Made by a program: the position numbers and the translations under genes. Positions 1 through 36,771 of a stretch of DNA of 36,771 bases are shown here, in pieces (within the stretch, counting starts at the first letter, position 1; every line of letters begins with the position of its first letter). Under the pieces are notes generated by a model. It had not been told where the DNA came from, did no database searches, and saw only the letters and a program-made list of their open reading frames with translations. The stretch is from Vulcanimicrobiota bacterium (GTDB lineage Bacteria; Vulcanimicrobiota; Vulcanimicrobiia; Vulcanimicrobiales; Vulcanimicrobiaceae): positions 1-36,771 of the forward strand of contig DAHUYK010000059.1 of the NCBI GenBank assembly GCA_027315245.1, in the 5' to 3' direction.

Positions 1-848
1 CAGATCGCCAGGCTCATGATGATGCCGAACGGGAGATCGCGCCCAGGATTCTTCGCCTCTTCGGCGGTCGTCGAGACCGCGTCGAAGCCGATGTAGGCGA
101 AAAAGATGAACGCAGCGCCGCCCAGCATTCCTTGCCAGCCGAACGGAAAGTAGCCGCCCATGCCAGCGGGCCCACCCGCAGGGAGGTGGTAGTTAACGAC
201 GCTGATGTGGCTGATGCCGATGACGATGAAGAAGAGCACGATAGCGATTTTTATGGCCACGATGAACGCGTTCACGGTTCCGGACTCGCGCGTGCCCTTC
301 GCGAGGAGCGCGGTGATGACGAGAACGATTGCGGCCGCTGGAAGATTGACGATCCCCGACACGCCGGCCTGACCTGCCAGACCCCAATGCGGCCCGTTCG
401 CGAGGGCCGCCGGAATCTGCCACACGTTTGGTATGTGGTTCCAGATGTTGACGAAGTAGCCCGACCAACCAATGCTGACGGTCGCCGCTCCTAGCGCGTA
501 CTCAAGCACGAGCGCCCAGCCGACGATCCAAGCTAAGAGCTCCCCAAGCGTTGCATACGTGTAGGTGTACGCGCTGCCGGAGATCGGGATCTTGCTCGAG
601 ACCTCGGCGTAACACAGCGCTGCAAGCGCGCTGACGACGCCCGCGACGACGAAGGAGAGCGTCAGCGAGGGGCCCGCACGCGTTGCCGAGGCAATGCCTG
701 TCAGAACGAAGATGCCTGTACCGATGATTGCGCCGATCCCCATGGCAGTGAGCGCCCACGGGCCGAGCGAGCGCTTTAGGCCGTGTTCGCTATCGGCTCC
801 CTCGGCGAGTATCGTCGAGAGCGGCTTTACGCGCGAAAAAAGCGACAT
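1..848 (-). CDS. APC-family amino acid permease, 3' end outside window
   Basis: This frame stays open to the left window edge and gives about 282 residues, the N-terminal part of an amino acid/cation symporter of the APC superfamily in the inner membrane. The family signature GIGAIIGTGIFVLTG lies near residues 37-51 in the first membrane helix. A later segment with FFAYIGFDAVSTTAEE and KNPGRDLPFGI is typical of YfnA/CAT-like permeases. At least six hydrophobic helices are visible. The ATG at 848 is fixed by an in-frame TAG four codons upstream; the Shine-Dalgarno is weak (GGCGG close to the ATG). The substrate cannot be named from this part. Confidence 0.9.
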   Translation of the reverse strand, partial: MSLFSRVKPLSTILAEGADSEHGLKRSLGPWALTAMGIGAIIGTGIFVLTGIASATRAGPSLTLSFVVAGVVSALAALCYAEVSSKIPISGSAYTYTYATLGELLAWIVGWALVLEYALGAATVSIGWSGYFVNIWNHIPNVWQIPAALANGPHWGLAGQAGVSGIVNLPAAAIVLVITALLAKGTRESGTVNAFIVAIKIAIVLFFIVIGISHISVVNYHLPAGGPAGMGGYFPFGWQGMLGGAAFIFFAYIGFDAVSTTAEEAKNPGRDLPFGIIMSLAI

Positions 849-948
849 ACCGCCAGGCTATGCCCCCGCGCGCCGATTCCCTCTTACCGCCCCATCGCCT
901 GTGGCCTCCATTGCCGATCCGCAGCACGGCCTACGACGCTTTCCCCTT
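849..948. other. Intergenic stretch without recognisable gene
   Basis: This short region lies upstream of the permease. It should hold the permease promoter, but no convincing -35/-10 pair, operator or RNA fold is visible by eye. The dispersed repeat begins immediately beyond it. Confidence 0.4.
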
Positions 949-1034
949 CTGTCATTTCGAGCGAAGTCCCGAAGAGGCGGAGTCGAAGGGCTCGCGATGA
1001 CAAAAACTGAGCGCGCTACGCTCGGGATGACAGG
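949..1034 (-). repeat. Dispersed GTCATC-type repeat, copy A (two units)
   Basis: Read on the minus strand, just after the methyltransferase stop, two units follow each other. The first is GTCATCCCGAGCGTAGCG (about 1031-1014). The second is a longer hairpin-forming unit (1001-951) that opens with GTCATCGCGAGCCCTTCGAC and closes with an inverted GTCAT/ATGAC pair. The first 43 bases of the longer unit match the repeat at the right end of the window (from 36676) at 35 positions, without gaps. It has no coding potential. Its function is unknown; a 3'-end RNA hairpin or a REP/MITE-like element are both possible. Confidence 0.8.
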
Positions 1035-1037
1035 CCC

Positions 1038-1754
1038 CTAATCTGAGCGAACGCCGACGAAGAGATCGCGGCCGCCGATGACCTGCGTGCCTTGGTGCAA
1101 CTCGAACCCGGCGCGCAGAAATGCGGAGCGGTATTGATCGTCGTTCATAATGAGGAGACGGTGTGTCTCTTCGAAGTTGCGAATTCCGTCGCGCATGCCG
1201 ACCATATAATGGAAGTTCAGGATCGCGACGCAGTCGTCACGGCGTGCGACGTGCATGCGCGCGATCTTCATCTCGGGCAGGTCGGCGAAGCTGGCACCGA
1301 TGCGCCCATCTTCCCACTCGTACGGGCGTAACCAAGGCTCGACGATTGCGACGCCGCCGGGAACGAGATGGCGGGCAAAGTTTGCAATGGTCTGTTCGAA
1401 CCGCTGTACCGTTGGAAGATAGGCGATCGAGCCGAAGAGGCAGACGATCGCGTCGAAGCGCGTGCCGAGGTTGAAGCCGATCATATCGGTGAGATGGAAG
1501 CGAACGTCCGGACAGCGCTCGGCTGCGACGGCGAGCATACCTCTGTCGATGTCCAACCCTTCGCATTCGAAGCGCTCGCGCAAGTGCTCGACGTGGCGAC
1601 CCGTCCCGCAGCCGGCGTCGAGCAGGCGCCGTCCGGGAGCGCGCTTATAACGCTCGATGAGCTCGCAGACCACCGCCGCCTCCCGGGCATAGTTCTTTCC
1701 GCCCGCATCGAGGAGAGCGTCGTAGTAAACGGCGGAGCGCGAATAGGTCAACAT
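1038..1754 (-). CDS. Class I SAM-dependent methyltransferase
   Basis: The 238-residue product has a Rossmann-type methyltransferase core. Motif I is LLDAGCGTGRHVEHL near residues 43-57 and binds S-adenosylmethionine. An acidic strand-2 end (EGLDID) follows, then FHLTDMIGF and FDAIVCLFGSIAYL, which fit motifs II and III. It looks cytosolic. The substrate is unknown; small-molecule methyltransferases of this shape (Methyltransf_11/25) are common. The ATG at 1754 leaves 78 bp to the divergent oxidoreductase gene. Its stop codon is followed within a few bases by the dispersed repeat. Confidence 0.9.
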   Translation of the reverse strand: MLTYSRSAVYYDALLDAGGKNYAREAAVVCELIERYKRAPGRRLLDAGCGTGRHVEHLRERFECEGLDIDRGMLAVAAERCPDVRFHLTDMIGFNLGTRFDAIVCLFGSIAYLPTVQRFEQTIANFARHLVPGGVAIVEPWLRPYEWEDGRIGASFADLPEMKIARMHVARRDDCVAILNFHYMVGMRDGIRNFEETHRLLIMNDDQYRSAFLRAGFELHQGTQVIGGRDLFVGVRSD

Positions 1755-1832
1755 CGTCTTCTGCCAGCATCTGATTCAGGCGTTTGCGTCAAAATGGCCT
1801 GCCTGCGCGCACGGCGAATTGGGCGTCCCTAG

Positions 1833-3170
1833 ATGCGCGAGTTTGACGTGCTCGTGGTCGGCGGTGGCAACGCCGGCTGCGCTGCAGCCCTCGCTGCCGC
1901 TCGCCATGGCGCGAAAACGCTCTTGGTCGAGCGTTACGGCTTCCTTGGGGGGACGGCGACCGCGGCAATGGTCGGCCCATGGATGACCTTCCACTCGGGC
2001 AAGGATCGCGTCGTCGGGGGGATCGCGCAGGAGATCGTCTCGCGCCTCGAAGCCCTCGGCGCCTCGCCGGGCCATATCCCGGATACCTCGGACTACGTCC
2101 CGACGATCACGCCTTTCGACCCCGAGGTGCACAAGGAGCTGCTCTTCGAAATGATGGGCGAGGCGCGCGTGCGGCTCTTGCTCCATGCCTGGTTCACGAG
2201 CGCGCTCGTCGAGGCGCCGGTCGTGACCGGGGCGGCATTCGATACGGTCGGCGGCAAGCGCGTCTATCGCGCGCGCGTCGTCGTCGACGCTACCGCCGAC
2301 GCCTACGTCGCCGCGTCTGCCGGCGTTCCGACGCAGCAGGGCGATACTCGCGGGCGCGTGCAGCCGGCATCGCTCATGTTCCGTATGAGCCACGTCGATC
2401 TCGCGAAGACGGCATCCTACCTGCGTACGCATCCCGATCAGATGCGCACCTCGCTGAAGGCGCACGAGCGCACCGCATCGACGGTGACGGCGGTTGCCGG
2501 CCTGCACGAGCTTTGGGCTCGTGCGCAAGACGATGGGCTCGTCGACGTCCCGCGCGAACTCGTCTCATTCTTCGTCTCGCCCTACCCCGACGAAGTGACC
2601 GTCAACATGACGCGCGTTCTCGAGATCGATCCGCTCGATCCCGACGATCTCACGCGCGCCGAGGTCGAGGCGCGCCGGCAGGCGATGCAGCTGGCGACCT
2701 TCTTTCGCGAGCGCGTTCCGGGGTTCGAAAGCGCGCGCGTCGCGGCCACCGGAACGCAGATCGGGATTCGCGAATCGCGCCGCATCGTCGGCCGGTACAC
2801 GCTCACGCGCGACGACGTCCTCCAAGCGCGAGCCTTCCCGGATGCGGTCGCGCGCAGCGCGTATCCGATCGATATGCACAATCCCTCCGGCGCGGGGACG
2901 GTGACGCAGCGTCTTCCGGCGGGCGCGAGCTACGAAATTCCCTACCGGTGTCTCGTGCCCGTCGGCTGCGAAGGGCTGCTCGTCGCCGGACGCTGTATCT
3001 CGACGACCCATGAGGCACTCGCGTCGACGCGGCTCACGCCGACGGTGATGACGCTTGGACAGGCAGCGGGAACCGCTGCAGCGATAGCGTGCGAACGCGG
3101 CATTGCGCCGAGCGCGATCGATCCCGGCGAACTCCGTGCAGCGTTGCGTGCGGATGGCGTCGTGCTATGA
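1833..3170 (+). CDS. FAD-dependent oxidoreductase (FAD_oxidored family)
   Basis: The 445-residue product starts with an FAD-binding dinucleotide fold: VLVVGGGNAGCAAALAAARH at about residues 6-25, followed by an acidic strand end (LLVERYG) and GGTATAAM. The C-terminal part LLVAGRCISTTHEALASTR plus TVMTLGQAAGTAAA is the second FAD-contact region of this family (PF12831). The ATG at 1833 directly follows an in-frame TAG and has no Shine-Dalgarno sequence, so a leaderless transcript is possible. Its stop overlaps the ATG of the next gene. Members of this family often sit in sugar or amino-sugar gene clusters; the substrate here is unknown. Confidence 0.9.
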   Translation: MREFDVLVVGGGNAGCAAALAAARHGAKTLLVERYGFLGGTATAAMVGPWMTFHSGKDRVVGGIAQEIVSRLEALGASPGHIPDTSDYVPTITPFDPEVHKELLFEMMGEARVRLLLHAWFTSALVEAPVVTGAAFDTVGGKRVYRARVVVDATADAYVAASAGVPTQQGDTRGRVQPASLMFRMSHVDLAKTASYLRTHPDQMRTSLKAHERTASTVTAVAGLHELWARAQDDGLVDVPRELVSFFVSPYPDEVTVNMTRVLEIDPLDPDDLTRAEVEARRQAMQLATFFRERVPGFESARVAATGTQIGIRESRRIVGRYTLTRDDVLQARAFPDAVARSAYPIDMHNPSGAGTVTQRLPAGASYEIPYRCLVPVGCEGLLVAGRCISTTHEALASTRLTPTVMTLGQAAGTAAAIACERGIAPSAIDPGELRAALRADGVVL

Positions 3171-3460
3171 GTGTCGTGCGTGACGCGCGCGCGCTGGGGG
3201 CGCGGATCGAAGTCGCCGATTTTGGGGTGTGGAGCGGCGCTGCGCTTTTGGCCGAATACGATGCGCGCTCGCGTACCATTCGCATCAACCGCCGCAGTCT
3301 GCAGGCCCTGTGCGTTAAGAATCGCCGGCGCTTTCTCGTGCGCGCCATCGCGCACGAGCTCTACCATCATCTCGAAGCGCTCGGCGCCGTGGAGTGTGCG
3401 AGCACGCGCCGTGAACGCGAGCGCAAGGCTGAACGCTTTGCGCAAGCGACGCTGCCATGA
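3167..3460 (+). CDS. Small HExxH metalloprotein (ImmA/SprT-like)
   Basis: This 97-residue protein carries a zinc-protease-type motif AHELYHHLEALG, with His63, Glu64 and His67 plus an extra His68. That is the arrangement found in ImmA/IrrE and SprT-like minimal metallopeptidases. The length is at the low end for such families and I see no clear third zinc ligand. The chosen ATG overlaps the upstream TGA (ATGA), and the gene's own stop overlaps the kinase start in the same way, so the three are probably translationally coupled. Function is unknown: it could be a real peptidase or a zinc-binding accessory protein for the operon. Confidence 0.8.
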   Translation: MSVVRDARALGARIEVADFGVWSGAALLAEYDARSRTIRINRRSLQALCVKNRRRFLVRAIAHELYHHLEALGAVECASTRRERERKAERFAQATLP

Positions 3461-4386
3461 AGTACGTCGCCGGTATCGACGGGGGGCAGAGCGCGACGAA
3501 AGCCGCGGTCGCCGACGAACGCGGACGCGTGCTCGCGACGGCGAACGCCGGTCCTGCCGACGAAATTTGGCAATCTGCCGGTTCCACGCGCATGCATGAC
3601 GCTCTCAACGGTGCGCTCGACGCGGCACGCAGCGCCGCCGGCCTGGATCGCGGCGTCGTGTTCGAGGCGATCGTCGCCGGCGTCAGCGGCTATGAAGGGC
3701 GGCTCTACGGCGTGCGGCCGTCGCTCCCGGCGCGACGATTCACGCTCGTTCACGATGCGGCCGTCGCGCACGCGGGAGCGTTTGACGGCGGGAGCGGCGT
3801 CGCGGTCATCGCCGGGACCGGTTCAATCGCGTACATCGTCGACGACGAGGGGAACGCCGGGGCGCACGGCGGCCTCGGCTACGTGTTCGGCGACGAGGGC
3901 AGCGCCTTCTGGATTGCGAAGGCCGCGCTCGCAGCGGCCGCCGAGCACGATGCGCACTGTGTCGTCACCGAAGTCGCAACGGAACACTTTTCCAAGTCCT
4001 CGATACGTGAGATTTTCGCTGCCTTTTACCACGGCGAACTCGACCGCGAGCGGCTTGCCGCGTTCGCTCGGATCGTGATCGAAGTCGCCGAGCATGAGGG
4101 CGGCGAGAAGGATCCGTGCGCCGTGCGAACCGTGGCGTCGGCGCACGAACACTTGGCTCGGCTCGCGTGCCGTGCGGCGTGCGACCCCTGGCGCTGGAAC
4201 GCTTCGCCGCGCGCCGCGTTCGTCGGCGGCTTGACGGCAAGCGCTTCCTTCAAGAGCGGCGTCTATGCCGCAGTGCGGACCGCTGCACCGCAGATGCGCA
4301 TCGTCGAGCCGGCGTATGCGCCGGTTCTCGGTGCCGTCGTGCTCGCATTGCGGGAGGCGAACCTCCGCTGCACGCTTTCGGCGTGA
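3457..4386 (+). CDS. BadF/BadG-family sugar kinase (N-acetylglucosamine kinase-like)
   Basis: The 309-residue product has an ASKHA ATPase fold. The N-terminal phosphate-1 loop is GIDGGQSATKAAVADERG (from residue 6). The phosphate-2 region reads VAVIAGTGSIAYIVDDEG and is followed by GGLGYVFGDEGSAFWIAK, the hallmark of BadF/BadG/BcrA/BcrD-type N-acetylhexosamine kinases. A late FVGGLTASASF segment fits the adenosine loop. It would phosphorylate N-acetylglucosamine or N-acetylmannosamine at O6 in the cytosol. The downstream NanE epimerase supports that reading, since NanE acts on ManNAc-6-phosphate. It overlaps both neighbours by 4 bases. Confidence 0.88.
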   Translation: MKYVAGIDGGQSATKAAVADERGRVLATANAGPADEIWQSAGSTRMHDALNGALDAARSAAGLDRGVVFEAIVAGVSGYEGRLYGVRPSLPARRFTLVHDAAVAHAGAFDGGSGVAVIAGTGSIAYIVDDEGNAGAHGGLGYVFGDEGSAFWIAKAALAAAAEHDAHCVVTEVATEHFSKSSIREIFAAFYHGELDRERLAAFARIVIEVAEHEGGEKDPCAVRTVASAHEHLARLACRAACDPWRWNASPRAAFVGGLTASASFKSGVYAAVRTAAPQMRIVEPAYAPVLGAVVLALREANLRCTLSA

Positions 4387-5099
4387 ACGTCCTCGATTCG
4401 CTGCGAGGAGCATTGATCGCGTCGGTGCAGCTTGCACCGGCGTCGCCCCTCGGCGCGCCGGAGGCGATCGCTGCTTTGGCTAAGGCGGCCTCCGACGCCG
4501 GCGCACGCGGCGTGCGCATCGAGTCGGCCGCAAACGTCGCAGCCGTACGTTCGCACATCGACGGCGTGGTCGTTGGGATCGTCAAGCGCGAGTACGCGGG
4601 CTTCGAGCCGTACATCACGCCGCCGCTTCGCGAGGTGGAAGAGCTCTTGGCAGCCGGAGCGCAGATCGTCGCGTTCGACGCAACCCGCCGGCGTAGGCCC
4701 GACGGTAGCTCTACGGAGCGTATCGTGTCGGCAATCCGGCGCGGCGGAGCGCTCGCAATGGCAGACTGCGCGGTTGCCGCGGACGCAAAAGAGGCAAGCG
4801 CTGCGGGGGTGGACGTCATCGCCACGACGCTCTGCGGCTACACGGCGCAAACGCGTGGCGTGAAGCTGCCCGCGCTGAGCCTCGTTGCAGAACTTGCGAC
4901 TTTTTCGGCATTTGCGATCTGCGAAGGAGGGGTCGCGGACCCGCAGCAAGGTGCGGCCGCGATTGCAGCGGGGGCCGACGCCATCGTCGTCGGCGCTGCG
5001 ATCACCCGCTGTATCGAAACCGCAACCGCACGGGAAACGGTCGCGCGCCGAACGCGCGCGTTCGCAGATGCGCTCGCTCAGCGACCCGAAGGGTCGTAA
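4383..5099 (+). CDS. nanE: N-acetylmannosamine-6-phosphate 2-epimerase
   Basis: The 238-residue TIM-barrel protein converts ManNAc-6-P to GlcNAc-6-P. NanE landmarks are in order: ASVQLAPASPLGAPE, then ARGVRIESAANV, then the catalytic-lysine segment VVVGIVKREY, then QIVAFDATRRRRPDG, then ALAMADC, then ATTLCGYT, then ICEGGV with the conserved acidic residue, and finally GADAIVVGAAITR. I chose the GTG at 4383 because it overlaps the kinase TGA (GTGA); the frame is open further upstream but only as an antisense-like extension. No NanA lyase is seen in the window, so the ManNAc source could be peptidoglycan or imported amino sugars rather than sialic acid. Confidence 0.92.
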   Translation: MNVLDSLRGALIASVQLAPASPLGAPEAIAALAKAASDAGARGVRIESAANVAAVRSHIDGVVVGIVKREYAGFEPYITPPLREVEELLAAGAQIVAFDATRRRRPDGSSTERIVSAIRRGGALAMADCAVAADAKEASAAGVDVIATTLCGYTAQTRGVKLPALSLVAELATFSAFAICEGGVADPQQGAAAIAAGADAIVVGAAITRCIETATARETVARRTRAFADALAQRPEGS

Positions 5100-5124
5100 G
5101 CATCGTAAGCGAAGCGGTGCGAGC

Positions 5125-6216
5125 GTGGAGCAGTCGACAAAGCCCGATCGCGGCTTTTGGATAGTCACGGCAATCCTCGGGCTCATCTCGCTCGGGGGCA
5201 TTCTCTACTTCTGGATGATCCCGACCGTCGAACCGTGGCTGCCGCCCGAGGGCGGCCATCCGGGCGACCAGGTCGACTGGCTCTTCCGCTTCATGGCGTC
5301 GAGTGCCGCGCTGCTCTACACGTATGTCGTCGGTTACATCATCTATTTCGCGATTCGCTTCCGCCGCCGGCGATCGGATCCCGACGATGCCCTCGGTGTC
5401 AATCTCCACGACAACCCGAAGCTCGAAGCGGCGTGGACGATCGTCCCGACGCTCTTCGTCATCCTCCTCTCGGTTCTCAGCATCAGAATCTGGTACGTCC
5501 TGCAGGTGCAGCCGACGAACGGTCTCGTCGTCGAGTCGATCGGCCGGCAGTGGTACTTCACATTCCGGTATCCCGACGTCAACGGCGAGGTGACGGATCA
5601 AATGCACCTTCCGGTGAACGTGCCGGTGACGCTGAACCTCACGTCGGGAGACGTGATTCACTCGTTTTGGGTGCCGGATATGCGGTTGAAGGAAGACATG
5701 ATTCCCGGTATTATCAACACGATCCGTTTCACGCCGACGCGGATCGGAACGTACCAAATCATCTGTACCGAGTTCTGCGGGACGGGGCATTCCGAGATGA
5801 ACAAGCAAGTGATGGTCGTCCAGCCCATGGCCGCATACCAAAAGTGGTACCATGGCTGGCAACTTCGCAACGCACATGTGACCAACGCATTGGCAACGGC
5901 GACGCTGGGGGGAAAGATCCAACTGGCAGGTGGCAACGTGGCGGCCGGCAAGGCGCTCTTCAACGAGAAATGCAGCGCGTGCCACGCGCTCGGCCCCTTC
6001 AACCAGCGCATCGTCGGACCCGGCCTGCTCGGCGTCTTGCACGATCCGTCGCACCCCAACCTCGTCAACGGCGATCTGGCGGTTCCGGCAAACGTCGCAG
6101 AGATTCTGCAGAACGGATATACCGGCAGCATCGGGCATATGCCGAACCAGGCACAAAACGGCTTGTCGAATAAGGATATCGCCAATCTCGTCGCCTATCT
6201 GAACACGTTGAAATGA
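5125..6216 (+). CDS. coxB: Cytochrome c oxidase subunit II fused to cytochrome c (caa3 type)
   Basis: From the GTG at 5125 the protein has 363 residues. Hydrophobic helices lie at about residues 10-31, 50-75 and 100-125, followed by a periplasmic cupredoxin domain. CuA ligands are visible as His179 (VIHSFWVPDMRLKEDMIPG) and CTEFCGTGHSEM with Cys214, Cys218, His222 and Met225. A C-terminal class I cytochrome c domain has CSACH (Cys283, Cys286, His287) and a likely axial Met339 (GHMPNQ). An ATG at 5068 is an alternative start overlapping nanE; the GTG lies 25 bp after the nanE stop, but neither has a strong Shine-Dalgarno. It takes electrons from cytochrome c for the oxidase. Confidence 0.95.
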   Translation: MEQSTKPDRGFWIVTAILGLISLGGILYFWMIPTVEPWLPPEGGHPGDQVDWLFRFMASSAALLYTYVVGYIIYFAIRFRRRRSDPDDALGVNLHDNPKLEAAWTIVPTLFVILLSVLSIRIWYVLQVQPTNGLVVESIGRQWYFTFRYPDVNGEVTDQMHLPVNVPVTLNLTSGDVIHSFWVPDMRLKEDMIPGIINTIRFTPTRIGTYQIICTEFCGTGHSEMNKQVMVVQPMAAYQKWYHGWQLRNAHVTNALATATLGGKIQLAGGNVAAGKALFNEKCSACHALGPFNQRIVGPGLLGVLHDPSHPNLVNGDLAVPANVAEILQNGYTGSIGHMPNQAQNGLSNKDIANLVAYLNTLK

Positions 6217-6232
6217 CCGGAGTGAGCATCGC

Positions 6233-7900
6233 ATGTCCGTGATCGCAGAACACGGCGGAATCGCCGAGCACATTCATCCCGAGCCGCAAGGGTTCGTCCG
6301 CAAGTACATCTTCTCGCTCGATCACAAGATCATCGGGATTCAGTACATCATCACCGCCTTCGTCTTCTTCGTGCTTGCAGGATGCTTGGCGGAGCTCATT
6401 CGCATCCAGCTCATGAACGCGAACGGCGGCTTTTTGACGCCGGACGTCTACGACGAAGTCTACTCCATTCACGGTTCGGCCATGGTTTGGCTCGTCGTCA
6501 TTCCGATTCTGACCGGCGGCTTCGGGAACTTCGTCATGCCGGTGCAGATCGGTGCCCGCGACGTCGCTTTCCCGTGGTTGAACATGATCAGCTTTTGGAT
6601 CTTTCCGATCGCGGGGCTCATGCTCTTCTCGTCGTTCCTCATGGGCGCTCCGGTGGCGGGCTGGACGGAGTATCCTCCGATGTCGCTGCAGGGCGGCGCA
6701 GGCACCTCGATGTGGTGCGCGGCGATCTTTCTCGTCGGTGTCAGCTCGACGCTCACCGGCATGAACTTTCTCGTGACGATGCTCAAGATGCGCGCGCCGG
6801 GCATGACCTTCACCCGTATGCCGCTCTTCTGCTGGGGACAGTTCGCAACGGCGCCGCTCCTCATGATCGCGACGACCGCGCTTGCCGCCGCGCTCGCTGC
6901 CCTCTTCATGGAGCGGCAGTTCGGCGTACCCTTCTACGACCCGACGAAGGGCGGCTCGCCGGTGCTCTGGCAGCACATGTTCTGGTTCTATTCGCATCCG
7001 GCGGTCTACATCATGATCTTGCCCGCGTTCGGAATCATGTCGGAAGTGATCTCGGTTTTTTCGCGTAAGCCGATCTTCGGCTACCGGCTCATCGCGTTCT
7101 CATCGGCGGCGATCGCGCTCTCCGGATTCATGGTTTGGGCGCACCACATGTTCACGTCGGGCATCGCGCCCTACATGCAGTTGCCGTACATGGTGCTGAC
7201 CTTCGTCATCGCCGTTCCAACCGGCGTGAAGATATTCTCGTGGCTCGCCACCATGTGGGGTGGCAAGATCCACCTCACGACGTCGATGCTCTTTGCGATC
7301 GGATTTCTCGTGCTCTTCACCTTCGGCGGGATCAGCGGCGTGTTTTTGGCGGCGATCCCGTTCGACTTACACGTTCACGGGACGTACTTCATCCCAGCGC
7401 ACCTGCACTTCGTGCTCGTCGGTGGCAGCCTCATGGGCGTCTTCTCGGGCATGTACTACTGGTTCCCGAAGATGACCGGACGTTACATGAGCGAACTGTG
7501 GGGCCGCGCGCACTTCGTGCTCTTCACGATCGGTTTCATCGGCACGTTCCTTCCGATGCACTACCTCGGCGCGCAGGGCATGCCGCGACGCGTCGCCACC
7601 TACGATATTCAGTTCCAGGGCATCAACCAGTTTGAATCGATCTGCTCGTTCATCATGACGGCGGCGATCCTGATATTCTTCATCAACATGATCTACAGCA
7701 TCCGTAACGGGAAGCCGGCGGGTCACAACCCGTGGGGCGCCCGCACGCTCGAGTGGCAGATTCCCTCACCGCCGCCGTACTACAACTTCAAGCGTATCCC
7801 AAGCGTCTACGGGCTGCCGTACGACTTTACCGAGCCGCTGCCGTACAAGCATCTTGAAGAAGAACTCAGCGACACGCCTGTTGCCGTCGGGGCACACTGA
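6233..7900 (+). CDS. coxA: Cytochrome c oxidase subunit I, A2-type
   Basis: The 555-residue, roughly 12-helix subunit reduces oxygen at the heme a3-CuB centre. Visible landmarks are HGSAMVW (heme a ligand region), WAHHMFTSG (CuB histidines), HLHFVLVGG (heme a/a3 ligands) and the K-channel lysine Lys333 in VPTGVKIFSW. Helix VI reads YSHPAVY (residues 253-259): the cross-linking His-Tyr pair is present, but the D-channel glutamate of HPEVY is replaced by Ala257. The YSHP signature is the established mark of A2-type heme-copper oxidases. Shine-Dalgarno GGAG lies about 10 bases before the ATG. It is the second gene of the oxidase operon. Confidence 0.97.
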   Translation: MSVIAEHGGIAEHIHPEPQGFVRKYIFSLDHKIIGIQYIITAFVFFVLAGCLAELIRIQLMNANGGFLTPDVYDEVYSIHGSAMVWLVVIPILTGGFGNFVMPVQIGARDVAFPWLNMISFWIFPIAGLMLFSSFLMGAPVAGWTEYPPMSLQGGAGTSMWCAAIFLVGVSSTLTGMNFLVTMLKMRAPGMTFTRMPLFCWGQFATAPLLMIATTALAAALAALFMERQFGVPFYDPTKGGSPVLWQHMFWFYSHPAVYIMILPAFGIMSEVISVFSRKPIFGYRLIAFSSAAIALSGFMVWAHHMFTSGIAPYMQLPYMVLTFVIAVPTGVKIFSWLATMWGGKIHLTTSMLFAIGFLVLFTFGGISGVFLAAIPFDLHVHGTYFIPAHLHFVLVGGSLMGVFSGMYYWFPKMTGRYMSELWGRAHFVLFTIGFIGTFLPMHYLGAQGMPRRVATYDIQFQGINQFESICSFIMTAAILIFFINMIYSIRNGKPAGHNPWGARTLEWQIPSPPPYYNFKRIPSVYGLPYDFTEPLPYKHLEEELSDTPVAVGAH

Positions 7901-7924
7901 CGTGCCGCTCGAGGAAGCGGGATA

Positions 7925-8533
7925 ATGGCAGTCGTTTCTATTCCCGGCGGCGGGGAAGTCGACCAGCTCTACGCAGAGACGCGGGAGCTGCGCTTACAGG
8001 GCTTTCTGCTCTTTCTCGTCAGCGACATCGTGCTCTTCTCCTCGTTCATCTTCGCGTATCTCTATCTGCGCAACAGCGGCCAGGGCTGGCCGCCGCCCGG
8101 CATCACGCGCCCGTCGATATCGCTCGCTGCGTTGAACTCAGCCGTACTCTTCGGCTCGGGCGCCACGATGCACTACGCGTTGGAGAACTTCAAGCGAGGG
8201 AACTTCTCGCGTTACGCGTCACTCATGCTCTGCACGATCGTACTCGGCATTCTTTTCCTCTGCGGCCAAGCGATCGAGTACACGACGCTCTACGTGCACG
8301 ACCACGTCTCGTGGGCGGGAAGCGGCATCTTTGGCGCATCCTTCTTTACGTTAACGGGTATGCACGGGTTTCATGTCTTCTGCGGCGTGTGCTACCTCAT
8401 CGTCTTGCTGCTGCAGTCGGTACACGGCGTGTACGATAAGAACAAGTACTTCGGGCTTACCGCGGGAACGCTCTATTGGCATTTCGTCGACGTCATTTGG
8501 GTCGTGCTCTTCAGCATCTTTTATCTTGTCTAG
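7925..8533 (+). CDS. coxC: Cytochrome c oxidase subunit III
   Basis: The 202-residue membrane protein has five hydrophobic helices. It carries subunit III landmarks: ELRLQGFLLFLVSDIVLFSS near the start, TMHYALENFKRG in the middle, and the C-terminal FTLTGMHGFHVFCGVCYL and YWHFVDVIWVVLFSIFYLV. This short five-helix form is typical of bacterial caa3 and cytochrome-bo-like operons. The ATG follows a good Shine-Dalgarno (GAGGAAG). It stabilises subunit I and lines the oxygen or proton route. It lies 24 bp after coxA. Confidence 0.95.
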   Translation: MAVVSIPGGGEVDQLYAETRELRLQGFLLFLVSDIVLFSSFIFAYLYLRNSGQGWPPPGITRPSISLAALNSAVLFGSGATMHYALENFKRGNFSRYASLMLCTIVLGILFLCGQAIEYTTLYVHDHVSWAGSGIFGASFFTLTGMHGFHVFCGVCYLIVLLLQSVHGVYDKNKYFGLTAGTLYWHFVDVIWVVLFSIFYLV

Positions 8534-8554
8534 CGCTGCAACGAGGACCGGGCC

Positions 8555-8752
8555 ATGAATCTTGTACAAATCGAGCACATTCTCGCCGTCATCGGCGGGA
8601 TCGCGGTGTTTCTCGTTGCCTCGGTCGCCCTGCGCAACGACTGGAAGACGCCCGGCATGGATAATCAGGTCTTCAAGTTGATGCTAGGCTTGCTCGCGCT
8701 CGGCGGCGTGCTTGCGGCGCTGACCGGCTTCGGCGTCATCGGAAAGGCATAG
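8555..8752 (+). CDS. Small two-helix membrane protein of the cox operon
   Basis: This 65-residue protein has two predicted membrane helices (about residues 8-26 and 42-62) joined by a short polar loop containing NDWKTPGMDNQ. I do not recognise a family. Its position between coxC and another tiny membrane gene, with a GAGG Shine-Dalgarno nine bases before the ATG, suggests an accessory or subunit-IV-like component of the oxidase. That role is inferred from context only. Confidence 0.75.
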   Translation: MNLVQIEHILAVIGGIAVFLVASVALRNDWKTPGMDNQVFKLMLGLLALGGVLAALTGFGVIGKA

Positions 8753-8753
8753 C

Positions 8754-8948
8754 ATGGACTCAGAGCGCGATGAGTATCATCCGGACTTCGGCCAGCTCCC
8801 GAAGAGCAAAGGCGTCCCACGCGGACTCTTGATCACCGTCGGCATCGGGCTCGTCATGATCTTTCTTATCGCCGCCGGCGTCGTGCTGCTCTCCGGGTAC
8901 GGCCACATGTGGCCGTCGATGACGACCCTACGCGAACACGTGAAGTAG
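8754..8948 (+). CDS. Small single-helix membrane protein of the cox operon
   Basis: This 64-residue protein begins with a charged cytosolic stretch (DSERDEYHPDFGQLPKSKG), then one membrane helix at about residues 25-47, then a short tail ending in MTTLREHVK. It starts one base after the previous stop, so it is very likely co-translated with it. No family is recognised. By location it is the last gene of the oxidase operon and may be a small structural or assembly subunit. A long inverted repeat begins about 12 bases after its stop. Confidence 0.72.
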   Translation: MDSERDEYHPDFGQLPKSKGVPRGLLITVGIGLVMIFLIAAGVVLLSGYGHMWPSMTTLREHVK

Positions 8949-8959
8949 AAGTGGGTCCA

Positions 8960-9113
8960 GCGTAGGCTGGGGCCGTGCTCTCGTGGTTCGAGGGGCGTGT
9001 GAATGCGCCGCGGAGACAGGACGTCGGGAGCGGCGCAGAGGCGAGCGAGCCGAGCGCACGACGCGCGAGGCGAGCGTCCCCGAAAACCACGAGAGCACGG
9101 CCCCAGACTATGT
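8960..9113 (+). ncRNA. Long inverted-repeat element, candidate structured RNA
   Basis: Two perfect 22-base arms, 8967-8988 and 9085-9106, enclose 96 bases. As plus-strand RNA the helix continues outwards after one mismatch by six pairs (8960-8965 with 9108-9113, two of them G-U). Inwards it continues through a symmetric 3x3 loop (CGA opposite GAA, allowing tandem G-A pairs) into GGGG/CCCC (8992-8995 with 9078-9081). Inside lies a separate 8-bp hairpin, TGCGCCGC at 9004-9011 with GCGGCGCA at 9030-9037. The G-U pairs favour the plus strand. It sits between convergent genes, has no T-tract, and matches no RNA family I recognise. A MITE-like element is the main alternative. Confidence 0.5.
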
Positions 9114-9136
9114 CTGCGCCTCTTGCTGCGTTGCAG

Positions 9137-9718
9137 CTAGTGGCGAGGCGCGATGCCGATGGTGAGCGGCGGCAGCTCCCCGTCAGGAAGCAGCCCCGTC
9201 GATTTGCCGTCGATCGTGTGGATTCCGGCGAAGGTCGAAAACTCGGCCATTGCGGGAATCGTGCACGCCGGATACGCTTTCTTTCCTCTGGCGCGCCATT
9301 CGCATGCTACGCTCTTATCCTCGAAGAGCACCGCGACGTACCCGCACTCTCCGGGCGCGGTCCCGTCGTCGGGCGGGCGGTACCTCACGTAGCCGTCGAC
9401 GACGTAGATCGGACGGCGCGTCTGCGCATAGGCGAGGATCGGCGCAGCCAATACCGCGATGAAGTAGCCTAAGAACGCGACCGCGCCGAGCGCGAAGATC
9501 GGCGCTACGGCGATGAGCGTGGCATCGCCCTTCACGTGGTGCGCGCGCCAGACGATGCCCCATGTGAAGAGGCTGAAGAAAACAAAGCCTGCGAGCGGTT
9601 CGATTGCGATCGCCATGCGTCCGGTGAGCCCACGCCACACGATGGTCCGCTCGCGGTGCGTCCAGGGACGCTTGGCGAGTTGGCGCGCACGCGGGTCGAG
9701 CTGCCGGGAGGGGCTCAT
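9137..9718 (-). CDS. Membrane protein of unknown function, last gene of heme A operon
   Basis: The 193-residue protein has two hydrophobic helices at about residues 38-60 and 68-95. Between them is a short loop (RAHHVKGDA), and a soluble C-terminal domain of about 100 residues follows, containing YVVDGYVRYRPPDDG and ECGYVAVLFEDKSVACEW. No family is recognised. The ATG at 9718 overlaps the TGA of the upstream aidB-like gene (ATGA), which settles the start and indicates coupling. The domain faces the cytosol if the N-terminus does. A role beside heme A synthesis is suggested only by position. Confidence 0.75.
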   Translation of the reverse strand: MSPSRQLDPRARQLAKRPWTHRERTIVWRGLTGRMAIAIEPLAGFVFFSLFTWGIVWRAHHVKGDATLIAVAPIFALGAVAFLGYFIAVLAAPILAYAQTRRPIYVVDGYVRYRPPDDGTAPGECGYVAVLFEDKSVACEWRARGKKAYPACTIPAMAEFSTFAGIHTIDGKSTGLLPDGELPPLTIGIAPRH

Positions 9719-11352
9719 GCCGAGACTGCCTGTGTGTGGGGGGATGCGCGCGCAACGAGTTCGTTGAGCGCGCAATGCGCCGGCAGCGTGCCGAGCGCGC
9801 GGCCGGCCTCATCGGCTATGCGCGAGCGAAGAAACGCATCGGAGACGAACGCGGGCGCGTGCTGCAGCAAGAGCGCTGCCTGCCAAAGCATCGCGGCGCG
9901 CTCGGCAACGAAGCGCGCTCGCGCTTCGAGTGCGTCGCCGTCGGCGAGTGCCGCGTCGAACTCGGCGGCGGCGCGGGCAATCCGAGGTTCGGCAAGCGCG
10001 GCGCTCCACTGCGCGCGCAGCGCAGCGAGAGCCTCCGGCTGTTTGCGAAGAATGCGCAGGACGTCGAGCGCGTTGATATTTCCCGCACCTTCCCAGATCG
10101 AGTTGAGCGGCGATTCGCGGTAGAGACGAGGCAGGATCGACGTCTCGACGTACCCGTTGCCGCCGAGGCACTCCAATGCTTCGCCGACGAGCACCGGTGC
10201 ACGCTTGCAGACCCAATACTTTCCGAGCGCCGTGCCGATGCGCCGAAGCAGCGCGTCATCGTCGTCCACGGTTCGCGCGACGCGAAGCGCGAGCCACGTC
10301 GCAGCCTCCGATTCGAGCGCGATGTCGGCTAAGACGTTGCGCATGAGCGGCTGATCGGCGAGCAACGCGCCGAACGCCCGGCGGTGCCGCGCGTGGTGTA
10401 CCGCTTGCGCGAGTGCTTGCCGCACCAGGGCTGCCGACCCGATCATACAATCGAGGCGCGTGTGATTGACCATCTCCACGATTGCCGATAGGCCCCGCCC
10501 TTCTTCGCCGACGAGCAGGCCTTGGGTGTCGTGGAGTTCGATCTCCGCCGACGCGTTGCTGCGATTGCCGAGCTTATCTTTGAGTCGTACGATGCGAAAC
10601 GGATTGTGCGTTCCGTCGTCGAGCACACGCGGTACGAGAAAACACGACAGGCCGCGCGGCGCTTGCGCGAGCACGAGGAACGCATCGGAGGCAGGCGCCG
10701 AGCAGAACCACTTGTGCCCGTCGAGCAGATAGCGTTCGGCGGGGCCCCCGCCTGCGCACGGAATGGCGCGCGTCGCGTTCGCGCGCACGTCGGAGCCCCC
10801 TTGCCGTTCGGTCATACCCATGCCGCAGAGTGCCGCGTGCTTGCGCGCAATCGGCTCGAGCGCAGGCTCGTACGCGCGCGCGGTGAACCGAGGTTCCCAC
10901 AGCCGCGCGAGGTCAGGCTGGACACGAAGCGACGCGACCGCCGCATAGGTCATCGATATGGGACAGCCGTGCCCCGACTCCACTTGAGACCAAACGTAGA
11001 ACTTTACCGCACGCCGCAGGTGCGGAACCGGGGCCTGATCGTTCCAGGCAGTGCCATGGAGACCGAACGAGGTCGCATACTCGAGAAGGCGATGCCACGC
11101 CGGATGAAATCGCACTTCGTCGATCTGTTCGCCGTTTGCATCGTAAGCGCGCAACTGCGGTGGGTTCTCGTTCGCGTCAAACCCGAGTGCGATCGCATTC
11201 GCGCTGCCCGCGATCGTGCCGATGTCGTCGAGTTCGCCGGACGATGCTTGCGGTGCAACGGCGGAGAGCGCATCACAAAGCGGACGGTCGCTACGAAAGA
11301 GATTGACGCCTTCGAGCGGCGGCACCTGATTCGTCTCCTCGCGCCTCACCAT
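9715..11352 (-). CDS. aidB: AidB-like acyl-CoA dehydrogenase
   Basis: The 545-residue flavoprotein resembles E. coli AidB along its length. Landmarks are EGVNLFRSDRPLCDA near the start, EVRFHPAWHRLLE, GCPISMTYAAV, the GMGMTERQGGSDVRANATRA active-region motif, GHKWFCSAP, then VRLKDKLGNRSNASAEIEL and the late PRLYRESPLNSIWEGAGNI. AidB belongs to the acyl-CoA dehydrogenase superfamily, is induced by alkylation or acid stress in E. coli and binds DNA; whether this protein has an enzymatic role is unknown. The ATG at 11352 lies 35 bp after the exporter gene. The same frame stays open far upstream, but those residues are antisense to the exporter. Confidence 0.9.
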   Translation of the reverse strand: MVRREETNQVPPLEGVNLFRSDRPLCDALSAVAPQASSGELDDIGTIAGSANAIALGFDANENPPQLRAYDANGEQIDEVRFHPAWHRLLEYATSFGLHGTAWNDQAPVPHLRRAVKFYVWSQVESGHGCPISMTYAAVASLRVQPDLARLWEPRFTARAYEPALEPIARKHAALCGMGMTERQGGSDVRANATRAIPCAGGGPAERYLLDGHKWFCSAPASDAFLVLAQAPRGLSCFLVPRVLDDGTHNPFRIVRLKDKLGNRSNASAEIELHDTQGLLVGEEGRGLSAIVEMVNHTRLDCMIGSAALVRQALAQAVHHARHRRAFGALLADQPLMRNVLADIALESEAATWLALRVARTVDDDDALLRRIGTALGKYWVCKRAPVLVGEALECLGGNGYVETSILPRLYRESPLNSIWEGAGNINALDVLRILRKQPEALAALRAQWSAALAEPRIARAAAEFDAALADGDALEARARFVAERAAMLWQAALLLQHAPAFVSDAFLRSRIADEAGRALGTLPAHCALNELVARASPHTQAVSA

Positions 11353-11387
11353 GTGTTCTTCGGCGCAGCGCGAGCGAGAGGCTTCCT

Positions 11388-12734
11388 CTACGGAGCAGCT
11401 TCTTCGAGGGGAGCCGTTCGCTCGGCCGCCCTGGAGCGCAACGTCGAGCAGACGACGAGCGCAGCGAGCGCCACGGCGCAGAAGGCGAGATAGGCGAGGC
11501 GGTAGCCTTCGATGTCGTTGCGCATGCTGCCGATCGCGCCGCCGGCGAGCGCGCTGCCTAAGATCTGGCCGATGATGAGGCATTGGCTCAGCAGGCCGAC
11601 AGCGCTTGCTCGGGACCCGGGCCCCGTTTCGTTCGTGACGATGTATCGCGTCGGCGCACCGAGCAGCGCCCCGAAGCCCGCTCCGGAGACGATCATCGCT
11701 GCCAGCGTAAGCCATAGCGATGTGAAGCCGAGCGCGAAGAGTGCGAGCCCGGCTTCCGTCAACACCGCGCCGACGACGAGGACGTCGCGCGACCCGACGC
11801 GATCGAGCGCGCGGCCCGAGAGCGGGATGACGAGGACGAAGACGCAGGCGCCTAGCGCTGCGATGAGGCCCGCGCTTGCCGTCGTCATATGCTGTGCTGC
11901 CACGAGTACCGTTGGGATGAAGAAGAGCGAGCCTTCGAGGACGCCGATAAGAACCTCGAGGGCGTACGTCTTGACCATCTGCGGCGTGCGCAGCAGCGAG
12001 ACCGGTAGAAGCGGATACGGCGCCCTTCGCTCGTGTACGGCGAAAGCGCCGAGCAGCACGAAGCCGATGAGCGCGATGACGGCTCGCGCTCCGACGATGC
12101 CGTCCACGAGGCAGAGCAGACCTGAACAGAGGAGGAAGAGGCCGAGCACATCGAGCGATCCTCGCTGCTGTGGCGCGGAGGCTGGGACGTACCTGCGTGC
12201 GAGGATCAAGACGATGGCGGCGAGCGGAAAGTTCGCCGCGAAAATCCATTGCCACGACAGGGAGTGCGTGAGCGCCCCTCCGAGAATCGGCCCGGCGATG
12301 GCTGCGAGGCCCCACGTCGCTGCAATGGCGCCGAGCGCTGCACCACGTCGCGACGGCGCAACGGCATCGCCGATTGCCGCCGTCGCGACGGGAAAGAGGC
12401 CACCCGCTCCCAGCGCCTGTATCGCGCGCCCGGCAAGAAAGTATTCGAAAGAATGCGCAAAAATGGTGACGAGACTGCCCGCGGCGAAGACGCTCATCGA
12501 CAGCATGTAGATGCGCCGGCGACCGTAACGGTCTGCCAGGGCACCCGCAATCGCGATCGCCGCGACGTTGACGAGAAGGTAGATCGTGAATATCCACGAC
12601 AGATCGCCGGTGACGACGTGAAAGGCGCGCGCGAGTGCCGGAAGTGCGGGGGAGAGGACGCCGAGATCGAGTGCCCCTGCGAAAACGCCGAGGCCGAGCG
12701 TCAGCAGCAGCGGCAGCGCCGAGCGATCACGCAA
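11388..12734 (-). CDS. DHA2-type MFS exporter (14 helices)
   Basis: The 448-residue protein has about 14 hydrophobic helices, the layout of the DHA2 drug:H+ antiporter branch. Motif A between helices 2 and 3 reads GALADRYGRRRIYML. Helix 4 has GRAIQALGAGGLFPVA and helix 5 has the antiporter-type GLAAIAGPILGG. The start is a TTG at 12734, which overlaps the ctaB stop by 8 bases; no better start lies nearby. The substrate is unknown. Placement between heme A synthesis and aidB genes is unusual and may mean export of a stress compound. Confidence 0.9.
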   Translation of the reverse strand: MRDRSALPLLLTLGLGVFAGALDLGVLSPALPALARAFHVVTGDLSWIFTIYLLVNVAAIAIAGALADRYGRRRIYMLSMSVFAAGSLVTIFAHSFEYFLAGRAIQALGAGGLFPVATAAIGDAVAPSRRGAALGAIAATWGLAAIAGPILGGALTHSLSWQWIFAANFPLAAIVLILARRYVPASAPQQRGSLDVLGLFLLCSGLLCLVDGIVGARAVIALIGFVLLGAFAVHERRAPYPLLPVSLLRTPQMVKTYALEVLIGVLEGSLFFIPTVLVAAQHMTTASAGLIAALGACVFVLVIPLSGRALDRVGSRDVLVVGAVLTEAGLALFALGFTSLWLTLAAMIVSGAGFGALLGAPTRYIVTNETGPGSRASAVGLLSQCLIIGQILGSALAGGAIGSMRNDIEGYRLAYLAFCAVALAALVVCSTLRSRAAERTAPLEEAAP

Positions 12735-13596
12735 GAATGCGGTCCACCACCATGAACGCGCACATGAGCGCGAGGTAAAGCAGCGAATATCGGAAGAGCG
12801 CTCGTGCAGCCGGCGCCGAGCCGCGCCACGTCCGTACCGCTTCGACGATGAAGATCGCGCCGAGCAGGGCCGCGCCGCCGAGGTAGATGGCGCCCATCAC
12901 GTGCAGCGGATAGAGAGCGAGCGACGCTGCGACGAGCAGCAGCGTGTAGTAGACGATCTCGCGCTTCGTGCGTTCCTCGCCGCTCACGTTGGGAAGCATG
13001 GGGATACGCGCCTTCTCATAGTCGGTCTCCGTCGTGAGCGCTAGCGACCAAAAGTGGGGCGGCGTCCAGAGAAAGATAAGGGCGAAGAGGCCGAGCGCGG
13101 GGCCTCCGATGGAGTTCGTGACGGCTGCCCAGCCGACGAGCGGCGGTACGGCGCCGGCAGCTCCGCCGATGACGATGTTCAGCGGCGTGAGCCGCTTGAG
13201 CCACATCGTGTAGATTGCGACGTAGTACGCGTTCCCTGCCAGCGATAGCCATGCGGAGAGCGGGTTCACGAGCCAATAGAACGTGACGAACGAAAGTATG
13301 CCGCAGCAAGCGGCAAAGATAACTGCGTTACGGGGCTCGATGCGCCCCGCCGGGATCGGACGATTGCGCGTCCTGCCCATGATCGCGTCGACGTCGGCAT
13401 CGTAGACGCAGTTCAGCGTGCCGGCGCACGCCGATGCGAGCGCGCCGGCGACGAGCGTCACCACGAGGGTGTGCAGGGGCGGCATGCCGCGCGCGGCCAT
13501 GACCATTGCCGCAGCCGTCGTGATGAGGAGCAGGACGATGATGCGCGGCTTGCCGAGCGCGACGTAGTCGTTCACGCGAGCTATCGCGACGCTCAA
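12727..13596 (-). CDS. ctaB: Protoheme IX farnesyltransferase (heme O synthase)
   Basis: The 289-residue UbiA-family enzyme adds farnesyl to heme B to make heme O. Both aspartate-rich motifs are visible: NCVYDADVDAIMGRTRNRPI (about residues 66-85) and the second loop ETDYEKARIPMLPNVSG, with HFWSLAL before it. About eight or nine helices are present. A TTG at 13596 overlaps the ctaA TGA (TTGA) and is taken as the start; the GTG at 13575 is an alternative that would begin at VNDYVALGKPRI. It supplies the precursor for heme A of the oxidase encoded upstream. Confidence 0.94.
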   Translation of the reverse strand: MSVAIARVNDYVALGKPRIIVLLLITTAAAMVMAARGMPPLHTLVVTLVAGALASACAGTLNCVYDADVDAIMGRTRNRPIPAGRIEPRNAVIFAACCGILSFVTFYWLVNPLSAWLSLAGNAYYVAIYTMWLKRLTPLNIVIGGAAGAVPPLVGWAAVTNSIGGPALGLFALIFLWTPPHFWSLALTTETDYEKARIPMLPNVSGEERTKREIVYYTLLLVAASLALYPLHVMGAIYLGGAALLGAIFIVEAVRTWRGSAPAARALFRYSLLYLALMCAFMVVDRILA

Positions 13597-14498
13597 CGCA
13601 ACTCCCGGGCCGGCTGCGGCGATGCCGAATCGAGAATGGCGCACGCCGTCGCGGTGACGAATGCGAGGAAGACGAGCGCGGCGTTGGCGGCATGGACCTC
13701 CCGGAGATCCGTCGGCAGCCGGAGCGCGACGTTGAGCAATCCTAACACCACCTGAACGCAGACGAGGCCGAGGGCGATGCCGGTCCAGGCGCGCACGCGC
13801 GCGCTTACCGGCTTCGTGCAGATCAACGCAAACGTCCCCGTTGCGCACAGGAGCGTCGCCGCCGCTAGGAATCGGTGGAGCATCTGCGCGATCTGTCCGG
13901 GCGTATATACGACGACGGTGCCGGCGCATCCCGGAATCGAAAGGCAAGCGAGGCCCGCGCCGCTGGAACTCACATACGCACCCACGCACATCGTCACGAA
14001 GGCGACGACGGTCGTCACGCCCAAGAGTGCGACGGGTGTGCCGCTCGCGCGAGCGCGAATCCTGCCGTCGTGCTCCGCGGCGCCCGTGAAGACGACGAGT
14101 GAGGTGAGCGCCGCGATGACTGCCATGGCGGTTCCCCAGTGCAGGACGACGGAGAACGGCGTGTTGTCGAGATCGACCGTCGCCGCGCCGAGGGCCACTT
14201 GCACGAGAAAGAGTGCCGTGATGGCGGCTCCCGCTCCCGCCAGAGCAGCGGAACGCTTACGATGCCGCCAAGCGACCGTGCAGACGGCGACGATGAGGGG
14301 CAAGAGGATGAGAGCGAGCAGCCTGTGCGTCCACTCCCAAATCGTGCCGCCCTGCAAAACGGGGATAAGCCGTCCGCGGCACGTCGGCCAGTCGGGACAC
14401 GTGAGGCCCGCAGATTCTATGCGCGTCCAGCTTCCCAGCATCACGACCGCAAATGCCACGAGGTCTGCGACGAACGCGAGCCGCCTCAGAGTCTTCAC
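13593..14498 (-). CDS. ctaA: Heme A synthase
   Basis: The 301-residue, eight-helix COX15/CtaA protein oxidises the heme O methyl group to formyl. Conserved features are GSWTRIESAGLTCPDWPTCRG near the start, the heme-ligand histidines in EWTHRLLAL and LHWGTAM, the central cysteine pair in GAGLACLSIPGC and the later histidine segments MLHRFLAA and REVHAANAAL. An in-frame TGA two codons upstream limits the start to the GTG at 14498. It leads the minus-strand operon ctaA-ctaB-exporter-aidB-membrane protein and is divergent from the lipoprotein gene, with 74 bp between them. Confidence 0.95.
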   Translation of the reverse strand: MKTLRRLAFVADLVAFAVVMLGSWTRIESAGLTCPDWPTCRGRLIPVLQGGTIWEWTHRLLALILLPLIVAVCTVAWRHRKRSAALAGAGAAITALFLVQVALGAATVDLDNTPFSVVLHWGTAMAVIAALTSLVVFTGAAEHDGRIRARASGTPVALLGVTTVVAFVTMCVGAYVSSSGAGLACLSIPGCAGTVVVYTPGQIAQMLHRFLAAATLLCATGTFALICTKPVSARVRAWTGIALGLVCVQVVLGLLNVALRLPTDLREVHAANAALVFLAFVTATACAILDSASPQPARELR

Positions 14499-14572
14499 AG
14501 GGTTTCAAGCCTATACGGGAACGTGCGTTCGTGCAATGACACTCGTCGTTCAGGAGAGAATGGAGGCCGCAC

Positions 14573-15004
14573 GTGAAACGCTGGTGGGCTTTAGCAACCC
14601 TGCTGCTCCTCATGGGCTGCCGTGAAGTGCGCGTCAAGACGTATGCCGCAGGAACCACCGCGGTACTGGGTGGGAACCAGATCGTCGTCGTGCGCGACGA
14701 GGCCGCGCTGGTGCGTTTGGGCATCCACGAGCCGATCCGCTTTCGGGGGGAGTTCGGCGTCGTGCTGCTCATGGGACCGCACGACCGTACGGGATACCGG
14801 CAGATCGTCGAATCGATCGGGGCGAATGCAATGCGCGTTCGCGTGGTCGCTTTCGAGGAGGCGCCCGCCAATGGTGGCGAACCGACAGCGCCGTATCGAA
14901 CGTTCACGTTGTGGATCGTACCGAACGGGGTCTACCGGCGCGGCGTTCGCGTCGAAGTCGTCACTCCGGCCGATTCTCCCATAACGTCGACGGTGCTCCA
15001 ATAA
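14573..15004 (+). CDS. Predicted lipoprotein, PrcB-like
   Basis: The 143-residue product starts at a GTG with a strong GGAGG six bases upstream. Residues 1-16 form a lipoprotein-type signal (KRWWALATLLLLMGC) with Cys16 as the likely acylated residue; Met at -2 is slightly unusual. The mature part contains FGVVLLMGPHDRTGYRQIVE and a later FTLWIVPNGV. The 'aGxxxTGGY' style arrangement is weakly reminiscent of the PrcB C-terminal domain, but this is not certain. It is the first gene of a run ending at 19152, only 12 bp before the GH130 gene. Confidence 0.8.
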   Translation: MKRWWALATLLLLMGCREVRVKTYAAGTTAVLGGNQIVVVRDEAALVRLGIHEPIRFRGEFGVVLLMGPHDRTGYRQIVESIGANAMRVRVVAFEEAPANGGEPTAPYRTFTLWIVPNGVYRRGVRVEVVTPADSPITSTVLQ

Positions 15005-15016
15005 GCGAAGAGAGAA

Positions 15017-16090
15017 GTGCAGACCAAACGATTTCCGTTCATTCCAACCCTTCGGCTTGACGTACGCGTCGAGCGCCTCGGCACCGTGCTTTCCCCTGAC
15101 GGAAGCGCAGCGGAAGCGGAGGGCGTCCTGAATCCTGCGTTTACTCGGGCACGAGACGGTGTCGCCTTGCTCTATCCGCGTGCCGTCGAGAGCGGCAACA
15201 TCTCCCGCATCGAGCGCGTTGCGGTGCAGCAAAACGAGCGCGGCTTCGACGTGAAGCGTCTAGGCTTCGCGCTCGAGCCCAACGCCCCGTACGAGGTCCG
15301 CCCGCAGCCCGGGTACGGGTGCGAAGATGCACGAATCACGTTCGTGCCGGTACTCGACGAGTATCTTATGGCGTATACCGCCTTTGGACCCGACGGGCCC
15401 CGCGTCGCGATCGCCCGCTCGCCGGACGGGCATGAGTGGGAACGCATCGGCCTGGCCGTCTTCGAACATCCCGGAGCGACGGTCGGCGACGATAAAGACG
15501 CCGCCTTCTTTCCCGAGCCGGTAATCTCTCCCGCGGGGGTGCGTTCGATCGCCTTCTACCATCGTCCGATGCTGCACATTTCGACCGTGGACGGAGCTGC
15601 GGCAATTCCGATGATCGAGCGGATGCCGTTCGCCGACCGCGAGTCGGTTCGCATTGCGTACGTTCCGCTCGATGCGGTGCTTGCCGACCGAGAAGCGCTG
15701 CTTCACGTCTCCGAGAGCGTGCTCGTGCTGTCTCCCGACGGTCGCTGGGGGTCGATTCGCATCGGTGCCGGCACACCGCCGGTACGCATCGCGGAAGGGT
15801 GGATGGCGTTGTTCCACGCCGTCGACCTCGTCGAAGGGCAAGGGGGCGCACAGAGCTTTCGCTACTGCGCCGGAATCGTCGTGCACGATGCGGAGCGCCC
15901 ACATCACGTGCTGTACCGCTCGCCGGAACCCATTCTCGTACCGCAAGCCCACGCGGAGCGGCACGGCGTCGTCGATAACGTCGTCTTTCCGACCGGAATC
16001 GACCCGCGGCCGGATCTCGGCGACCGCACGTTCGACATCTACTACGGGATGGCCGACTACGCGTGCGGAGCCGTGCGCATGCGACTCTGA
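15017..16090 (+). CDS. GH130-family glycosidase/phosphorylase
   Basis: The 357-residue product has the five-bladed propeller signatures of GH130: GYGCEDARITFVP (about residues 97-109), EYLMAYTAFGPDGPRVAIAR, then DDKDAAFFPEPV, IAFYHRP, ALFHAVD and near the end VVFPTGIDPRPD with FDIYYGMADYACGAVRM. GH130 enzymes act on beta-mannosides, either by phosphorolysis or by hydrolysis. The mode and linkage cannot be told by eye. No signal peptide is present, so it should act in the cytosol. The GTG at 15017 follows a GAAGAGAG Shine-Dalgarno-like stretch. Confidence 0.9.
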   Translation: MQTKRFPFIPTLRLDVRVERLGTVLSPDGSAAEAEGVLNPAFTRARDGVALLYPRAVESGNISRIERVAVQQNERGFDVKRLGFALEPNAPYEVRPQPGYGCEDARITFVPVLDEYLMAYTAFGPDGPRVAIARSPDGHEWERIGLAVFEHPGATVGDDKDAAFFPEPVISPAGVRSIAFYHRPMLHISTVDGAAAIPMIERMPFADRESVRIAYVPLDAVLADREALLHVSESVLVLSPDGRWGSIRIGAGTPPVRIAEGWMALFHAVDLVEGQGGAQSFRYCAGIVVHDAERPHHVLYRSPEPILVPQAHAERHGVVDNVVFPTGIDPRPDLGDRTFDIYYGMADYACGAVRMRL

Positions 16091-16103
16091 TCGCTCGATT
16101 TAC

Positions 16104-16607
16104 GTGTTGCGTTACTTCGCGATAGCGTTCGTGCTCGTGGTGGGAAGCGTCGTCGCCGTCACTGCGTACCGACACTACGTGCTGCACATCGTGGTACGCG
16201 GAGGCCGCGCCACGATGCAGCCTCGTGCCGCTGCGCGCGACGTTTCGTCGCACCACGCTCCGCCGCCCCTGCGCGGTGACGCGCCCTGGGCGCTCTCGGC
16301 ACTTCCAGAGTGCATGATCCAGACGCAAGAGTGGAAAGGGACGCTCGCGTGGGTGCGTGGCCACCTGCCGCGTCTCGCTCGGCTCGTCGCGCCGTCATCG
16401 ACCCTGCGATACAATAACTGCACGATCGTCGTCTCGCGCGACGATGCGGTCGTCAGCCGCGGAAGCGACCGGCTGCGTATCCCGCCGATCGCGCACCTTT
16501 ACCGCTTTCCGGCTGCGAACGGTCGCCCGCAGGGTATCGCGCTCATACGGTCGGATTGCGTTCGGGCTGCCTGCCGATCCGTGTTGCGCATCTACAGTCC
16601 TACGTGA
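16104..16607 (+). CDS. Membrane-anchored hypothetical protein
   Basis: The 167-residue product begins with a hydrophobic helix (about residues 2-21, RYFAIAFVLVVGSVVAVTAY), so most of it should lie outside the cytoplasmic membrane. A proline- and histidine-containing linker (SSHHAPPPLRG) leads to a C-terminal domain with four cysteines (ECMIQ, NNCTIV, SDCVRAAC) that could form disulfides. No family is recognised. The start is either GTG 16104 or TTG 16107; neither has a Shine-Dalgarno. Its TGA overlaps the ATG of the RF3 gene. Confidence 0.7.
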   Translation: MLRYFAIAFVLVVGSVVAVTAYRHYVLHIVVRGGRATMQPRAAARDVSSHHAPPPLRGDAPWALSALPECMIQTQEWKGTLAWVRGHLPRLARLVAPSSTLRYNNCTIVVSRDDAVVSRGSDRLRIPPIAHLYRFPAANGRPQGIALIRSDCVRAACRSVLRIYSPT

Positions 16608-18208
16608 TGAACGCGCTGTACGGCGAGGTCGCGCGCCGTCGCACGTTCGCGATCATCTCGCACCCGGATGCCGGCAAGACGACGTTGACGGAAAAGCTGC
16701 TGCTCTATGGCGGCGCCATTCATGTTGCGGGCCAGGTCTCCGCGCGCCGGCGTCAGCGTCAAGTGACGAGCGACTGGATGGCGCTGGAACGCGAGCGCGG
16801 CATTTCGATCACGTCGACGGTGCTTGCGTTTCCGTATGCCGGCTGCACGCTCAACTTGCTCGACACGCCCGGCCACCAGGACTTTGGGGAGGATACGTAT
16901 CGCACGCTCTTGGCCGCCGACGCCGCCGTCATGCTCATCGACGCCGCGAAAGGCGTCGAACCGCAGACGAAAAAGCTCTTCGCCATCTGCCGTGAGCGAC
17001 GAATCCCGCTCTTCACATTCATGAACAAGCTCGATCGCCCGAGCCGCGATCCGCTCGAGCTTCTGGACGAGCTGGAGCACGTACTCGGCATCGAAGCCTA
17101 TCCGGTGAACTGGCCGCTCGGGAGCGGCGACCAGTTCCGTGGCGTCTACGATCGTCGCACGCGGGCGCTCCACCTCTTCGAACGCAGCGCCCACGGGGCG
17201 ACACGCGCTCCCGTCGACGTCGCGGGTGCGGATGACGAGCGCATCGCGACGCTCGTCGATGCGCCGACGTTTGCAGCGTTTCGCGACGCACTCGCCCTGC
17301 TCGAAGGAGCCGGCGCACCCTTCGATGCAACGGCGATGCTCGGCGGCGCCGTCACGCCGGTGTTCTTTGGAAGCGCGGTGACGAACTTCGGGGTGCAGAT
17401 GTTCTTAGACGACTTCGTGCGCATGGCTCCGCCGCCGAAGGCGCAGCCGCTGCTCGGCGGCGGCTCGATCGATCCCGGCGACGAACGCTTCACGGGATTC
17501 GTCTTCAAAATCCAGGCGAACATGGATCCGCGCCATCGCGACCGTATCGCCTTCGTGCGCGTCTGCTCCGGACGCTTCGAGCGCGATCTCGTCGTGCGAA
17601 ACGCGCGCAGCGGCGAAAGCGTGCGCCTTGCGCGAGCCATGCGCCTCTTCGCGGATGCACGCGAGTCGCTCGAGACCGCGTACGCTGGCGACGTCCTCGG
17701 GTTGGCAAATCCCGGTGTTTTCCGCATCGGCGACACGCTCTCGCAGGGAGATGCGGTCGAGTTTCCGCCAATTCCCGCGTTCGCTCCCGAGCACTTTGCC
17801 TCGATGCGCAACGTCGACACCGCGAGCTACAAAGCGTTCGCGAAAGGGATCGCTCAGCTGCGTGAAGAGGGAGCGGTACAGGTTTTCGAGCCGCTGCATG
17901 CGGCCTCGTACGAGCCGCTACTGGGCGTCGTAGGCGAACTCCAGATCGAGGTCGCGAAGTACCGCTTGGAGTCCGAGTACAACGTCAAGACCGCCGTCGC
18001 CACGCAGCCGTATTCGCTGGCGATGCACGTCGACGCTCAGCTGACGGCGGTGGAAGCGTCGCATCTGCCGTCGAGCGCGCGCTTCGTGCGTGATGCGGGC
18101 GGCAGAATAGCAGCGCTCTTCGAGAATGAGTGGAGCCTCGCCTTAGCGCGGGAATGGAATCCCGGCCTCACATTCGTGCCCTTCGGTATGGATGACGCCG
18201 CCGCATGA
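16607..18208 (+). CDS. prfC: Peptide chain release factor 3
   Basis: The 533-residue translational GTPase removes RF1/RF2 from the ribosome after termination. G1 is SHPDAGKTTLTEKLL (about residues 18-32), G2 lies in ERERGISITST, G3 is LLDTPGHQDFGEDTYRTL and G4 is FMNKLDR. Domain II and the RF3-specific C-terminal part (VVGELQIEVAKYRLESEYNV) are complete. The length is close to the E. coli protein (529). The ATG at 16607 shares its A with the upstream TGA. Its own stop overlaps the dehydratase ATG. RF3 is absent from many bacteria, so its presence here is a lineage trait worth noting. Confidence 0.95.
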   Translation: MNALYGEVARRRTFAIISHPDAGKTTLTEKLLLYGGAIHVAGQVSARRRQRQVTSDWMALERERGISITSTVLAFPYAGCTLNLLDTPGHQDFGEDTYRTLLAADAAVMLIDAAKGVEPQTKKLFAICRERRIPLFTFMNKLDRPSRDPLELLDELEHVLGIEAYPVNWPLGSGDQFRGVYDRRTRALHLFERSAHGATRAPVDVAGADDERIATLVDAPTFAAFRDALALLEGAGAPFDATAMLGGAVTPVFFGSAVTNFGVQMFLDDFVRMAPPPKAQPLLGGGSIDPGDERFTGFVFKIQANMDPRHRDRIAFVRVCSGRFERDLVVRNARSGESVRLARAMRLFADARESLETAYAGDVLGLANPGVFRIGDTLSQGDAVEFPPIPAFAPEHFASMRNVDTASYKAFAKGIAQLREEGAVQVFEPLHAASYEPLLGVVGELQIEVAKYRLESEYNVKTAVATQPYSLAMHVDAQLTAVEASHLPSSARFVRDAGGRIAALFENEWSLALAREWNPGLTFVPFGMDDAAA

Positions 18209-19152
18209 TCGGCATCGCCGACGTTCGCGCAGCAGCACAGCGCCTCGCCGGCGTTGCGCACCGGACGCCGGTCGTGACGTCACGCACGCTCGACGAACGC
18301 ACGGGCGCACGCGTTTTCCTGAAATGCGAGAATTTGCAGCGCATGGGTGCCTTTAAGTTTCGTGGGGCGTACAATCGCATCGTGCAGCTGACGTCGCAGG
18401 AACGCGAGCGAGGCGTCGTCGCGTTCTCGAGCGGCAATCATGCGCAGGGCGTTGCTTTGGCGGCGCGGCTTCTCGGCGTTCCCGCAACGATCGTCATGCC
18501 GAGCGACGCACCCGCCTCGAAGCTTGCCGCGACGCGCGGCTACGGCGCCGAGGTCGTGTCGTACGAGCGCGCCCGCTCGCATCGCGAGGAGATCGCGCGC
18601 GCCCTCTGCGACGAGCGCGGAGCGACGCTCGTACCGCCCTTCGACGATGAGCGTATCATCGCCGGTGCGGGGACTGCGGCCCTCGAACTGCTCGAGCAGG
18701 CTGAGCCGCTCGACGCGATCGTTGTCCCCGTCGGTGGCGGCGGTCTCATCGGCGGGACGGCCGTCGCGGCGCACGGGGTTGCATCGAACATCGCTATTTT
18801 CGGCGTCGAGCCCGAGAGCGGCGACGACGTGCGTCGTTCGCTGGAACGCGGGGAAATCGTTACGATCGAGGTGCCGCAGACGATTGCCGACGGGCTGCAG
18901 ACGCAGGCACCGAGCCCGCTGACGTTCGCCATCGTGCGCGAGCACGCCGTGCGTATCGTCACCGTCTCCGACGAAGATCTACGTGCCGCAATGCGCTTCG
19001 CGTTCGAGCGCCTCAAGCTCGTCGTCGAGCCGAGCGGTGCGGCGGCGCTCGCGGCATTGCTTGCCGGGCGTCTCGCGCTCGAGGGTAAACGCGTCGGCGT
19101 GATCCTCAGCGGAGGAAACGCCGACGCGCAGCGCTACGCCGAGCTTATTTGA
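18205..19152 (+). CDS. Threonine/serine dehydratase (PLP, fold type II)
   Basis: The 315-residue enzyme belongs to the catabolic threonine dehydratase / serine racemase group. The PLP lysine is in GAFKFRGAYN (about residue 52). The substrate/PLP asparagine loop is SSGNHAQGVALAA and the phosphate-binding glycine loop is PVGGGGLIGGTAVAA. It lacks the C-terminal ACT regulatory domain of the biosynthetic IlvA enzyme, so it is probably TdcB-like or acts on serine or hydroxyaspartate. Its ATG overlaps the prfC TGA (ATGA). Its stop overlaps the end of the convergent secreted-protein gene by 8 bases. Confidence 0.92.
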   Translation: MIGIADVRAAAQRLAGVAHRTPVVTSRTLDERTGARVFLKCENLQRMGAFKFRGAYNRIVQLTSQERERGVVAFSSGNHAQGVALAARLLGVPATIVMPSDAPASKLAATRGYGAEVVSYERARSHREEIARALCDERGATLVPPFDDERIIAGAGTAALELLEQAEPLDAIVVPVGGGGLIGGTAVAAHGVASNIAIFGVEPESGDDVRRSLERGEIVTIEVPQTIADGLQTQAPSPLTFAIVREHAVRIVTVSDEDLRAAMRFAFERLKLVVEPSGAAALAALLAGRLALEGKRVGVILSGGNADAQRYAELI

Positions 19153-19573
19153 TGTTCCCGCACGCGACGTAATGTGCGAGGTTGTGCGGATCGTGCACGT
19201 TGATCGCGTACTTTCCGCCGAGCAGCGTCGCAAGGCGAACGCCTCGGAGCGTCGTCATCGTCGTGCCCGCCGTGGCATTGGTGAGAGGCCACTTCGGCGC
19301 GGGATTGAGCTTCGCGCATGTGCCGGGATGAATGTGCGCCGGCTCCATGACGCCGTGCCGGATGCCGCTCATGGTGAGCGACACGACGACATTGGCGCCG
19401 TGTTGCGTTAGAACGGCCGTTCCGTGTTGGCCGCTGCCATGTTGGGCAGAGATCGCAACGGTTGCCTTGGTGGCCGCGTGCAAGTTCGCCATCGCAGACG
19501 CGGCGCCCGCGATGCCGCAAGCGCCGCCGAGCAATGCCGCGGCGCCGATGAGACCGAGTGAGAGTCGTACCAT
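19145..19573 (-). CDS. Secreted CHRD/Cu-Zn-SOD-like small protein
   Basis: From the ATG at 19573 the product has 142 residues or so, with a Sec signal peptide (VRLSLGLIGAAALLGGACG, then an AASAMA cleavage region). The mature part contains MEPAHIHPGTCAKLNPAPKW and ends with YAINVHDPHNLAHYVACGNI. These are the metal-site-like histidines and disulfide cysteines seen in CHRD or Cu/Zn-SOD-like beta barrels. GAGGAG lies about ten bases before this ATG. A TTG at 19606 is a longer alternative that would overlap the upstream stop. Catalytic activity is uncertain because the full SOD copper ligand set is not evident. Confidence 0.8.
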   Translation of the reverse strand: MVRLSLGLIGAAALLGGACGIAGAASAMANLHAATKATVAISAQHGSGQHGTAVLTQHGANVVVSLTMSGIRHGVMEPAHIHPGTCAKLNPAPKWPLTNATAGTTMTTLRGVRLATLLGGKYAINVHDPHNLAHYVACGNIK

Positions 19574-19602
19574 GTGTTTGTTTCTCCTCACGTGAAGTAT
19601 CG

Positions 19603-22467
19603 TCAACGGATGTAGCGCGCGGCCTCCGCGCGCAGGGTGAGGTACGCGGCTCGCGCCTGTGCCGTAACCGGAGCGTCGCTGCCGTCGACGACGCCGAGCA
19701 GCCCCTCGAGTCTGCCGGTCACGCGCATCGCTCGCTCGTTGCCGTAGAGCCGGTCGAGCAGAGCGCAGATACCGTGCGCGATGGAGTACTGTTCGTCGAG
19801 CGCCGCCATCGTCATGCGAACTCGCGGATCCATGTGAACGACGAGGCGCCGGGTCGCATGTGAGCTGCCGGCATCGACGCGGACGAGATAGGTTCCCGGC
19901 GGAACGAGCGGTCCTTGAGGAACGCGCGGCGTCGCTTCGTAGACGGCCGAAATCGGAAGGTCGCTGTACGCGACGTGCGGCGGAGCTTCGCGCAGGTCCC
20001 AGACGAACCGATGCATTCCTGCCGAAGACGCGGGGCGTAGAAACGGTGCTTCCCAGTAGGTGGGCTTGTCCAGAACGAGCGGCGCCGGAGGCCGGTCATC
20101 GCTGGCGTAACGCCGTACCAGGCGGCCGCTCGCATTGTAAATCGAGATCGTCAAGCGCGACACCGCCGAGTTCAACGCGTAATCGAGAATAGCGCCGTTC
20201 GGAGGGTTCTGTCCGTGCGGCTCCTCAGGCGGTAGCGGCGTATCGGTGTTCGTATCGCGCCGCAGCCGATATGCGGCTGCCGGCGCAAACAGGTAGAGCG
20301 GCCCGCGAACGGATGCGAGCTCACGCAGTGGTTCCACGTCGTCGAGAATCCAAAATCCGCGACCATGCGTCGCAACGACGACGTCGTTGCCGTGTATGAT
20401 GAGGTCGCGTACCGACGTGTGTGGCAAGTTATACTGCAACGACTGCCAGCGTGCGCCGTCGTCGAATGACACGAAGACGCCGTTTTCGGTTGCGGCGTAG
20501 AGGAGGCCGCGCCGCACGGGATCCGCTCGCACGGCATTGACCGGCTCGTCCGGAAGGCCGTTGACGGTGAGCGTCCAGTGCGCGCCGCCGTCGTGCGTGC
20601 GGTAAATGTACGGATGCAGATCGTCGAGCCGGAAGCGATTGACCGCGACGTACGCCGTGCGGTCGTCGAAGTGCGATGCGTCGATCTGTGAGACCTTGCT
20701 CCAGGCGGTCAACCCGGGCGGCGTGACGTTGCGCCAGTGAGCGCCGCCGTCGTGCGTGATCCACACGAGGCCGTCGTCCGTCCCGGCCCAGATCGTACCC
20801 TCGTGTACGTAGGACGGCGCAAGGGCGTAGATGGCGCCGCGATGGGCGCCGTGTTCGGGATCATCGCCTTCAAAGGCACGAATGACGGCGGGGACACGCG
20901 GGTGCACGCGCGTGAGATCGGGACTGATACGCTGCCATTTATGGCCGCCGTCGCTCGTGACGAAGACGACGTTCGCCGCGAAGAGGAGTCGCTGCGGATG
21001 CAACGGATCGAACGCGAGCGGTTCCGTGCGATCCATACGGTACGTGCGGCCCAAAATCGGGATCGGGGAGACTTCCTGCGTTTGACCGGTGCGCTCGTCG
21101 AACTTTTCGACGCGTCCTCCGTAGAAGACGCCGGGATGCAGCGGATCCGGCACGACGTACCCGTACTCTTCCGCTCCCGCCGGGTGCCAGTCGCGTTCCG
21201 TCGTCTCACCCCAGGCGCCGCGGCTGCTGACACAAGCGGATCCGCTCTCCTGCTGTCCGCCGCAGACCCAATACGGAAATCGGTTGTCGGCGTTCACGTG
21301 GTACATTTCGGCGGTGGGCTGGTTGTACCACGAACTCCACGTGGCACCGCCGTCAACGGAGATCGCGGCGCCCTGATCGCTACCGACGATGATGTGATTG
21401 GGCTGCTGCGGGTTGATCCAGATCGTGTGGTAGTCGTCACCACCTGGCGCACCCTTGATCGCGACGAAGCTCTTTCCGCCGTTCCTTGACCGGTACGTCG
21501 ACGTGTTCGTCACGTAGATGACGTTCGGATCGCGCGGATCGACGGCGATCGACGCGAGGTCGTCCCCCCGTTTTGCGATGCGCGGTTCGGCGTCTTGCAT
21601 CGTGAAGTGAGCGCCGCCGTCAGCGCTGCGGTAGACGGCTGCCCCTCGCGCTTCGGTATCGACGTACGCGTAGACGATGCTGGAGTCGCTCGGTGCGACC
21701 GCGACCTCGCAGCGCGTCACGTGCGCGGGCAATCCCGCACGCAGCCGATGCCACGTCGTCCCGCCGTCGGTCGATTTGAAGATGCCGCTGCCCGGAACGA
21801 TGAACGACTCCGCGTCCGGCGTCTCCCACGGAGGCTGGCGTGCTCCCCACATCGTCGCGTACACGACACTCGAGTCGTTGGGATCGACGACGACGTCGTA
21901 CGCGCCGACGTTCTCGTTTTCGTACAGCACGCGTTGGAAGGTTGCGCCGCCGTCGACGGAGCGATAGACGCCGCGCTCCGTGTTGGGCCCGTACGGATGG
22001 CCGACCGCCGCAACGAAGAGCCGCCGCGCATCGCGCGGGTCGACCGCGATGGCGGCAATTTGCTGCGCCGTCCGGAGGCCGCGGTGCACCCACGTTCTTC
22101 CGCCGTTCGTCGACGTGTAGATTCCGTCGCCAACGGCGAGATCCGGCCGTTGGAGCCCTTCTCCGCTACCGGCGTAGACGACGTTCGGATCGGAGGGTGC
22201 GACGGCGAGAGCGCCGATTGAACCCGTGTCCTCGCGATCGAAGATCGGGTTCCACGTGCGTCCCGCGTCGTCGGTTTTCCATACGCCGCCGTTGACCGCG
22301 CCGATGTAGAAGACGTTCGGCTCGCTCGCGATGCCGGAGACCGCAGCCGTCCTGCCTCCGCGCAACGGACCGACGAAGCGCCAGTGTAGATCTGGAAGGG
22401 GCGCTGCGCCGAGCAGTGCCAAAATCCCGCCCAATGCGAGAGACTCCCTTAGGAGAGAACGTAGCAT
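19603..22467 (-). CDS. Large secreted Asp-box (BNR/VPS10-like) propeller protein
   Basis: The 954-residue protein has an N-terminal signal-like hydrophobic segment (residues 6-23). It carries about eleven Asp-box motifs of the S-x-D-G-G-x-T-W type, such as KTDDAGRTW, TSTNGGRTW, KSTDGGTTW, SVDGGATW and RTHDGGAHW. This indicates one or two beta-propellers of the sortilin/VPS10 and BNR glycosidase-like kind. A C-terminal FlgD-like stretch (SIYNASGRLVRRY, VPPGTYLVRVDAG) and an alpha-helical tail follow. Such proteins are common in Acidobacteria and Gemmatimonadetes; biochemical function is unknown. The start codon lies in an 8-bp hairpin. It follows the cysteine-cluster gene by 32 bp. Confidence 0.88.
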   Translation of the reverse strand: MLRSLLRESLALGGILALLGAAPLPDLHWRFVGPLRGGRTAAVSGIASEPNVFYIGAVNGGVWKTDDAGRTWNPIFDREDTGSIGALAVAPSDPNVVYAGSGEGLQRPDLAVGDGIYTSTNGGRTWVHRGLRTAQQIAAIAVDPRDARRLFVAAVGHPYGPNTERGVYRSVDGGATFQRVLYENENVGAYDVVVDPNDSSVVYATMWGARQPPWETPDAESFIVPGSGIFKSTDGGTTWHRLRAGLPAHVTRCEVAVAPSDSSIVYAYVDTEARGAAVYRSADGGAHFTMQDAEPRIAKRGDDLASIAVDPRDPNVIYVTNTSTYRSRNGGKSFVAIKGAPGGDDYHTIWINPQQPNHIIVGSDQGAAISVDGGATWSSWYNQPTAEMYHVNADNRFPYWVCGGQQESGSACVSSRGAWGETTERDWHPAGAEEYGYVVPDPLHPGVFYGGRVEKFDERTGQTQEVSPIPILGRTYRMDRTEPLAFDPLHPQRLLFAANVVFVTSDGGHKWQRISPDLTRVHPRVPAVIRAFEGDDPEHGAHRGAIYALAPSYVHEGTIWAGTDDGLVWITHDGGAHWRNVTPPGLTAWSKVSQIDASHFDDRTAYVAVNRFRLDDLHPYIYRTHDGGAHWTLTVNGLPDEPVNAVRADPVRRGLLYAATENGVFVSFDDGARWQSLQYNLPHTSVRDLIIHGNDVVVATHGRGFWILDDVEPLRELASVRGPLYLFAPAAAYRLRRDTNTDTPLPPEEPHGQNPPNGAILDYALNSAVSRLTISIYNASGRLVRRYASDDRPPAPLVLDKPTYWEAPFLRPASSAGMHRFVWDLREAPPHVAYSDLPISAVYEATPRVPQGPLVPPGTYLVRVDAGSSHATRRLVVHMDPRVRMTMAALDEQYSIAHGICALLDRLYGNERAMRVTGRLEGLLGVVDGSDAPVTAQARAAYLTLRAEAARYIR

Positions 22468-22481
22468 ACGGGGATGCTACG
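22460..22481 (-). promoter_or_regulatory. Hairpin enclosing the start codon of the propeller gene
   Basis: CGTAGCAT (22460-22467) and ATGCTACG (22474-22481) form a perfect 8-bp stem with a six-base loop. In the minus-strand mRNA the ATG start codon (22467-22465) lies in the 3' arm, and no Shine-Dalgarno precedes it. The fold could reduce translation of the 954-residue gene or couple it to translation of the upstream gene. It lacks a U-tract, so an intrinsic terminator is unlikely. Confidence 0.45.
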
Positions 22482-22499
22482 GCGGCGCAGTGACGTTCC

Positions 22500-23189
22500 C
22501 TACGTTCGCTTGCCGTTGTGCCTGGCGCGCCGCTTTGGTTGGAACGCGGGCCCGGTTTTGAGCGTACTGCGATGCGAGAGCGACTCGTCGACGTCGTGGC
22601 AGCCGATCGGCGTGAACTCGCGGCAGTCGCCCGGCCTCGCTGCGTAGATACCGCAGTAGTACCGCCCGCTGCGGTTCCCCATGAGAAAGACGCACTGATC
22701 GGCGAGATCGTCGGATATCTTGCGCAGCCACCCGACGTAGTGACCGTCGGCGGACGGCCGTGAAACGACATATTCGCGCATGACGTTGTCGTAGGTCATG
22801 CCGAGATGATCTGCAATTCGCTGCACGTCGCTCTTGCTGACGAACGGCTCGTAGCCGCTGCAGCACTCTGCGCATCCGGCCGGACACGCAATGGTCTCGG
22901 GCACGTCTTTGAGGTGTTTGCGAGCGAGCGCGATGACACGCGCGACCGCCGCGACGAACTCGGGATCGTCGTTGTACTTGTACACCCATTCTCGCTTCGT
23001 GATCTCGTTGACGTTGTAGAAGCGGGTCGTCTTCTCATCGTACTCGATCGTGACGTGTTCTTCGTCGATCTCCATGTTGTTGACGTGCTCCATGGGACGC
23101 GCGTCGAGAAGTTCGGGATGCGTTTGTTGGCCGGTGCGGCGGCTGTACCCGCGGAGCGAGATGAGATCTATGGTTTCCACGGGCGGCAT
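22500..23189 (-). CDS. YkgJ-type cysteine-cluster protein
   Basis: The 229-residue protein has the metal-binding cysteine cluster CPAGCAECCSGYEPF at about residues 101-115, followed by DQCVFLMGNRSG and YYCGIYAARPGDCREFTPIGC. This is the CxxxCxxCC...C...C layout of the YkgJ/UPF0153 family, thought to bind zinc or an iron-sulfur cluster. The N-terminal third (through EVTKREWVYKYNDDPEF-like sequence) is family-variable. It probably lies in the cytosol. It is divergent from the ROK kinase gene (86 bp between) and may be co-transcribed with the propeller gene downstream. Confidence 0.85.
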   Translation of the reverse strand: MPPVETIDLISLRGYSRRTGQQTHPELLDARPMEHVNNMEIDEEHVTIEYDEKTTRFYNVNEITKREWVYKYNDDPEFVAAVARVIALARKHLKDVPETIACPAGCAECCSGYEPFVSKSDVQRIADHLGMTYDNVMREYVVSRPSADGHYVGWLRKISDDLADQCVFLMGNRSGRYYCGIYAARPGDCREFTPIGCHDVDESLSHRSTLKTGPAFQPKRRARHNGKRT

Positions 23190-23275
23190 CTTCGCGGTAA
23201 ATCGGGCCCGATGCCTTTAGCTTCCTGACGCTTGCAGCGAGGGGGACCGATGACGCGAGGGCGTAACAGGCGACC

Positions 23276-24229
23276 ATGCAGACCGCGATCGGCGTCGATC
23301 TCGGAGGTTCTCACGTGACCGCGGGGATCGTGGGCGAGGACGGCAGCATTCTCGGACAGCACGAGCACGATTTGGAGCAGACCGACTTTGCGACGGTCAT
23401 CGACGCGCTCGAAAGCGTCGTCGGCAAAGCCCTGGGTCAAGCAGGCAAGGCGGCGGCGATCGGAATCGGCTCTCCGGGCAACGTCGATCCGGCCACCGGG
23501 ATCGTTCGGTACAGCCCAAATCTCGGTTGGGAGGACGCGCCGCTCGGCCCGGCGCTAGCGAAGCGCTTGCGCATCCCGGTCGTCGTCGGCAACGACGCGC
23601 GCTGCGCTACGCTCGGCGAATACACCTTCGGGACGGGTATGGAAACGCGTGACTTTGCGCTGCTCACGATCGGAACGGGCATCGGCGGCGGGATCGTTTC
23701 GGCAGGCGAGTTGCTCGTCGGACATCAGTTCGGCGCCGGTGAGTTCGGCCATCATCAAATACGCCCGCGCGACGGATTCGTCTGCGGTTGCGGGAAGATT
23801 GGCTGCTTCGAAGCGCAAGCGTCGGGAACGGGATTGATTCGGCACGCGCTCGCACTGGCGTCGTCGTTCCCGCGCAGCGCGCTGCTCGACGTTGCGCGCG
23901 AGAGTTTCAGCTCCAAAAAGATACGCAAGGCCGCGCAGGCGGGCGACGGACACGCGCGTGCCGCATGGGAAAACTTTGCGGCCGACCTCGCGCTGGGGCT
24001 CGCAAACCTCATCGCGTTCGCCAACCCGCAGCGCATCGCGCTCGGCGGTGGCGTCTCGAGCGCGGGAGACTTCATGCTCGAGGCCGTGCGCGCTCGCGTC
24101 GACGAACTGACGACGATGGTTCCCCGCGGAACGACGGAGATCGCGATTGCAAAACTCGGCAACGATGCGGGGCAGGTAGGCGCTGCAACGATGGCATTTC
24201 GCGGAGGCCTTACGACGCACGCGCGATGA
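23276..24229 (+). CDS. ROK-family sugar kinase (glucokinase-like)
   Basis: The 317-residue kinase begins with the ATP-binding loop GVDLGGSHVTAGIVGEDG. The sugar-binding region has VVVGNDARCATLGEY and LLTIGTGIGGGIV. The ROK signature is present as GAGEFGHHQIRPRDG followed by the zinc motif CGCGKIGCFEAQAS, with three cysteines and the preceding histidine. It phosphorylates glucose or an N-acetylhexosamine in the cytosol; glucokinase is the most likely role but not proven. Its 3' end overlaps the convergent glycosyltransferase gene by 20 bp. Confidence 0.92.
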   Translation: MQTAIGVDLGGSHVTAGIVGEDGSILGQHEHDLEQTDFATVIDALESVVGKALGQAGKAAAIGIGSPGNVDPATGIVRYSPNLGWEDAPLGPALAKRLRIPVVVGNDARCATLGEYTFGTGMETRDFALLTIGTGIGGGIVSAGELLVGHQFGAGEFGHHQIRPRDGFVCGCGKIGCFEAQASGTGLIRHALALASSFPRSALLDVARESFSSKKIRKAAQAGDGHARAAWENFAADLALGLANLIAFANPQRIALGGGVSSAGDFMLEAVRARVDELTTMVPRGTTEIAIAKLGNDAGQVGAATMAFRGGLTTHAR

Positions 24230-25340
24230 GCGCGGCGATTTGCCGAGAGCTGCTCCGCGGTGCCACCGCGGCTTGATTGCGCCTGATCTCTTCGAGGCGC
24301 TGCGGTGAGTGCAGGAGTGCCCGCACCGCCCGAACGACCTCGGCGTTGCTGCGAATCGCGATGGCGCCAAGGTCGTTGCGGCGGACGAAATCGACGTTCC
24401 CGCGCTCCTGGCCGGGCACGTAGTCGTAGACGACGACCGGCAGCTGGGCTGCATTTGCTTCCGCGAGCGTGCCGGGGCCGGCTTTCGTAACGAGGATGTC
24501 GGCGGCGCGCATGTACTCCGGGATCCTGTCGGTAAATCCGAGTACCTGCATCGGCGTCGGGAGGGTCGCGGCAGCGTCGGAGAGACGCTGGCGCAGCGCT
24601 TCGTTTCTGCCGCAGACGACGACGAGGTGTATCGGCAGCCGAGCGCGAGCAAGCGCGAGCGTACGCGAGAGAAGCTTTCCTCCCCCTTCGCCTCCTGCCA
24701 TGAGCATGACGACGAACGCGTCCCGCGGCAGCGAGAGCGCGCGGCGCAGCTCTTCGCGCGTGCCCTGGACGTCGTCGAACCTCGGATGAATGGGATGGCC
24801 GAGCAGCGCCAGGCGAGCCGTCGCGACACCGCGCGAGAGAGCGCGTTCGTAGACCTCGCGCGCCGGAACGACCACCGCGTTGCTCTGGGGCGTCAGCCAG
24901 GATTCGTGCACCTTGCCGAGATCCGTGACGACGGTGACGATCGGGACGTTCTCCATGTGTGCGTCTGCGCGTGCCCTGAGCGCAGCATGATTGAGCAGCG
25001 GATGCACCGAGACGATGACGTCGGGCTTGTAATCGAGAAAAAGATCGCGCAGCCGCTCGCGATACAACGGTTCGCAGAAGCGCACGAGCGCGCGATATCG
25101 CCGCCGCCCGTTCGTTGCGTGGTAGAGTGCGCCGTAGACGGGGGGCGCGTAGCGCAGCGCCATGCTGTAGCCGCGCCCCAGCTGCGTCAGTGGGAAAGCG
25201 CAGTGCGCTGCGACGTCTTCGATGCGGCATTCGAACGCGTCCGGTTCGACGATCTCCTCGAGAGCCGCAGCGATGGCATTCGCCGCACTGCGGTGGCCGC
25301 CGCCGGTGTCAGAGATGAGCAAGAGAACGCGTTTCTTCAA
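24210..25340 (-). CDS. MGDG-synthase-like lipid glycosyltransferase (GT28)
   Basis: The 376-residue enzyme has the N-terminal MGDG_synth domain, recognisable by LLISDTGGGHRSAANAIAAA (about residues 6-25), PVYGALYHATNGRR and VIVSVHPLLNHAAL. The C-terminal GT28 nucleotide-sugar domain has LMAGGEGGGKLLSRTL, VLGFTDRIPEYMRAADILVT and KAGPGTLAEANAA. It should add a hexose to diacylglycerol (compare UgtP and MurG-type folds) at the inner membrane face. The TTG start at 25340 is settled by a GGAGG five bases upstream and by the TTGA overlap with the hydroxylase stop. The frame remains open far upstream but is antisense to ppk there. Confidence 0.9.
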   Translation of the reverse strand: MKKRVLLLISDTGGGHRSAANAIAAALEEIVEPDAFECRIEDVAAHCAFPLTQLGRGYSMALRYAPPVYGALYHATNGRRRYRALVRFCEPLYRERLRDLFLDYKPDVIVSVHPLLNHAALRARADAHMENVPIVTVVTDLGKVHESWLTPQSNAVVVPAREVYERALSRGVATARLALLGHPIHPRFDDVQGTREELRRALSLPRDAFVVMLMAGGEGGGKLLSRTLALARARLPIHLVVVCGRNEALRQRLSDAAATLPTPMQVLGFTDRIPEYMRAADILVTKAGPGTLAEANAAQLPVVVYDYVPGQERGNVDFVRRNDLGAIAIRSNAEVVRAVRALLHSPQRLEEIRRNQAAVAPRSSSRQIAALIARAS

Positions 25341-25813
25341 CCGTACCTCCGTGCGGGCCGCAGCATGCGCAGCAACGCCCTTGCCGGCGCGTCGTAGAAG
25401 CGAAAGATATCGCCGAACTCGACGTTCGGGTTTCTGTGATGGCCGTCGTGCTCCTCGGGAAGGACGATCCAGAGCGCACGGCAGAGCGCGGCGGCCCACG
25501 GAGGCGTTTTCCAGCCTAAGTCCGACGTGTGTCGCCACCAAACGTGCAGTTGTCCGATGCCCAGGCCCAACAGAGCGCCTTGCCACGAGTTTTGCGCGAC
25601 GACGAACGCGACGGCGATGTACGCAAGCGCGCCGAGCATCCCGTCGAGGACGACCCACGGATCGAGCGAGAGCACGGCGTGGTCGCGATACGGACGCCGG
25701 CGATCGTGATGCGTTCGCAGGTGCAGCGTGAACCAGGCATGCTGCGGCACGTGGTAGAGAAAGGTCGAGAGTCCGTCGCCGGCGACGAGAACCGCGAGCG
25801 CGCCGAGCAGCAT
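25337..25813 (-). CDS. Histidine-rich membrane hydroxylase/desaturase-like protein
   Basis: From the ATG at 25813 the product has 158 residues. It has several hydrophobic helices and di-iron-type histidine clusters: YHVPQHAWFTLHLRTHHD, HVWWRHTSD and EEHDGHHRNPNVEFGDIF. The pattern fits the fatty acid hydroxylase/sterol desaturase superfamily (PF04116). The ATG is preceded by GAAG at eight bases. An ATG at 25834 would add seven residues and touch the divergent ppk start. The stop overlaps the TTG of the lipid glycosyltransferase, so the two are co-expressed. The substrate is probably a lipid or carotenoid. Confidence 0.8.
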   Translation of the reverse strand: MLLGALAVLVAGDGLSTFLYHVPQHAWFTLHLRTHHDRRRPYRDHAVLSLDPWVVLDGMLGALAYIAVAFVVAQNSWQGALLGLGIGQLHVWWRHTSDLGWKTPPWAAALCRALWIVLPEEHDGHHRNPNVEFGDIFRFYDAPARALLRMLRPARRYG

Positions 25814-25832
25814 CGATTCTGCTTCTACCCGC

Positions 25833-27968
25833 ATGGCAGGGGGCGGCTTCGCGTCGAAACCGACTCCCCCTATGCTCGCCCCCGCCAAGCCGCGCCGCAC
25901 CGCGGTCCAGGACGATCCGGCCTCCTATCTCAACCCGGAGCTCTCGTGGCTTGAGTTCAACGATCGCGTGCTGCAAGAGGCGGCCGATCGCCGGAACCCC
26001 CTTTTGGAGCGGCTGAACTTCACTGCGATTTACGATACGAATCTCGACGAGTTTTTCATGATTCGCGTCGCCGGGATCAAGCAGCAGATCGATGCGCAGG
26101 TACTGCGCAAGTCGGAAGACGGGCGGACGCCAGGCGAGCAGCTCGCCGCCGTCTCTGAGCGGGTGCGCGCCTCGAAAGCCGAACAAATGCGTCTCCTCGC
26201 CGAGCGTCTGCTGCCCGCGTTGGAACGCCGAGGCGTTCGCGTGGTGCGCGTCGCAGACGTCGAAGAAGAGGCGCAGGCAGCGCTCGAGCGCACGTTCGAC
26301 GAGCGCGTCTTCCCCGTGCTCACGCCGCTGGCCGTCGACAGCGGACATCCGTTCCCGTACATCTCCAACCTGTCGCTGTCGCTCGCCGTCGAGCTCGAGG
26401 AGAGCACGAGCGACGACGTAACGCTCCACTTCGCGCGCGTGAAGATTCCCGCCACGCTGTCGCGCTTCGTTACGGTCGAGCCGTCGCCGCCAGGCGAACG
26501 CCGCTTCGTGCTGCTCGAAGATCTCATCGCGCGTCATCTCGGTGCCCTGTTTCCCGGCATGGTCGTACGCGACGCATATCTCTTTCGCGTGACGCGCGAT
26601 GCAGATCTTGACCTGCAAGAAGACGAGGCCGACGACCTCTTGGAGGCAATCGAGTCGGAGCTGCAGCGCAGGCGTTTCGGAGAGCCCGTACGGCTCGAGG
26701 TCGAGCGAGGAATGCCCGAGTACATGCGCGACTTTCTCCTGCGGTCGCTCGATCTTCGCCCGATCGATTGTTACGAGATCGACGGCCCGATGGCGCTCGG
26801 CGATCTGCGACAAATCATCGAGCTGCCTGGGTACGACGAGCTGCGCTATCCGCCGTTCTTGCCGGCGATTCCGAAGCGGCTGCGCGGCGTCACGGATCTC
26901 TTTGCGCTCATCCGCGAAGGCGACGTACTGCTCCACCACCCGTACGATTCGTTCGACCCTGTGCTGCAGTTCTTGCGGCAAGCCGCAAGAGACGAACGCG
27001 TTCTGGCCATTAAAGCAACGCTCTACCGCACGTCGGGCTCGAGCTCGCCGATCGTCAGCGCTCTGCTCGAAGCGGCGGAGAACGGCAAACAGGTCGCGGT
27101 CGTTATCGAGCTCAAGGCACGCTTCGACGAACAGAACAACATCGAGTGGGCAAAGCGGCTCGAGCGTGCGGGTGTTCACGTCGTCTACGGGTTTCCGCGG
27201 TTGAAAGTGCACGCGAAGGTGCTCATGATCATCCGGCAAGACGACGACGGCTTGCGCCGCTACCTTCACTTCGGAACCGGAAACTACAACGAGAAGACGG
27301 CTCGCATATATACCGATTTGGGGCTCTTCACGTGCCGGCCCCGCCTTGGAAGCGATACGGTCGCACTCTTCAACGCACTCACCGGATTCTCGAAGGTCAC
27401 GGACTTCGACGACCTTTTCGTGTCGCCCGTAACGATGCGGCGCGAACTTCTGGCACGCATCGACCGGGAGACGGAGCACGCGCGCGCCGGCCGGCCGGCC
27501 GGCATAAGAGCGAAGCTCAACGCCCTCACCGACCTCGACATCGTACGCGCGCTTTACCGCGCGAGCCAAGGAGGGGTGGAGACCGACCTGCTCGTGCGCG
27601 GCATGTGTATCTTGCGCCCCGGCATGCCGGGTCTCTCGGAGCGGATTCGCGTGCGCTCCATCGTCGGGCGCTTTCTCGAGGACTCCCGGATCTACGTTTT
27701 CGAGAACGGCGGTGAACGTGAAGTCCTCATCTCGAGCGCCGACTGGATGGGCCGGAGCCTCGATCGTAGGGTGGAACTCACCGTTCCCGTGCAGGACCAG
27801 GCGCTCGCAGAGACCATCGATCGCAGAGTTCTCGGCATGCTGCTGCGCGACACGGCGCGGAGCAGGAGACTCCTTTCAGACGGCACGTACGAACGCGTCA
27901 CCGCCGGCACTGGCCACCCATTTCTGGATGCCCAACGCATTTTCTTAGCAAAATCTCATCGAGCGTAG
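25833..27968 (+). CDS. ppk1: Polyphosphate kinase 1, with altered second active-site His
   Basis: The protein has 711 residues from the ATG at 25833; an ATG at 25872 would give 698. The N-terminal helical domain starts with YLNPELSWLEFNDRVLQEA. The phosphorylated histidine is His460 in RLKVHAKVLM, preceded by ATLYRTSGSSSPIVSALL and ELKARFDEQNNIEWAKRLE. It is followed by YLHFGTGNYNEKTARIYTD. The second phospholipase-D-like half has CILRPGMPGLSERI, but the usual LEH (E. coli His592) reads FLEDSRIYVF, with Asp617. SSADWMGRSLDRRVE follows normally. It reversibly makes polyphosphate from ATP. No Shine-Dalgarno is seen at either start. Confidence 0.95.
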   Translation: MAGGGFASKPTPPMLAPAKPRRTAVQDDPASYLNPELSWLEFNDRVLQEAADRRNPLLERLNFTAIYDTNLDEFFMIRVAGIKQQIDAQVLRKSEDGRTPGEQLAAVSERVRASKAEQMRLLAERLLPALERRGVRVVRVADVEEEAQAALERTFDERVFPVLTPLAVDSGHPFPYISNLSLSLAVELEESTSDDVTLHFARVKIPATLSRFVTVEPSPPGERRFVLLEDLIARHLGALFPGMVVRDAYLFRVTRDADLDLQEDEADDLLEAIESELQRRRFGEPVRLEVERGMPEYMRDFLLRSLDLRPIDCYEIDGPMALGDLRQIIELPGYDELRYPPFLPAIPKRLRGVTDLFALIREGDVLLHHPYDSFDPVLQFLRQAARDERVLAIKATLYRTSGSSSPIVSALLEAAENGKQVAVVIELKARFDEQNNIEWAKRLERAGVHVVYGFPRLKVHAKVLMIIRQDDDGLRRYLHFGTGNYNEKTARIYTDLGLFTCRPRLGSDTVALFNALTGFSKVTDFDDLFVSPVTMRRELLARIDRETEHARAGRPAGIRAKLNALTDLDIVRALYRASQGGVETDLLVRGMCILRPGMPGLSERIRVRSIVGRFLEDSRIYVFENGGEREVLISSADWMGRSLDRRVELTVPVQDQALAETIDRRVLGMLLRDTARSRRLLSDGTYERVTAGTGHPFLDAQRIFLAKSHRA

Positions 27969-28012
27969 GGGCCAGGCGCTTGGCGGCGAAGGTCGCGGCC
28001 TATTAGGCCCCT
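27967..28012 (+). terminator. Possible 3' hairpin of ppk1
   Basis: Shortly after the ppk1 stop, AGGGGCC (27967-27973) can pair with GGCCCCT (28006-28012). A smaller GGCC-TATTA-GGCC hairpin (27997-28010) lies inside the right part. The following bases are C-rich with only a short TTT, so this is at best a weak intrinsic terminator. It may instead belong to the 5' region of the receptor gene. Confidence 0.3.
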
Positions 28013-28076
28013 CCCGCCCCCTTTGCACGGGCGCTGAGGCCATTTCGACCGCTACTCATCATTGTAGGGAGGACAC

Positions 28077-31000
28077 GTGAGTACTCTCATCCGCATCCTG
28101 ACGGCGTTGCTCTTTGCGACGCTCACCGTCGGACCCGTAAGCGCGGCGACGGTGACGCATGCAAACCTCGTGGCTCAGGCTTCCGGTTCGGTGCAGGGCA
28201 GCGCGACCACGTCCGAAGGCGCTCCCGTCCCGGGGGCGTCCGTCTCGCTCGTCGGGCCGCAGACGTATACGACGACGACCGACGCGACCGGTGCGTTCAC
28301 GATCTCGAACATTGCGCCCGGCATCTACCGCCTCACCGTGCAGAAGCCGGGATACCAGACCGCTCAGAACGACGTTGCGGTCGTCAGCGGAGCACCCGTG
28401 AGCGTCGCCGTGACGATGCCTATCGCAACGTTTACGTCGCTGCGCACGATCGCTCGCGTCTCCGTCAGGGGGCGCGGCGCGTTCAACACGTCGACCGCCG
28501 CGGTCAACACGCTGACCTCGCAGCAGTTCGAAGAAGAGGGCCAGTACTCGGTCAACCATACGCTGGATCAAATCCCTGGCCTTCAGATCAGCTATCCGAC
28601 GTCGAGCGCAAACGGCGCATCTGCGGGCTCTATCGTCGTGCCGAACATTCGCGGCGGCCTGTCGTACGAGACGGCAACGCTCATCGATGGTCACCCGCTC
28701 GCGGTCGTCGACTACGGCGACTACGTCACGACGTTCTTGAACAGCTACCTCTTCTCGGGCGTCGAAGTCATTAAAGGCCCGGGTGCGATGTCGCCGGAGA
28801 CGAACTACGCCATCGGCGGTACGCTGAACTTTCACACGAAGGACCCCACGCTGACGTTCGTTCCCGATTACGGAATCGGTTACATCAGCGACGGCGGAAC
28901 GTACTATCACTTCGGTGCTTCCGACACCATCTTGAACGGAAAGATGGGATTTGTTTTTGAACTGGCCGGCGTGAACGACCCCGGTCTCATGCACAACCAG
29001 CGAACGTACTTCAACGTCGGTCCGGGGCCGAACGGGGTCATCGGCTGGAACGGCACGACGGGAAACGTGGCGAACTACAACGACAGCCGGGCGTATCTCG
29101 GCAACACGGAGACGGCGCCGTTCTCACTGCAAGGTCTCGTCGGGTGTTGTTACACGTACAACGGGTACTTCAATCAGTACGCCGAGTTGCTCAAGGCCCA
29201 GTACCATCTCTCCGACTACACGCGCTTGACGGTGAGCTACTTCGTCACCGAATCGTATGCCGATCAAAACGCAAACACGGCGTCCACGCTGCAACCGGAC
29301 GTTTTCGCTCCCGCCTCCGGCCACGGCTACGCGGGATCGCTTACGCCCGGGACGCACTTTTGGGGCCCATCCGGAGGTCCGTACCCGGGATCGACCGGTG
29401 GCACCGAGGGCGAGGTGAACTCAGAGCCTGTCGTTCAGGCGGAGCTTTCCAGCGCCATCGGCAACAACACGATCCTGGCGCGCTACTACCACGCGAACGT
29501 CAATCGGTTGATCGACGGTGGATCGGATAGCCCGTACGTCCCGGTCGTGCAAGACTACACGTACTACGGCGTCAATCACGAAAGCGCGAATTACACGACG
29601 TACAACGGCGCCGCCTTGCCGACGGCGTTCTTCTCCTACTACCGGCAGTTCGAACTCGACAAGCTCAACGGATGGTCGTTCGAGTTTACGCATCCGTACG
29701 GAGAGGGCAACGAAACGACCCTCAGCGCTGAGTCGACGGACTACCAAACGAACGGCGTAGGAAGCCTCTCTGGGTGTTCGCCGGGTTCGAACGCGGCGGG
29801 ACAGTTCACGGGGCTCAGCTGCCCCGCACTCGATCCGTACCCCGGGCTCGCCGCGCCGTCGACGACGGTTCCAGGCGGCTCGAGCCAGATCATGAACACG
29901 TACATGCTGCGGAACATCATCAATGTGAGTCCGACGCTGCAGTGGACGTTGTCGCTCTACGACAACACGTACCACAACACGTTTGCCAACGAGTGCATCT
30001 TCACGGCCGGCTGGTATGGCCAGAACGGCAGCAACCTCAACAAGCAGGGCGCTTCGTGCTCGCCGTACGGAACGAATGTCGCCTGGGCGACGACGAATCA
30101 GTCACATTTGGACGAGCGTACGGCGCTCGAATGGCGTCCTCGGCCAAACCTGGCCGTGCGACTGTCAGCTGGCTCGAGTATCGCTCCTGAGTACCTCGCG
30201 GAGCTGACGCGGCCGCTCGGGTACCCATCGTGCCCGTTCGGTTGCGGCGGCGCGGTGACAATCAATGCCCCTAACTCGAACCTCCACCCCGAGACGTCGT
30301 GGGGCTACGATCTCGGCTCTGACTATCGGTTCGGCGACGGTGACACGGTGGCATCGGTCGACTTCTACATGACGAACCTCTTTAACCACTTCATCACGTC
30401 GGTGTACAGTAGCGGCTTGTTCTGCACGAACGCCCTCTATCCGGGCTCGAACTGCGGCACCACGCCGGTTCCAATCTACTACAGCCAAAACCAAAACGTG
30501 TCCAACGCACGGTTCGAAGGCGCGGAGCTCGGCTTCAGGCATACTCCCGAGCACGGCATCGGTTTCGACCTGACAACGTCGCTAGAGCATGCGTACGCGT
30601 ACAATCTCGCGCCGGGCTTCTACTGCATGCCGGTGTCGGGCCATCCCGGTCTGCCGTGTATTCCCGAAAACTACAATACGAACCTCAACATCATCGCCGG
30701 CGGCCAGTTCGAGGGCAACGCGAGCTTCGCCGGATCGTACTACTGCGGAACATGGGCTGCGCCGCACTACCACAACGCGGCCTTCCCGTTCACGTGCAGC
30801 GACAGCCCGAACGGCTTCTCGAACACGAACATCCCCTACCTTACGGGGCACGCCGAGATAAACTGGACCGGGCGAGGCGGATGGCGTGCCGTGTTCGGCA
30901 GCACGTTCTTAGGCAAGAACAACTCGTTCAACGCACCACCGTTCTGGATCACGTACGCGTCGCTTCGCGTGCCGATCAATAGCGCGTTGTCGCTCCAAGT

Positions 31001-31163
31001 CTCCGGAGATAACATCTTCAACTCGCTGCCGGGTTACTACGAGTACATCGGCACCGGCGTGAACTACGGTCTGGCAAATGGCCAGCAAGCGGCGTCGATC
31101 GAGAACCAGCTCGGTCCCGCCGTATGGCACGTCGAGTTGACGAAAACGTTCACCGGGCCCTAA
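28077..31163 (+). CDS. TonB-dependent receptor with N-terminal carboxypeptidase-like domain
   Basis: The 1028-residue outer-membrane protein starts at a GTG with AGGGAGG about five bases upstream. A signal peptide ends near PVSAATVTHA. A carboxypeptidase-regulatory-like domain follows (about residues 35-120, GAPVPGASVSLVGPQT, TDATGAFTISNIAPGIYRL). The plug domain comes next (LDQIPGLQISYP, GSIVVPNIRGG, VEVIKGPGAM) and then a large beta barrel ending in an aromatic-poor LTKTFTGP. The barrel contains roughly 16 cysteines in close pairs. No ligand can be assigned, and no TonB/ExbBD genes are in the window. A strong terminator follows the stop. Confidence 0.93.
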   Translation: MSTLIRILTALLFATLTVGPVSAATVTHANLVAQASGSVQGSATTSEGAPVPGASVSLVGPQTYTTTTDATGAFTISNIAPGIYRLTVQKPGYQTAQNDVAVVSGAPVSVAVTMPIATFTSLRTIARVSVRGRGAFNTSTAAVNTLTSQQFEEEGQYSVNHTLDQIPGLQISYPTSSANGASAGSIVVPNIRGGLSYETATLIDGHPLAVVDYGDYVTTFLNSYLFSGVEVIKGPGAMSPETNYAIGGTLNFHTKDPTLTFVPDYGIGYISDGGTYYHFGASDTILNGKMGFVFELAGVNDPGLMHNQRTYFNVGPGPNGVIGWNGTTGNVANYNDSRAYLGNTETAPFSLQGLVGCCYTYNGYFNQYAELLKAQYHLSDYTRLTVSYFVTESYADQNANTASTLQPDVFAPASGHGYAGSLTPGTHFWGPSGGPYPGSTGGTEGEVNSEPVVQAELSSAIGNNTILARYYHANVNRLIDGGSDSPYVPVVQDYTYYGVNHESANYTTYNGAALPTAFFSYYRQFELDKLNGWSFEFTHPYGEGNETTLSAESTDYQTNGVGSLSGCSPGSNAAGQFTGLSCPALDPYPGLAAPSTTVPGGSSQIMNTYMLRNIINVSPTLQWTLSLYDNTYHNTFANECIFTAGWYGQNGSNLNKQGASCSPYGTNVAWATTNQSHLDERTALEWRPRPNLAVRLSAGSSIAPEYLAELTRPLGYPSCPFGCGGAVTINAPNSNLHPETSWGYDLGSDYRFGDGDTVASVDFYMTNLFNHFITSVYSSGLFCTNALYPGSNCGTTPVPIYYSQNQNVSNARFEGAELGFRHTPEHGIGFDLTTSLEHAYAYNLAPGFYCMPVSGHPGLPCIPENYNTNLNIIAGGQFEGNASFAGSYYCGTWAAPHYHNAAFPFTCSDSPNGFSNTNIPYLTGHAEINWTGRGGWRAVFGSTFLGKNNSFNAPPFWITYASLRVPINSALSLQVSGDNIFNSLPGYYEYIGTGVNYGLANGQQAASIENQLGPAVWHVELTKTFTGP

Positions 31164-31186
31164 AACGGAGAAAGAACGATGAGATT

Positions 31187-31220
31187 GCGGGCTTCGCTTC
31201 GGCGCAGCCCGCTTTTCTTT
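31187..31220 (+). terminator. Intrinsic terminator after the TonB-dependent receptor
   Basis: GCGGGCT (31187-31193) pairs with AGCCCGC (31206-31212) around a 12-base loop, followed by TTTTCTTT. This is a textbook Rho-independent terminator 24 bases after the receptor stop. The convergent EVE gene ends just beyond it at 31225. Confidence 0.85.
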
Positions 31221-31224
31221 GCTC

Positions 31225-31686
31225 TTAGAACGGCTTCTCGCCGGCGAGTTCGAGCACGATCCCCCACTCGCGTTCGGTCACCGGCTGAACCGAGAGACGC
31301 CCTCGGCGCAGCAGCACCATGCCGTCGAGGCGCGGCTCGGCACGCATCTGCGCGAGCATAACGGGGCGCTGGAGCCTCTGGATGTACTCGACGTCGACCA
31401 TGTACCACTTTGGACGATCGGGACGCGACGTTGCGTCGTAGTACTCACTGCTCTCGTCGAACTGCGTGAAGTCAGGGTATGCCATCCGGGCGACGCGGCA
31501 GATGCCGACGGCGCATGGCTGCGGAATCGACGAGTGATAGAAGAAGCCGAGGTCGCCTGCGTGCATTGCCTTCATGTTGTTGCGCGCCTGCCAGTTCCGT
31601 ACTCCGGTCCAAGGAGTCGTTCCGTCACGCTTGAGTTGATCGAGCCCATAGGCGTCGGGTTCGCTTTTGAACAACCAGTGCTGCAT
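31225..31686 (-). CDS. EVE-domain protein
   Basis: The 153-residue protein is a single EVE (PUA-like) domain. It begins with the diagnostic HWLFKSEPDAYGLDQL and WTGVRNWQARNNMKAM, then GDLGFFYHSSIPQPCAVGIC, and later WYMVDVEYIQRL. EVE domains bind modified bases in DNA or RNA; in bacteria the single-domain form is widespread and often near RNA or stress genes. The start at ATG 31686 is supported by family alignment at MQHWLFKSEPD. This ATG and the divergent phosphoesterase ATG share the palindrome CATG. Confidence 0.93.
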   Translation of the reverse strand: MQHWLFKSEPDAYGLDQLKRDGTTPWTGVRNWQARNNMKAMHAGDLGFFYHSSIPQPCAVGICRVARMAYPDFTQFDESSEYYDATSRPDRPKWYMVDVEYIQRLQRPVMLAQMRAEPRLDGMVLLRRGRLSVQPVTEREWGIVLELAGEKPF

Positions 31687-32968
31687 GCGTAGGCTGTTCG
31701 TCGCGGTGCTCCTCGTATGCTTGGTGCCGGTTTGCGTTGCGGCGGCCCCGTGGCTCGTCATAAGCGACCTCCACGTGAACCCGTACGACAGCGGCCGGGT
31801 GCCGAGCGGCTACGGCTTCGACACGAACTGGGCGCTCTGGTCGTCGGCGGTCGCGGCCATGCGTGCCGAGCAGCCGAATCCAGCGGTGATCGTCGTTGCC
31901 GGAGATTTCCTCGCGCATCACTTTCCCGCGCTCGTCCTCGCCCATCACGGTAAGCCCGCTGCCGTCGCCGTCGCGACGATGCGGCGGATCGAGCTGAGCC
32001 TCAAGCGCGCGTTTCCGCACGCTCGAATCGTCGTCGCCCTCGGAAACAACGACGACCCATGCGGCGACTATCGCATGCATGCATCGGGCCCCTATCTCAA
32101 TGCGCTCGCGCGCGTTTGGCATCGTCCGCTCGGCAACGCAGGCTCGTACGTCGCAGCCCTTCCCAATGACGATCGCGCCATCGTCCTCGACGACGTCTAC
32201 TGGTCGCTGTTCTACGATCCGTGCCCGGGAACGCGAAGCAACGCGCCGGAGCGCGAGCTTGCATGGCTGCGATCGGCACTTGCCGCGACACGCGCGCCGC
32301 AACGCGTCGTGCTCGTCGAACACGTGCCACCGGGCATCGATGCGATGAGCACGCTCGACGCGCACCGCTTTCTCCTCGTGGACTACATGCGCCAGGCCGA
32401 TGAGAGCGCATATTTGAACGAGTTGCGCGCGCACGCGCCCCAGATTGCCTTCGCAATTGCAGGCCACGCGCATCGCAGCGACTTCCGCGTCCTCGGCGGC
32501 GTGCCGACGATCGTCGCGCCTTCCATTTCGCCCATTTATGCAAACAACCCAGCGTTTCTTACGCTCGCCGTCGGTGCCGGCGGAGCGCTACGCGATTATA
32601 CGCTCGTCGCGTACGATGCGCGGACGGCGCGCTGGGCTCCGGAGTTCGATTTCGATCGTGTCTACGGCGCGCGCCGCGTCGACGTCGCGACGATGCTTGC
32701 CGCCCACGCTGCTATCGAGCGTGATGCAACCGTGCGGCAGCGTTGGGCAGCCTCTCTCGTCGCAGGCTCGCCGGTCGCCGAGGTCGATGCCGGCGACTGG
32801 CGCGCGGCATGGTGCGCGCAAACGACGGCCGGGGCGCAGTTCGAACAATGCGCGCATCTGCGCAGGCGGCTGCTCGTCATTCCGATCGTGGGAGCGCTTC
32901 TTGCGATCATCATCCTCGCAAGCGTCGCCCTCATCGTCCTGCGCGCCGGAAGCTTCCGCTTGCGCTAA
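31685..32968 (+). CDS. Secreted/anchored metallophosphoesterase
   Basis: The 427-residue protein has a signal peptide (RRLFVAVLLVCLVPVCVAAA) and a C-terminal membrane helix (about residues 398-421), so it is probably anchored outside the cytoplasmic membrane. Calcineurin-type metal motifs are present in order: SDLHVN (DxH), VVAGDFLAHH (GD), VVALGNNDDP (variant of GNHD/E), VLVEHVPPG and AIAGHAHRSDF (GHxH). The architecture resembles acid sphingomyelinase-like phosphodiesterases; the substrate is unknown. The Asn in place of His in GNHD is common in that subgroup. An in-frame ATG at 31667 would overlap the EVE gene. Confidence 0.88.
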   Translation: MRRLFVAVLLVCLVPVCVAAAPWLVISDLHVNPYDSGRVPSGYGFDTNWALWSSAVAAMRAEQPNPAVIVVAGDFLAHHFPALVLAHHGKPAAVAVATMRRIELSLKRAFPHARIVVALGNNDDPCGDYRMHASGPYLNALARVWHRPLGNAGSYVAALPNDDRAIVLDDVYWSLFYDPCPGTRSNAPERELAWLRSALAATRAPQRVVLVEHVPPGIDAMSTLDAHRFLLVDYMRQADESAYLNELRAHAPQIAFAIAGHAHRSDFRVLGGVPTIVAPSISPIYANNPAFLTLAVGAGGALRDYTLVAYDARTARWAPEFDFDRVYGARRVDVATMLAAHAAIERDATVRQRWAASLVAGSPVAEVDAGDWRAAWCAQTTAGAQFEQCAHLRRRLLVIPIVGALLAIIILASVALIVLRAGSFRLR

Positions 32969-32976
32969 GTTGTGGT

Positions 32977-33489
32977 ATGCTACAAACGATGATGGATGCG
33001 ATGCAGCAACGCCGCGTGATACGCTCGCAGGGCGAAGGTTGGGAGAACGTCGAGCCTGAGGGATACCGGCCCGGTGCGGCGGTCGGCGTAGAGCGTCACA
33101 CGATTCTCGGCGGACGTAAGAGCGACCCGGCGCAGCCCGGTCCTCGCATGGAACTGCGCTACTTCGAGCTTGCGCCCGGAGCGGTCTCGCGCATGGAGAA
33201 GCACGAGCACGAGCATTACGTGTTGATTCGGCGCGGCGCCGGTTATGCGATCGTCGGCGAGAGCGTCTCGGCCGTCGGCCCGAACGACGTCGTGTACGTC
33301 GCGCCGTTCGAGATCCATCAGTTTCTCAATCGCGGCGACGAGCCGTTCGGCTTCTACTGCATCGTCGACGCCTGTCGAGACGTTCCGCAGGAACCTTCCG
33401 AAGAGGACATCGCACGACTCAAAGACACGCCGGCGGGAGCAGTCGCAAAGCCGTTTGCGGTTCCGCTGCCTTCGAGGTTGCGCTCGTGA
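32977..33489 (+). CDS. Cupin-domain protein
   Basis: The 170-residue product contains one cupin fold. Motif 1 is ELAPGAVSRMEKHEHEHYVL with a HxHxxH-like metal site, then GAGYAIVGESV. Motif 2 is NDVVYVAPFEIHQFLNRG, with a second histidine. No enzyme activity can be named. Four ATGs (32977, 32989, 32992, 33001) could start it and none has a Shine-Dalgarno; a TATGCT sequence just before 32989 could be a -10 box for a leaderless transcript. Its stop overlaps the next gene's GTG (GTGA). Confidence 0.82.
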   Translation: MLQTMMDAMQQRRVIRSQGEGWENVEPEGYRPGAAVGVERHTILGGRKSDPAQPGPRMELRYFELAPGAVSRMEKHEHEHYVLIRRGAGYAIVGESVSAVGPNDVVYVAPFEIHQFLNRGDEPFGFYCIVDACRDVPQEPSEEDIARLKDTPAGAVAKPFAVPLPSRLRS

Positions 33490-33893
33490 GCGTCAAGGTC
33501 TACGGCTGCAACCACATCGCAATCGAGGTCGACGACGTCGAACGGGCGGTCGCCTTTTACGAAGACGTGTTCGGGTTGCAGAAACTCGACGAGGGCGAAG
33601 GCGATGCGTTCTTCAAGCTCGGCGAACATCAATTTCTCGCCATGTTCGAGCGTACGAAGAGCGAGCGCGACGTCGTGCGCCACTTCGGGCTGATCGTCCA
33701 CGACGAGTCGCAGATCGCCGGCCTGCGCACAAAGCTCACGGAGAAGTACGGCATCGCATTGATACCGGGCTTTCGCTGCGACTTCCACGATCCGTTTGGG
33801 AATCGCGTGCAGGTCGTCGATCTGCATGACGAGTCGCTCGTGTGGCTGCTGCCCTATCAGGAAGTGCAGAAGGCGGGTTTGCGACCGGTCTAG
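33486..33893 (+). CDS. VOC-family (glyoxalase/dioxygenase fold) protein
   Basis: The 135-residue protein has two paired beta-alpha-beta-beta-beta modules of the vicinal-oxygen-chelate fold. VYGCNHIAIEVDDVERAVAF starts module one with its metal histidine. HFGLIVHDESQI starts module two, and FHDPFGNRVQVVDLHD gives the typical DPxGN turn. Substrate is unknown. It is translationally coupled to the cupin gene, so the two metal-binding proteins may act together. Its stop shares the palindrome CTAG with the stop of the convergent sulfurtransferase gene. Confidence 0.88.
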   Translation: MSVKVYGCNHIAIEVDDVERAVAFYEDVFGLQKLDEGEGDAFFKLGEHQFLAMFERTKSERDVVRHFGLIVHDESQIAGLRTKLTEKYGIALIPGFRCDFHDPFGNRVQVVDLHDESLVWLLPYQEVQKAGLRPV

Positions 33894-34747
33894 AGCGCGC
33901 GTTCGGGGCCGGTTTCAACGGGACGCGACGGGTCGGACGACCATTCGCTCCACGAGCCCGCGTAGAGACGCGCGTTGTGCAGGCCGGCGATCTCCATCGC
34001 GAGCGCGTTCACGCTCGCCGAGACACCAGAGCCGCATTGGTTGACGATGTTCTCAGGAGCACCGAAGCGTGCGAACTCGCTGCGCAGCCGTGCGGGCGAT
34101 TTGAATCGCCCGTGTTCGTCGTAGTTCTCTTTATACCAGCGATTGCGCGCTCCCGGTATGTGACCGGCAGCGCGATCGAGCGGCTCGCTCTCGCCGCGAA
34201 AGCGTTCACCCGAACGCGCGTCGACGATCTGCATCGCGGAGGAGCTGAGTTGCGAGGACACCTCGCTCATCCTGGCGACGAGATCGGGGCGAAGGTCGAT
34301 CGAGAGCAGCGCGGGAGCTGCGCTTCGCGCGAGCGCAGGTGCATGGCTCACCGAGTACCCGGCGTCGCGCCACGCTGCCATGCCGCCGTCCAATACGGCA
34401 GCGCGGTCGTGACCAATCCAGCGGCAGAGAAACCAAAGACGCGCTGCATACATGTCGCCGCCGTCGTCGTAGGCGACGACCTGCGTCGTATCCTCAACGC
34501 CAAATGTTTGCAGAAGCGCCGCGAAGGCTTGTGGATCCGGGAGCGGATGGCGCCCGTTGCTTCCCGTCTTCGCTCCAGCGAGATCGCGCTCGAGATCGGC
34601 ATAGAAGGCCCCTGGTATGTGCCCGGCATCGTACGCACGCCGCCCAGCTTCTCGATCTTGCAGATTGAAGCGACAGTCGACGGCGACCCACGACGCATCG
34701 CCGAGATACCGTTGCAGCGTCGTTGGCGCGACGATCGTGTCAAACAC
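33890..34747 (-). CDS. Two-domain sulfurtransferase (rhodanese)
   Basis: The 285-residue protein has two rhodanese domains. The first contains WVAVDCRFNLQD, AYDAGHIPGAFYADLERDL, VVAYDDGGDMYAARLWF and the cysteine-free first-domain loop. The second contains IVDARSGERFRGESEPLD, AGHIPGARNRWYKEN and the catalytic loop NQCGSGVSASVNAL with Cys238. CGSGV fits the mercaptopyruvate/thiosulfate sulfurtransferase group (SseA/CysA types). The GTG at 34747 overlaps the glutaredoxin stop by 8 bases. It likely feeds sulfane sulfur to the neighbouring Fe-S genes. Confidence 0.92.
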   Translation of the reverse strand: MFDTIVAPTTLQRYLGDASWVAVDCRFNLQDREAGRRAYDAGHIPGAFYADLERDLAGAKTGSNGRHPLPDPQAFAALLQTFGVEDTTQVVAYDDGGDMYAARLWFLCRWIGHDRAAVLDGGMAAWRDAGYSVSHAPALARSAAPALLSIDLRPDLVARMSEVSSQLSSSAMQIVDARSGERFRGESEPLDRAAGHIPGARNRWYKENYDEHGRFKSPARLRSEFARFGAPENIVNQCGSGVSASVNALAMEIAGLHNARLYAGSWSEWSSDPSRPVETGPERAL

Positions 34748-35108
34748 TCTTGCGGATGCTGATCGTGGGCTTCTCCCGGGCGGGGCCGCCGAACGTCTTT
34801 GCAAGCAGTTGCTGCAGCTCACCGTTCTCCGCCATTGGGCCGAGCACGTCGGTGTCGCCGTAGAACGTACCGCCGATGAAGACCTTCGGCAATGTCGGCC
34901 ACTCGGTCATCTGCGACAGCGCTTCGCGCTTGGGCACATTTTCGAGAACGTCGATGACTTCGTACGGATAGCCCAGCCGGTTGAAGAACTCGATCGTCTC
35001 CAGCGTGAAGCCGCAGCGCGGCGCGTCTTTCGTTCCCTTGCCGTAGACGAGAATCTTGTTTTCGTCGACCTCGCGGCCGATCTCAGTCTGAAGGTCTTGC
35101 GACATCAT
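34740..35108 (-). CDS. grxD: Monothiol glutaredoxin, Grx4 family
   Basis: The 122-residue protein carries the monothiol active site RCGFTLETIEFF with CGFT. The glutathione-binding segment is WPTLPKVFIGGTFYGDTDVL (TLP in place of TIP). Grx4-type proteins bind a [2Fe-2S] cluster together with BolA. The ATG at 35108 overlaps the bolA TGA; the second ATG at 35105 lies at better distance from GGAGG and may be the true start. The C-terminal extension KTFGGPAREKPTISIRKSV is longer than in the E. coli protein. Confidence 0.93.
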   Translation of the reverse strand: MMSQDLQTEIGREVDENKILVYGKGTKDAPRCGFTLETIEFFNRLGYPYEVIDVLENVPKREALSQMTEWPTLPKVFIGGTFYGDTDVLGPMAENGELQQLLAKTFGGPAREKPTISIRKSV

Positions 35109-35341
35109 TCCTCCGTCGTTATGGTTTTGAGTTCGACTGCGTGCACGCGCCCGTCCCGAAGTGCTTCGCGCAGCGCACCGTAAACGAGCTGGTGCTGCTG
35201 CAACAAGGTCTTTCCGGCAAACGCCGCAGAGCGCACGGTCACGTTGAAGTGATCCATCGTCCCGGTTCGATCGACGACTTCAACCGCGGCGTCAGGGATC
35301 TGCTGTTGTATCAGCGCCCCTAAGGAATGATTGTCGATCAT
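35105..35341 (-). CDS. bolA: BolA-family protein
   Basis: The 78-residue protein is a single BolA domain. It has VEVVDRTGTMDHFNVTVRS, then AFAGKTLLQQHQLVYGAL with the conserved histidine, then VHAVELKTITTEE at the end. BolA proteins form heterodimers with monothiol glutaredoxins to hold or transfer Fe-S clusters. The adjacent grxD makes that role very likely. Its ATG overlaps the stop of the small membrane gene upstream and its stop overlaps grxD, in a chain of 4-base overlaps. Confidence 0.93.
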   Translation of the reverse strand: MIDNHSLGALIQQQIPDAAVEVVDRTGTMDHFNVTVRSAAFAGKTLLQQHQLVYGALREALRDGRVHAVELKTITTEE

Positions 35342-35592
35342 GGGTTGAGCGGAGGGCGCGTGCCCCGTATGGAGTCAGTCAACCCGCGCGCTTCGCGAAG
35401 GGTTTCCGGTAGCCGCTCGGCGCTCTTGGCAAGCAGTGCGGTGATGCCCGAAGCGACGACGATGCCGGTAACGCCGACGAGAATCGCGGGCACGCCTCTC
35501 GCATGAATCGGTCCGATGTGTAATTCGAACGTCTGCTGCACGCGTGCAACTCCGCGAAAGAATTTTTTGAGGGTGCGGCCGCGTATATTCAT
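35338..35592 (-). CDS. Small membrane protein heading the bolA-grxD operon
   Basis: The 84-residue protein has a basic N-terminus (NIRGRTLKKFFRGVARVQQ), one membrane helix at about residues 34-54 (PAILVGVTGIVVASGITALL) and a charged tail (SAERLPETLREARGLTDS). No family is recognised. The ATG at 35592 has GAGAAAG upstream. Its TGA overlaps the bolA ATG (ATGA), so it is the first gene of the cassette. An earlier GTG at 35727 is possible but would overlap the divergent dehydrogenase. Confidence 0.7.
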   Translation of the reverse strand: MNIRGRTLKKFFRGVARVQQTFELHIGPIHARGVPAILVGVTGIVVASGITALLAKSAERLPETLREARGLTDSIRGTRPPLNP

Positions 35593-35659
35593 TGAGTCTT
35601 TCTCGTTACGGCATGGCGCCGGCGAAGGCCTGGCGACGAGCGTGTCGTACGGATGGACG

Positions 35660-36685
35660 ATGCGCGCGGTACGCTTGCACTCGCTCGACGGCCCCGAGAG
35701 CTTGGTGGTCGAGGAGATTGCCGTCACGGAGCCAGCAGCTGGAGAGGTACTCGTGCGCCTTCACGCTGCGGCACTCAACCACCGGGATCTCTTCATCACG
35801 CGGGGACTTTACCCGAAGATCGAGTTGCCGGTGCTGCCGGGGAGTGACGGTGCCGGAGAGGTCGCTGCGCTCGGAAGTGGGGTCGACGGCCTAGCAGTCG
35901 GCGATGCGGTCCTCATGGATCCCATGCTCGGTTGGGGAGACGATCCGGAGATGCGCTCTCCTGCATCGACGATATTGGGCATGCCGCGCGCTGGAACGTT
36001 TGCCGAGTACGTCTGCGTTCCGGCTGCTAACGTGTATCGGAAACCCGAGCATCTCTCGATGGAAGAGGCCGCTGCCATTCCACTTGGCGGCGCCACAGCA
36101 TATCGCGCGCTCTTCACGAAAGGGCGGCTCCGTTCAGGGGAGACGGTGCTTGCTCCCGGTATCGGCGGCGGCGTCCAAAGCTTCGTCCTTCTCTTCGCGA
36201 AGCGAGCGGGCGCGCGCGTCGTCGTGACGTCAAGCAACGACGAAAAGCTGGCGCGAGCGCGTTCACTCGGTGCCGACGTCACGGTGAACTATAGCACGGA
36301 GGGTTGGGAGCGTCAGGTCAAAGCCGCCGGTCCGATCGATCTCGCCGTCGATTCGTCGGGCGGAGAGACGATCGCAAGGGTGTTAGGGTTGCTGCGTCCG
36401 GGCGGTCGCATCGTCTCGTACGGCGGCACGCATCCGACCGCAACGCTGAAGATGTTCCCCCTTTTCTGGAACGAACTTTCGCTCATCGGATCGACGATGG
36501 GAAGCCCGAACGACTTTCACTCGATGCTCGCGCTTTGGACGAGCGATCTGCGTCCGGCGATCGATCGCATCTACGCGCTCGACGAGATCCTTGAAGCAAT
36601 GCGCCGTATGGACGAAGCAGCACAGTTCGGAAAAATCGTATTGCGGTTCCCTAAAAGCGTAGACGCGCGCCACCGGTCATCCTGA
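35660..36685 (+). CDS. MDR-family zinc-binding alcohol/quinone dehydrogenase
   Basis: The 341-residue protein has the GroES-like fold followed by a Rossmann domain. AAALNHRDLFITRGLYPKIE and LPVLPGSDGAGEVAALGSG mark the N-terminal half; VLAPGIGGGVQSFVLLFAKR is the NADP-binding loop and ALGADV-like RARSLGADVTVNYS follows. The structural-zinc cysteines of classical alcohol dehydrogenases are not seen, so a quinone-reductase-like type is favoured. The start may be ATG 35660 or GTG 35642. The last codons (HRSS) and the stop lie in the right-end dispersed repeat. Confidence 0.9.
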   Translation: MRAVRLHSLDGPESLVVEEIAVTEPAAGEVLVRLHAAALNHRDLFITRGLYPKIELPVLPGSDGAGEVAALGSGVDGLAVGDAVLMDPMLGWGDDPEMRSPASTILGMPRAGTFAEYVCVPAANVYRKPEHLSMEEAAAIPLGGATAYRALFTKGRLRSGETVLAPGIGGGVQSFVLLFAKRAGARVVVTSSNDEKLARARSLGADVTVNYSTEGWERQVKAAGPIDLAVDSSGGETIARVLGLLRPGGRIVSYGGTHPTATLKMFPLFWNELSLIGSTMGSPNDFHSMLALWTSDLRPAIDRIYALDEILEAMRRMDEAAQFGKIVLRFPKSVDARHRSS

Positions 36686-36771
36686 GCCATTCGACTGCGT
36701 CCCTTTGGGACTCCGCTCAGGACAAGCTCCGCGAACGTAGTCGTTTGTCATCTGAGCGTAGCGAACGTAGT
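36675..36771 (+). repeat. Dispersed GTCATC-type repeat, copy B, runs off the window
   Basis: The repeat begins inside the last codons of the dehydrogenase gene and runs to the window edge. A first unit (36676 onward, GTCATCCTGAGCCATTCGAC) matches the longer unit of copy A at 35 of 43 positions. A second unit, GTCATCTGAGCGTAGCG, begins at 36747. GCGAACGTAGT occurs at 36731-36741 and again at 36761-36771, a 30-base period. Both copies in the window lie 3' of a gene in the same orientation relative to it. The family is unnamed here and its function is unknown. Confidence 0.8.

Follow-up and report, generated by a model that had tools for sequence, protein, structure and literature searches.

A dispersed structured element at gene ends in Eremiobacterota, probably a divergent relative of TwoAYGGAY RNA

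What is the long inverted repeat that separates a cytochrome oxidase operon from a convergent gene in this DNA? The element lies at 8960-9113 of the window (the whole stretch of DNA analysed, 36,771 nucleotides), downstream of COX2, COX1 and COX3 genes assigned by Pfam and opposite an ORF on the − strand, 9137-9775, that has no Pfam match. The preliminary description, made from the letters of the sequence, had asked whether it was a structured RNA or a mobile element. Here we report that this choice was a false one, as the data support both.

The arms had been described exactly. Positions 8967-8988 and 9085-9106 pair perfectly over 22 bp across a spacer of 96 bases, the longest inverted repeat in the window at spacers up to 150 and far beyond chance (median 12 bp and maximum 16 bp in 100 first-order Markov windows of the same composition). 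Outside the single mismatch 8966/9107 the stem continues as claimed for six further pairs, out to 8960/9113; two of these pair as G-U, and do so on the + strand alone. The reported lack of a T-tract is also borne out, and with a spacer of 96 bases the element does not qualify as an intrinsic terminator. Coordinates of all features are collected in Table 1.

Table 1. Features of the element and of its surroundings in the window
Feature	Position	Strand	Remarks
Stop codon TAG, last small ORF of cytochrome oxidase operon	8946..8948	+	upstream neighbour
Closing stem, 5' arm	8960..8988	+	22 bp without mismatch (8967-8988) plus six outer pairs ending at 8960; sequence differs between copies
Core, conserved (96 positions in models R1 and R2)	8990..9085	+	105.8 bits (R1), 95.0 bits (R2); family alignment A5
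P2, 5' strand GGGG	8992..8995	+	partner 9078-9081; covaries in 105 copies
P3 hairpin	9004..9037	+	stem 9004-9011/9030-9037; purine-rich internal loop GGA/GGGA
P4 hairpin	9045..9075	+	tandem GA/GA internal loops 9047-9048/9072-9073 and 9052-9053/9067-9068
P2, 3' strand CCCC	9078..9081	+	
Closing stem, 3' arm	9085..9113	+	outer end 23 nt from opposite-strand ORF stop codon
Stop codon of convergent ORF 9137-9775 (−)	9137..9139	−	

The folding energy of the element is −113 kcal/mol on the + strand (z −8.3) and −98.9 kcal/mol on the − strand (z −7.9). Inside the closing stem we found the 3x3 loop with its possible tandem G-A pairs and, beyond it, the GGGG/CCCC helix (P2), both as first described. 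The 8-bp inner hairpin of that description is present as P3, but a second inner hairpin, P4, had been missed, and its presence makes the element a three-way junction. In the window copy the P3 tip reads GAC-AGGAC-GUC and carries GGA in its loop (9018-9022), and the P4 tip loop is ACGAC (9058-9062), without GGA. The proposed outline resemblance to 6S-like RNAs does not survive, since the architecture is that of a two-hairpin junction and the window copy has no match in Rfam, 6S families included, even at E<=10.

The element belongs to a large family. The same genome holds another copy, on contig 14, with a core that is 88% identical; its arms are unrelated and yet pair into a stem longer than 30 bp. 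Copies were found by DNA search in 17 of 60 relatives. A covariance model built from seven core sequences detected them in 71 of the 99 family genomes scanned, at up to about 20 copies each, and a second model, built on 105 copies, recovered the 96-nt core in 85 of the 149 genomes searched from the phylum Eremiobacterota. Beyond that phylum, MAGs labelled Planctomicrobium, Candidatus Kuenenia and Krumholzibacteriia contain 27, 68 and 8 copies, respectively, and two labelled Deltaproteobacteria contain weaker ones; MAG labels can be wrong, and the genes on a sampled "Kuenenia" contig seem planctomycete. The arms of Eremiobacterota copies are copy-specific and mostly unique (partly shared in one genome, G096), unlike those of the planctomycete MAG G149, which are largely common to its copies.

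Within this family the core fold is under selection, and its covariation is overwhelming. Across 105 Eremiobacterota copies, standard pairs fill 93% of pair cells, double changes occur in 23 of 24 pairs, and the covariation score is 0.583, compared with 0.146 after shuffling and at most 0.082 in slid controls. In a second alignment, whose 56 copies are mainly from planctomycete or Krumholzibacteriia MAGs, the score is 0.534 against 0.127 shuffled; it was fitted to the model from the first set and so leans towards structure, but the margin is very wide.

The arms, which pair over about 26 bp on average, are constrained as well. Their mismatches comprise 117 G-T and 40 A-C oppositions (p 6e-10) in an alignment that gave G-T no credit, and this excess points to the + strand of the window as the selected strand. 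Among ten orthologous pairs, some of which align poorly, the arms show 18 double changes from one Watson-Crick pair to another, 13 changes between Watson-Crick and G-U pairs, and 13 single changes that break a pair. Some double changes could result from hairpin-templated correction, which would not readily account for the strand bias. The ratio of G-T to A-C is 43:7 where the downstream gene lies on the same strand and 68:30 where it lies on the opposite one (Fisher p 0.03); this stronger bias beside same-strand genes weakly suggests that both strands can be transcribed and constrained. The compensatory stem changes that were to be sought in related genomes are thus present in core and orthologous arms, and together with the one-strand bias of G-U over A-C they support the idea of a structured RNA. 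The element is very likely real, functionally constrained, dispersed and structured.

Comparison with known RNAs points to TwoAYGGAY (RF01731), which Rfam places with CsrB in clan CL00106. Four Krumholzibacteriia copies match this family at full length, all below its gathering cut-off of 43 bits; scores of 40.2 (the best of any relative), 37.6 and 31.5 bits were obtained for Krumholzibacteriia copies across its full 168 positions. No match above the cut-off occurs in any of 12 genomes searched with RF01731, and its only four matches at E<=0.1 across genome G150 had all been found already by the family covariance model. The earlier statement that no known family motif could be recognised must therefore be qualified with regard to relatives, which match TwoAYGGAY below its cut-off. 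Other Rfam matches (miRNA, plant SRP and similar) were dismissed as matches that long hairpins give by chance.

A 2010 report presented TwoAYGGAY as a probable RNA and listed it from the human gut, gamma-Proteobacteria and Clostridiales (Weinberg 2010, PMC2864571); its tandem G-A pairs and poorly conserved external stem are noted in PMC4333381, where binding to CsrA is proposed. The present elements share its two hairpins on a short common stem within an extended outer stem of low conservation, its tandem G-A pairs and loops of the AYGGAY type. They differ in that the window copy and other Eremiobacterota copies do not score against RF01731, in loops that are often AGGAU or ACGAU, in the phyla concerned, and in copy number, which reaches tens per genome with arms specific to each copy. 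The window loops, AGGAC and ACGAC, are not a double AYGGAY, and full AYGGAY loops occur in only some relatives, such as L015 and L302. Because both this strict loop pair and a score above the RF01731 cut-off are lacking, we do not file the element as TwoAYGGAY and call it a divergent relative, a kinship that we consider probable. To our knowledge, TwoAYGGAY has been an RNA of unknown function since 2010; our observations suggest that poorly studied phyla harbour its architecture as a large family of dispersed copies.

Based on these observations, we suggest that 8960-9113 is one copy of a set of dispersed structured elements of about 150 nt, divergent relatives of TwoAYGGAY, which would spread non-autonomously or be homogenised and would settle beside stop codons. 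Transcription, mainly of the strand read here as +, would produce the fold; a long clamp of unconstrained sequence would hold the three-way junction and present two hairpin loops, usually CAGGAUG or CAUGGAUG. Binding of a CsrA-type protein by these loops would be the most likely action, with scattered copies either titrating CsrA or marking and protecting RNA 3' ends. A divergent TwoAYGGAY-like mobile RNA element, its GGA loops possibly presented to CsrA, is our preferred explanation, and we hold our belief in it to be evenly balanced. Against it stand the missing Rfam match of the window copy and the failure of every copy to pass the RF01731 cut-off, the gaps in the P4 loop GGA, a CsrA distribution that does not follow that of the element, the antisense orientation of most copies to the nearest gene's 3' end, the lack of a promoter signal and the lack of a mobiliser among those sought.

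The loops bear on the proposed role of CsrA. GGA is found in the P3 loop of 103 of 105 copies, the window copy among them, and in the P4 loop of 68, the window copy being one of the 37 that lack it there. The commonest P3 loop, CAGGAUG, may be viewed beside the CsrB repeats CAGGA(U/A/C)G and the CsrA SELEX consensus RUACARGGAUGU (PMC7652899). CsrA is encoded in this genome (G000:C113:2758-2904, E 3e-19) and in 81 of 99 genomes of the family. Its presence shows no association with that of the element (p 0.35), so co-occurrence was discarded as support, and 12 element-bearing genomes, several of them incomplete, show no CsrA. Binding of CsrA by the element is plausible, if tentative. We think it rather unlikely that the full proposal holds, namely a transposing CsrA-binding RNA, mobile and shared by several phyla, that plants CsrA-binding structures, each with its own clamp sequence, at dozens of gene ends; if it did, the sponge of a global regulator would itself be a family of dispersed repeats, with arms built anew at every site.

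A natural comparison group free of the element is offered by genus g24 of the same family, in which none of ten sampled genomes (G081-G089 and G030) carries it and most encode CsrA. The idea of a CsrA sponge is directly testable, as is the question of how a palindrome replaces its sequence while retaining its pairing, because the copies covary strongly, have a well-defined place in the genome and can be compared between genomes that carry or lack them.

The habitat is the ends of genes, as placed by approximate gene calls from a simple ORF and codon-usage script. In about half of the copies the 3' arm adjoins the stop codon of a gene on the opposite strand, a minority adjoin the stop of a same-strand gene, and most are antisense to the 3' end of the nearest gene. 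The closest analogues in habitat are the REP/REPIN/BIME repeats (GTAG and CGTC classes, PMC3733652), which are likewise interspersed, at gene 3' ends and in convergent gaps, and often in opposed pairs. The element could accordingly be viewed as a REP/BIME-like palindrome with no role for CsrA, acting as a hairpin to block read-through, protect mRNA 3' ends or bind nucleoid or gyrase proteins. Copies beside stop codons, between convergent genes and paired in opposite orientation agree with this, as described for REPs in PMC3733652, where REP dimers also occur inside long palindromes and one REP class has no dedicated transposase. However, REPs are units of 20-40 bp with a GTAG or CGTC tag, and the alignments here show no conserved terminal tag and a far more elaborate core of about 96 nt, with conserved loops and junction, set between arms that vary by copy. 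Y1/RAYT transposases occur in only 4 of 99 genomes, and the antisense orientation of most copies also speaks against a REP-like role. We regard such a palindrome as a serious possibility, though an unlikely one.

The preferred reading, a TwoAYGGAY-like RNA that is also mobile, draws on the distribution of filled and empty sites. Five congeners have no copy at the window site; where their convergent genes can be traced, the stops are separated by a few tens of bases without a hairpin. The same place is filled in a genome of another genus (copy L052 of G032). In G101, two oppositely oriented copies occupy a site that measures 48 and 27 bp in two relatives, and orthologous places are reused by copies across genera, sometimes inverted. 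Core identity is 0.64-0.88 within a genome, 0.60 for random pairs between genomes and mostly 0.51-0.66 at sites shared across genera. Simple vertical inheritance at shared sites was rejected, since cores there are as unlike as random pairs; together with the empty congener sites, this indicates that copies are repeatedly gained or homogenised. We conclude that the element is probably mobile or repeatedly homogenised. The mobile-element option of the preliminary description is upheld by the many copies per genome, the empty sites and the within-genome similarity, but the copies are not near-identical, their arms are mostly unique, and no target-site duplication was shown at the empty sites, which are too diverged to reveal one.

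Several routes of spread were considered and rejected. RAYT/IS200 mobilisation is opposed by the rarity of PF01797 (Y1), which is absent from this genome (G000), and reverse transcriptase (PF00078) occurs in 11 of 99 genomes without tracking the element. About 370 kb of loci contain few long hairpins without the core, and no empty site has one, making insertion into ready-made hairpins unlikely. A search for free copies of the G096 arm end returned arm-like matches flanking cores, and two inspected exceptions were not element arms. By blastn the window element has no match in phages or plasmids and a planctomycete copy none in plasmids; motif matches in IMG/VR were not elements by the covariance model.

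Mobility could also be the whole of the matter. The element would then be a selfish miniature one of no function to the host, and its structure would serve nothing but transposition in the form of folded single-stranded DNA. Insertion polymorphism with empty sites, similarity within genomes, the reuse of hot spots and inverted orientations at one locus are all in keeping with this, and like the bacterial MITEs RUP, NEMIS and ERIC the element is a 150-bp non-coding insert with terminal inverted arms, present or absent between relatives. Unlike them, it has arms that are mostly not common to copies, no parent insertion sequence and no demonstrated target duplication, and neither Y1 transposase nor reverse transcriptase tracks its copies. 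Moreover, the arms, though mostly unique to an insertion, have a strand bias in their G-T pairs and show compensatory changes between orthologs, which points to selection or conversion after insertion. We find a purely selfish element improbable. That the element is an independent antisense ncRNA regulating the convergent gene from its own promoter is very improbable, as its frequent position against an opposite stop codon is offset by neighbour genes that are unrelated from one site to another and by the lack of any positional promoter-like signal upstream of copies, for which reason such a promoter was rejected.

Besides the TwoAYGGAY-like element proposed here, individual loci show some further arrangements. 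Insertions recur at the 3' end of nuoD (L002, L022, L074, L118), as full copies in three genomes, one of them inverted, and as half an element in a fourth. Divergent pairs with facing 5' arms recur (L061, L089, L112, L154, L201, L207, L281, L288, L290 and L291); in the L089 pair, two convergent genes each have one copy beside their stop codon. In G098, two same-orientation copies with identical cores lie 161 bp apart (L105:2478-2737) and are a tandem duplication that takes in part of the arms. An internally deleted element is seen at L090:4599-4673, a hairpin with 32-bp arms, 16 nt from a gene end, whose loop has lost all of the core but its 3' end (GCCGGGCGTCCCCGCG). Another interspersed palindromic repeat, unrelated to this family, is common beside elements in several Eremiobacterota genomes (CCCTTCGACAAGCTCAGGGTGACA and variants; L062, L083, L096 and L121). 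In genus g46 (L071-L080, L100, L118), an arm G-T pair recurs at a fixed position about 9 pairs from the core, with 5' ACGT opposite 3' ATGT.
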